This document shows positions 1 through 46,748 of a DNA stretch of 46,748 nucleotides, in pieces (positions within the stretch are counted from its first letter, which is position 1; the number at the start of each line of letters is the position of its first letter). Source of the DNA: an uncultured delta proteobacterium (GTDB lineage Bacteria > Myxococcota_A > Polyangia > Polyangiales > JADJMO01); the NCBI GenBank assembly GCA_903923175.1, contig CAIXWQ010001212.1:1-46748 (forward strand), written 5' to 3'. The position numbers and the translations under genes are program-made. Below the pieces are notes generated by a model. That model was not told where the DNA came from. It did no database searches and worked only from the letters and a program-made list of their open reading frames with translations.

Positions 1-165
1 ATGTGCTTCATCTCGGCGCGCGCCTCTCTGGCCGCTCAGATGCCTCCGCGGCCGCCCGGGCGCCAGCCTGCCGCGTCCCGCGCGCTCGTGTCGGCCCCCT
101 CCTCGCGCAGCCGCGCCGCGCGCGCCCCGCGCTCGCGCGGTGTACCGTGCTCCCGGAACCGCCCC

Positions 166-1071
166 ATGCCGGCCATCGATCTCAACCACGTCGTCGCGTT
201 CGTCCGGGTCGTCGAGGAGGCGAGCTTCACCGCCGCCGCGACCGCGCTCGGGGTGCCGAAGTCGACCGTGAGCCGCGCCGTCTCGAAGCTCGAAGAGGAG
301 CTCGACGTGCGGCTCCTCCACCGCACGACCCGCAAGCTCAGCCTCACGGACGCCGGGCAGGCCTTCTTCGACCGCGTGCGCGAGGCCGTGTCGGGGATCG
401 ACGACGCGGTCGCCGCCGCGAACGAGGCCGGCAAGACGCCGCGCGGCGTCATCCGCCTCACCGCCCCGGTCGACATGGGCATCACGCTGCTCGCGGACGT
501 GGTCGCGCGCTTCGTGCGCAAGCACCCGCAGATCCACGTCGAGCTCACCCTCACCTCGCGCATCGTCGATCTGGTGAAGGAGGGGTTCGATCTCGCGGTC
601 CGCGCCGCGAAGCTCGACGACTCGACGCTCGTCGCGCGCAAGCTCGGCTCCTCGTCCATGGGCGTGTTCGCCTCGAAGGCCTACCTCGAGCGCCATCCGC
701 GCCCCGAGGCCCCCGCCGATCTCCTCGCCCACGAGTGCGTGCTCTTCCGCGCCAGGGCGGGGCGCGCGACCTGGGCGCTCAGCGGGCCGTCGGGGCTCGA
801 GGAGATCGAGGTCCACGGGCCGATCAGCGCCGACGACATCCTCTTCGTCCAGCGCTCGGTGGTCGCCGGCGTCGGGATCGGCCTGTTGCCGATCTTCGTC
901 GCGCGCAGCTGCGCCGAGCGCGACGAGCTCGTGCGGCTGCTGCCGAGCTGGGCCGTGCGCGGCGCGTTCGTCTACGTGGTCGCCCCCTCGGTGCGCAACG
1001 AGCCGGCCCGCGTGGCGATGTTCCGCGAGTTCCTGGTGACGGCGATGCGCACGATCGAGTGGGACGGGTGA
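166..1071 (+). CDS. LysR family transcriptional regulator
   Basis: A 301-residue DNA-binding regulator of normal LysR length. Residues 1-60 form the winged helix-turn-helix, with the typical pattern DLNHVVAFVRVVEEASFTAA, then PKSTVSRAVSKLEEELDVRL and LLHRTTRKLSLTDAG. Residues 90-295 match a periplasmic-binding-protein-like effector domain. I chose the ATG at 166 because the family begins a few residues before the helix-turn-helix; the frame is open back to base 1 but that stretch is Arg/Pro/Ala-rich and looks like non-coding GC-rich DNA. The sequence resembles the CrgA/AaeR-type subgroup, but the effector and targets are not visible. No divergent partner gene lies within the window, so its target may be to the left. 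Confidence 0.93.
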   Translation: MPAIDLNHVVAFVRVVEEASFTAAATALGVPKSTVSRAVSKLEEELDVRLLHRTTRKLSLTDAGQAFFDRVREAVSGIDDAVAAANEAGKTPRGVIRLTAPVDMGITLLADVVARFVRKHPQIHVELTLTSRIVDLVKEGFDLAVRAAKLDDSTLVARKLGSSSMGVFASKAYLERHPRPEAPADLLAHECVLFRARAGRATWALSGPSGLEEIEVHGPISADDILFVQRSVVAGVGIGLLPIFVARSCAERDELVRLLPSWAVRGAFVYVVAPSVRNEPARVAMFREFLVTAMRTIEWDG

Positions 1072-1074
1072 GGC

Positions 1075-1605
1075 GTGGCGCGGCGCTCGGCTAGCCCTCT
1101 GGTCGCGCGGCGCCTCGCACGAGCGTCGCGCGCGGCGTGCATGGCGTTCGCGGGCTCGCTGGTGCTCGCGTGCGGCTGCGAGCAGCGGATCGACCACGCG
1201 CGCGCCGAGGATCTCGTCCGCTCGAGCATGCGCTCGCAGGGGATCGATCTCACGCTGGTCGCCTGCCCCGATCGCGTGGTCGCCAAGCCGGGGGTCGTCT
1301 TCCAGTGCACCGGCAAGGACGACGAGGGGACCACCGGCACCTTCGACGTCCGGGTGCTCCCCGACGAGACGTTCTCGCTGCAGCTGCGCGAGCGCTACGT
1401 CGACGAGGAGAAGTTCGGCGCGGAGATCGCCAAGCGCATCGCCGCCGAGTCGAAGCGCGTCGTCGAGGTCCGGTGCCCGAAGCGCTCGGTGATCGTCCGC
1501 GCAGGGGTGCGCTTCTCGTGCGATCTGCGCGAGGCGGGCGTCTCGAAGCGGGCGACGTTCACCTACCAGGACGATCTCGGCGCGGTCGACGTGAAGATCG
1601 ACTGA
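1075..1605 (+). CDS. Lipoprotein with two DUF4333-like domains
   Basis: A 176-residue predicted lipoprotein. An arginine-rich start is followed by a hydrophobic stretch ending in a lipobox, LVLAC, with the candidate lipidated cysteine at about residue 33. The mature part holds two copies of a DUF4333-like unit, each with a pair of cysteines in the pattern V-x-CP...F-x-C (about residues 62-80 and 132-150). DUF4333 proteins are small secreted or membrane-anchored proteins of unknown function, often actinobacterial. The start is GTG at 1075, three bases after the LysR stop; an ATG at 1141 would also keep the lipobox. It may be co-transcribed with the LysR gene, but a functional link is not evident. 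Confidence 0.8.
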   Translation: MARRSASPLVARRLARASRAACMAFAGSLVLACGCEQRIDHARAEDLVRSSMRSQGIDLTLVACPDRVVAKPGVVFQCTGKDDEGTTGTFDVRVLPDETFSLQLRERYVDEEKFGAEIAKRIAAESKRVVEVRCPKRSVIVRAGVRFSCDLREAGVSKRATFTYQDDLGAVDVKID

Positions 1606-1652
1606 GACACGGGCGCCGCGCCCGACCGCGCGTCGTGAGAGACTGGCCGGCG

Positions 1653-3245
<1,593 letters not shown>

Positions 3246-3345
3246 GCTGAGCTCGGCGCGCGGCGCCCCTCCGACGTGCACGACCTCTCGCCACCCTCTC
3301 GCACCCGCGATCATCGATCGAGTCGGATCGGGGGGCGCGTAGAAC

Positions 3346-4533
3346 ATGACGTCGTTCAAGCGTTCGGGTCACACGGGTCGGGGCCGCACTCGCCTCTCGC
3401 TCGGAGCGCGCGCGGCGTGCGGCGCGCTCGGCATGCTCGGCGTGCTCGGCGTGCTCGCAAGCTGCGGGGCCGCGCAGCCGGTGCCGCCGCCCACCGCGCA
3501 CGGCGGCGGTCCGCCTGCGCTCACGGAGCCCTCGCCTGCCTCGGCGGCCGTGTCAGCCGCGACCGAGGCCCCGAAGCCGGCGCGGCCCGGCGCGATCGAG
3601 GCGCTCCAGGCGCTCGAGCGCGACGTCGCCGCGGCGGAGCAGCGCTGGGATTGGCCCGGCGCCTTCGCGCGGTTCGACGACCCCAAGGGGGCCGACCCCG
3701 ACGAGGTGGCCATCCAGCGCACCCGCGCGACGGTCGCCTTCGAGGCCTTCGTGGACGACACGCTCGCCGCCATCGTGACGAAGGGCTCCGCGCAGGCCGT
3801 GCTCGGCGATCGTCGCGCCGCGTTCCTCGCCTCGGTCGATCCAGCGCGCATGCCCTCGGACGTCGGCGTCGCGATCTACGCCCGCGAGCGCAAGCTCCGT
3901 GGGGCGCTGCTGGTCTTCGATCGGCTGGAGGGCGGCGCGCTGCTCGAGACGCCGGCGACCTACTGGTCGTACGGTGCCGCGGCGACGCGGAGCGCCACCG
4001 ACCCGGAGCTCGCCGGCAAGCCGCTCCGCCGCAACTCGGCCTTCCTGGTCGTCGCGCGCGGCAAGCTCGAGGGGGTCGCGTACCTCGCGATCGGCACGGC
4101 GACCGACGGCGCGCTCGAGCGGCTCGAGTCGATCAGCGCGCTCGTCGTCGCGTCGTCGGCGCGGCCGTACGAGACGGCGGCGTACCTGCCGCCCGATCTC
4201 CAGCCTGGCGACCACGTGCTCGCGTCCTTCGCGCCCTGGCCGACGCAGCTCGTGCTGCACGAGGTCCTCGCCATCAAGAACGACACGCTCTCGATCCGCC
4301 CGCTCGTCGGCGGCGCCGCGCGCTCGGCGCGCCGCGAGGAGCTGCGCGCCGACTTCCTCCCCGCCGGCGTCGCCGTGCTGGTGCCGGTCGCCACGACGTT
4401 CAAGCGCGGTCTGCTCGAGACGCGCCTCGACGACGAGCAGGCCGTGGTCACGCTCGAGGGGGCGCGGCAGACCGTGCCGATCGCGTCGCTGCGCGTCGAA
4501 GCCAGGTCGATGCCGCCCGCGCCGACGCCGTGA
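3346..4533 (+). CDS. Hypothetical lipoprotein
   Basis: A 395-residue predicted lipoprotein that I do not recognise. Basic residues are followed by a hydrophobic leader with short GVL repeats and a lipobox LASC (Cys40), then a Pro/Ala-rich linker to about residue 85. The mature region looks like a folded mixed alpha/beta domain. Its last 100 residues contain short strands resembling a Tudor/SH3-like fold around PGDHVLASFAPWPTQLVLHE, which could bind a protein or polymer; this is only a visual impression. It is 100 bases downstream of the DUF2254 gene on the same strand. Similar Gly/Ala/Pro-linked lipoproteins are common in myxobacteria. Confidence 0.8.
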   Translation: MTSFKRSGHTGRGRTRLSLGARAACGALGMLGVLGVLASCGAAQPVPPPTAHGGGPPALTEPSPASAAVSAATEAPKPARPGAIEALQALERDVAAAEQRWDWPGAFARFDDPKGADPDEVAIQRTRATVAFEAFVDDTLAAIVTKGSAQAVLGDRRAAFLASVDPARMPSDVGVAIYARERKLRGALLVFDRLEGGALLETPATYWSYGAAATRSATDPELAGKPLRRNSAFLVVARGKLEGVAYLAIGTATDGALERLESISALVVASSARPYETAAYLPPDLQPGDHVLASFAPWPTQLVLHEVLAIKNDTLSIRPLVGGAARSARREELRADFLPAGVAVLVPVATTFKRGLLETRLDDEQAVVTLEGARQTVPIASLRVEARSMPPAPTP

Positions 4534-4615
4534 AGGGCGCTGGCTCCTCGGCGCACCTCGGCGCAGCGGTCGGCCATTGCCGGGGCGGCGCGCTCGGTGC
4601 TCCCATGATCGGCGC

Positions 4616-5113
4616 ATGTCCAAAGACGCCCTCGATCTCCGCACCGTCGTCCCCGTCCCTCCGGCGCGGGTCTTCAGCGCCTGGGTCGACGCGAAGGAGC
4701 ACGCGCGCTTCACGGGCGCCGCGGCCACCAGCGCGCCGCGCGTCGGCGGACGCTTCACCGCCTGGGACGGCTACATCGAGGGGAGCTACCTCGAGCTCGA
4801 CCCCGGCCGGCGCCTCGTGATGACCTGGCGGACCAGCGAATTCCCCGCCGACCACGGCGACTCGTGCCTGGAGCTGCGGCTCACCGCCATCGACGGCGGC
4901 ACCGAGATCCACCTCGTGCACACCGGCCTCCCCGAGGGGCAGGGGGTGCGCTACGAGTCGGGCTGGAGCGAGTTCTACTTCCAGCCGCTGGCGAGGTACT
5001 TCGCGACGCCCGCAGCGAAGAAGCCCGCGGCGAAGAAGCCCGCGGCGAAGAAGCCCGCGGCGAAGAAGCCCGCAGCGAAGAAGCCCGCGGCGAAGAAGCC
5101 GCGCGCGCGGTAG
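4616..5113 (+). CDS. SRPBCC (AHSA1-like) protein with Lys/Ala repeat tail
   Basis: A 165-residue protein. Residues 1-130 match the START/Bet v1 (SRPBCC, AHSA1-like) fold: an N-terminal VVPVPPARVFSAWVDAKEHARF stretch, the GGRFTAWDGYIEGSYLELDP hairpin and the ELRLTAIDGGTEIHLVHTGLP segment, ending with a GWSEFYFQPLARYF helix. Members bind hydrophobic ligands or act as Hsp90 co-chaperone-like domains, and many are of unknown role. The C-terminus (residues 133-165) is six AAKKP repeats plus RAR, like a histone H1 tail, which is unusual for this fold and suggests binding to nucleic acid or another polyanion. It converges with the hydrolase gene on the other strand, 11 bases away. Confidence 0.88.
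   Translation: MSKDALDLRTVVPVPPARVFSAWVDAKEHARFTGAAATSAPRVGGRFTAWDGYIEGSYLELDPGRRLVMTWRTSEFPADHGDSCLELRLTAIDGGTEIHLVHTGLPEGQGVRYESGWSEFYFQPLARYFATPAAKKPAAKKPAAKKPAAKKPAAKKPAAKKPRAR
5012..5101 (+). repeat. Six tandem 15-bp units encoding AAKKP
   Basis: Six uninterrupted 15-bp units of the form GCrGCGAAGAAGCCC encode the AAKKP tail of the SRPBCC protein. The units differ mainly by one synonymous base (GCA or GCG), so the array could change length by slippage or recombination. It is coding, not CRISPR. Confidence 0.95.
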
Positions 5114-5124
5114 CCGGTCCCGCT

Positions 5125-5994
5125 TCAACCGCGGTCGAGGACCCGCGCGACGAAGCGCGCCATCGCCGCGAGAGTCTCCTCGGGTCGGTCCTTGTGCGGG
5201 GCGTGGCCGCAGGCGGGGAGGATGACGCGCTCGAACGGCCCCGAGACGCCGCGCTCGATCTCGTCCACCTGCGCGAGCGTGCCGTAGTCGTCGTCTTCAC
5301 CCTGCAAAATGAGCGTGGGTACGCGCACGGCCGGCAGCCAGCGCCCGAGCTGGAACGCGGCCGGGAAGCCAGGATCGAGCCACGCGTCGTTCCACCCGCG
5401 GAAGGCGACCTCGACGTTGGCGCCGTGCCACCGCGAAAGGCGTGCGCGCAGCGCGCCGTGCTCGAACGCGTCCCGGGCGCGCGCGATGCTGGCGAGCGCC
5501 ACGTCCTCGACGAAGACGTGCGGCGCCTCGAGGGCGAGCGCGAGGACGCGCCGCCGCCCGGGAGCCTCGCTGCGCACGCCTTCCGCCTGCGGCGCCGCTC
5601 CCGCGTCGAGCGCCGCGTGCACCAGGGCGATCGACGCGCCATCGCTGTGCCCGATCAGGATCGCCCGCTCGATCCCGGCGACCTCCAGCAGGCGCGGCAG
5701 CAGCACGCGCGCTTCGTCCTCCATGTACGTGAGCGGCCTCGGCAGTGGCGTCGGGTCCGACGCGCCGTAGCCGAGCCGGCTGTAGATGAGCGCCGGGAGC
5801 GACAGGGCCGCTGACAGGCGCGCGGGGAAGTCGCGCCAGAGCTGCGCGCAGCCGAGCCCTTCGTGCAGGAAGACGAGCGTCGGGGCTCCTGCGCCGCCGC
5901 GCATGCTCGCTGCGCCCGCCGCGCTCGCCGCGCCCCCCGAGACGCGGAGGACCTCGTAGCGCTTGCCGTCGACGCTCAGCAGCTCGGCTTCCAC
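5125..5994 (-). CDS. Alpha/beta-fold hydrolase
   Basis: A 289-residue serine hydrolase of the alpha/beta fold. The oxyanion-hole region is VFLHEGLG (about 41-48). The nucleophile elbow is GHSDG with Ser117, followed by a small-residue helix. The acid is probably one of Asp234-236 in LQGEDDDYGT, and the base is His264 in ACGHAPHKDRPEE. All triad parts are present, so it should be active, probably on an ester or lactone; the HEGLG variant is common in the uncharacterised hydrolases near MhpC/BioH. The substrate cannot be told. An Ala/Gly-rich stretch (20-37) in the first sheet looks like a loop insertion. Confidence 0.88.
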   Translation of the reverse strand: MEAELLSVDGKRYEVLRVSGGAASAAGAASMRGGAGAPTLVFLHEGLGCAQLWRDFPARLSAALSLPALIYSRLGYGASDPTPLPRPLTYMEDEARVLLPRLLEVAGIERAILIGHSDGASIALVHAALDAGAAPQAEGVRSEAPGRRRVLALALEAPHVFVEDVALASIARARDAFEHGALRARLSRWHGANVEVAFRGWNDAWLDPGFPAAFQLGRWLPAVRVPTLILQGEDDDYGTLAQVDEIERGVSGPFERVILPACGHAPHKDRPEETLAAMARFVARVLDRG

Positions 5995-6053
5995 GCCTCG
6001 CGGCTAGCGCATCGCGCGCCGCTCGTCTCGCGCGCGGCTGCCCGCCCGCGCGC

Positions 6054-6752
6054 TCAAGCCTGCGCGGGCGTGCTCGGGGACGAGATGCGCAGCCGCTCGC
6101 TCAGCCTGCTGACGGCGTCGACCGCACGCACCAGGCGGCTCGCGGCGAGCAGTCGCGCCTGGAGATCCTCCAGATCCATCGGCTTGCGAAGGAAGTCGTC
6201 GGCGCCGGCCCGCTCGCCCTCGAGCAGGCGGGCGTTCTCGCCGAAGCCGGTCGCGAGGATGATGTAGGTCTTCGGCTGGCGCGCCTTCAGCGCGATGCAG
6301 AGCTCGAGGCCGCTCATGCCCGGCATGGCCCAGTCGGTGAGCACGATCGGCGGGTGGCGGGCGTCGAAGACCTGGATGGCCTCCTCGCCGCTCCGCGCCG
6401 TGAGCGTGCGATAGCCGAGCGACTTCAGCACTTCGACCTCGACGTCGCGCGCGTCGTCCTCGTCGTCGACGACGAGCACCTCGATCATCGACTCCGCTTC
6501 GGACGCGCTCCCCTGCGGGCCCTTGTCGGAGGCCGCGGCGGCCGCCAGCGCGCCGAGGCGAGCCAGCTCCTCGCCGAGCTGATCGTGGAGCGACGCCAGG
6601 CGCCGCTCCGATGGGTGATGCCGCTCGACCTCGTCGACCAGCGCCCGGACGTACGCGGCCTGCGCGCGAACCGCGCCGGTGGACGACGAATCTGCGCTGA
6701 CCGCCTGTTGGGCGATCGCGTCCACGAGCGCGAGCGCGGCTTGCGTCGGCAT
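6054..6752 (-). CDS. Response regulator, receiver domain with N-terminal helical region
   Basis: A 232-residue response regulator. Residues 1-88 are helical, Ala/Arg-rich and unlike any domain I recognise. Residues 90-205 are a receiver domain: acidic pair Asp96/Asp97, phospho-acceptor Asp140 in LTDWAMPG, conserved Thr168 (LATGF) and Lys190 (LRKPM). There is no output domain after the receiver, only about 25 residues. I chose the ATG at 6752 because it follows a GAGG ribosome binding site; the frame stays open another 130 codons upstream but that part looks non-coding. No histidine kinase gene lies in the window, so it is an orphan regulator here, perhaps a protein-protein signalling type. 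Confidence 0.88.
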   Translation of the reverse strand: MPTQAALALVDAIAQQAVSADSSSTGAVRAQAAYVRALVDEVERHHPSERRLASLHDQLGEELARLGALAAAAASDKGPQGSASEAESMIEVLVVDDEDDARDVEVEVLKSLGYRTLTARSGEEAIQVFDARHPPIVLTDWAMPGMSGLELCIALKARQPKTYIILATGFGENARLLEGERAGADDFLRKPMDLEDLQARLLAASRLVRAVDAVSRLSERLRISSPSTPAQA

Positions 6753-6931
6753 CGATGACCTCGGAAGCACCGAAAGTGCGGCGCTTGCCCTCGGATGTAA
6801 GCAACCTCGGAGCCAAACGCTCCAGGGGCCTCGCGGTTCACTCTGCCACGTCGTGCCCCCCTGCGCTGCGCCCGCGCGTCGGCGCCTCGGAATGACGCCG
6901 CAGCCGTGCCAGGCGGGCGTGGGGCGAGCGA

Positions 6932-8272
6932 CTACGCCTGCGTATCCGCGGCGCCCGGTTCGCCCGGTTCGCCCGCGAGGCCCGCCTCGCGCGTCATCGC
7001 GTCGAGCTCGCGCTCGAAGCACCCCACCAGCGCGCTCGGATCGGGGACGAGGTGCGCGTCGGCCGAGACTCCGAGCCTCAGCTCGCCGGCGTACGTCAGC
7101 AAGCTGAACCCGAGCCCGATGCTGCCGGAGGTCGGCGCCCACACGACCATGCTCGTGACGTCCTCGCCCGCGACCTGCACCCGACCGGTCGGACCAGGCA
7201 CGTTGGTCACCAGCATCGTCGCCTTCTTCGTGAAGAGCTCGATGCCGAACCGCTCGAGGCGCGGGCTCGCCAGCCCCATCGCGCCGAGCACCACGAACGC
7301 CACGGTCGCGTCGGGCTGCGACTTGATCGCGTCCATGCCCGCGCGCACGTCCCGCACCCGCTCGGCGCGCGCGGCGCGGTCGACCGGGAGCGGCAGGTAC
7401 GCGAGGCCGAAGTGGTTCCCCTCACCGCCGTCGGCGCCGCCTTGGTCGTCGCCGTCGCCGCGCCCGCCGCGCAGGAACACCGGCACCAGCGCCCGCATCG
7501 CCTTCGGCTCCGGCAGGTACGCGCGCACCGCGCCCGCCACCACCGCCGCCAGCAGATCGTTCACGTGACCGCCCTGCGCGCGCGCGAGCGCCTTGATCGC
7601 CGCGAGCGAGAACGGCTTCGAGAACGCCGCGACCTTGCGTACCCCGAGCGCGCCGCGCAGGGGCGTCGAGGCGTCGGTGGGGAGCAGCAGCAGCCGCGCC
7701 AGCGTCTCGCCCTGCGCCTTGGTGCGCTCGACGAGATCGCGCACGCCGCGCACCTGCGGCCCCCTCGGCACGCCCACCTCGGCCGGCTTGTGCGCGTCCG
7801 ACGCGCCGGAGACGCCGAGCAGCAGGCGCACCAGCGCGACGCCGTCGCCCACCGCGTGGTGCACGCGCACGATCAGCGCAGCGCCCGGCCCGACGCCGTC
7901 GACGATGTCGATCTGCCAGAGCGGCCGCGTGCGATCGAGCGGCGTGCTCATGCGCGCGCTGACGAACGACGCGAGCGCGGCCTCGTCGCCGGGCGCGGGG
8001 AGCCGCACGCGGCGCACGTGGCTCGTGAGATCGAAGTCGGGGTCCGGCTCCCACGCGGCCCCGGTGAGCGCGCGCCGCTGACGCACGACGCGCATGCGGA
8101 AGCGGCGATGATCGAGCAGCTTGGTGATCGTCTCGGTGATCGCGGCCTCACCCAGCGGGGCGTCGAAGCGCAGCACCGTGGTGATCACCATCGCGTTCGA
8201 GGGCGAGTCCATACGGAGCCACGCCGCGTCGACGGGCGAGAGCGGGATCTGCTGCGAGGCGCGCTTGCTCAT
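6932..8272 (-). CDS. Wax ester synthase/diacylglycerol acyltransferase (WS/DGAT)
   Basis: A 446-residue acyltransferase of the bacterial WS/DGAT family, which joins an acyl-CoA to a fatty alcohol or diacylglycerol to make wax esters or triacylglycerol. The family active site HHxxxDG is present as HHAVGDG (His138, His139, Asp143). The upstream motif PLDRTRPLW and the C-terminal NVPGP motif are also seen, and the length is normal. The start at 8272 gives the usual N-terminus with LSPVDAAWLRMDSPSNAM; an in-frame start at 8299 would add nine residues. The gene suggests storage lipid formation. It lies 94 bases downstream of the DUF5916 gene and on the same strand, so the two could be co-transcribed. 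Confidence 0.93.
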   Translation of the reverse strand: MSKRASQQIPLSPVDAAWLRMDSPSNAMVITTVLRFDAPLGEAAITETITKLLDHRRFRMRVVRQRRALTGAAWEPDPDFDLTSHVRRVRLPAPGDEAALASFVSARMSTPLDRTRPLWQIDIVDGVGPGAALIVRVHHAVGDGVALVRLLLGVSGASDAHKPAEVGVPRGPQVRGVRDLVERTKAQGETLARLLLLPTDASTPLRGALGVRKVAAFSKPFSLAAIKALARAQGGHVNDLLAAVVAGAVRAYLPEPKAMRALVPVFLRGGRGDGDDQGGADGGEGNHFGLAYLPLPVDRAARAERVRDVRAGMDAIKSQPDATVAFVVLGAMGLASPRLERFGIELFTKKATMLVTNVPGPTGRVQVAGEDVTSMVVWAPTSGSIGLGFSLLTYAGELRLGVSADAHLVPDPSALVGCFERELDAMTREAGLAGEPGEPGAADTQA

Positions 8273-8366
8273 GGTCCGAACGCTGCCACAGATCGCCACG
8301 CGGCGGGACGGGCGCCGGCGCGCCGCCGCGCGGGATGGCGGCGCAAAACGCGCGCGCTGCTTGCGC

Positions 8367-10898
8367 TCAATCGAACCAGAACGACAGCTTCACCAGCGCG
8401 ACGTCGACGGCCGGCGCGCGCCGCACGCTCGCGAAGCTCAGGGACGCGACCTCGCCGGGATCGAGCGTGACGCTCGGCGCCTGGGAGCGCGAGAGCACGA
8501 AGTAGAGCACCGAGCCGAGCTTGAATTCCCAGCGCAGCACCACGTTCACGTTGAGCGCGCCGTCCACGAAGTCGGGGTTGGTCGCGGGGGGCGCGGCCGG
8601 CGCGAGCGCGTCGAGGCGCACGCGCGAGGGTGAGCCCGCGCTCGTGGCGAAATCGCCGTAGTGGCCGCTCGCGAGGAACAGCTGCGCGTAGGCCTGCAGC
8701 GTCAGGCGCGGCGTGAAGGTGTAGGTCCCTCGCAGCACCGCGCCGAGGTTCTTCGCGGTGAGCCGCCCGAGCAGGTAACCATCCGCGGCGGCGCCGACGT
8801 AGCGCGGCTCGCCGCGCGTGAAGAACGCGGTCGGGGCGATCGAGACGTCGAGCTCGGGCAGCGGTCGCCACGCGAGCGTCGCGTCGCCGGCGAGTGCCCA
8901 GCCGTCGAACAGCCGCGCGACGTCCGAGTGCACCTTCAGCACGAACGCCTCGCGCGGATCGGTCGTCAGCGAGAGCTCCTGCCCCACCATGCCGGCGCGC
9001 TCCATCGCCGACCGATCGCCGATCTCGCGATCGTCGAAGTGCGCCCCCTCGACGTACGTCGCCGAGTAGAGCTTCAGGAAGCCCCGCGTCCGCGCCCAGA
9101 GCCCGAGGTAGGCGCCGGTCTGCAGGTTCACGTCGTCGAGGTTGCGGCGGTGGTAGAGATCGAGGAACGCCTGCGCCTCGAGGAACGGCCCGAACGCGTC
9201 GAGCGTCCGCCACACGATCTCGCCCGCGACGTGGTGGTACGCCTGCCGCCGCATGTAGCCGAGGTCGTTGAAGTCGAGCCGGCGCGAGGCGCTGTCCCAG
9301 TTCACGCTGAACAGCAGGTGCTTGCCCCCCTCCTTGCCGAGGTAGGCGGTGCCGCCCACCCCGCGATCGCCGGCGCCGATCGTCGTGCCGTCGGCGAGCG
9401 TGCGCGTCGGGCCGCGCTCGATCTGCGAGCCCGCGACCTGCACGTAGCCGGCGTAGTCGCCGTCGCGCCAGCGCGCGTCGACGCTGCCGACGTAGGCGTC
9501 GTGGAAGCAGCGCGCGCCGTCCGCGACGAGCTCGCCGCCGGGGCAGAGGCGGTGGAGGCCGTCGTCGGCGAGCGGGTGCGCCGTCGTCTCCTCGGCGCGG
9601 GTGGCGGCGGTGAAGAGCGCGCCGATCGTGACGTCGCCGAGCGACTTCTTCAGCCGCAGCACGCGGGCGAGCATCAGCGGATCGACGAGCCGGTCGTAAC
9701 GCTCGGCGCCGCGCCCTTGCACCTGCACGCGCGCGGCGCTCGTAAGCGTGGTCAGCGCGCCGATCGTCCACCCGTTGCCGAGCGAGCCGACCAGCTTCGA
9801 GGCCGCCCAGATGGTCGCGGGGAGCGGCACGTCGACCAGCTCTTCGCCGTCGCGCATGGTCGGCGTCGGTGGCGCGCGGCCGATCCTTCGCGTGTAGAAG
9901 ATCGACGCGGGCGTGTCGAAGACCTCGCGGCCGTCGAGGAAGAACGACCGCTTCTCGGGGAAGAACGTCTCGTACTTGGAGAGGTTGAGCACGAGCTGAT
10001 CGGCCTCGACCTGCGCGAAGTCGGGGCGCACGGCGCCGGTCAACGTCAGATCGGGCGTGACGTGCCAGGTCAGATCGACGCCGACGCTCCCGGTGGCGCC
10101 GAAGCCCGCGGCCGCGACGTCGCTCCCCGGATCGCGCCGCTGCACCTGCCCCACGACGAACGGCCGCACCTCGAGCCCGCCCTGCGGCTCGAGCCACGCG
10201 AGGCCGTCGAGGCGTCCGTAGCGCGACACCTCGCCCGCGGCGTCGCGCGGGATGAAGGCCCACTCGTCGGTCTCCTGGCGCGCCGAGACGTACCGCCGCG
10301 CCTGCAGCCCCCACGACTGCTCCTTCGCGCCGTCGAAGCGCAGGATGCGCAGCGGGATCCAGAGCTCGGCCGACCAGCCGCCTTTGGTCTTCGCGACGCG
10401 TGCGTCCCAGTTCTCGTCCCAGTCGCCCGACCAGTCGACGTCGTTGAAGCGCACCGCGTCGGCCAGCACGCCCGCGGCGCTCACCTGGAACTCGAACGCG
10501 TTGCGACCGTCGCCGCGGGTGTCGAGCGCGATCGTGACCGAGTCGGTCTCGACGAGGCGATCGCGGCGGGTGAGCGGCGCGACCAGCGGCGCGGCCTGCG
10601 CGCAGTCGATGCCGATCCAGACCGCGCGCTCGTCGTACAGCACACGGATGGTCGTGACCTCGGTCGGCGCGGCGGCCTCGTGCGGGAACTTCTGCGTGAA
10701 CGCCGACGACGCCGGCGCCTTGGCCCACGCCTCGTCGTCGAGCCGCCCGTCGAGCACCACCGCGAAAGGCGCGCGCGCGGCGGCGAGGTGCGGCAGCGGC
10801 GGCGCCCCGGCCTTCGGCTCCGACGCGCCCGGCGCATCCGCCGCGCCCGTCGTGATCACGGCCCCCGCCGCGAGCACCGCCGCGTGCAGCAGCGTCAC
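8367..10898 (-). CDS. DUF5916 domain protein with CBM9-like N-terminal domain
   Basis: An 843-residue secreted or outer-membrane protein. A signal peptide of about 20 residues is followed by a carbohydrate-binding family 9-like domain (about 45-230, with LDGRLDDEAWAKAP, the typical CBM9-like opening, and later WSAELWIPL). The C-terminal two thirds belongs to DUF5916 (VRPDFAQVEADQLVLNLSKYETFFPEKRSFFLDG is a typical core) and is rich in alternating polar/nonpolar strands ending in FWFD, as in outer membrane barrels. Function is unknown; such proteins are often near polymer uptake or secretion genes. The start is a GTG overlapping the stop of the nucleotidase gene (GTGA), which points to translational coupling. 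Confidence 0.87.
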   Translation of the reverse strand: MTLLHAAVLAAGAVITTGAADAPGASEPKAGAPPLPHLAAARAPFAVVLDGRLDDEAWAKAPASSAFTQKFPHEAAAPTEVTTIRVLYDERAVWIGIDCAQAAPLVAPLTRRDRLVETDSVTIALDTRGDGRNAFEFQVSAAGVLADAVRFNDVDWSGDWDENWDARVAKTKGGWSAELWIPLRILRFDGAKEQSWGLQARRYVSARQETDEWAFIPRDAAGEVSRYGRLDGLAWLEPQGGLEVRPFVVGQVQRRDPGSDVAAAGFGATGSVGVDLTWHVTPDLTLTGAVRPDFAQVEADQLVLNLSKYETFFPEKRSFFLDGREVFDTPASIFYTRRIGRAPPTPTMRDGEELVDVPLPATIWAASKLVGSLGNGWTIGALTTLTSAARVQVQGRGAERYDRLVDPLMLARVLRLKKSLGDVTIGALFTAATRAEETTAHPLADDGLHRLCPGGELVADGARCFHDAYVGSVDARWRDGDYAGYVQVAGSQIERGPTRTLADGTTIGAGDRGVGGTAYLGKEGGKHLLFSVNWDSASRRLDFNDLGYMRRQAYHHVAGEIVWRTLDAFGPFLEAQAFLDLYHRRNLDDVNLQTGAYLGLWARTRGFLKLYSATYVEGAHFDDREIGDRSAMERAGMVGQELSLTTDPREAFVLKVHSDVARLFDGWALAGDATLAWRPLPELDVSIAPTAFFTRGEPRYVGAAADGYLLGRLTAKNLGAVLRGTYTFTPRLTLQAYAQLFLASGHYGDFATSAGSPSRVRLDALAPAAPPATNPDFVDGALNVNVVLRWEFKLGSVLYFVLSRSQAPSVTLDPGEVASLSFASVRRAPAVDVALVKLSFWFD

Positions 10899-12367
10899 TT
10901 CGTGCGCAGCGCCGGGTCGAGCGGCGGCCCGGAGGGGGTGCTCGGATCGTGCGGGAGGCTCCCGCGCGGCGATCGGAGGTATTCGAACGGCGTCACGTGC
11001 AAGAAGTTCGAGACGCGCGAGGTGTAGAGATCCGCGTAGCGCTCGACCTGCCGCGCGAGGTGGCTCTTGTCGTTGCCGGCGCGCGTGAGCAGCCCCCAGC
11101 GCGGGTTCGCGAGCTCGCCCGCGGCCTTCGCCATCGGCGCGATCTCGGCGTCGAGCGTGAGCAGCCGGCTGCGGAGCGACTGCACGCGCGGATGCAGCAT
11201 CTCGCGCGTCGCCGCCGGCTTCGGCCCATAGCCCATAGCCAGGCGTTGCAGCCCGAGACGCGTGCGCGAGAGCTCGGCCTCGAGCAGCTCCTTCTCGGCC
11301 ATCAACGCGCCGAGCACCCGCTCGGTATCGCGGAACGACGCGAGCGCCGTGACCTCCTGCTCGAGCTCGCGGAGGATCAGCGCCGTGCGCCAGCGCAGCA
11401 CGCTCTTGGTGACGTGGACGTCGCCCCACATGTGATCGCCGACGTAGAGGATCTCGTCGCCCGACAGCCCGAGGAACTTCTCGACGTCGCCGGCGCTGCC
11501 GCCGAAGTAGGCGGCCCCCGGGCGCAGCGAGGTCACCACCGGACGCAGCAGCCCGTCTTCGGTCACGACCTCGAAGAACGGCGAGCGCGTCTTGAAGAAG
11601 TCGGGCTTGCGCGCGCCGACGACCACGACGTCGAAGAGCTGGCGCCAGCTCGTCTTCAGCTCGGCGAAATAGGGCTCGAGCGCGTAGTTCATCATCGCGG
11701 AGGTGTAGAACCACTCGCTGTTGGTGATGAGCATCAGCTTCTTGCCGGCGTGCTTCTGGTCGAGGAGCGTGAGGGCGATCTCCTCGTCGCGCACCACGAA
11801 TTTGCCCGGATCGGCCATGATCTCGGCCTTGAGCTCCCCCTCCATGTGCGTCGCGTCGATCGCCCTGCGAACGAGCTCGTAGAGGTCGTTGTAGTTGATC
11901 GGCGGCCCGTCGGGCTCGAGCTTCCCCTCGTCGAGCAGATCGACGAGCTGCACGTAGAGGCACGCCTCGCTGAGCGAGAAGAGGGTGTTGAGGAAGACCC
12001 AGCGCTTCTCCGACAGGTCGACGATCTCGCGCGCGTAGGCCGTGCGCCCCTCCTCGAACGTGAGCTCGCGCGTGCCGTGCGTCGCCTTCTTCACGAAGCC
12101 GAAGCGGTTCGCCTTCACCAGGTTGCCGAGCTGCGTGTCGACCACGAGCCCCCGGATCACCATGTCCGGATCGAACTTGAGGTGCGCCACCGGCCAGCCG
12201 CGGTGCACGAAGCGATCGCGCACGCGCTCGTACGCGGCCTGCTCCCACGCCTCGACGTGGTAGTCGACCAGCGTGTAGTCCATGTCGTAGCCGATCGCCT
12301 TGATCGCGCGGAGGTTGAGCGTGCGGTTGCAGAAGACGCCGCGCCCTTCGGGCAGACCTTCGGACAT
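10895..12367 (-). CDS. HAD-IG family 5'-nucleotidase
   Basis: A 490-residue member of the HAD-IG 5'-nucleotidase family, related to cytosolic purine nucleotidases that hydrolyse IMP or GMP. HAD motif I is DMDYT (nucleophile Asp28, acid Asp30), motif II is in LITNSEW, and the acidic motif IV is in ILYVGDHMWGDV. The length fits the family. I chose the ATG at 12367 since the family starts shortly before the LNLRAIKAIGYDMDYTLVDY segment; 22 upstream in-frame residues look non-coding. The gene ends in a GTGA overlap with the DUF5916 gene. The TetR gene ends 94 bases upstream. Cellular role in this setting is not known. Confidence 0.92.
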   Translation of the reverse strand: MSEGLPEGRGVFCNRTLNLRAIKAIGYDMDYTLVDYHVEAWEQAAYERVRDRFVHRGWPVAHLKFDPDMVIRGLVVDTQLGNLVKANRFGFVKKATHGTRELTFEEGRTAYAREIVDLSEKRWVFLNTLFSLSEACLYVQLVDLLDEGKLEPDGPPINYNDLYELVRRAIDATHMEGELKAEIMADPGKFVVRDEEIALTLLDQKHAGKKLMLITNSEWFYTSAMMNYALEPYFAELKTSWRQLFDVVVVGARKPDFFKTRSPFFEVVTEDGLLRPVVTSLRPGAAYFGGSAGDVEKFLGLSGDEILYVGDHMWGDVHVTKSVLRWRTALILRELEQEVTALASFRDTERVLGALMAEKELLEAELSRTRLGLQRLAMGYGPKPAATREMLHPRVQSLRSRLLTLDAEIAPMAKAAGELANPRWGLLTRAGNDKSHLARQVERYADLYTSRVSNFLHVTPFEYLRSPRGSLPHDPSTPSGPPLDPALRTK

Positions 12368-12461
12368 GCCGCGAGGCTTGCATGGGCGGCGTCCGCGGGC
12401 GAGCGCTCGATCGCGCCGACACCCGAGCGTCACGCGCGAACGAACGCCCGCGCGCGCGACG

Positions 12462-13094
12462 TCACGCCTTCGTCGAGGGCCCGCCGTCGCTCCCGCGTCC
12501 GACGAGCGCGCCGAGCAGCGTCCGGAACGTCGCGCGTAGATCGGCGCGCTCGGCCTTGCGCGAGGGGTGCACGAGCGCCTCGATCTCGAGGCCGCGCAGC
12601 GCGGCGAGCACGATGCGCGCGGTGCTGGGCGGCGACGCCGCGCCGAGCACCGTCGCGTAGGCCTCGAGCAGATCGAGCAGGCCGCGCTCCCAGGCGGCGT
12701 AGGCCCCTTCGAGCTCGGGATCGCGCCCGATCTCCAGCGCGAGCTCGAGCTCCGCGACGAGCCCCGCGCGATCCTCCTCGAGGTCGCTCATGACCACCGC
12801 GGCGAGCAGATCGGCGGCGGCGTCGAGCGGCTCGGTGGCGGTCTCGTCGCGCATCGCCGCGATGCGGCCGAAGCGCTCCATCGAGGTCGACGCGTAGTGC
12901 AGCAGCGCCTCGCGCAGCAGGGCCTCGCGCGATTCGAAGTAGTACGTGGTGGCGCGCAGCGAGGTGCCGGCCTCGGCGGCGACCGCGCGGTGGGTGACCC
13001 CTCGCGGCCCCTCGCGCGCGAGCAGGCGCAGCGTCGCCTCGAGCACCGTCTTGCGGCGCTCCTCGCCCCTCGGTTGTCGCTTCGGCGCGTTCAG
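12462..13094 (-). CDS. TetR family transcriptional regulator (probable CTG start)
   Basis: A TetR-type repressor. The N-terminal helix-turn-helix is clear: LEATLRLLAREGPRGVTHRA, then AEAGTSLRATTYYFESREAL. The rest (about 70-210) is a helical ligand-binding domain. The first ATG/GTG/TTG-type start is GTG at 13046, but it would remove the usual basic N-terminal arm. In the same frame a CTG at 13094 overlaps the TGA of the FGGY kinase gene (CTGA) and would give a normal N-terminus, starting MNAPKRQPRGEERRKTVLEA; I favour it, as a rare start or one altered base. A palindrome at 16054-16071, before the first gene of this - strand group, is a candidate operator. The ligand is unknown. Confidence 0.82.
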   Translation of the reverse strand: MNAPKRQPRGEERRKTVLEATLRLLAREGPRGVTHRAVAAEAGTSLRATTYYFESREALLREALLHYASTSMERFGRIAAMRDETATEPLDAAADLLAAVVMSDLEEDRAGLVAELELALEIGRDPELEGAYAAWERGLLDLLEAYATVLGAASPPSTARIVLAALRGLEIEALVHPSRKAERADLRATFRTLLGALVGRGSDGGPSTKA

Positions 13095-14584
13095 GCGTGG
13101 CCTCGCAGGATGACGCCGGCCCTCGCGAGCGGCGGGTAGAGCGAACGGAGCGCTTCCACCGCTGCATCGTAGATCGGGGCGAGCGTCGCCTGCGGGGCGA
13201 ATTCACGATCGGTCTCCACGAGCGCGGCGAGCTCCCCCACGGAGCCGACCGAGCCGGCGGCGACCGCGGCCACCAGCGCCGCGCCGCGCGCGCCGGCGAA
13301 GCGCGGGCGGGCCACGCGCAGGACGCGTCGGCCGGTCACGTCGGCGAGGATCTGCAGCCACAGGTCGCTCTGCGCGCCGCCGCCGCCCGCGGGCATCGAC
13401 GCGATCTCGCGCCGCGGATCGAGCGCGTCGAGGATGCAGCGGAGGTTCAGCGCGACCCCCTCCAGCACCGCGCGCGCGAGATCGGCGCGCTCGTGGTCGA
13501 GCGAGAGGTTCACGAAGCCGCCGCGCAGCCGCGCGTCCGGGAACGGCGCCCGCTCGCCGCACAGCCACGGCAGGAACAGCAGGCCCCGCGCCCCCGGCGC
13601 CGCCGTGGCGGCGAGCGCGTCGAGGTCGTCTTCGCCCCCGACGCCGAGCAGCCGCGAGGCCCACGCGCGGCTCGAGCCCGCCGACTCCGACTCGCCCACC
13701 GCGAGGCACCCCGCGAGATCGCCCGACGGGATCGCCGCGACGCCCGCGCTCGGCACGGGCGACGGGGCCTCGGTCGCGCGCGTGATCCACGAGGAGGTGC
13801 CGAGGTAGACGTGCGCGTCGCCCATGCGCGTCGCGCCGGTGCCGAGCGCCATCGCGGGGATGTCGGCGAGGCCGGTGGCGATCTTCGTCCCCGCGCGCAG
13901 CCCGAGCGCCGCCGCCGCGTCCGCGCGCAGCGTCCCCGCGATCGACGTGCTCGCCGCGATCGGCGGCATCCACTCGAGCGGGAAGCCGGCGAGGCGCGCC
14001 AGCATGCGAGCGACCTCGCGCGACTTCAGGTCGAGCAGGCCGGTCGCCGCGACCGCGGTCGGATCGATGCCGACGCGCCCGGTCGTGCGCGCGACGAGCC
14101 AGCTCGTGGCGTCGCCGTACGCGCGCGTCCGCGCGAACGTCGAGGGCTCGTGGTCGCGCAGCCAGGCGATCTTCGCGACCAGATCCTTCCCCGTGGGCAC
14201 CGCGCCGGCGAGGAGCTTGAGCACCGTCGCGCCTCCGAGGCGACGCACGAGCCGCCGCGCTTCGGCCTCTGCGCGGTCGTCCATCCACGCGATGGCCGGC
14301 CGCGTGGCGCGCCCGTCGGCATCCATTGGCACCAATGTCAGCATCTGCCCGGCGAACGCGACGCACCCGACGTCGTCGGCGGACACCGCGGCCTCGGCGA
14401 GCAGCGCGCGCGTCGTCTCCCCCGCCGCGCGCAGCCACCCCTCGGGATCCTGCTCCGCCCAGCCCGGCTCCGGATGCTCGAGCCGGTGCGGCGAGAGCGC
14501 CACCGCGCGCAGGCGCCCGGCGTCGTCGAGCAGGACGGACTTGGTGCCACTGGTGCCAACGTCGTGGCCGATGAAGAGGGGCAT
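13091..14584 (-). CDS. FGGY-family carbohydrate kinase (xylulokinase-like)
   Basis: A 497-residue sugar kinase of the FGGY family, using ATP to phosphorylate a sugar or polyol. The N-terminal phosphate-binding motif is IGHDVGTSGTKSVLLD. The substrate-side motif WMDDRAEAEA and a GLADIPAMALG segment, where the catalytic Asp is expected, are present. The C-terminal ATP-binding GGGGAQSDLWLQILADVTGR motif is intact, so the enzyme should be active. It is closest in look to xylulokinases, but substrate class is not certain. AGGA precedes the ATG at 14584 by a suitable distance. It lies between the saccharopine-dehydrogenase-like gene (185 bases upstream) and TetR (overlapping stop/start). Confidence 0.9.
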   Translation of the reverse strand: MPLFIGHDVGTSGTKSVLLDDAGRLRAVALSPHRLEHPEPGWAEQDPEGWLRAAGETTRALLAEAAVSADDVGCVAFAGQMLTLVPMDADGRATRPAIAWMDDRAEAEARRLVRRLGGATVLKLLAGAVPTGKDLVAKIAWLRDHEPSTFARTRAYGDATSWLVARTTGRVGIDPTAVAATGLLDLKSREVARMLARLAGFPLEWMPPIAASTSIAGTLRADAAAALGLRAGTKIATGLADIPAMALGTGATRMGDAHVYLGTSSWITRATEAPSPVPSAGVAAIPSGDLAGCLAVGESESAGSSRAWASRLLGVGGEDDLDALAATAAPGARGLLFLPWLCGERAPFPDARLRGGFVNLSLDHERADLARAVLEGVALNLRCILDALDPRREIASMPAGGGGAQSDLWLQILADVTGRRVLRVARPRFAGARGAALVAAVAAGSVGSVGELAALVETDREFAPQATLAPIYDAAVEALRSLYPPLARAGVILRGHA

Positions 14585-14631
14585 GCGGATCCTGAGAGGC
14601 GGCGAGGACGTGACGCCCCGATCGGCTGCTT

Positions 14632-14651
14632 GCCGGCACCGAGGTGCCGGC
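14632..14651. other. Perfect 8-bp inverted repeat between two - strand genes
   Basis: GCCGGCAC (14632-14639) and GTGCCGGC (14644-14651) form a hairpin with a four-base loop, in the 185-base gap after the oxidoreductase gene and before the FGGY kinase gene. No T-tract follows on the - strand, so it is a weak terminator candidate; it may attenuate transcription or protect mRNA. The rest of the gap holds other GC-rich inverted stretches and a tRNA T-arm-like motif at 14762-14771. Confidence 0.4.
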
Positions 14652-14769
14652 CTCGATGGGGAAGCCCCTCCGGGGCTCGCGCGTCGAAGGATTTCCAGGC
14701 CCCGAGGGGGGGCGGCTCGAGGCCCCGGGCTCAACCGGGGTTTCCCGAAGCCAAGGTCGCCGGTTCGAT

Positions 14770-16011
14770 TCACAGCCCGATCGGCACCACCGTCCGCTCG
14801 CCCTTCGCGTCGACCTTCTCGACCACCAGCGTGTCTCCGCCGCCGCCGATGCCGAGCTTGCTCATCACCTGCATCGCGACGCCGAGCACCTCCATCGGCC
14901 GCACCGCCGCCTCGGGGGGCAGGACCCCCTTGCCGGTGACGGCGCCGCGCTTCGCGAGGATCGCCCCGACCGCCGCGGGGATCCCCGTCCCCTCGCCGGC
15001 TCCGGCCCCGCGCGAGGAGACCGAGAGCTCGTAGCGCGTCGGCTCGCCGCGCCGCAGCCCGCCGACCACGACCTTGAGGCAGCCGCCGGGGCCGGTGACG
15101 CCCGCCTCGCGCAGCAGCCGCGCGCGCTGCGAGAGCACGTGCGCGACCGAGAACTCGAGCGGCACGATCGCGTGTCCCTGCACCTGGATCGGCGTCTCCG
15201 AGCACGCGCCCGCGCGCACCATCGCCTGCGTCAGCTGGAAGTACGAGAGCGGGTAGACCACGCCCATGTTGGTCGCGCGCTTCAGCCCGGGGATGTGCTG
15301 CGGAAGCGTGATCGTCTCGGGGTGCGGGTACGGGTAGACGGGGAAGCGCCCGGTGCCGCGGAAGTCCTCCTCGTGGACGTGGGCCTCGCCGCTGGCTTCG
15401 AGCTGCCGCACGGTCGTCATCTTGCCGTCGAGGAAGAGCGGCACGTCGTTCGTCATCGCGTGGATGCGGTGCTTGAGGACGGCCGGCCCCTCGTCGGGCT
15501 CGCCCCCGTGCACGTGGTAGATGTCGACCGACTCGACGACGTCGAGCAGCGAGTCGGCGCAGAGCTTCACGAAGACGTTCGCGAGGCCGGGCGAGTTCCC
15601 CATGCCCACGATCGCGGTGATGCCGGCCGCCTTCGCCTTGCCGTCGAGCTCGAGCATCTGCTTGGTCGGTGCGAGGTCGTCGCACACGTCGACGTAGTCG
15701 ACCTTCGCGGCGATCGCGGCCTCCAGCATCGGCACGCCGAACCGATAGAACGGGCCGATGCACCCCACGACGACGCTCGCGCCGGCGATCACCGCGGCGA
15801 GCGACGCGGGCGACGTCGCGTCGACCTGGACGGCGCGGAGGCTGACGCCGGGGCGCGGCCCGATCGCCGCGACGACCTCCTGCGCCACCTCGAGCCGCAG
15901 ATCGGCGACGACGATCTCGTCGAACGTCTCGGGCGCCTCGAGCGCCGCCAGGGACCGGACCGCGACGCGGCCGATGCCGCCACCACCACCAAGTACGACC
16001 GCTCGGGACAT
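14770..16011 (-). CDS. Saccharopine dehydrogenase-like NAD(P)-binding oxidoreductase
   Basis: A 413-residue protein with an N-terminal Rossmann fold of the saccharopine dehydrogenase (LYS9) type: VVLGGGGGIGRVAVRSLA gives the dinucleotide-binding glycine motif, then VVADLRLE, VDATSPASLAAVI and ASVVVGCIGPFYRFGVPMLEAAI, typical of this family. The rest (about 130-413) is the substrate domain. True saccharopine dehydrogenase activity is not shown; many family members act on other substrates, including lipid-linked ones. The ATG at 16011 follows AGGAG at a good distance. It is the first gene of the - strand group with FGGY kinase and TetR, and a palindrome lies just upstream, so it is probably under TetR control. 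Confidence 0.85.
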   Translation of the reverse strand: MSRAVVLGGGGGIGRVAVRSLAALEAPETFDEIVVADLRLEVAQEVVAAIGPRPGVSLRAVQVDATSPASLAAVIAGASVVVGCIGPFYRFGVPMLEAAIAAKVDYVDVCDDLAPTKQMLELDGKAKAAGITAIVGMGNSPGLANVFVKLCADSLLDVVESVDIYHVHGGEPDEGPAVLKHRIHAMTNDVPLFLDGKMTTVRQLEASGEAHVHEEDFRGTGRFPVYPYPHPETITLPQHIPGLKRATNMGVVYPLSYFQLTQAMVRAGACSETPIQVQGHAIVPLEFSVAHVLSQRARLLREAGVTGPGGCLKVVVGGLRRGEPTRYELSVSSRGAGAGEGTGIPAAVGAILAKRGAVTGKGVLPPEAAVRPMEVLGVAMQVMSKLGIGGGGDTLVVEKVDAKGERTVVPIGL

Positions 16012-16053
16012 GGGCTCCTCCTGCGGCACCCCGTCGGCGCCGCCTCCATCGAT

Positions 16054-16071
16054 ATGTAACACGTGTTCCAT
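16054..16071. promoter_or_regulatory. Near-perfect palindrome, candidate TetR operator
   Basis: ATGTAACACGTGTTCCAT is an 18-base dyad with a perfect 10-base core, AACACGTGTT (16058-16067), and one mismatched pair. It lies between the divergent saccharopine-dehydrogenase-like gene (- strand, ATG at 16011) and the zinc-ribbon gene (+ strand, start 16132). Size, symmetry and position fit a TetR-type operator; the TetR gene of this - strand group is the nearest candidate regulator. Binding is inferred, not shown. Confidence 0.5.
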
Positions 16072-16131
16072 TATGCGCAAGGCCCCCGACGCCCCTCGCG
16101 GTCGAGCGCTGTTTCGTGCGAGCTTTTCGGC

Positions 16132-17724
16132 GTGGCGAGCTGCGCGAAGTGCGGGTCGGAGGTCTTCGGGAAGTTCTGCGGCGTTTGCGGCGCGAAGATG
16201 GAGGCCGAGGGGCCACCCCCCGCGCGGCCGACGGGCGGTGCCGTGCTCAAGTCGACCGTCGTGGTCTCGCCGCCGTCGCCGACTCGCGGCGCCACGCCCG
16301 CGCCTGCGCCTGTCGCGCCGATGCCAGCGCCGACGCCCTTGCCGGAGCCTCCGCCCGCCGCCAGCGCGCCGCTGCGTCGGCCCGACGACGAGGTCGAGCT
16401 CGTCTACCGCGTCGAGGCGGAGCTCCCCGCGGGCTCGCGGGTCGCGCCCGGTGACGACGACTTCTTCCTCGGGTTCCGCGACGACGCGGTCGCGTTCGTG
16501 CTGCTCGGCGCGCTGCGCGTGGTGCCCGAGGCGTGTCAGGGGGCCTTCGTCGCCCGCAACCCGCGCATCTTCGAGGTCGAGGAGGAGGTCGGCGCGTTCG
16601 CCGACGCGCAGCGGCGCGAGGCGCGCGTGGCGCTGCGCGGCTCGCTGGCGCTCCAGGTGCTCGATCCGCTCGGCTTCCTCGAGGGCGACGTCCCGCATGC
16701 GGCCGGCGAGCTCACCGCCCTGGTGGTCGACAACGTCGTCGCCGAGCTGCGCACGCGGCTCGAGGCGTCGCTCGCCGACGGCTCGCTCACGGTCCCCGAT
16801 CTCGCCGAGGGCATGGCGGGCGACTCGCTCGCCGACATCCTCGGCGACATCGTCGCCGGGCTCGATCTCGCGCGCACCTACGGCATCTCCGCGTGGTTCG
16901 ACGCGCCGACGCTCGCCGCGGACGTCGACGATCCCGCGGGCCCTGCGCTCGCGCGCGTCGGCGACGAGGACGCGCTCGTCGAGCTCGCGGACGGTCCGCG
17001 CGAGGCCGGCAGCCTGCTGACCGTCGGCGAAGGCGAGGTCTTCGTGGCCGTCGTCGGCGGCCGCGCCATGCCGCCGCTCGGCGCGGGGAGGCACCGGCTC
17101 GATCAGGGGATCGAGCGCGGGCTCTTCCTCCGTCGTGTCCCCACGCCCGAGCGCGTGGGAGGCTCACTCGGCCAGGTCGCCGACGCCGCAGGGGCGCGCG
17201 GCGAGGTGCACGTCACGGCCGTCGTGCGCATCACCGTGGGCGACGCCGCCGCGTTCTCGGCCGCGCTCGTCGCCGCGCTCGAGCAGGAGGGGGGCGCCCC
17301 CGAGCCGATCCTGCGCGCCCGCGTGCTCGACACCATCGCCGCGCGCCTCCGCGAGGCGCTCGCGCACGGCGCGCTCCACCTCGCCTCGCTCGAAGAGGCC
17401 GCTACGGTGCTGGGCGGCGGCGAGATGCACACGCCCGAGCTCCCCGGCGCCGCGATCGAGCTCGAGGAGATCGAGCTCGTCGCCGCGCTCGAGCCGCCGC
17501 CGGCCGAGCCCCCCGCGCCGATCGAAGCGCCGCCTCCCGCGCCCGTCGCGCCCGCGAGCCCGGAGAGCGCGCCGTTCTCCGCCGGCGCCAACGTGCTCGT
17601 GGCCTGGCCCGACGGCAACCGCTACCCGGCGACGGTGCAACAGATCGAGCAGGGGCAGGGCTACGTGATCTTCCCCAACGGCCAGCAGGGGTGGGTCGCG
17701 CTCGATCGCCTCACGCGCGCCTGA
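16132..17724 (+). CDS. Zinc-ribbon protein with duplicated SPFH-like units and SH3/Tudor-like tail
   Basis: A 530-residue protein. Residues 4-19 are a zinc ribbon with two CxxC pairs (CAKC and CGVC). A Pro/Ala-rich linker follows to about residue 85. Two related units then resemble the SPFH/band-7 fold found in YdjI-type virion-core-like proteins: the first about 90-270, the second about 285-440, each ending in a helical Leu/Ala-rich segment. Residues 483-530 look like a Tudor/SH3-like barrel (NVLVAWPDGNRYPATVQQIE). I do not know a function. The start is GTG at 16132, placing the zinc ribbon at the N-terminus; GTG at 16063 is also open. The gene is divergent from the saccharopine-dehydrogenase-like gene and may share the palindrome. 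Confidence 0.78.
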   Translation: MASCAKCGSEVFGKFCGVCGAKMEAEGPPPARPTGGAVLKSTVVVSPPSPTRGATPAPAPVAPMPAPTPLPEPPPAASAPLRRPDDEVELVYRVEAELPAGSRVAPGDDDFFLGFRDDAVAFVLLGALRVVPEACQGAFVARNPRIFEVEEEVGAFADAQRREARVALRGSLALQVLDPLGFLEGDVPHAAGELTALVVDNVVAELRTRLEASLADGSLTVPDLAEGMAGDSLADILGDIVAGLDLARTYGISAWFDAPTLAADVDDPAGPALARVGDEDALVELADGPREAGSLLTVGEGEVFVAVVGGRAMPPLGAGRHRLDQGIERGLFLRRVPTPERVGGSLGQVADAAGARGEVHVTAVVRITVGDAAAFSAALVAALEQEGGAPEPILRARVLDTIAARLREALAHGALHLASLEEAATVLGGGEMHTPELPGAAIELEEIELVAALEPPPAEPPAPIEAPPPAPVAPASPESAPFSAGANVLVAWPDGNRYPATVQQIEQGQGYVIFPNGQQGWVALDRLTRA

Positions 17725-17766
17725 CGCGTGCCTCGCGTGACGCGGCGCTCGAGCGCCCGCGCGGCG

Positions 17767-18462
17767 CTACTCCAGCACGCGGAAGTGCCGGAGCATCGTC
17801 CACGCGTCGAGCGAGTCGTCCTCGGTCGGGTGCGGCCCGAGGTTGTGGATCACCAGCGGCAGCCCGCGCGGCCCCCGCTTGTCGCTCACCACGCCGATGT
17901 GGCGCGGCGAGCACTTGGGGCACGCGTCGAACGACCAGACGATCAGATCACCGGCCTCGAACGTGGCGCGATCGGCGGCGCTGGCGGTGGCGGTCGGCAG
18001 CGTCTTCGCGGTGTGATCGAAGTACGCCATGAGCGCGGGCACGCGCCGGTGATCGATGTTCGCGTCCGCCGTCTTGATCGAGGGAAACCACGCGGCGTGC
18101 GCCGCGGCCGCCTCGTGCACGAGCGGCTGCAGATCGACGCCGGCGGCCCGCAGGCCGCGGACCACCACGTCGGTGCAGACGCCGCGCGCCGGATCGACGT
18201 CGCCGCCCGGGTAGACCGCCTTGCCCGTGTCGACGCCGTCTCGGTAGGTCGTGACCTTGTAGGCCGGGTCGTACGACACCTGCCGCTCGATCTCGAGCCG
18301 CGCGCGCGCGAGCACCTTGCCGAGCTTGGTGCTCGGCGCCGCGCTCGGGGCCGCCACCGAGCTCGCCGGCGCGGCGTGGCCGTCACGCGCGCCGAACCCG
18401 CAGGCGAGCCACGGAGTCACGGAGAGGGCGAGGACGAGCGAGAGCTTCGATGGCTTCGGCAT
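17767..18462 (-). CDS. DUF1287 family secreted protein, probable NlpC/P60-like
   Basis: A 231-residue secreted protein. An N-terminal hydrophobic leader (6-21) ends with WLAC, so it is either a lipoprotein (Cys21) or is cut near residue 30. The DUF1287 body starts at about residue 48 (ARLEIERQVSYDPAYK) and has the family signatures GVCTDVVVRGLRAAG (Cys96), HIGVVSD (His188) and VIHNLGPH. The Cys and His residues are arranged as in NlpC/P60-like peptidases or amidases, so a cell-wall or peptide-cleaving role is plausible. I chose the ATG at 18462 for the signal peptide; there is no clear ribosome binding site, and an upstream ATG at 18531 is possible. It lies beside the exopolysaccharide locus. 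Confidence 0.82.
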   Translation of the reverse strand: MPKPSKLSLVLALSVTPWLACGFGARDGHAAPASSVAAPSAAPSTKLGKVLARARLEIERQVSYDPAYKVTTYRDGVDTGKAVYPGGDVDPARGVCTDVVVRGLRAAGVDLQPLVHEAAAAHAAWFPSIKTADANIDHRRVPALMAYFDHTAKTLPTATASAADRATFEAGDLIVWSFDACPKCSPRHIGVVSDKRGPRGLPLVIHNLGPHPTEDDSLDAWTMLRHFRVLE

Positions 18463-18614
18463 TTGGAGGGCGTGCTTCGAACTCTGTGCCGTGCGCGCGG
18501 TCTCGGCGAATTCCACCCGGAGCGCTCCCATGAACGTGGTGGCCGCGACACGGCGCGCGGCCACGCGCGCACATCCACGAGGAGGGCGCCGCTGCCGCAC
18601 CGTGCGCGACGCGC

Positions 18615-21002
18615 TCAGGTCGTCGGTGGCGTCGGCGCGCGCTCGGCGAGCACGAAGCCGAGCACGTGCCGGGTGCCGAGCTGCCGGAGCGCGCGCCGCA
18701 CGTCACCCTTCGAGGAGACGCCGCTGCCGACCACGATCACCATCCCCTCGACGGCGGTCTCGAGCGCGTTGGCGTCGCCCGTGCCGAGGATCTTCGGACC
18801 GTCGACGACGACGTAGTCGTAGAGCTCGCGGAAGACCGACAGCGCCTCCTGGAACTGACCCGAGTGGATCACGCGCGGGATGGCCTCGCCCCGCGGCGAC
18901 TCGGCGAGGACGTGCAGCGACGGCCCGATCGCGACGACGTGCCAGCGCCAGTCCTCGCCCTCGATCTTGCGCACCAGCTGCGCGGAGATTCCGAACGGCG
19001 GCGGCACGTCGAGGCCGAACAGCTCGGCGAGCGCCGGGTGGTGCAGGTTGCCCTCGACGAGCAGCACGCGCGCGCGCTGCGACTCGGACAGCGCCATCGC
19101 GAGCAGCGCGGCCACGGTGCTCTTGCCGTCGCGGTCGTTCGGGCTCGTGATCGCGAACGTCACCACGCCTTGCGAGTGGAGCAGCTCGAGCTTGTGTCGG
19201 ATGACGCGCAGCGAGGCGCTCGCGGCGACGTCGTCCCGCAGGAACGCGAGCACCTCGGCGCGCTTCGGCGCGGCGACCATGCGCACGACCTTGATCGGCC
19301 ACTGGTCGAAGGGGGCCGACGTCTCCTCCACGAAGTTCGCGAGCGCGCCCGGCGAGGGGGCGACGAGCGCCTGGCTCGGCACGGGGGCGGCCGCCTGCGC
19401 GACGGTCGGGATGACCCCCAGCACGGGCGCGACGCCGAGCGCCTCGACGTCCTCCTGATCGAAGATCCGGCCGTCGAGCGCGATGCGCGCGAGGATCCAG
19501 CACAGCGCCGCCGCGAGCGAGCTGAAGCCGCCGGCGAGCGCGATCATGAGGCGCTTGGCCTTCGAGGGGCGAAGCGGCCGGAACGCGGGCTCCACGATCG
19601 AGACGATGTCGCCCTTGCCGACCTCGGCGCCGTTCGCCGCGAGCTGCGCCGACTCGTAGCGCTGCTTCAAGCCGTCGCGCTGGCTCTTCGCGTCGGCGAG
19701 CGTGCGCAGCATCCGCTGCCACTCGGTCTCGAGCGAGCCACGCCCGAGGTCTCCCGCGTCTGGCCCACCGGCGTCGTCCGTCGCGCCGGCTGCGGGAGGC
19801 GGCTCGTGCTTGGCGATGCTCGCCATCAGGACGTTCTCGCGCGCCATGATCTGCGCGATCACCTCCTTCAGCTTCACCTGCTCCTCGGACTCGGCCTTCG
19901 GCGTCGGGTCGGTGCCCGTCGCCTTCGCGTCGATCGCCGCGAGCTGCGCGCGCGCGTCGCGAAGGTCCTGCGCGGCCGCCGCCGCCGTCGCGCGCGCGGC
20001 CTTCATGTCCGGGTGCTCGTCGGTGAGCTTGAGCTGCTTCGCCTGCAGATCCGCCGAGGCCTCGGCGTAGCGCTTCTTCGCGTCCTCCACGCGCGCCGCC
20101 GCCGCCTCGCGCGACACGCCGGGCGTCGGCGCGGCCGCCGGAGCGTCGGGCGTGGCCGAGGCCTTCAGGTCGGCCTCCAGGCGCGCGCGCTGCCGCCAGA
20201 GCGCCGCGAGCACGGGATCGCTGTTGCGCAGCGCCGTCATCGCGGGGTCGTCGGACTTCACGGTCGCGGCCGGACCGCCGGGCGCGCCGGGCTTCTTGGC
20301 CCCCATCGCGCCCATCCCGACGCCGCCGCCCAGAGGGATCTCCACCGAGAACTCGGGGTGCGCGCCGAGGAACAACGTGACCTTGCCGATCGCGTCGTCG
20401 ATGTTCTTGTTCGCGGTGGTGACCTCCTTCTCGAGGAAGGCCGCCTGGTTGCGCAGCTCGCGCACGCCGCCGCCCACGAAGTCGTCGGCGAGCGTATCGG
20501 AGAGGTACTGCGTGACGTCGCGGACCAGCGCGCGGGTGTCGACGCCGTCGACCTCGTCGCTGTCGAACGAGACGACGTAGCGGCCGCTCTCGCGCGCGCG
20601 GACGCCGACGTGCATGCGCATCGCGTCGACCGCCTCGATCACGTCGCGCGACTCGACGATCTGCGCGTAGAGGCCGAATTTCTTGATCGCCGCCTCGAGC
20701 CGCGCGCGCTCGACGAGCATGTCCTTGATGCGCGCGGTCCGGTGCAGCGTCGACTCCCCCTCGCCGCCGTCGGCGCGCGGGATGTTGCGGATCGCGATCG
20801 TGCACTCGGAGGCGAAGTTGCGCTTGGCCTTGGAGGCGAAATACGCCGAGAGCGCGAGCCCGATCGCGAGCACGAGCGTCGCGCCGAGGAGGAAGCGCCG
20901 CCCGCGCTTGGCGAGCGTCACGAGGCGCGCGAGGCGCTCGCCCGGCGTCTGCTCGGGCGGCGCGGGGGAGGGGGGCGATCCCGGGGGGCGAGGCACGCTC
21001 AC
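18615..21002 (-). CDS. Wzc-like polysaccharide co-polymerase with BY-kinase-like domain
   Basis: A 795-residue chain-length regulator and kinase-like protein. A membrane segment (about 37-56) is followed by a large periplasmic region with coiled-coil stretches (about 300-440) and a second membrane segment (about 484-508) after the RPLRPSKAKR linker typical of the family. The C-terminal domain is BY-kinase-like: Walker A SPNDRDGKST (about 620-629) and Walker B YDYVVVDGPK (about 730-737) are kept. The Walker A' segment reads VLLVEGNLHH where the family has VLLIDADLRR, and no tyrosine cluster is seen at the C-terminus, so kinase activity may be altered. The GTG at 21002 has GGAG upstream; a TTG at 21113 is also open. 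Wza is encoded nearby at 25274. Confidence 0.9.
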   Translation of the reverse strand: MSVPRPPGSPPSPAPPEQTPGERLARLVTLAKRGRRFLLGATLVLAIGLALSAYFASKAKRNFASECTIAIRNIPRADGGEGESTLHRTARIKDMLVERARLEAAIKKFGLYAQIVESRDVIEAVDAMRMHVGVRARESGRYVVSFDSDEVDGVDTRALVRDVTQYLSDTLADDFVGGGVRELRNQAAFLEKEVTTANKNIDDAIGKVTLFLGAHPEFSVEIPLGGGVGMGAMGAKKPGAPGGPAATVKSDDPAMTALRNSDPVLAALWRQRARLEADLKASATPDAPAAAPTPGVSREAAAARVEDAKKRYAEASADLQAKQLKLTDEHPDMKAARATAAAAAQDLRDARAQLAAIDAKATGTDPTPKAESEEQVKLKEVIAQIMARENVLMASIAKHEPPPAAGATDDAGGPDAGDLGRGSLETEWQRMLRTLADAKSQRDGLKQRYESAQLAANGAEVGKGDIVSIVEPAFRPLRPSKAKRLMIALAGGFSSLAAALCWILARIALDGRIFDQEDVEALGVAPVLGVIPTVAQAAAPVPSQALVAPSPGALANFVEETSAPFDQWPIKVVRMVAAPKRAEVLAFLRDDVAASASLRVIRHKLELLHSQGVVTFAITSPNDRDGKSTVAALLAMALSESQRARVLLVEGNLHHPALAELFGLDVPPPFGISAQLVRKIEGEDWRWHVVAIGPSLHVLAESPRGEAIPRVIHSGQFQEALSVFRELYDYVVVDGPKILGTGDANALETAVEGMVIVVGSGVSSKGDVRRALRQLGTRHVLGFVLAERAPTPPTT

Positions 21003-21159
21003 GAACTCAGGCTCCGCGCTGGCGCCGGGCACGGCGCGACGTCGCTTCGACGCGCTCCGGGGTGGCGACCGAGGACGCCCCGATACCCTAACGAGCGGTG
21101 GCGGGTTGCGCAATTCGCCGACGGCGGGCGCGCGCGTTCTGCGATCCGGAGCACGTTCA

Positions 21160-22530
21160 TCAACCTTTCGAGTGGCTGACCACCACCACGGCGAGCAGCA
21201 GGACCACGCCCGCGACGGCGATCCCGACGAGATCGCGTCGCTCGGTCTTCACCTCGAAGTCCGGGTGGTCCACCCGCACCGTCGCGTACAGCGCGCCGGC
21301 CAGCCCGAGGTAGATGAAGAGCAGCTGCTTGTACGTGAACGACAGGAAGAAGATCCCTACCAGGATCCCCGCGAACGACAGCGCCAAGGCGTACGCGAAG
21401 CGGAGCAGGGCCGGATCGAGCCCCGCCGGGGGCCGGCGCACGATCGCGACGGGGATCTTGATCGACGTCCAGACCAGCCCCAACCAGGCGAAATAGCCTG
21501 GGATACCCAGCTCCGTCACCGCCAGTAGGTAGGCGTTGTGCGCCGTGTGCGGGATGTCGATCGAGTCCTGGAACTGGTTGACCCCGACGCCGACGATGGG
21601 CTGGCGCTTCAGCAGCATCAGCCCCTCGCGCAGGATCTCGGCGCGCTCCTCCGAGGAGGACTCCGCGTCGGCGCCGTCGCGCCACGAGAGGGCGATGAGC
21701 GGCGCGGCGAGGGCGCAGGCCATGACCACGCCGCGGAGGCCGAAGCGGCGCACGAAATGGACGAGCGCGATCGTCAGCAGCACCAGCTGACCGCCGCGCG
21801 ACTGCCCGAGCACGACGGCGTACAGGGCCACGGCGAGGAGCGGGAGCAGCGCGAACACGCGCACGCGCCAGTCGCGAGAGCGCTCGGTGACGAAGTACAG
21901 CGGCAGCACCGCGCCGACGAACACCGCGAGCTCGTTCGGGTCGGCGAGCTGCCCCTTCCAGCGCACCCGCCCGCCCGTCGAGAGCGTGCCGAACTTGCCG
22001 GCGCGCTCGCAGAGGTAGTCGACGCCCGGCTTGCCCCCTTCGTTCTCGCAGAACCGCACCCCCTCGCACTCGCGCCCGTCGGGCACGTAGTCCTCGTCCT
22101 CGCCGTTCACCTCGATCGCGACGCACTGCTTCGGCTGCAGCCCCTGGTGCACGGCCACCGCGCTGATGAGCGTCATGCAGACGCCGATCGTCACGGTGAA
22201 GCGCTTGAGCCGCTCGAGCCCCTGGAGCCCGTAGGCGACGACGAGGAAGAAGATCGCGGGGAGCGTCGTCGCGAGCCACACCGTGCTCGCGCCGGTGCGC
22301 CCGAGCCGCGCGAGCGTGACGCCGTAGCAGATGACCACGAACGCGCCGAGCCACGGGAGCTGCGGGGCGAAGCCGAGCTTCTTGCGGTCGACGAACGCGC
22401 CCCACCCGATGCCGATCGCGGCGAGCGTCGTCAGCGCCTCTAGCAGATGCAGCGGGGCGAGGCCGGGGAAGACCTCCATCGGCCGGAGCAGCAGCACGAC
22501 GACGATCGCGAGCGCAGCGAGGCTCGCCAC
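21160..22530 (-). CDS. O-antigen ligase/Wzy-polymerase family protein
   Basis: A 456-residue polytopic inner membrane protein with about 12 hydrophobic segments. The signature of the Wzy/WaaL family is seen: RWKGQLADPNELA (190-202), GQSRGGQL and PHTAHNAYLLAVTELG with the conserved His-Asn-Ala-Tyr. Such enzymes join polysaccharide repeat units or transfer a chain to its acceptor in the periplasm. Beside a Wzc-like and a Wza-like protein, a Wzy role for an exopolysaccharide fits better than a WaaL role. A loop at about 133-180 is acidic and has four cysteines (136, 155, 161, 174). The GTG start is at 22530 and stands 158 bases upstream of the co-polymerase gene. Confidence 0.88.
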   Translation of the reverse strand: MASLAALAIVVVLLLRPMEVFPGLAPLHLLEALTTLAAIGIGWGAFVDRKKLGFAPQLPWLGAFVVICYGVTLARLGRTGASTVWLATTLPAIFFLVVAYGLQGLERLKRFTVTIGVCMTLISAVAVHQGLQPKQCVAIEVNGEDEDYVPDGRECEGVRFCENEGGKPGVDYLCERAGKFGTLSTGGRVRWKGQLADPNELAVFVGAVLPLYFVTERSRDWRVRVFALLPLLAVALYAVVLGQSRGGQLVLLTIALVHFVRRFGLRGVVMACALAAPLIALSWRDGADAESSSEERAEILREGLMLLKRQPIVGVGVNQFQDSIDIPHTAHNAYLLAVTELGIPGYFAWLGLVWTSIKIPVAIVRRPPAGLDPALLRFAYALALSFAGILVGIFFLSFTYKQLLFIYLGLAGALYATVRVDHPDFEVKTERRDLVGIAVAGVVLLLAVVVVSHSKG

Positions 22531-22696
22531 GACGTGCTCAGCGGGCCACGCGCGCCGCGACCGATGCGTCGTCGAGCGCGCACCAGCGGCGCGTGACCGC
22601 GATCGTGGACGGATACGGCTGCGACATGTCCGGCGAGCAAGCCATAGACGAAGGCGTGGCGCCCGTCGAACTCCTGGGCGTAGGGGAGCGCGCGGC

Positions 22697-23980
22697 TCAG
22701 AATCCGGGTTGGACCGGCGCCGCGAGCGTCGCGAGCGAGGGGGCGCGCACGTCGGACCACCACGCCGTCGACAGGCCGAGGAAGACGACCTCGCGCGAGA
22801 ACACCGTGCCGACGTCGAGCCGCGAGTAGCGCAGCTCCACGCCGCCGACCGCGGCGATCCCGCCCGCGAGCGCGACGCGCAGCTGCGCCGAGCCGTTCAT
22901 CGACACGAACGCGGCGCCCTGGTTCGGGCCGCCGAGGATCGAGGTGCGGGCGCCGTTGCCCGCGAGCAGGATCTCGGCGCCGCGGACGCTGCGAAGCGGT
23001 CGCCCCATCCACGTCACGACCGCGGTCGCGCCCGCGCCGGGGCCCAGGCGCGGATCGATCACCGAGTACGCGAAGCCCGCCTCCGCCATGAACGAGCTCG
23101 CGTCCGAGCGCGCCGACACGCCGAGTGTCGCGGTGGGGACCGCGCTCGTCCCGCTCGTCGCGGCCGAGGTGGGCGTCGACGGCGTGGTGGTCAGGAGCGT
23201 CGCGCCGACGCGCGCCCAGTTGCTCAGCGTGGGCGTCGTGAGGAACGCGAGGCGCACCGTCGCCGTGCCGGTCGCGAGGTCGACCGGATCGGCAGCGTGC
23301 GGCGCCCTCCCCGTGGCGTCGACCAGGTCGAGCAGGCGCGTGCGATCGAGCCGCAGGCCGTACTCCCACGTCGTTCGCGTGCCTGCGCGCTGGGTGAGCG
23401 ACGCCGAGACGTCGGTGCCGAGCGAGTCGATGCCCGGCGAGCGCGAGATGCCCGTGCCGACCAGGCGATCGCTGAGCGTGGTCGTGAGCCCGAAACCGAT
23501 GGTCTCGCCGAGGCGGAGCGTGGGGGTGAGCTCGTGCACGAAGCCGATCGTCGCGCGCGTCGCGCCGTCGACGCGCTGGCTCGACAGGGCGTCGAACGCC
23601 GTCGGGGTGCCGTCGGTGCCGCGCGAAGCGCGCGTCGACCCGAGCGACGAGAGCAGCGAGAAGGTGAACCGCGCCCGCGCGTGGATCCGCACCATCGACG
23701 ACCACAGCAAGCTCGCGCGCGCGTTCGAGCCGGCGTCGGAGAGCGTCGGGTAGACGAACGCGCGCCCGAGCACCTTCAGCTCGTGCAGCTCGTCGCCGCG
23801 CTCGCGTACGCGCAGCGTCCCGAACGCCTCGAGCCCGGTGAACGCCGCGCCGCTCGACGCAGCGCCGGGGATCGGCGCCGAGTCCCAACCGCCGACGACG
23901 GTCAGCTGGCCGCCGACCGACACCGGCTGGGGCTTCGTCGTGGCCTCGTAGGCGGGGAGCACGGTCGGGGCGAAGAGCAC
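22697..23980 (-). CDS. Predicted outer-membrane beta-barrel protein
   Basis: A 427-residue protein with many short alternating strands separated by Gly/Ser/Thr/Asp turns, ending in a Pro-Gly-Phe C-terminus; Phe is often the last residue of outer membrane barrels. A short leader (LFAPTVLPAYEA) could be the end of a signal peptide, but it is shorter than usual, and no ATG, GTG or TTG lies upstream in frame, so the true start may be missed. I do not recognise a family. It sits among exopolysaccharide genes, between the Wzy-like gene and the EEP protein, and may belong to polysaccharide export or attachment. Confidence 0.7.
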   Translation of the reverse strand: MLFAPTVLPAYEATTKPQPVSVGGQLTVVGGWDSAPIPGAASSGAAFTGLEAFGTLRVRERGDELHELKVLGRAFVYPTLSDAGSNARASLLWSSMVRIHARARFTFSLLSSLGSTRASRGTDGTPTAFDALSSQRVDGATRATIGFVHELTPTLRLGETIGFGLTTTLSDRLVGTGISRSPGIDSLGTDVSASLTQRAGTRTTWEYGLRLDRTRLLDLVDATGRAPHAADPVDLATGTATVRLAFLTTPTLSNWARVGATLLTTTPSTPTSAATSGTSAVPTATLGVSARSDASSFMAEAGFAYSVIDPRLGPGAGATAVVTWMGRPLRSVRGAEILLAGNGARTSILGGPNQGAAFVSMNGSAQLRVALAGGIAAVGGVELRYSRLDVGTVFSREVVFLGLSTAWWSDVRAPSLATLAAPVQPGF

Positions 23981-24156
23981 GGCGCGCGCGAGCCTAGCAG
24001 GTGAAATTGGTCGCTCTTTGCCAATCTGCCGCCGACCGAGCCCACGGTCGCTCGGGCGCTTCGCGCAACCTCACCGACCTTCACGTTTTTCGCAGGCCGC
24101 TCTCGCCAAGCCCCCTTTCACGGAGCCGCGGGGCCGTCGGCGCACGCGTGCCGCCC

Positions 24157-25137
24157 TCAGCCGCCGCTGCCCGCGAGCTCGATCTCGGCCTCGACGGCCC
24201 GGTGGTCCGAGGGGCCGCGCGGCGAAGCCGTGACCGAGAGGAATCGCACCCCCGCGCCCGCGAGGAACCGATCGATCCGCATCCACGGCCGCTTCGCCGG
24301 GAAGGTGAAGCCGAAGCCGTTGCCGACGTCGTCGAACGCGTCGTGGAGCCCTTCGAAACGCCGCCGCGCGATCGCGCTGCCGACCGGCAAGTTCGTGTCG
24401 CCCACGAGCACGAACGGCATCCCGCCGCCGCGCGCGTTCTCGATCGCCGCCGCGATCTGGCGCTCACGCAGCGTCGCGTCGCTCGCGAGGCCGCTCTGCG
24501 TGCCGTTCTCGATCGCGTGCCGCGGCGAGAACGGGTGGACGGAGACGAGCGCCAGGCGACCGCCCGGCGTCTCGAGCTCGTAGCGCACGAACATGCGGGG
24601 CGTGCCGTCCTCGAACGGCGGCGGGACCTCCACGCGCACGATGGGCAGGCGGCTCTCGATCGCGAACTCGCCGTCCGCTCGCAGGGTGAGGCCGCGGCGC
24701 TGACACGCCTCGGTCACGTGCTCGCGCGAGGCCTGGAGCACGGTCACGTCGGCGCGCGTATCGCCGAGCGCGCGCGCGACCTCGTCGTAGCCGAGCTTGC
24801 CGAAGTAGACGTTCCACGTCCGGACCCGCAGGCTCGCGCGCGCGTCGTGCGAGCGGCGGGCGGGGAGCGACGCGCGCAGCCCGCAGACGGGGAACGCCGC
24901 GACCAGCAGCGCGACGACCTGAGCGCCCACGAGCCAGCGGTGCCGCAGCCAGACCGCGATCGCGCACGCGACCGTCGCCGTGACGAGCATCGGCCAGCGC
25001 GGCGCGTACAGCAGCAGGAACGACGGCCCGGTCGACTCGGCGAGCAGCAGACCGATCGCGAAGAGCGCGACCAGGAGCAGCTGCCCGTACGCGAGCCAGC
25101 GGGCGATTGCGCGGAGGCGCCGCTTCGCGTCCGTCAT
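24157..25137 (-). CDS. Membrane-anchored EEP-family (endonuclease/exonuclease/phosphatase) protein
   Basis: A 326-residue protein. Three N-terminal hydrophobic segments (about 14-34, 40-62 and 68-86) anchor it, followed by an EEP fold. Motifs are WNVYFGKLGYDEVA (conserved Asn), VSVHPF, LVGDTNLP (Asp and Asn) and SDHRAV (terminal Asp-His). The family's QE metal-binding Glu is replaced: the sequence reads VTVLQASREH where LQEV is usual. It may still hydrolyse a phosphate ester with altered metal use, or be inactive. Within an exopolysaccharide locus a lipid- or sugar-phosphate target is possible, which is an inference. The ATG is at 25137. Confidence 0.85.
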   Translation of the reverse strand: MTDAKRRLRAIARWLAYGQLLLVALFAIGLLLAESTGPSFLLLYAPRWPMLVTATVACAIAVWLRHRWLVGAQVVALLVAAFPVCGLRASLPARRSHDARASLRVRTWNVYFGKLGYDEVARALGDTRADVTVLQASREHVTEACQRRGLTLRADGEFAIESRLPIVRVEVPPPFEDGTPRMFVRYELETPGGRLALVSVHPFSPRHAIENGTQSGLASDATLRERQIAAAIENARGGGMPFVLVGDTNLPVGSAIARRRFEGLHDAFDDVGNGFGFTFPAKRPWMRIDRFLAGAGVRFLSVTASPRGPSDHRAVEAEIELAGSGG

Positions 25138-25273
25138 CGAGGGCGCGCCTGTCGCACGGGCGCAGGGCGCGCGCAATTGCAGCAGCGGCGCGTTCGAGGC
25201 CGGTCGGTCCTCACGCGCGCGCGCCGCGGCGCCTCGGTGTCGAGCCGCGCCCGGCGTGATACGACGCTCCGCC

Positions 25274-25855
25274 ATGCGCCGGCTCTCCGCCCTCGCCCTC
25301 CTCCTGCTGCTGCCGACCACCCTCGCGTGCTCGGCGACGGCGACGTACGCGTGGAAAGACGAGCACGCGATCGAGTACCGCGTCGGCCCGGGCGATCGGC
25401 TCCGGATCAGCGTCTGGAAGCACGACGAGGTGAGCCAAGAAGTCACCGTCCGGCCCGACGGCAACTTCTCGCTCCCCTTGCTCGGCGACGTCCACGCCGC
25501 GGGGCGCTCCTCGGTCGACATCGGCAAGGAGGTCGAGGCGCGCCTCACGCGGCTCTACACCGAGGCGCCGCCGGTCACGGTCCTCGTGGTCGAGGTGAAG
25601 AGCTACCGACTCTACGTGCTCGGCGAGGTCCAGAAGCCCGGCGAGCTCGCGCCGGGCCAACCGATCACGGTGCTGATGGCGCTCGCGATGGCGGGCGGCT
25701 TCACCCCCTTCGCGGACGCCGATCACGTCGTGATCGTCCGCCGCGACGAGAAGGGCGAGCGCAGGATCCCCTTCAGCTGGTCGGCCGTCGTGCGCGGCGG
25801 CGACCTGCAGCAGAACCTCATGCTGCAAGCGGGCGACACTCTCGTCGTCCCCTGA
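25274..25855 (+). CDS. Polysaccharide export protein, Wza-like (poly_export/SLBB)
   Basis: A 193-residue outer membrane lipoprotein. A signal peptide ends in the lipobox TLAC (Cys19). Residues about 36-115 form the polysaccharide biosynthesis/export domain (EYRVGPGDRLRISVWKHDE, then VTVRPDGNFSLPLLGDVHAAG), and about 116-185 form one SLBB domain (YRLYVLGEVQKPGEL, LAMAGGFTPFADADHVVIVRR). It is shorter than E. coli Wza, with one SLBB, as is common for export proteins of this type. It should carry polysaccharide across the outer membrane with the Wzc-like protein at 18615. It is divergent from the EEP gene and followed on the + strand by the HATPase/STAS pair. Confidence 0.92.
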   Translation: MRRLSALALLLLLPTTLACSATATYAWKDEHAIEYRVGPGDRLRISVWKHDEVSQEVTVRPDGNFSLPLLGDVHAAGRSSVDIGKEVEARLTRLYTEAPPVTVLVVEVKSYRLYVLGEVQKPGELAPGQPITVLMALAMAGGFTPFADADHVVIVRRDEKGERRIPFSWSAVVRGGDLQQNLMLQAGDTLVVP

Positions 25856-25967
25856 GCGCGCGCGTGGTTCGCGTAGTCTCGCCCGGTCGGGCCGCGTACG
25901 ACACCGCTGTCGACGCGCGTCGCGATCGTCCGGCGCAGATGTTTCCCCTGTAGCGAAGCGTCAGTTA

Positions 25968-25982
25968 GGCTGAGCCTCAGCC
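25968..25982 (+). promoter_or_regulatory. Hairpin immediately before the HATPase start
   Basis: GGCTGA (25968-25973) and TCAGCC (25977-25982) form a perfect 6-bp stem with a three-base loop, ending two bases before the GTG start at 25985. It would cover the ribosome binding region, so it could limit translation of the kinase; this is an inference from position. Confidence 0.35.
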
Positions 25983-25984
25983 AG

Positions 25985-26377
25985 GTGATCGTACTCCGCG
26001 TACCGGCCACGCTGCAGTACCGCGACGTCGCGACCCGCGTCGTGTCGGCGGCCTGCAAGCTCGTCGAAGCCACGTCGGCCGAGTTCGGCCAGCAGGTCGT
26101 CTCCGCCTTCGGCGAGGCCTTCAACAACGCGGTCCTCCACGCCTATCGCGGGCTCGCTCCCGGCGAGCTCGTCGTCGAGGTCGCGCCGCTCGCGGATCGC
26201 ATCGCCATCCGGCTGGTCGATCAAGGGCGGACGTTCGATCCGGCGACCATCGTCGATCCCGATCTCGACGCGCTCCCCGAGTCGGGAATGGGATGGTTCA
26301 TCATCCGATCGTTCATGGACGAAGTGCGCTATGAGCCCGGCCCCCCGAACGTGCTGTCGCTCGCGAAGCGGCTTTGA
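25985..26377 (+). CDS. RsbW/SpoIIAB-like anti-sigma serine kinase (HATPase)
   Basis: A 130-residue HATPase_c protein of the RsbW/SpoIIAB kind. The N box is FGEAFNNAVLHAY (Glu44, Asn47/48), the G1 box is VDQGRTFDP (Asp79, Gly81) and the glycine-rich lid is ESGMGWFIIRSFMDEV, all as in serine kinases that phosphorylate a STAS antagonist. The next gene is such a STAS protein, so they form a partner-switching pair; a GAF-SpoIIE phosphatase that could reverse the phosphorylation is at 28776. No sigma factor is seen nearby, so the target could be another protein, perhaps part of polysaccharide synthesis. The GTG start gives a family-length N-terminus. Confidence 0.9.
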   Translation: MIVLRVPATLQYRDVATRVVSAACKLVEATSAEFGQQVVSAFGEAFNNAVLHAYRGLAPGELVVEVAPLADRIAIRLVDQGRTFDPATIVDPDLDALPESGMGWFIIRSFMDEVRYEPGPPNVLSLAKRL

Positions 26378-26440
26378 CTCGGCCGCAACGTTCGCCTACA
26401 CCCACGCCAGCGTGGCTCACGCGCCCACACGGAACGCTCG

Positions 26441-26746
26441 ATGAACTTCTCCCTCCAACGTGACGGCGATGCGCTGGTGCTCCGCATCGAAGGGGAGCTC
26501 GACGCGCTATCGGCGCCCCAGATTCGCCCCGTGATCGAAGAGGTCCTGGCGGGCGCGCCCAAGCGCGTCACGGTCGATCTCTCCGCCCTTCGGCTCGTCG
26601 ACAGCTCCGGCGTCGGCGCGATCGTCTCGCTCTTCAAGCGTCAGCGTGCCGCCGGCGGCGAGTTCGGCATCACGGGGCTCGCCGGGCAGCCGCTCGCCGT
26701 GTTCCGGGTGCTCCGGCTCGATCGCGCGCTGAGCACTTCGGCATGA
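26441..26746 (+). CDS. STAS-domain anti-sigma factor antagonist
   Basis: A 101-residue single STAS domain. Strands and helices follow RsbV/SpoIIAA: an N-terminal sheet with LVLRIEGELDALSAPQIRPV, then the phospho-acceptor region RVTVDLSALRLVDSSGVGAI with the DSSG motif (54-57). It should be phosphorylated by the HATPase 63 bases upstream and dephosphorylated by an SpoIIE-type phosphatase. Its stop overlaps the start of the next gene (ATGA), so the next gene's product was probably made in step with it; that gene now carries a stop codon. GGAACGC lies before the ATG. Confidence 0.93.
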   Translation: MNFSLQRDGDALVLRIEGELDALSAPQIRPVIEEVLAGAPKRVTVDLSALRLVDSSGVGAIVSLFKRQRAAGGEFGITGLAGQPLAVFRVLRLDRALSTSA

Positions 26747-27882
26747 AGTTGCCGCGGGCGCTCGAGCGTTTGAGGGAGAAGAACCTCGAACGGTGGGTCC
26801 CGGCGTGGCTGCTCGATCGCTCGAGGCGTCGCGCCCAGCGCTCGCGCGCGTCGAGCGGGCCGCGGCACCTGATCTTCTCCTTCTGCGACCACTACGAGCC
26901 GCTCTGGGGAGGCGCGTCGCTCGAGACCGGGCGCGAGCGCGTGCGGGTCTGGCGCTAGGGCTACCCGCGGCTCGCGGCTCGCTTTCGCGACGCCGACGGT
27001 CGTCCGCCGCAGCACTCGTTCTTCTTCCCCGGCGAGCAGTACGACCAGGTGACGCTCTCGATGCTCGCCGAGCTCGCGCGCGCCGGATTCGGCGAGGTCG
27101 AGCTCCACCTCCACCACGACGGTGACACCGCGGCGAAGCTGCGCGCCGACGTGCTCGACTACCTCGCCAAGCTGGCCTCCCACGGTCACCTCTCGCGCGA
27201 TCCCGACGGCCGGCTCCGCTACGCCTTCATCCACGGCAACTGGTGCCTCTCGAACGCGCGGCGCGACGGTCGCTGGTGCGGCGTCGACGAGGAGCTCCCG
27301 CTGCTCTTCGACACCGGCTGCTACGCCGACTTCACCTTCCCCGCCGCGCCCGACGAGGCGCAGCCCGCCGTCGTCAACCAGATCTACTGGCCGACCGGCG
27401 ATCTCGCGCGCCGACGCGCGTACGAGCAGGCGGAGCGAGCCCGGGTCGGCCTGCGCCGCGACGACCGCATGCTCATCGTCACCGGCCCGATCGCGCTCTC
27501 CCGCCGGCCAGGCTCGCTACAGCCCCGCATCGAGAGCGCCGCGATCACCGCGAAGGATCCCGGCACCGCCGCGCGCGTGCGTACCTGGGTCGAGCAGGGC
27601 ATCTCGGTCGAGGGGCGGCCGGAGTGGGTCTTCGTGAAGGTGCACACGCACGGCGCCCCTGAGCGAGAGGCCGCGTCGCTGCTCGGCGACGGCGGCCGCG
27701 CGATGCACGAGGTCCTCACCACGCGCTACAACGACGGCCGCGACTGGGTGCTGCACTACGCCACCGCGCGCGAGACGTTCAACGTCGCGATCGCCGCGAT
27801 GGAAGGGCACTCCGGCGATCCCTCGCGCTTCCGCGATCACGTGCTGGCCCCGCCGCCGGTGCGCGTGGCCCCGCCGGGCTGA
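26743..27882 (+). pseudogene. Polysaccharide deacetylase-like protein gene broken by one in-frame TAG
   Basis: One reading frame of 380 codons, from an ATG overlapping the STAS stop (ATGA) to the TGA at 27880-27882, is interrupted only by TAG at 26956-26958. The 71 residues before it (ending RERVRVWR) and the residues after it (GYPRLAARFRDADG) are coherent coding sequence in the same frame, so a single base change, for example GAG to TAG, or an error in the sequence is likely. The product looks like a (beta/alpha)-barrel protein of the polysaccharide deacetylase kind: FSFCDHYEP, HSFFFPGEQYD, ELHLHHDGD, HGNWCLSN and DTGCYADFTFP. A downstream piece could restart at GTG 27049, but it would lack the FCDHYEP strand. 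The family is not named with certainty. Confidence 0.85.
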
Positions 27883-27894
27883 GCCGCTCCGCCC

Positions 27895-28635
27895 TCAGCG
27901 CCCGAGGCCGAACAGCATCGTGCGCGGCGTCGAGAGGATGATCTCGATCTCGGTCGCGAGGTACGGGCCCACCCGCTCGAGCGAGGCGGTGTAGGCGAGA
28001 TCGAACAGCAGCTTGATCCGCATGTCGTCGGCGAGCGCGCCCTCGACCCCCTCGAGATCGAACGGGTTGACGAGATCGTCGCCGAACGCGGCCACCGGGC
28101 TGCCAGGCGGCGGGCGCCCAGTGTAGCCGAGCGAGATCTGCGCGAGCCCGGTGAGCCCCGGCTTCACCCCGCGCATCCGCTCCTCGAAGAACGGGATCGC
28201 CTCGGCGAGCACCTCGATCAGCTCCGGTCGCTCGGGGCGCGGACCGACGAGCGACATCGTGCCGACCAGTACGTTGAGCAGCTGCGGCAGCTCGTCGAGC
28301 CGCGTCCTGCGAAGGAAGCGGCCGATGCGCGTGATGCGCGGATCGTTCTCCTCCGCCACGACCGCGCCCGTGCCCTTCTCGGCATCCACGCGCATCGTGC
28401 GGAACTTGAACATCGTGAACTCTTCGTAGTCGAGCCGTCGCCCGCCCGAGCGTCGACCGAGCAGCCGCCCCGCGCGCCGCTGCGAGTAGAAGACGGGGCC
28501 CGGCGAATCGACCACGATCGCCAGCGCCAGCGCCGGAAAGAGCGGAAGCGTGACCGCGAGCCCGACGGAGGCGGCGGCGAGATCGATCGCGCGTTTCAGG
28601 ATGCGCACGGAGGGAGCTGCCACGTTCGTCCGCAC
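27895..28635 (-). CDS. Priming sugar-1-phosphate transferase (bacterial sugar transferase family)
   Basis: A 246-residue monotopic phosphoglycosyl transferase that should place the first sugar phosphate on undecaprenyl phosphate. A hydrophobic N-terminal helix (14-42) is followed by [13 protein letters not shown] (44-56), FKFRTM (76-81), [20 protein letters not shown] with catalytic Asp114-Glu115, and [15 protein letters not shown]. It lacks the extra N-terminal membrane helices of WbaP-type enzymes, so it is the short PglC-like type. A region of about 20 residues between SQRRAG and FKFR is Arg/Gly-rich. The GTG start is at 28635. It is convergent with the broken gene, 12 bases apart. Confidence 0.92.
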
Positions 28636-28775
28636 GACCCTAGCCGCGGTCGTCGGCGCCGTCGACCTCGATGCGCCGTGCTCGCCGCGCGCCGATCGAA
28701 CGCGCGCGACAGCGCTCGTTCGCGCTGGTCACCCGCGACGAAGTTCGATAAACCGCACGTCAGGGGGGGGCCGAA

Positions 28776-29981
28776 ATGCATCCGGTATTGCGCATGCAGC
28801 GGCTCTCGCGCCTGTCGCAGGCGCTCAGCGAGCTCGACTCCGAAGGCGAGCTCGAGCGCTACGTCGTCGCCGCGCTGTTCGAGGTCTTCGCGCCCGTCGC
28901 ACGCATCAACCTCTTCCTCTCGTTCGGCGACCACCAGCTCGGTGCCGCGGGCGCGGTCTACACGATGTCCCAGGTGCTCGCGCGCCTGCGCACGCCACGC
29001 GGCGAGGACGACGCCGCCGCCGCCGCCGTCCTGCGCGCGCCCCACCTGTTCGCCCGCGATCCCCGCGACACGCGCGGCTCGCTGATGTCGATGCCGATCG
29101 TGATGCGCGGCGAGTTCGTCGGCCTGATCGTCGTCGAGCGCGCGCCGTCGGGGCCGCCGCTCACGTTCAGCGATCTCGAGGCGCTCTCCGGCGTCGGCGG
29201 CCAGGTCGGCTTCGCGTTGCTCAACCTCCGGCGCCACCTGTCGACGCGTCGTCTCCGCATCGCCGAGGATCTCCGGCAGGCGCGCGAGGTCCAGCATCGC
29301 CTGCTCCCCACGCTCCCCCCGCAGGTCGGTCCTCTTCGCGTCGCGGCCGCGTACCGGCCTGCGTTCGAGGTCGGCGGGGACTTCTACGATCTCGTCTCGG
29401 GCGAGTCGGGCGCGACCCACGTCGTCATCGGCGACGTCGCCGGCTCGGGCGTCGCGGCGGCGCTGATCATGGCGCGGATCTCCTCCGATTTCCGCCGGCT
29501 CGCGCGCGCCGACACGAGCCCCGGGGCGATCCTCCTGGAGCTCGACAAGTCGATCAGCGAGAGCAAGCTCGAGCACGCGTTCGTCACGGCGACCTGCCTG
29601 CGCTTCGACCGCACCGGGCGCGAGCTGCACGTCGCGAGCGCCGGGCACCTGCCGCTGATGCTCCGGCGCGGCGAGCGCGAGATCGAGCTGCACGGGCGCA
29701 ACTCGGGCGTGCCGCTCGGCGTGCTCCAGGGCCAGCACTGGGTCGAGGAGCGGCTCGACCTCAACGTCGGCGACATCATCCTGCTCACGACGGACGGCGC
29801 CCTCGAGGCGATCGATCCGGAGGCCGGCGTGAAAGGGCTGCTGCGCCTCGCGAAGCTGCTGCGCGAGGCGCCGCGCGACGTCGAGGCCGTGGCCGCGCAC
29901 GTCCTCGAGGCGGTGGTCCGCGCCGAGGGGCGCTCCGACGACGTCGCCGTGCTCTCGCTGCAGGTCGCCGACTGCCCGTGA
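28776..29981 (+). CDS. GAF-SpoIIE (PP2C-type) serine phosphatase
   Basis: A 401-residue protein. Residues about 10-150 form a GAF-like sensory domain, joined by a helical linker with LRQAREVQHRLLP to an SpoIIE/PP2C-type phosphatase domain (about 185-400). Metal-binding motifs are EVGGDFYD (198-205), IGDVAGSGVAAAL (Asp220), TTDGALEA and the terminal RSDDVAVLSL, all intact. Such enzymes remove phosphate from STAS antagonists and so release a target from its HATPase kinase. A likely substrate is the STAS protein at 26441, 2 kb away in the same locus. The G-rich stretch before the ATG at 28776 can act as a ribosome binding site. Confidence 0.92.
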   Translation: MHPVLRMQRLSRLSQALSELDSEGELERYVVAALFEVFAPVARINLFLSFGDHQLGAAGAVYTMSQVLARLRTPRGEDDAAAAAVLRAPHLFARDPRDTRGSLMSMPIVMRGEFVGLIVVERAPSGPPLTFSDLEALSGVGGQVGFALLNLRRHLSTRRLRIAEDLRQAREVQHRLLPTLPPQVGPLRVAAAYRPAFEVGGDFYDLVSGESGATHVVIGDVAGSGVAAALIMARISSDFRRLARADTSPGAILLELDKSISESKLEHAFVTATCLRFDRTGRELHVASAGHLPLMLRRGEREIELHGRNSGVPLGVLQGQHWVEERLDLNVGDIILLTTDGALEAIDPEAGVKGLLRLAKLLREAPRDVEAVAAHVLEAVVRAEGRSDDVAVLSLQVADCP

Positions 29982-30069
29982 ACGCGAGCGGCCTCGGGCG
30001 CGGTCGCGCGACCGACGCGACCGACGCCGCCGTTGACGTCGCGCGCCATTCGGGCTCGGGTGCCGCGCC

Positions 30070-31431
30070 GTGAAGCCCTACGCCGAGCTGATGGGACGCG
30101 TCCTGTTCCCGCTGTGGGAGGGGACCCTGCGTCGTCGCCCCACCGTGTCGCTGCTGCGTCGGTTGCAGCAGACCGAGCGCCTGCCGCTCGAAGAGCTGGA
30201 GGCCCTTCAGGTGGGCGCGCTGAGGGCGCTGCTGCGTCACTCGTTCGACCACGTCCCGTTCTACCGCGCGCGCATGCTCGCAGCGGGCCTCGGCCCCGAC
30301 GACGTCCGCAGCCTCGACGACCTCCGTCGCCTGCCGATCCTCGAGCGGAGCGAGGCGCGCGAGGCCGGTGAGTCGCGCGCGGCCACCGCGCCGCCGCTCC
30401 CCGCGATCCGCAAGAGCACCAGCGGCTCGAGCGGCCAGCCCCTCGCGTTCGCGTACGACCTCGGCTCCGAGCACTGGCGTCAGGCGACCAAGCTGCGCGG
30501 CTACGGCTGGGCGGGCTACCGCGTGGGCGTCCGCTCGCTGCACTACTGGGGCGGCGCGGCCGTGCGGCCGACGCGCTTCGGGCGCGTGAAGATCGCCCTC
30601 GACCGCACGCTCAAGCGCGAGACGTACGTCGACTGCGGCGTCCGCGGCGACGCCGAGCTGGCCGGGCTCGCCGACGCCATCCGTCGCTCGCCGCCCGACG
30701 TCATCGTCTGCTACGCGCAGGCCGGCGCCGATCTCGCCCGCTGGGTCAACGCGAACCGCGCCCGCGCCTGGCGCGACATCCCCGTGCTCAGCGCGGCGGA
30801 GCGCTTGTTCCCGGCGGACCGCGCCGCGCTCGTCGAGGCGTTCGGCCCCGGCGTGTTCGAGACGTACGGCTCGCGCGAGGTGATGCTGATGGCGGCCGAG
30901 TGCGAGGCGCACGACGGCATGCACGTCTCGATGGAGAACCTCGTCGTCGAGGTCGTCGTTCGCGACGGCGCGAAGTCGCGACCCGCGCGCCCAGGCGAGT
31001 CCGGCGAGGTCGTCGTCACCGATCTCCACAACTACGGGATGCCGTTCGTCCGCTACGCCACCGGCGACCTCGCGGTCCTCCGCTCGCTCGAGCGCTGCGC
31101 CTGCGGCCGCGCGCTGGCGCGCCTCGGCGCGGTCGACGGGCGCGTCACGGAGACGCTCCGCGACGGCGCAGGGGGCCGGATCTCCGGGCTGATCTTCAAC
31201 GTGCTGCTCGTCGCGCACGGGCACGTCGTGCGTGCCTTCCAGGTCGTCCAGCACCGCGACGACTCGCTCACCCTGCGCGTCGTCGGCGAGCGCTTCGACG
31301 CCGCCGCGGAGCAGGCGCTCCGCAGCTCGCTCGCCCCCTACTTGCGCGCTTTGCCGCTGACGATCGAGCGCGTCGCCGACATCCCGACGGAGCGCTCCGG
31401 CAAGCGGAAGGTCGTCATCGTCGAGCGGTGA
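30070..31431 (+). CDS. CapK-like adenylate-forming enzyme (phenylacetate-CoA ligase related)
   Basis: A 453-residue member of the AMP-forming superfamily, of the CapK/PaaK-like group often found in capsule and exopolysaccharide loci. The ATP-binding loop is KSTSGSSGQPLAF (115-127). Other motifs are VFETYGSREVMLMAAEC and MPFVRYATGDLAVL with the conserved aspartate, followed by the C-terminal lid (SGLIFNVLLVAHGHVVRAFQVVQ). The substrate is unknown; an acyl or amino-acid group added to the polymer or its lipid is plausible. The GTG start is at 30070, 88 bases after the phosphatase gene. Its last 17 bases overlap the 3' end of the GT4 gene on the other strand. Confidence 0.88.
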   Translation: MKPYAELMGRVLFPLWEGTLRRRPTVSLLRRLQQTERLPLEELEALQVGALRALLRHSFDHVPFYRARMLAAGLGPDDVRSLDDLRRLPILERSEAREAGESRAATAPPLPAIRKSTSGSSGQPLAFAYDLGSEHWRQATKLRGYGWAGYRVGVRSLHYWGGAAVRPTRFGRVKIALDRTLKRETYVDCGVRGDAELAGLADAIRRSPPDVIVCYAQAGADLARWVNANRARAWRDIPVLSAAERLFPADRAALVEAFGPGVFETYGSREVMLMAAECEAHDGMHVSMENLVVEVVVRDGAKSRPARPGESGEVVVTDLHNYGMPFVRYATGDLAVLRSLERCACGRALARLGAVDGRVTETLRDGAGGRISGLIFNVLLVAHGHVVRAFQVVQHRDDSLTLRVVGERFDAAAEQALRSSLAPYLRALPLTIERVADIPTERSGKRKVVIVER

Positions 31432-32587
31432 GGGCGGCGAGGGGCCCGCGCCGCGCGTCGTCGATGGAACGCCGATAGAGCGCGAGGTACGCGTCGACCA
31501 TCGTGCCGAGCGCGTAGTGCGCCGAGCGCGCGAGCGAAGCTCTCCCGCGCTCCCTCGCCGCCTCTGGATCGCGCGCGAGCGCCGCCATCGCCTCGCGAAG
31601 CGCGCGCTCGTCGCCCGCCGGCACGAGCGCGCCGACGCGTCCTCCCTCGAGCACTTCGCCGATGCCGCCCACGTCGGTCGCGACGACCGGCAGGCCCGCC
31701 GCCATCGCCTCGACGAGCCCGAGCGGCAGCCCCTCGGTGTCGGACGACATCACGAACGCGTCGAACGCCGACAGCGCGCGCGGCACGTCCCGCCGTGCCC
31801 CTGCGAGCACGAGCCACTCGGCCGCCGCGCCCGCCGCGGCCACCGCAGCGCGCAGCGCCGGCAGCTCGTCGCCATCGCCCACGATCACGAGCCGCGTCCC
31901 TGCCCCGAGCAGCGGCGTCGCCGCGCGCACCAGTCCCGGAAAGTTCTTCTCGAGGCGCACCCGCCCGACCGTCCCGAAGACCCACGCGTCCGCGGGGATC
32001 CCGAGCTCGGCGCGCACGGCCGCGCGCGCAGTCTCGTCGTGCGCGAACGCCTCGAGCTCGACGCCGTTCGGGATCGTGTGCAGGCGCGCGCTCGGGCACT
32101 CTCGGTTGCGTCTCGCGACCGCCGCCGTCGCCGAGGAGACCGCGACGTAGGCGTGCGCCAGGTGCCCGCCGACCCGTCGGAGCAGGAGTCGTCGCCCGCG
32201 GTCCGGGTTCGCCCCATGCTTGGTGTGCACCACCGCGGCCCGCGCCAGACGTCCCGCGAGGGCGCCGTAGGCGAGCGGCAGTGGGTTGTGCGTGTGGACG
32301 ACGTCGACCCCCGCGGCGCGCAGCCGATCGCGGAGCGCGAGGACGATGCGTGGATCGACGCCGGGCCCCTTCGCGACGCGCGACACGCCTACGCCCGCCG
32401 ACGCGAACGCCTCCGCGAGCGGCCCGTCGGGCGCGGGCGCGAGCGAGATGGCGAGCACGCGGTGTCCGCGAGCGACCTGCTCGCGCGCGAGGTCGAGCGC
32501 GACGCGCTCCTGCCCGCCCATCTCGAACGAGGAGAGCACGTGCGCGATGACGATCGCGCGCGTAGCCCCGGTCTGACCGCCCTTCAC
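31415..32587 (-). CDS. Glycosyltransferase family 4
   Basis: A 390-residue GT-B enzyme. The acceptor-domain loop is FEMGGQERVALDLAREQ, and the donor domain has VGRVRLEKNFPGLVRA, LVIVGDGDELPALR and the EX7E-type segment TEGLPLGLVEAMAAGLPVVAT. These match GT4 retaining glycosyltransferases that add nucleotide-sugar-derived residues to a lipid-linked repeat unit on the cytoplasmic side. No membrane segment is seen. The ATG at 32587 opens the MKGGQTGATRAIVIAHVLSS start. The donor and linkage cannot be read from sequence. It overlaps the CapK-like gene by 17 bases at its 3' end and is divergent from the next GT4 gene. Confidence 0.92.
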   Translation of the reverse strand: MKGGQTGATRAIVIAHVLSSFEMGGQERVALDLAREQVARGHRVLAISLAPAPDGPLAEAFASAGVGVSRVAKGPGVDPRIVLALRDRLRAAGVDVVHTHNPLPLAYGALAGRLARAAVVHTKHGANPDRGRRLLLRRVGGHLAHAYVAVSSATAAVARRNRECPSARLHTIPNGVELEAFAHDETARAAVRAELGIPADAWVFGTVGRVRLEKNFPGLVRAATPLLGAGTRLVIVGDGDELPALRAAVAAAGAAAEWLVLAGARRDVPRALSAFDAFVMSSDTEGLPLGLVEAMAAGLPVVATDVGGIGEVLEGGRVGALVPAGDERALREAMAALARDPEAARERGRASLARSAHYALGTMVDAYLALYRRSIDDARRGPLAALTARR

Positions 32588-32670
32588 CGCCGCGACGGTA
32601 GCGTCGGACGTGGAGCGGGGGAAGCGCGTCGCAGGCCGCGCGCGCGTTCCCGTCGCGTCGCCGCTCGGGT

Positions 32671-33879
32671 ATGTCCCGCCGCCACGTGCGCGTCCTCGTC
32701 GTCACCAAGATCTTCCCGAACGCGCTCGAGCCGACGTCCTCCGCGTTCAACCGGCAGCAGCTCTCCGCGCTCTCCGCGCAGGCCGACGTCGAGGTGCTCG
32801 CGGCCATCCCGTGGTTCCCCTTCGCGCGGCTCGCGCGCAAGTGGTCACGCGCCGGCCGCCTCGGCGGTCTGCCCGCGACCGACGTGATCGACGGCGTCCC
32901 CGTCGCGTACGCGCGCGTCGCCTACCTCCCCGTCATCGGCGACTCGGTGGCGGTGTCGCTCTACGGCGCCTCGGTGCTCCCGGCCGTGCTGCGGCGCCGA
33001 GGTCGCTTCGACGTGATCCTCGGCGCGTGGACGTTTCCCGACGGCGTGGCGGCCATCGAGCTTGGACGCCTGCTCGGCGTGCCCGCGGTCGTGAAGGCGC
33101 ACGGCAGCGATCTGAACGTGGAGGCCGAGAAGCCGAAGGTGCAGGCGCGGCTGCGGCGCGCGTTGCCGCGAGCGGCCGGCTTCGTTGCGCCGAGCCGCGC
33201 GCTCGTCGCCCGCGCCGTCGCCCTGGGCGCCGACCCCGCCCGCGCCGTGCACGTGCCCAACGGCGTGGACGTCGCGCGTTTCCACCCGATGGATCGCGCA
33301 ACTGCGCGCGCGAGCCTGGGGCTTCCGCTCGACGTCCCGCTCGTCGTCTACGTCGGCCGCCTGGAGCGCCCCAAGGGATTGTTCGAGCTCGTCGAGGCCT
33401 TCGCGGCCGTGCGTCGCGCGCGACCCGACGCGAGGCTCGTGCTCGTCGGCGACGGCAGCGCGAGGTCGGCGCTGCAAGCCGCTGCGGCGCCCCTCGGCGA
33501 CGCGGTGATCGCGGTCGGGGACCGCACGCACGCGGAAGTGCCTCGGTACCTCGCTTCCGCGGACGTCTTCACCCTCCCGAGCTGGTTCGAGGGGACGCCG
33601 AACGTGGTCCTCGAAGCGCTGGCGTGCGGCCGTCGGGTGGTCGCCACGCGGGTGGGGGGGATCCCCGACGTCGTCGAAGACGAGCTGCTCGGCGAGCTCG
33701 TGCCGCCCAAGGAGCCCCGAGCGCTCGCCGCCGCCCTCGTTCGCGCCCTCGAGGCCCCCGTAGAGGCCTCCGCGATCGTGGAACGCGCGCGGATCGGCAG
33801 CTGGGCCGAGAGCGCCCGGCAGCTCCGGGCGGTGCTGGAGCGTGCCGTCGCCGGGCACCCGCGAGGCGCGTCGCGGTGA
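32671..33879 (+). CDS. Glycosyltransferase family 4
   Basis: A 402-residue GT-B enzyme of the GT4 family, divergent from the previous one (83 bases apart). Motifs are LRVLVVTKIFPN-like opening (VRVLVVTKIFPNALEPTSSA), VKAHGSDLN in the acceptor side, VYVGRLERPKGLFELVEAFA, LVLVGDGSAR and the catalytic segment SWFEGTPNVVLEALACGRRV. The length is normal and it has no membrane segment. It is the last gene of the exopolysaccharide locus before the ribosomal operon, and ends 296 bases upstream of rplV. The sugar and its position in the repeat unit are unknown. Confidence 0.92.
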   Translation: MSRRHVRVLVVTKIFPNALEPTSSAFNRQQLSALSAQADVEVLAAIPWFPFARLARKWSRAGRLGGLPATDVIDGVPVAYARVAYLPVIGDSVAVSLYGASVLPAVLRRRGRFDVILGAWTFPDGVAAIELGRLLGVPAVVKAHGSDLNVEAEKPKVQARLRRALPRAAGFVAPSRALVARAVALGADPARAVHVPNGVDVARFHPMDRATARASLGLPLDVPLVVYVGRLERPKGLFELVEAFAAVRRARPDARLVLVGDGSARSALQAAAAPLGDAVIAVGDRTHAEVPRYLASADVFTLPSWFEGTPNVVLEALACGRRVVATRVGGIPDVVEDELLGELVPPKEPRALAAALVRALEAPVEASAIVERARIGSWAESARQLRAVLERAVAGHPRGASR

Positions 33880-33975
33880 AGCGAACGTGGGCCCCCCGAG
33901 GCGCGGCACGTGCGCCATCGTCGATAGAAAATGACGGGAAATCTCAGTGGTCCGACCCTCCTCGACGAAGAGTGC

Positions 33976-34003
33976 TGGACATCGGCGCGCACACTGCTAG
34001 ATT
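33976..34003 (+). promoter_or_regulatory. Candidate sigma70-type promoter for the ribosomal operon
   Basis: TGGACA (33976-33981) and TAGATT (33998-34003) are separated by 16 bases, one mismatch and two mismatches from the TTGACA and TATAAT consensus. They lie 172 bases before the rplV start, the first gene of the ribosomal operon. The leader between them and rplV includes a perfect inverted repeat, TTTCCC-TC-GGGAAA, at 34030-34043. Assignment is by position and match only. Confidence 0.5.
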
Positions 34004-34175
34004 GCGCGCCCCTCTCGAAATCAGGCGAGTTTCCCTCGGGAAATGAGCTTGGACCGGGCGGCCCGCAACGCGAAGAGCGAGCGAGCTGTCTTGACTGGCG
34101 GTCCTAACGGCGCGCTCCCCCGGCAAAGCCAGGCGCGTACGAGGAAGCCACCCAACTGAAACGAAGGACGTCTCT

Positions 34176-34523
34176 ATGGCCAGCAAGGCGATGGCGAGAT
34201 TTGCGCGGATCTCTCCGCGTAAGGCGCGAATGATCGTCGATTTCGTGCGCGGGAAGTCGGCCGCCCAGGCACTGCAGCTCCTGCAGTTCACCAACAAGGC
34301 GGGCGCCCCCTGGGTCCGGAAGGTCATCGAGTCCGCCGTGGCGAACGCCCGGCAGAAGGACCCGACCGTCGACGTCGACGCCCTCTACGTCGCGACCGCC
34401 ACCGTCGACAAGGGGCCGAACAGTCACATGCGCCGTTGGCGCCCTCGCGCGATGGGTCGGGCCACGCGCGTCCAGAAGGGCGTCAGCCACATTACCGTCG
34501 TCCTCGAGAGCGCGAAGAAGTAA
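34176..34523 (+). CDS. rplV: 50S ribosomal protein L22
   Basis: L22 lines the exit tunnel and binds several 23S rRNA domains. The 115-residue protein has the typical MARFARISPRKARMIVDFVR start, and the C-terminal hairpin KGPNSHMRRWRPRAMGRATR that reaches into the tunnel. AAGGA lies upstream of the ATG. It is the first gene of the operon here; rpsS and the other early S10-operon genes are not upstream. Confidence 0.97.
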   Translation: MASKAMARFARISPRKARMIVDFVRGKSAAQALQLLQFTNKAGAPWVRKVIESAVANARQKDPTVDVDALYVATATVDKGPNSHMRRWRPRAMGRATRVQKGVSHITVVLESAKK

Positions 34524-34538
34524 GGCGGGAGGAAAGCC

Positions 34539-35243
<705 letters not shown>

Positions 35244-35258
35244 TCTGGAGAGCGTGTC

Positions 35259-35675
35259 ATGCTCGCACCGAAAAAGGTCAAGTTCCGCAAGGTAATGAAG
35301 GGCAACACCAGGGGTACGGCGCACCGCGGGTGCGACGTCTCCTTCGGTGACTTCGGTCTCCAGGCCATGGGGCCCGGCAAGATCACGTCCCGCCAGATCG
35401 AAGCGGCCCGCATGGCGATCACTCGCCACGTGAAGCGCCTCGGCAAGCTCTTCATCCGCATCTTCCCCGACAAGCCGATCTCGAAGAAGCCGGCCGAGAC
35501 CCGCATGGGTCACGGCAAGGGCAACCCCGAGGAATGGGTGTCCGTCGTGCTGCCCGGGCGCGTCATGTACGAGCTCCAGGGCGTTTCGCTCGAGATCGCC
35601 AAAGAGGCCTTCCGCCTCGCGGGCCACAAGCTCCCGATCCCGGTGAAGTTCCTCGTCCGCGGAGACCTGTCATGA
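35259..35675 (+). CDS. rplP: 50S ribosomal protein L16
   Basis: L16 helps organise the A site and the central protuberance of the 50S subunit. The 138-residue protein starts [19 protein letters not shown] and contains [14 protein letters not shown] and the [12 protein letters not shown] loop near the tRNA elbow, all typical. Its TGA overlaps the next ATG (ATGA), which couples it to rpmC. Confidence 0.97.
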
Positions 35676-35926
35676 AGACGACGGAGTTGAAGGACAAGTC
35701 GGTCGACGAGCTCAAGGAGCTCGCGAAGACCCGTACCAACGAGCTGTTCCAGGCGCGGCTGCAGAACTTCACGAATCAGCTCGACGACACGAGCTCGATC
35801 ACGAAGGCCCGCAAGGACATCGCCCGTATCCTGGGCGAGCTCCGTCACCGCGAGCTCGATGCGCTCGCGGCCGAGATCCAGTCGCAGCTCGCGGCCGCGA
35901 GCTCCGAAGCGAAGGCGGAAGGCTGA
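35672..35926 (+). CDS. rpmC: 50S ribosomal protein L29
   Basis: L29 is a small helical protein near the tunnel exit. This 84-residue protein is two helices with the family motif [14 protein letters not shown] and a longer Ala/Ser-rich C-terminus. It starts at an ATG overlapping the rplP stop, and ends two bases before rpsQ. Confidence 0.95.
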
Positions 35927-35928
35927 TC

Positions 35929-36345
35929 ATGGCCGAGAAGAAGGACAAGGCGGCGCCCAAGGCGGCCGCCAAGAAGACCGAGCCGGCTGCCACGAAGCCG
36001 GCCGACGCGAAGGCTGCCGCCCCCAAGGCCGCCAAGCCCGCGAAGCCGGCCGCCCCCAAGGGCACGCCGACCCCGCCCCGCAACGACCCCCGCGGTCGCC
36101 ATCGCGCGCTGATCGGCTTCGTCCGCAGCGACAAGATGGACAAGACCGTCGTGGTCGAAGTGACCTCGCTGCGCCGCGATGCCGTCTACGGGAAGTACCT
36201 GAAGACGCGCAGCCGCTACAAGGCGCACGACGAGAAGAACCAGTACAAGACGGGCGACAAGGTCGAGATCCGCGAGCACCGTCCGCTCTCGAAAGAGAAG
36301 CACTGGATCGTGTCGCGCATGATCGAGGCCGCGAAGGTCGAGTAG
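35929..36345 (+). CDS. rpsQ: 30S ribosomal protein S17 with Lys/Ala/Pro-rich N-terminal extension
   Basis: S17 binds 16S rRNA in the body of the 30S subunit. The S17 core is residues about 58-138, with [20 protein letters not shown], the [20 protein letters not shown] turn and RPLSKEKHW. The first 57 residues are an extension rich in Ala, Lys and Pro with no fold, close to the tails on L5 and the SRPBCC protein in this window. Usual S17 is about 80-90 residues. The extension is in frame with the ATG at 35929 and no better start lies at the core. It may bind rRNA or be a lineage trait. Confidence 0.94.
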
Positions 36346-36355
36346 GAGCGTCGTC

Positions 36356-36721
36356 ATGATCCAGATGAAGACCGTGCTCGACGTCGCCGACAACTCCGGC
36401 GCCAAGTCCGTCCAGTGCATCAAGGTGCTCGGCGGTTCCCGTCGTCGCTACGCTGGCCTCGGCGACATCATCGTCGTCGCCATCAAAGAGGCGTCTTCCG
36501 GCAAGGTGAAGAAGGGGGACACCGCTCGCGCGGTCGTCGTCCGCACCCGCCGCGAATACCAGCGCCCCGACGGCAGCTACATCAAGTTCGACGCCAACAG
36601 CGCCGTCCTGATCAACAAAGAGAATGAGCCGATTGGCACGCGTATCTTCGGGCCGGTCGCCCGCGAGCTGCGCGCCAAGAAGTTCATGAAGATCATCTCG
36701 CTCGCCCCCGAGGTCGTCTGA
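36356..36721 (+). CDS. rplN: 50S ribosomal protein L14
   Basis: L14 forms part of the intersubunit bridge and the landing site for translation factors. The 121-residue protein opens [20 protein letters not shown] and has [19 protein letters not shown] and the C-terminal [17 protein letters not shown], as expected. Its stop overlaps the rplX ATG by one base. Confidence 0.97.
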
Positions 36722-37047
36722 TGGCCGCCCGCATCAAGAAGGGGGACACCGTCCAGGTGATCTCCGGCAAAGACAAAGGCAAGACGGGCACCGTCATCAA
36801 GTACATCCCCGAGGACGACAAGGTCGTCGTCCAGGGGATCAACATGGTGACGAAGCACCAGAAGCCGACGCAGCGGAACCCGGAAGGGTCGCGCTTCCAG
36901 AAGGAAGCCGCCCTCGCCGCCTGCAAGGTCATGCCGGTCGACCCCTCCACCGGGAAGGGCACGCGCGTTCGTTTCGAGACGAGCGCCGACGGCAAGAAAG
37001 TTCGCGTCGCGTCCACGAAGAAGTCGGGAGCGAAGCTCGACGCTTGA
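36721..37047 (+). CDS. rplX: 50S ribosomal protein L24
   Basis: L24 is an assembly-initiating 50S protein with a KOW domain. The 108-residue protein has the KOW motif IKKGDTVQVISGKDKGKTGT and the family segment VVQGINMVTKHQKPTQRNPE. It is joined to rplN by a one-base stop/start overlap. The 61 bases after it hold a hairpin before rplE. Confidence 0.96.
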   Translation: MAARIKKGDTVQVISGKDKGKTGTVIKYIPEDDKVVVQGINMVTKHQKPTQRNPEGSRFQKEAALAACKVMPVDPSTGKGTRVRFETSADGKKVRVASTKKSGAKLDA

Positions 37048-37063
37048 TCCCCTGCTCGCGGAC

Positions 37064-37084
37064 CGGTGAGGCCCTGTCTCACCG
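37064..37084 (+). promoter_or_regulatory. Hairpin between rplX and rplE
   Basis: CGGTGAG (37064-37070) and CTCACCG (37078-37084) form a perfect 7-bp stem with a seven-base loop, 24 bases before the rplE ATG. In E. coli, S8 represses the spc operon by binding mRNA around the start of rplE, so a structure at the same place is worth comparing. I have not matched it to the S8 site. Confidence 0.4.
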
Positions 37085-37108
37085 CAAGTCGGGCGCACGG
37101 AGCACGAG

Positions 37109-37828
<720 letters not shown>

Positions 37829-37832
37829 TTCG

Positions 37833-38018
37833 ATGGCCACTGCTGCCGATTTCGCCAAGCTGAACCGCGCGCCGAAGTTCGCGGTCCGACACCGCAACCG
37901 TTGCAAGGTGTGTGGGCGCTCGCGCGCCTACTACCGCAAGTTCGAGCTCTGCCGCATCTGCCTCCGGCTGTACGCCCTCCGCGGCGACGTCCCGGGCGTC
38001 CTCAAGGCGAGCTGGTGA
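37833..38018 (+). CDS. rpsN: 30S ribosomal protein S14, zinc-binding type
   Basis: S14 helps assemble the 30S head. This is the short 61-residue zinc-binding form, with two CxxC pairs (CKVC and CRIC) around [12 protein letters not shown] 135-base gap follows before rpsH, longer than most gaps in this operon. It has no clear hairpin and I saw no good promoter in it. Confidence 0.97.
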
Positions 38019-38153
38019 TCGGCCCGCGGTGCTGCCAAGCATCGCCGAAAGCCGCAGCCCAAGACTTCGAACCACGTGTGTTTTCTCGCCCATCGGAACG
38101 CGTGACCCCACGGCCGCCGACGGGAAGAACGGGAAGGACAAGGAATCTCTCTC

Positions 38154-38546
38154 ATGACCAGTGATCCGATCGCCGACCTGCTCGCGAGGCTGCGGAACGC
38201 GTCGCTGGCGCGCCACGAGCGCGCCGAGATGCCGTCGTCGAGGCTTCGCGTCAGCATCGCGAAGCTCCTCAAGGACGAGGGCTACGTCGACGACGTCCGC
38301 GAGACCGACGGGCCCAAGAAGACCCTCACGATCGTGCTCCGCTACGGCCGTGACCGGCAGTCGGCCTTTGACGGCCTCCGTCGCGTCTCGCGCCCCGGTC
38401 GCCGCGTCTACGTGCGCCACGACCAGATCCCGCGCGTCCGTAACGGCTACGGGATCGCCATCCTGAGCACGTCGCGTGGCGTGATGACCGACCGCCAGGC
38501 CCGCAAGGCGTCCGTGGGCGGCGAGCTCCTGTGCGAGGTGTGGTGA
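38154..38546 (+). CDS. rpsH: 30S ribosomal protein S8
   Basis: S8 binds the central domain of 16S rRNA and in E. coli also represses the spc operon. The 130-residue protein opens TSDPIADLLARLRNASLARH and has the C-terminal GYGIAILSTSRGVMTDRQAR motif of the family. AAGGA lies before the ATG, and the stop overlaps the rplF ATG by one base. Confidence 0.97.
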   Translation: MTSDPIADLLARLRNASLARHERAEMPSSRLRVSIAKLLKDEGYVDDVRETDGPKKTLTIVLRYGRDRQSAFDGLRRVSRPGRRVYVRHDQIPRVRNGYGIAILSTSRGVMTDRQARKASVGGELLCEVW

Positions 38547-39151
38547 TGGCTGCCCAGACGAGCGTCGCGGCTCCGGCCGCCGGAGAGGCGTTCCGCTTCT
38601 CGCGCATCGGCAAGCGTCCGATCGAGCTCCCCAAGGGGGTCACGGCCGCGGTCAAGGGTGAGATCTTCGAGGTCACCGGCCCCAAGGGGACGCTGAGCCG
38701 CAAGGTCCCGCCGTGCGTCAAGATCACCATCGAGGCTGGCAAGATCTCGGTTTCCCCGACGGTCGGCGGTCGTGACGGTGCGCGCTTCCAGGGCCTCACC
38801 CGGGCCCTCTTCGCTGCCATGACGAAGGGCGCCGCCGTCGGTGTCGTGAAGGAGCTCGAGCTCGTCGGCACCGGCTATCGCGCCGAGGTCAAGGGCCAGA
38901 CCATCACGCTCGCCCTCGGTTTCTCTCACCCCGTCCACTTCGAGCTCCCGAGCGGCGTCACCGCGCGGGTGCCGCCGGAGAGCAAGGGCACTCTGATCGT
39001 GCTCGAGGGGAACGATCTCGAGAAGATGGGTCAGCTCGCGGCCAAGCTCCGCGCGATCCGTCCGCCGGAGCCGTACGGCGGCAAGGGCGTTCGTTACAAG
39101 GGCGAAAAGGTCCGTCAGAAGGCGGGCAAGAGCGGCGCTAAGGGCAAGTGA
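38546..39151 (+). CDS. rplF: 50S ribosomal protein L6
   Basis: L6 lies near the sarcin-ricin loop, where elongation factors bind. The 201-residue protein has the family start SRIGKRPIELPKGVTAAVKG at about residue 24, the ELVGTGYRAEVKGQTITLAL repeat and the C-terminal RPPEPYGGKGVRYKGEKVRQ. The first 23 residues, Ala-rich, are an extension to the usual N-terminus. The ATG overlaps the rpsH stop. Confidence 0.96.
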   Translation: MAAQTSVAAPAAGEAFRFSRIGKRPIELPKGVTAAVKGEIFEVTGPKGTLSRKVPPCVKITIEAGKISVSPTVGGRDGARFQGLTRALFAAMTKGAAVGVVKELELVGTGYRAEVKGQTITLALGFSHPVHFELPSGVTARVPPESKGTLIVLEGNDLEKMGQLAAKLRAIRPPEPYGGKGVRYKGEKVRQKAGKSGAKGK

Positions 39152-39192
39152 TTGCCTGCTCCGATTAGTCGTAAGGCGAGGAGAACGTAGTC

Positions 39193-39552
39193 ATGGGCAG
39201 CATTCTGCAAGGGCGCGAGCGCCGCAAGCTCCGCATCCGAAAGCGCATCTCGGGGGATACCGAGCGTCCGCGTCTCTCGGTGTTCCGGTCCGCGAAGCAC
39301 ATCTACGCCCAGGTGATCGACGACACGACCGGCAAGACGCTGGCGTTCGCGTCGACCCTCTCGAAGGACCTCAAGGGGACCCTCGAGGGCAAGAAGAAGA
39401 GCGACGAAGCGAAGGCCGTTGGCGCGCTCATCGCGACGCTCTGCAAGGGCCAGAAGATCGAAAAGGTCGTCTTCGACCGCAACGGCTACATCTACCACGG
39501 TCGCGTCAAGGCTCTTGCCGATGCCGCTCGCGCCGCTGGGCTGAAGTTCTAG
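39193..39552 (+). CDS. rplR: 50S ribosomal protein L18
   Basis: L18 binds 5S rRNA with L5. The 119-residue protein has [20 protein letters not shown] and [14 protein letters not shown], and ends [20 protein letters not shown], all typical of the family. AAGGCGAGGAG upstream is the ribosome binding site. Confidence 0.97.
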
Positions 39553-39562
39553 GAGCCGCCCA

Positions 39563-40135
39563 ATGGCACTCGACCACATCGACGAAGAAAAGCTCAAGGA
39601 GCGCGTCGTCCACATCAACCGCGTCGCGAAGGTCGTCAAAGGCGGCCGTCGCTTCTCGTTCTCGGCCCTCGTGGTCGTTGGCGACGAGTCGGGTCACGTG
39701 GGCGTCGGTCTCGGCAAGGCGAACGAAGTCCCCGAGGCGATCCGCAAGGGGAACGACCAGGCGCGAAAGAACATGTTCAAGGTGCCGCTGAACGGCGTCA
39801 CCATCCCGCATGAGTCGTTCGGCCACTTCGGCGCCGGCAAGGTCCTGCTCCGTCCGGCCTCGCCCGGAACGGGCGTCATCGCCGGCGGCGCGGTCCGCGC
39901 AGTCGTCGAGAGCGCGGGCATCCACGACATCCTCTCGAAGTGCCTCGGCACCTCGAACTCGCACAACGTCGTCCGCGCCACGATCGCCGCCCTCAAGGAG
40001 CTCCGCGCTCCCGAGGACATCGCGGCTCGGCGCCGGATGAACGTCGACGAGGTTTCCACGACCACCAAGCACGCCGGCGATGCCCAGAAGATGGCGCGTG
40101 GCGTGGCTGCCGCGCCCACCGGAGGTGCGACGTGA
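39563..40135 (+). CDS. rpsE: 30S ribosomal protein S5
   Basis: S5 helps keep decoding accurate. The 190-residue protein has the N-terminal domain [20 protein letters not shown] with [20 protein letters not shown], and the C-terminal segment with [20 protein letters not shown]. The C-terminus is somewhat extended by Ala/Gly/Thr. Its stop overlaps the rpmD GTG (GTGA). Confidence 0.97.
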
Positions 40136-40320
40136 AGACGAAGCTCAAGGTCACCCAGGTGCGCGGCTTCTCGCACCGCCCCGAGACGCAGCGGGTCATC
40201 CTGCGTGGGCTCGGCCTTCGCGGCCCGCACTCGACCGTCGTCGTGGACAACACGCCGTCGTTCCGCGGCATGGTCAAGAAGGTCATCCACCTCGTCACCG
40301 TGGAGGAGACCGATGGCTGA
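40132..40320 (+). CDS. rpmD: 50S ribosomal protein L30
   Basis: L30 is a small 50S protein, 62 residues here. It starts [20 protein letters not shown] and has the family motif [20 protein letters not shown]. The GTG start overlaps the rpsE stop, and the stop overlaps the start of rplO by eight bases, so all three are translationally coupled. Confidence 0.95.
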
Positions 40321-40801
40321 CCGACTCGCAAAGATCGCCGCCCCCGTCGGCGCGAACACCCCCAAGACCCGCGCGGGTCGCGGCGTTGGTTCCGGCCTGG
40401 GCAAGACGGCCGGCCGTGGGCAGAAGGGCCAGAAGGCCCGGTCCACCGGCAACATCGGCAAGAAGCACTTCCAGGGCGGGCAGACGCCGATCCAGCGTCG
40501 CCTCCCGAAGCGCGGCTTCCGCAATCCGTTCCCGACCGCGGTCGCCGAGGTCAACGTCGGCACCCTCGAGTCGTTCGACGCCGGGGCCACGATCGACGAA
40601 GCGCTCCTCCGCGAGCGTGGGTTCGTGAAGGGCAAGGCAGACGTGCTCAAGATTCTCGGTGACGGCGAGCTCACCAAGAAGCTCACCGTCCGCGCGCACG
40701 CCTTCTCGAAGGGCGCGACCGCGAAGATCGAGAAGGCCGGCGGCACCGTCGTCCTCCTCACGCCGCCCGCCACCGAGGCGCCGGCCGCCGCGGCCGGCTG
40801 A
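40313..40801 (+). CDS. rplO: 50S ribosomal protein L15
   Basis: L15 is a late-assembly 50S protein with a long extended N-terminus. The 162-residue protein has the glycine-rich RAGRGVGSGLGKTAGRGQKG and GGQTPIQRRLPKRGF motifs and ends with a strand-rich VRAHAFSKGATAKIEKAGGT domain. The ATG at 40313 overlaps the end of rpmD. Confidence 0.97.
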   Translation: MADRLAKIAAPVGANTPKTRAGRGVGSGLGKTAGRGQKGQKARSTGNIGKKHFQGGQTPIQRRLPKRGFRNPFPTAVAEVNVGTLESFDAGATIDEALLRERGFVKGKADVLKILGDGELTKKLTVRAHAFSKGATAKIEKAGGTVVLLTPPATEAPAAAAG

Positions 40802-40820
40802 TCGCTCGCATCCGCTTCCC

Positions 40821-42161
40821 ATGGCCCTTGGAGCCCTCGCGAACATCGGCAAGCTGGCCGATCTCCGGCGCCGGATCGTCTTCACGATCGGGATGCTGGC
40901 GATCTACCGCCTAGGCGTCTTCGTCACGACCCCCGGCGTCGACCGAAAGGTCATGCAGGGGTACATGGCGGCCGGCGGCGGCGGCGGCATCCTGAGCGTC
41001 GTCAACCTGTTCTCAGGTGGCGCGCTCGAGCAGCTGTCGATCTTCGCGCTCGGCATCATGCCGTACGTCTCGTCTTCCATCATCCTCCAGCTCCTCGGCA
41101 TGGTGTTCAAGCCGATCGAGGAGCTTCGCAAGGAAGGCGAGGCGGGGCAGCGGAAGATCAATCAGTACACGCGCTACGGAACCATCGCGCTCTCTTCGCT
41201 TCAGTCCTTCGGCGTCGCGATGCAGCTCGAGGGGATGAACAACGTCCAGTTCGGGGCGGGGCTCACGGGCAACGTGGTCGCCCACCCCGGCTGGGGGTTC
41301 CGTCTTCTCACGATGCTCACACTCACGACGGGCTGCGCCTTCGTGATGTGGATCGGTGAACAGATCACCGAGCGAGGGATCGGCAACGGGATCTCGCTGA
41401 TCATCTTCGTCGGGATCGTCACCGACATCCCGGGCGCGCTCAAACGTTACTACGACACGAACGAGGGGAACCTCCAGCCCCTCACCGTCTTCGCGGTCGG
41501 AGCGATCATCCTCCTCACCGTCATGACGATCGTGTTCTTCGAGCGTGGCCAGCGGAAGATTCCGATCCAGTACAGCCGGCGCAACGTCGGCCGCCGAATC
41601 TACGGCGGCCAGGCAGCTCACCTGCCGCTCCGCGTGAACACGTCGGGGACCATCCCGCCGATCTTCGCGTCCTCGCTGCTCGGATTTCCTGCGACGCTCG
41701 CCAGCCTGAAGATTCCGGGCGCGCAGCGGCTGCAGAACATGATCCAGCCCGGCGAGTGGATGTACAACTTCATCTACGTCGTCCTGATTGTGTTCTTCTG
41801 CTACTTCTACACGGCGGTGACCTTCCAGCCGGTCGACGTCGCCGACAACCTGAAGAAGCAGCAGGCGTTCATTCCTGGCATCCGACCTGGGAAGAAGACG
41901 GCCGAGTACATCGATCGCGTGCTCACGCGCATCACGCTCGGCGGGTCGCTCTACGTCGCCGCGGTCTGCATCGTGCCGACCATCGTGCAGAGCTACTTCC
42001 GGGTGCCCTTCTACTTCGGCGGCACGTCGATCATGATCGTGGTCGGCGTCGCCCTCGACACGGTCCAGCAGGTGGAGAGCCACCTCATCACGCGTAACTA
42101 CGAAGGCCTGGCTGGCGCGCGCGCGACCAAGATCCGCGGCCGAAGGGACTACGCGTCATGA
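40821..42161 (+). CDS. secY: Protein translocase subunit SecY
   Basis: SecY is the channel of the Sec translocon in the inner membrane. The 446-residue protein has ten hydrophobic segments, the RIVFTIGMLAIYRLGVFVTT first helix, PYVSSSIILQLLGMVFKPIE in helix 2, the loop GEAGQRKINQYTRYGTIALS and the GNGISLIIFVGIV region. The length is normal. It starts 19 bases after rplO and is followed 73 bases later by adk. Confidence 0.97.
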   Translation: MALGALANIGKLADLRRRIVFTIGMLAIYRLGVFVTTPGVDRKVMQGYMAAGGGGGILSVVNLFSGGALEQLSIFALGIMPYVSSSIILQLLGMVFKPIEELRKEGEAGQRKINQYTRYGTIALSSLQSFGVAMQLEGMNNVQFGAGLTGNVVAHPGWGFRLLTMLTLTTGCAFVMWIGEQITERGIGNGISLIIFVGIVTDIPGALKRYYDTNEGNLQPLTVFAVGAIILLTVMTIVFFERGQRKIPIQYSRRNVGRRIYGGQAAHLPLRVNTSGTIPPIFASSLLGFPATLASLKIPGAQRLQNMIQPGEWMYNFIYVVLIVFFCYFYTAVTFQPVDVADNLKKQQAFIPGIRPGKKTAEYIDRVLTRITLGGSLYVAAVCIVPTIVQSYFRVPFYFGGTSIMIVVGVALDTVQQVESHLITRNYEGLAGARATKIRGRRDYAS

Positions 42162-42234
42162 GCGCTCGAGCCGACCTGCATGCGGACTTCCTCGGGAGCG
42201 CGCGGTGCGCCCTCCGGGAGATTGGGGGCGTGCC

Positions 42235-42867
42235 ATGCGGCTGATCCTCATCGGGCCGCCAGGTGCCGGCAAAGGCACCCAGGCGAAGGTCGTCGTCGAG
42301 CAGTTCGGTATTCCGCAGATTTCGACCGGCGACATGCTCCGCGAGCACAAGGCCAAGGGCACGGCCCTCGGCACGAAGGCGGCGGAGTACATGAATCGCG
42401 GCGCTCTCGTCCCAGACGAGGTGGTGATCGGCATGGTCGAGGAGCGGCTCAAGCTCGACGATGCCAGGAACGGGTTCCTCTTCGATGGGTTCCCGCGAAC
42501 GGTGGCTCAGGCCGAGGCGCTCGACGCGACCTTGGCGAGGCTCGGGCTGGAACTCGACGGCGTCGTCCTCATCGAGGTCGCCGATGAACTGCTGGTCGAG
42601 CGCATCTGTGGCCGTCGCACCGACAAAGCCACTGGACAGATCTATCATCTCAAGTACAATCCGCCCCCCCCTGGCGCCGAACTCGTTCAGCGAGCCGACG
42701 ACAAGGAGGAGGTCGTGAAGGAGCGGCTCGTCGCGTACCACGCGCAGACCGCCCCTCTCGTCCCTTACTACGAGGCGCGCGGGATTCTCCGTCGCGTCGA
42801 CGGAGTGGGGGATCTCGCCCAGGTGACCGCGCGGCTCGTCGCCGCGGTGTCGCCGAAGGCGAAATGA
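42235..42867 (+). CDS. adk: Adenylate kinase
   Basis: Adk converts ATP and AMP to two ADP. The 210-residue protein has the P-loop GPPGAGKGTQ (7-16), the AMP-binding STGDMLR and DGFPRTVAQAEALD motifs, and the long lid with ICGRRTDKATGQIYHLKYNP, without zinc-binding cysteines. The ATG at 42235 matches the family start. Its stop overlaps the infA start (ATGA). No map gene lies between adk and infA. Confidence 0.97.
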   Translation: MRLILIGPPGAGKGTQAKVVVEQFGIPQISTGDMLREHKAKGTALGTKAAEYMNRGALVPDEVVIGMVEERLKLDDARNGFLFDGFPRTVAQAEALDATLARLGLELDGVVLIEVADELLVERICGRRTDKATGQIYHLKYNPPPPGAELVQRADDKEEVVKERLVAYHAQTAPLVPYYEARGILRRVDGVGDLAQVTARLVAAVSPKAK

Positions 42868-43085
42868 CCGACTCGGCACGTGCCGAGACCACCGGAGGAA
42901 CGATCGAGGAAGCACTCCCCAGCGCCCTGTATCGCGTGAAGCTCGACGACGGCCGCAAGGTCGTGGCAGGGCTCGCGATGGAGGCGAGGAGGACGCTCAT
43001 CAAGATCGCCCCCGGTGACAGGGTAGAGGTGCTCGTGAGCGCTCTCGACCCGACGCGCGGGAAAATCACGGGACGGCGAACCTAG
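42864..43085 (+). CDS. infA: Translation initiation factor IF-1 (divergent)
   Basis: IF-1 binds the 30S A site during initiation. The 73-residue S1-like fold is clear: GTIEEALPSALYRVKLDDGR, then IKIAPGDRVEVLVSALDPTR and GKIT at the end. The central stretch that is normally HISGKMR reads GLAMEARRT, and the first 12 residues differ from the usual MAKED start. Because HISGKMR contributes to 30S binding, this could be a divergent copy with a second infA elsewhere. The position, between adk and rpmJ in the spc/alpha region, is the standard one for infA. Confidence 0.88.
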   Translation: MTDSARAETTGGTIEEALPSALYRVKLDDGRKVVAGLAMEARRTLIKIAPGDRVEVLVSALDPTRGKITGRRT

Positions 43086-43148
43086 CCCGCCGCCCCCTCG
43101 CCGACCGCAGCTGCGGGCGGCCGGTCACGGAACGAGCGGAGAGCCGTC

Positions 43149-43265
43149 ATGAAGGTCCGTCCTTCGGTGAAGAAAATCTGTGTGAAGTGCAAGGTCGTGC
43201 GCCGCCGTGGCGTCGTGCGCGTGATCTGCGAGAACCCCAAGCACAAGCAGCGTCAGGGCAACTAG
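43149..43265 (+). CDS. rpmJ: 50S ribosomal protein L36
   Basis: A 38-residue zinc-binding L36. The start is [20 protein letters not shown], with two cysteines (11 and 14), a third in [15 protein letters not shown] (27) and a His (32), which together make the metal site. It lies 63 bases after infA and 10 bases before rpsM, with GGAGAG before the ATG. The gene is short but its place and sequence leave little doubt. Confidence 0.96.
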
Positions 43266-43275
43266 GAGTTCAGTC

Positions 43276-43686
43276 ATGGCACGCATCGCGGGCGTCGACC
43301 TTCCCAAGTCCAAGCACGTCGTTATCGCGCTTCGTTACCTCTTCGGCATCGGGCCGACGAAGGCGCGAGAGATCTGCGCGAAGACGGGAATCCCCGGCAA
43401 CAAGCGCACCGAGGAGCTCTCGGACGCGGATGTGAAGCACATCCGCGACCTCCTCGAGGCCGAGTACAAGGTGGAAGGCGACCTGCGCCGTGAGGTGCAG
43501 ATGAACATCAAGCGCCTGATGGACCTCGGCTGCTATCGCGGCCTCCGTCACCGCAAGGGGCTGCCCGTTCATGGGCAGCGTACCCACACGAACGCCCGCA
43601 CGCGCAAGGGCCCCCGCAAGGGCATGCTCACGCGCGGTGGTGGCGGTGGGGCCTCCGCGGCGCCGCGCCCGGCTGGCAAGGGCTGA
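43276..43686 (+). CDS. rpsM: 30S ribosomal protein S13
   Basis: S13 lies at the top of the 30S head and contacts the 50S subunit. The 136-residue protein opens [20 protein letters not shown] and has [11 protein letters not shown] and the basic C-terminus [21 protein letters not shown] Gly/Ala tail of about 18 residues extends it past the usual end. Confidence 0.97.
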
Positions 43687-43736
43687 TCGCGCACCGCTCG
43701 GTGGACGCGCAGGAATCGAAGTAGGGAGCTCACGAA

Positions 43737-44141
43737 ATGGCGCAGGCTCAGAAGTCCGCAGCGGCCGCGAAGGCGAAGAAGAAGATCCGCAAGAATGTCG
43801 CGACGGGGATCGCGCACATTCAGTCGACCTTCAACAACACGATCGTCACGATCACGGACGTCAACGGCAACGCGCTCGCGTGGTCGTCGGCGGGCTCGCG
43901 CGGCTTCAAGGGCTCGCGCAAGTCGACGCCGTTCGCGGCGCAGCTTGCGGCCGAAGAGGCCGCTCGTCGCGCGCAGGAGCACGGTGTCCGTTCGGTCGCC
44001 GTGTTCGTCAAGGGCCCGGGCGCCGGCCGCGAGAGCGCGCTTCGCGCCCTGCAGACGGCGGGGTTCAAGATCACCCTGATCCGCGACGTCACGCCCATCC
44101 CGCACAACGGCTGCCGTCCGCCGAAGCGCCGTCGCGTCTGA
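43737..44141 (+). CDS. rpsK: 30S ribosomal protein S11
   Basis: S11 lies in the 30S platform near the mRNA exit. The 134-residue protein has the family motifs [40 protein letters not shown] and the C-terminal [13 protein letters not shown]. It begins with an Ala/Lys-rich stretch of about 20 residues. A ribosome binding site AGGGAG is 7 bases before the ATG. Confidence 0.97.
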
Positions 44142-44177
44142 TCTCGCTGTCCCAGCAGTTTTCCGGAGCGTCCTGAA

Positions 44178-44807
44178 ATGGCTCGTTACATCGGTCCCGT
44201 CTGCAAGATCTGCCGCCGCGAGGGTGCGAAGCTCTACCTCAAGGCCGATCGCTGCTACAGCGAGAAGTGCGCCGTCAACCGTCGTCCGAAGCCCCCGGGG
44301 CAGCACGGCGACAAGCGCATCAAGCTCTCGGAGTACGGCCTGCGCCTTCGCGAGAAGCAGAAGGTCCGCAAGATCTACGGCGTCCTCGAGCGCCAGTTCC
44401 GCAAGTACTTCGCCGCGGCCGATGCCTCGAAGGGTCGGACCGGCGAGAACCTGCTCGGCGTTCTCGAGCGTCGCCTCGACAACATCGTGCACCGCATGGG
44501 CTTCGCGGGCTCGCGCAACGAGGCGCGGCAGCTGGTCCTGCACAAGCACGTGCTCGTCAACGGCAAGCGCGTCAACATCCCGAGCTACCAGGTCCGCGTC
44601 GCCGATCAGATCGTGATCCGCGAGCAGGCTCGCGCGCAGAAGCGCATCGAGATCGCCATCGCGGCGAGCGAGGCGCGCCCGCAGCTCTCGTGGCTCGAGG
44701 TCGACAAGAAGGCTTTCACGGGTACCGTCAAGGCCCTCCCGGTTCGCGAGGAGCTCAACGAGCCCGCGATTCGCGAGCAGTTCGTCGTCGAGTATTACTC
44801 GCGGTAG
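44178..44807 (+). CDS. rpsD: 30S ribosomal protein S4, zinc-binding type
   Basis: S4 begins 16S rRNA assembly, and in E. coli represses the alpha operon. The 209-residue protein has a zinc-type N-terminus (CKICRREG and CYSEKC) and the S4 domain with RRLDNIVHRMGFAGSRNEAR and HVLVNGKRVNIPSYQVRVAD. Its end is followed by a 162-base gap that contains a hairpin before rpoA. Confidence 0.97.
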   Translation: MARYIGPVCKICRREGAKLYLKADRCYSEKCAVNRRPKPPGQHGDKRIKLSEYGLRLREKQKVRKIYGVLERQFRKYFAAADASKGRTGENLLGVLERRLDNIVHRMGFAGSRNEARQLVLHKHVLVNGKRVNIPSYQVRVADQIVIREQARAQKRIEIAIAASEARPQLSWLEVDKKAFTGTVKALPVREELNEPAIREQFVVEYYSR

Positions 44808-44917
44808 TCGCGCCGCGGCTGGCAATGCCCTTCGGGCACCGCCACCGCGACGTTCGCCGCTTTCGCATTCAAACCTCCGCGCCCTCGCGAGCTCCAACGC
44901 GTCGGCGCGGTTTTCCA

Positions 44918-44954
44918 CGGTGGCATCGAGATGGAGCCTAGGTAGATGCCACCG
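44918..44954 (+). promoter_or_regulatory. Hairpin just upstream of the rpoA ribosome binding site
   Basis: CGGTGGCAT (44918-44926) and ATGCCACCG (44946-44954) form a perfect 9-bp stem with a 19-base loop. AGGAGG (44955-44960) begins directly after it, and the chosen ATG is at 44970. The stem therefore abuts the ribosome binding site, where a protein such as S4, encoded just upstream, could control translation; that role is an inference. A shorter hairpin, TGCCC-TTC-GGGCA, lies at about 44825-44837. Confidence 0.5.
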
Positions 44955-44969
44955 AGGAGGTCGTTCTTC

Positions 44970-46007
44970 ATGTCTGATCCCGTGAATCCGCAGATCGCGC
45001 GTAACTGGCACGAGATGATCCGGCCGAAGGCGCTGGAGACCGAAGAGGACACGCTCACCGAGTTCTACGGGAAGTTCACCTGTGAACCCCTCGAGCGCGG
45101 CTTCGGCATCACCATCGGCAACGCGCTCCGTCGCGTCCTGCTCTCGTCGCTCCAGGGAGCGGCCGTCACGGCCGTCCGCTTCGAGAAGGCGCTGCACGAG
45201 TTCACGACCATCCCCGACGTCGTCGAGGACGTGACCGACATCATCCTGAACCTGAAGGAAGTCGTCCTCCAGGCGCAGGCGTCGAAGCTCTCCTACACGG
45301 TGCAGATCGACAAAGAGGGGCCCGGCCCCGTCTATGCGCGCGACATCCAGCTGACCGAGGGGCTGCGCGAGCTGAACCCCGATCACCTGATCTGCACGCT
45401 CGACAAGAAGGGCCCGTTCCGCGCGGAGCTCACGGTCGGCATCGGTCGCGGGTACGTCCCCGCGGAGCGCAACAAGTCGCCGTCGATGCCCATCGGCACC
45501 ATCCCGATCGACTCGCTCTTCAGCCCGATCCGACGCGTGAACTACACGGTCACGAACGCGCGCGTCGGTCAGCAGACCGACTACGACAAGCTCACGCTCG
45601 AGGTCTGGACCAACGGTTCGATCCGTCCCCAGGACGCGGTCGCCTACGCGGCGAAGATCATCAAAGAGCAGCTCTCGATCTTCATCAACTTCGAGGAGAG
45701 CGAAGAGCAGACCTACGTTGCCTCGATCAGCGATGACGAGCCGCCGAACGAGAACCTGTTCCGTTCGGTCGACGAGCTCGAGCTGTCGGTGCGCTCGGCC
45801 AACTGCCTCCAGAACGCCAACATCACGTTGATCGGCGAGCTGGTGCAGAAGACCGAGCAGGACATGCTCAAGACGAAGAACTTTGGTCGCAAGTCGCTGA
45901 AGGAGATCAAGGAGATCCTTCAGCAGATGGGCCTCTCGCTCGGCATGCGGATCGACAACTGGCCGCAGATGTACGAGCGCTGGAAGGCGCAGCAGAATCA
46001 GGCCTGA
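44970..46007 (+). CDS. rpoA: DNA-directed RNA polymerase subunit alpha
   Basis: The alpha subunit nucleates RNA polymerase assembly and binds activators. The 345-residue protein has the N-terminal dimer region with [20 protein letters not shown] and the C-terminal domain [20 protein letters not shown] with [15 protein letters not shown]. The ATG at 44970 is preferred over one at 44946 because AGGAGG lies ten bases before it and it gives a normal N-terminus. It follows rpsD and a hairpin, and precedes rplQ by 33 bases, the usual alpha operon order. Confidence 0.96.
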
Positions 46008-46040
46008 TTGTCGGCCGCCGTTCACGAGATGGAGTGAGTC

Positions 46041-46550
46041 ATGCGTCACTTGAAGTCCGGTAGGAAGTTCGACCGCAGCCCCTCGAGCCGGCGGGCGATG
46101 TTCCGCAACCTCACTGCGAACCTGATCCTCCACGAGCGGATCGAGACCACCGACGCGAAAGCGAAGGAGCTTCGACGCGTCGCGGAGAAGCTCCTCACCA
46201 AGGCCATGCGCCTCGGTAAGGTGGCCTTCACCCCGCAGGTCGATCTGACGGCCGCCGACAAGGCGAAGCGTCTGCACGCGACGCGCCTCGTCGGCTCGTT
46301 CATCGCGCGGTTCGGCGTCAAGACGCTCCCGGGCGGGGAGACCGAGAAGGTCGACCTGGTCGAGAAGGTCTTCGTCGATCTGGCGCGGCGCTTCGAGGGG
46401 CGCGCGGGTGGCTACACGCGCATCATCAAGCTCGGCCCCCGCAAGGGCGACGGCGCGCACATGGCCCTGATCGAATGGGTCGTGCGTCCGGCGGCTGGCG
46501 GCGTGCCGGTCACCGAAGCGGCTGCTGAGACGGCTCCGGCCACGGCCTGA
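46041..46550 (+). CDS. rplQ: 50S ribosomal protein L17
   Basis: L17 lies at the base of the 50S subunit. The protein starts MRHLKSGRKFDRSPSSRRAM and has LTANLILHERIETTDAKAKE and KLGPRKGDGAHMALIEWV, all typical. At 169 residues it is longer than the usual 115-130, by an insertion in the middle (about 60-105) and an Ala/Thr-rich tail. It is the last gene of the operon, followed by a terminator. Confidence 0.96.
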   Translation: MRHLKSGRKFDRSPSSRRAMFRNLTANLILHERIETTDAKAKELRRVAEKLLTKAMRLGKVAFTPQVDLTAADKAKRLHATRLVGSFIARFGVKTLPGGETEKVDLVEKVFVDLARRFEGRAGGYTRIIKLGPRKGDGAHMALIEWVVRPAAGGVPVTEAAAETAPATA

Positions 46551-46588
46551 TCGTCTAGCTGCCCCGAAGCGAGCGACGACGCGCGAGA

Positions 46589-46622
46589 CGCCCGAGAGGG
46601 CGCCGCGCGGCGTTTCTATTTT
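46589..46622 (+). terminator. Intrinsic terminator after rplQ
   Basis: CGCCG-CG-CGGCG (46601-46612) is a perfect inverted repeat followed at once by TTTCTATTTT (46613-46622), a classic rho-independent terminator. A second stem, CGCCC-GAGA-GGGCG (46589-46602), lies just before it and overlaps its first bases, so the two may compete. It closes the ribosomal operon. The last 126 bases of the window (46623-46748) hold nothing I can assign. Confidence 0.82.
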
Positions 46623-46748
46623 GTGCCGCGGGAACGTACGCTCGGGCGGCGGTGCGCCGTGACGAAGACGCCCGCGCTCCCGCCACGGCGGGTTCGGGGA
46701 CGTCATCACGCTGCGCGACACCAACGGGTGCGAGTCCCCTCCCGGTAA

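Follow-up and report, generated by a model that had tools for sequence, protein, structure and literature searches.

In the Polyangia, a large group of soil bacteria within the Myxococcota, gene content indicates that a three-protein partner switch is inherited along with an initiating sugar transferase of a special kind. Unlike for the SypA system, a candidate client can be named for this switch. Three-protein phosphorylation switches of this kind usually control gene expression, and enzymes of the PglC/WbaP/WcaJ type initiate polymer synthesis, placing the first sugar phosphate on a lipid carrier. Switches with an output other than a sigma factor, such as SypA and BtrV, have been described, and to our knowledge their clients are unknown; here, comparative genomics puts forward one enzyme, and one short segment of it, as the candidate. 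We give an even chance to a partner switch that is dedicated to the polysaccharide and controls the enzyme with which its locus initiates synthesis, a reading in which we infer all interactions, their direction, and the effect on the enzyme. The window, by which we mean the whole analyzed stretch of 46,748 nucleotides, is contig C1212 of a 10.7-Mb genome that is 95.6% complete.

Switch proteins and the surrounding polysaccharide locus

The sequence-only reading had placed a HATPase kinase, a STAS antagonist, and a GAF-SpoIIE phosphatase within 4 kb of the window. Its coordinates are exact to the base, and Pfam matches and motifs agree with its assignments. The polysaccharide setting that it described is likewise borne out by Pfam and NCBIfam, which identify Wza, Wzy, Wzc-like, glycosyltransferase, and sugar-transferase genes around the switch. 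The locus is composed of the following features:

18615..21113, minus strand: Wzc-like chain-length/autokinase-like protein; weak AAA_31/ParA match, TIGR03007 and TIGR01007 below cut-off
21160..22530, minus strand: Wzy/O-antigen ligase-like protein; PF04932, E=7.4e-13
25277..25855, plus strand: Wza-like export protein; PF02563, E=6.2e-23, with SLBB domains
25985..26377, plus strand: RsbW/SpoIIAB-like serine kinase (HATPase_c_2), 130 aa; Pfam PF13581, E=4.5e-21
26441..26746, plus strand: STAS-only antagonist, 101 aa; PF01740, E=8.5e-18, TIGR00377 over cut-off
26744..27882, plus strand: DEAC, a conserved polysaccharide-locus protein; no Pfam or NCBIfam match, start overlapping the STAS stop
27895..28635, minus strand: SUGT*, a PglC-like initiating sugar-phosphate transferase (Bac_transf), 246 aa; PF02397, E=6.5e-50
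28024..28122, minus strand: insert of SUGT*, about 26 residues within residues 172-204; candidate docking segment
28776..29981, plus strand: GAF-SpoIIE (PPM) phosphatase, 401 aa; PF07228, E=6.2e-42, and PF01590, E=8.5e-7
30070..31431, plus strand: PaaK-like adenylate-forming enzyme; NCBIfam PaaK-type models below cut-off, kept in the loci of several relatives
31415..32587, minus strand: glycosyltransferase GT1; homologs in relatives' loci
32671..33879, plus strand: glycosyltransferase GT2; homologs adjoin the phosphatase gene in relatives

The kinase contains intact N, G1, and G2 boxes (N-box E44..N48, D79xG81, and GMG), and residues E44, N48, D79, G81, and G103 are invariant among 20 aligned orthologs. 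The solved structures closest to it are those of RsbW (6m36) and SpoIIAB. The NCBIfam models of RsbW and SpoIIAB match the kinase below cut-off, with the equivalog cut-offs of both unreached. The closest solved structure to the STAS protein is SpoIIAA. Residues D54, S55, S56, G57, and V58 of the STAS protein are invariant in 20 orthologs, and D54-G57 form the DSSG motif, the first serine of which, S55 (codon 26603-26605), is the likely phosphorylation site according to the alignment to SpoIIAA. The phosphatase is formed by a weakly matching GAF domain (E=8.5e-7, residues 71-148) and a SpoIIE domain with intact metal-site motifs GGD, GDVxG, TDG..E, and DD; its ortholog in genome G028 is 50% identical. 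Judged by these motifs, the kinase, STAS, and phosphatase families form a complete module of the RsbW/SpoIIAB type. The phosphatase of the locus is by far the best of 14 SpoIIE matches in its own genome. Because the top match of the genome lies at this locus, and because the association recurs across the order, the presence of the switch set here is more than chance.

DEAC and SUGT*, the first overlooked in the sequence-only reading and the second not recognized there as a special initiating transferase, are encoded between the STAS and phosphatase genes. DEAC is interrupted by an in-frame TAG at 26957-26959, which is either the mark of a real pseudogene or an assembly error; the copies of relatives are intact, 366-407 aa long, and 61-76% identical to each other. 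The predicted structure of DEAC is poor (mean pLDDT 61) and has no significant match in the PDB; chitin deacetylase and enzymes of family GH57 match it weakly, no more than a hint that its fold resembles that of deacetylases. DEAC is present in 43 of the 144 genomes of the order, 20 of which lack the kinase. We rejected DEAC as a switch-specific client, since it is far commoner than the switch. Genes of the DEAC type are also found in gammaproteobacterial polysaccharide loci that have no switch, in Rhodanobacter, Dyella, Luteibacter, Alginatibacterium, and others (loci L189-L205).

The nearest named relatives, identified by a search with one gene of the locus, belong to Polyangiaceae, Labilithrix, Minicystis, and other Myxococcota, which makes Polyangiales the most likely order. 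Models specific to the XrtA/PEP-CTERM polysaccharide locus (TIGR03027, TIGR03007, and TIGR03097) all score below the curated cut-off. At 33879-34176, directly after the glycosyltransferase gene, ribosomal genes start at L22 and S3, and the genes that usually precede L22 are absent. L22 is near none of the relatives' loci examined, and its position reflects either a split operon or an assembly join.

Conservation of the switch and its co-inheritance with SUGT*

Kinase orthologs are present in 24 of the 144 genomes of the order, and STAS orthologs in 25. A wide score gap separates the kinase orthologs from other members of the family (1e-37 versus 1e-17). Among 28 genomes of the order and class, the kinase and STAS genes are adjacent in 25, and a SpoIIE phosphatase is encoded in the same locus in 25. 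About 60 related loci were mapped; the kinase gene lies beside that of the STAS protein and is surrounded by genes of a SpoIIE phosphatase, Wza, Wzc, Wzy, and glycosyltransferases. The retention of the kinase, STAS, and phosphatase set inside related exopolysaccharide loci supports the earlier proposal of a locus-specific regulatory system. The preservation of gene order in relatives, which had been set in advance as a test, holds for the association and not for the exact order, which varies: the switch is not beside the sugar transferase in 6 of the 28 genomes.

The phosphatase has the GAF-SpoIIE architecture in the window and in G028, and is an FHA-GAF-SpoIIE, FHA-SpoIIE, or bare SpoIIE protein elsewhere. 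We rejected it as the conserved core, since its domain architecture and sequence vary by lineage. To judge from these architectures, phosphatases are exchanged between lineages, and the evolution of the signal input seems to be independent of that of the kinase and STAS protein. A swapped phosphatase type is found in L043, L044, L047, L086, L127, L206, and other loci. Tandem duplications of the kinase and STAS genes occur in L150 (10253-11904) and L295; the second STAS protein of L150 has VDARGLG in place of IDSSGVG and lacks the phospho-serine.

SUGT* has the characteristics of a monotopic phosphoglycosyl transferase: an invariant DELPQ motif with the DE dyad, a GPRPER sequence with the PRPE motif, and a PglC-like fold. 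Its model matches the structures of PglC and WbaP (Foldseek, PglC E=3e-10). The insert, which was defined by aligning 29 insert-bearing with 16 ordinary transferases, follows the catalytic core and precedes the last helices, and is common to all transferases of these loci. Residues S179, N190-P191, and A202-D203 of the insert are near-invariant. Ordinary transferases of the phylum lack the insert, including those from similar loci without the switch. By this alignment, SUGT* is a distinct transferase subfamily set apart by its insert. The insert is predicted with a pLDDT of about 47-54 over residues 181-200, in a model based on a shallow alignment. A conserved sequence of low model confidence is what a flexible docking segment would be expected to show, and the insert is a candidate for such a segment.

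The transferase is encoded in 25 of the 144 genomes of the order, comprising all 24 genomes with the kinase and one that is 64% complete. The weakest of the 25 matches scores 1e-109, and nothing else in the 144 genomes reaches 1e-60. The Fisher p value for the co-occurrence of SUGT* and the kinase in the order, which ignores relatedness, is 2e-26. In a sample of 282 genomes from the phylum, SUGT*, the kinase, and the STAS protein give identical 11-genome sets at the ortholog level. The 11 genomes include four families outside the order, which were found with SUGT* alone before the kinase and STAS searches. The kinase search of the phylum also gave two weak matches, at 4e-22 and 4e-21, the weakest of the 11 being at 4e-29. 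Of 20 further genomes, which were reached through named loci and form a third set, 14 have both partners, 3 have neither, and 3 are discordant. The genome sets partly overlap (for example, G398 is G206), and their counts are not additive.

Patchiness within genera is more telling than the Fisher values. In genera g24 and g36, the complete gene set is present in some members and entirely missing from others; therefore, the genes were lost or gained together. In the large genome G383, SUGT*, a glycosyltransferase, the STAS protein, and DEAC are encoded in a row (L296, 9627-13583), and a genome-wide search gave no kinase ortholog. The gene content of this one genome hints at the STAS protein as the partner of SUGT*. 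Among the genes tested, only SUGT* tracks the switch; DEAC does not.

The distance between the kinase and SUGT* genes is at most 300 bp in 18 of the 28 genomes, 15 with divergent genes and 3 with genes in the same direction. The kinase, STAS, and SUGT* genes are also neighbors in a cultured member, Minicystis rosea DSM 24000. It is 1.5-6 kb in four genomes, including that of the window, in whose own family the two genes are non-adjacent, and in six of the 28 the genes are unlinked or far apart. SUGT* is on a contig separate from the switch in four genomes of family f6 and in G206. In the four f6 genomes, the kinase, STAS, and phosphatase genes are near histidine-biosynthesis genes, and SUGT* is beside a Wzc-like gene on the other contig. 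Because the co-inheritance persists without linkage, it argues for a functional tie.

Proposed mechanism and alternative targets

We propose that the kinase would add a phosphate to S55 of the STAS protein, and that the GAF-SpoIIE phosphatase, in response to a signal, would remove it. The STAS protein, or the kinase that it releases, would exchange partners according to the phosphorylation state, between a kinase:STAS complex and SUGT*. Depending on whether the insert is occupied, SUGT* would then load the lipid carrier with its first sugar phosphate or cease to do so. If so, cells could halt polymer synthesis at the first committed step and would need no new transcription for this, and the signal would enter through the exchangeable sensor domains of the phosphatase. 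The switch set is very probably dedicated to this polymer pathway. The near-perfect co-occurrence gives the earlier suggestion of a polysaccharide enzyme as the target a concrete candidate, SUGT*, while the phosphorylation, the binding, and the effect on activity are what we infer. From the genome distributions, we judge the case for SUGT* as the direct client of the switch to be evenly balanced. The most detailed form of the proposal is somewhat more tentative: the STAS protein or kinase may dock on the insert and toggle a membrane enzyme of glycan initiation across the Polyangia, with interchangeable sensor phosphatases.

The non-adjacency of the genes in the window's family, the lineage-variable phosphatase, and the kinase-less G383 speak against SUGT* as the client. 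Co-inheritance would also be expected if the switch controlled transcription of the SUGT* locus. A classical anti-sigma switch would act in this way, with the kinase holding an alternative sigma factor from outside the SigB/F/G group (RpoD-like, RpoH, FliA, or ECF) that the STAS protein releases to transcribe the locus. That the kinase is closest to RsbW/SpoIIAB and the STAS protein to SpoIIAA is in line with this alternative, as is the presence of RpoD-, RpoH-, and FliA-like sigma factors, the best sigma matches in the window's own genome. The search of that 95.6%-complete genome gave no SigB/F/G sigma factor over the curated cut-off, which led us to reject this group as the target, and the scan of locus proteins likewise gave no sigma factor, in keeping with the sequence-only reading, which had seen none. 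Furthermore, a sigma gene is not a recurrent neighbor in the gene maps, where neighbors are partly annotated, and a transcriptional switch leaves the match with one insert-bearing enzyme unexplained. We consider an anti-sigma switch improbable.

The same co-inheritance would be expected if SUGT* marked a polymer type and the target lay among the remaining genes for that polymer. The switch would then act post-translationally on the Wzc-like copolymerase, Wzy, the export protein, or DEAC. Wzc-like genes are close to SUGT* in many loci, and DEAC directly follows the STAS gene in the window and its family. However, homologs of Wzc, Wzy, and Wza are also present in loci without the switch, DEAC occurs in 20 switch-free genomes of the order, and SUGT* alone among the tested genes tracks the switch, which makes another part of the machinery an unlikely target. 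It is very unlikely that the switch has no functional link to the locus and is a general signaling module that became a neighbor by inheritance. The Polyangia are rich in such proteins, with the 14 SpoIIE matches in the window's own genome and 71 STAS-type proteins in Sorangium cellulosum (PMC2887360), but the three genes behave as one presence/absence unit even across separate contigs.

Comparison with known systems

The RsbW-RsbV-RsbU and SpoIIAB-SpoIIAA-SpoIIE systems of Bacillus are built from the same three protein families, with the motifs intact. In contrast to them, the set described here is accompanied by no SigB/F/G sigma factor over the cut-off, and its genes share a polysaccharide locus with that of a sugar transferase. 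It differs from the RsbRST stressosome, which has an RsbR-type STAS protein with a sensory N-terminal domain, in that its 101-aa STAS protein has a STAS domain only and its kinase matches RsbW/SpoIIAB models; no RsbS or RsbT was found among the scanned locus proteins. The phosphatase matches SiaA of the SiaABCD system, in which a SiaC-type antagonist acts on a diguanylate cyclase, weakly and far below the cut-off. An expansion of SpoIIE and STAS proteins has been described in Sorangium, without a link to this module (PMC2887360). Searches of the open PMC papers brought up no STAS/kinase switch coupled to an initiating transferase, and no description of the set in Polyangia.

SUGT* shares the catalytic core and fold of PglC, WbaP, and WcaJ, from which it differs by the insert of about 26 residues and a C-terminal part outside the PglC/WbaP profile matches. 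A fusion of a STAS domain to a glycosyltransferase in Anabaena is cited in PMC8256260. The STAS-only protein MlaB of E. coli binds MlaF with its usual phospho-site in the interface, which shows that STAS proteins can bind enzymes directly (PMC7367683); MlaB-MlaF, however, belongs to an ABC transporter and has no known dedicated kinase or phosphatase. BtrU-BtrV-BtrW of Bordetella resembles the set described here as a full partner switch with an output other than simply a sigma factor, but controls type III secretion and no polysaccharide enzyme (PMC8256260).

The closest known system is SypE/SypA of Vibrio fischeri. In both cases, a STAS-only protein with a conserved phospho-serine is encoded in a polysaccharide locus and is accompanied by serine kinase and phosphatase domains. 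These are fused in one response regulator in SypE, whereas here each domain has a gene of its own, and the Pfam scan gave no receiver domain. SypA, which is active when unphosphorylated (PMC4517449), controls polymer formation from the syp locus through an unknown target, apparently without a sigma factor (PMC4517449; reviewed in PMC8256260), whereas the switch of the Polyangia has a candidate target enzyme in SUGT*.
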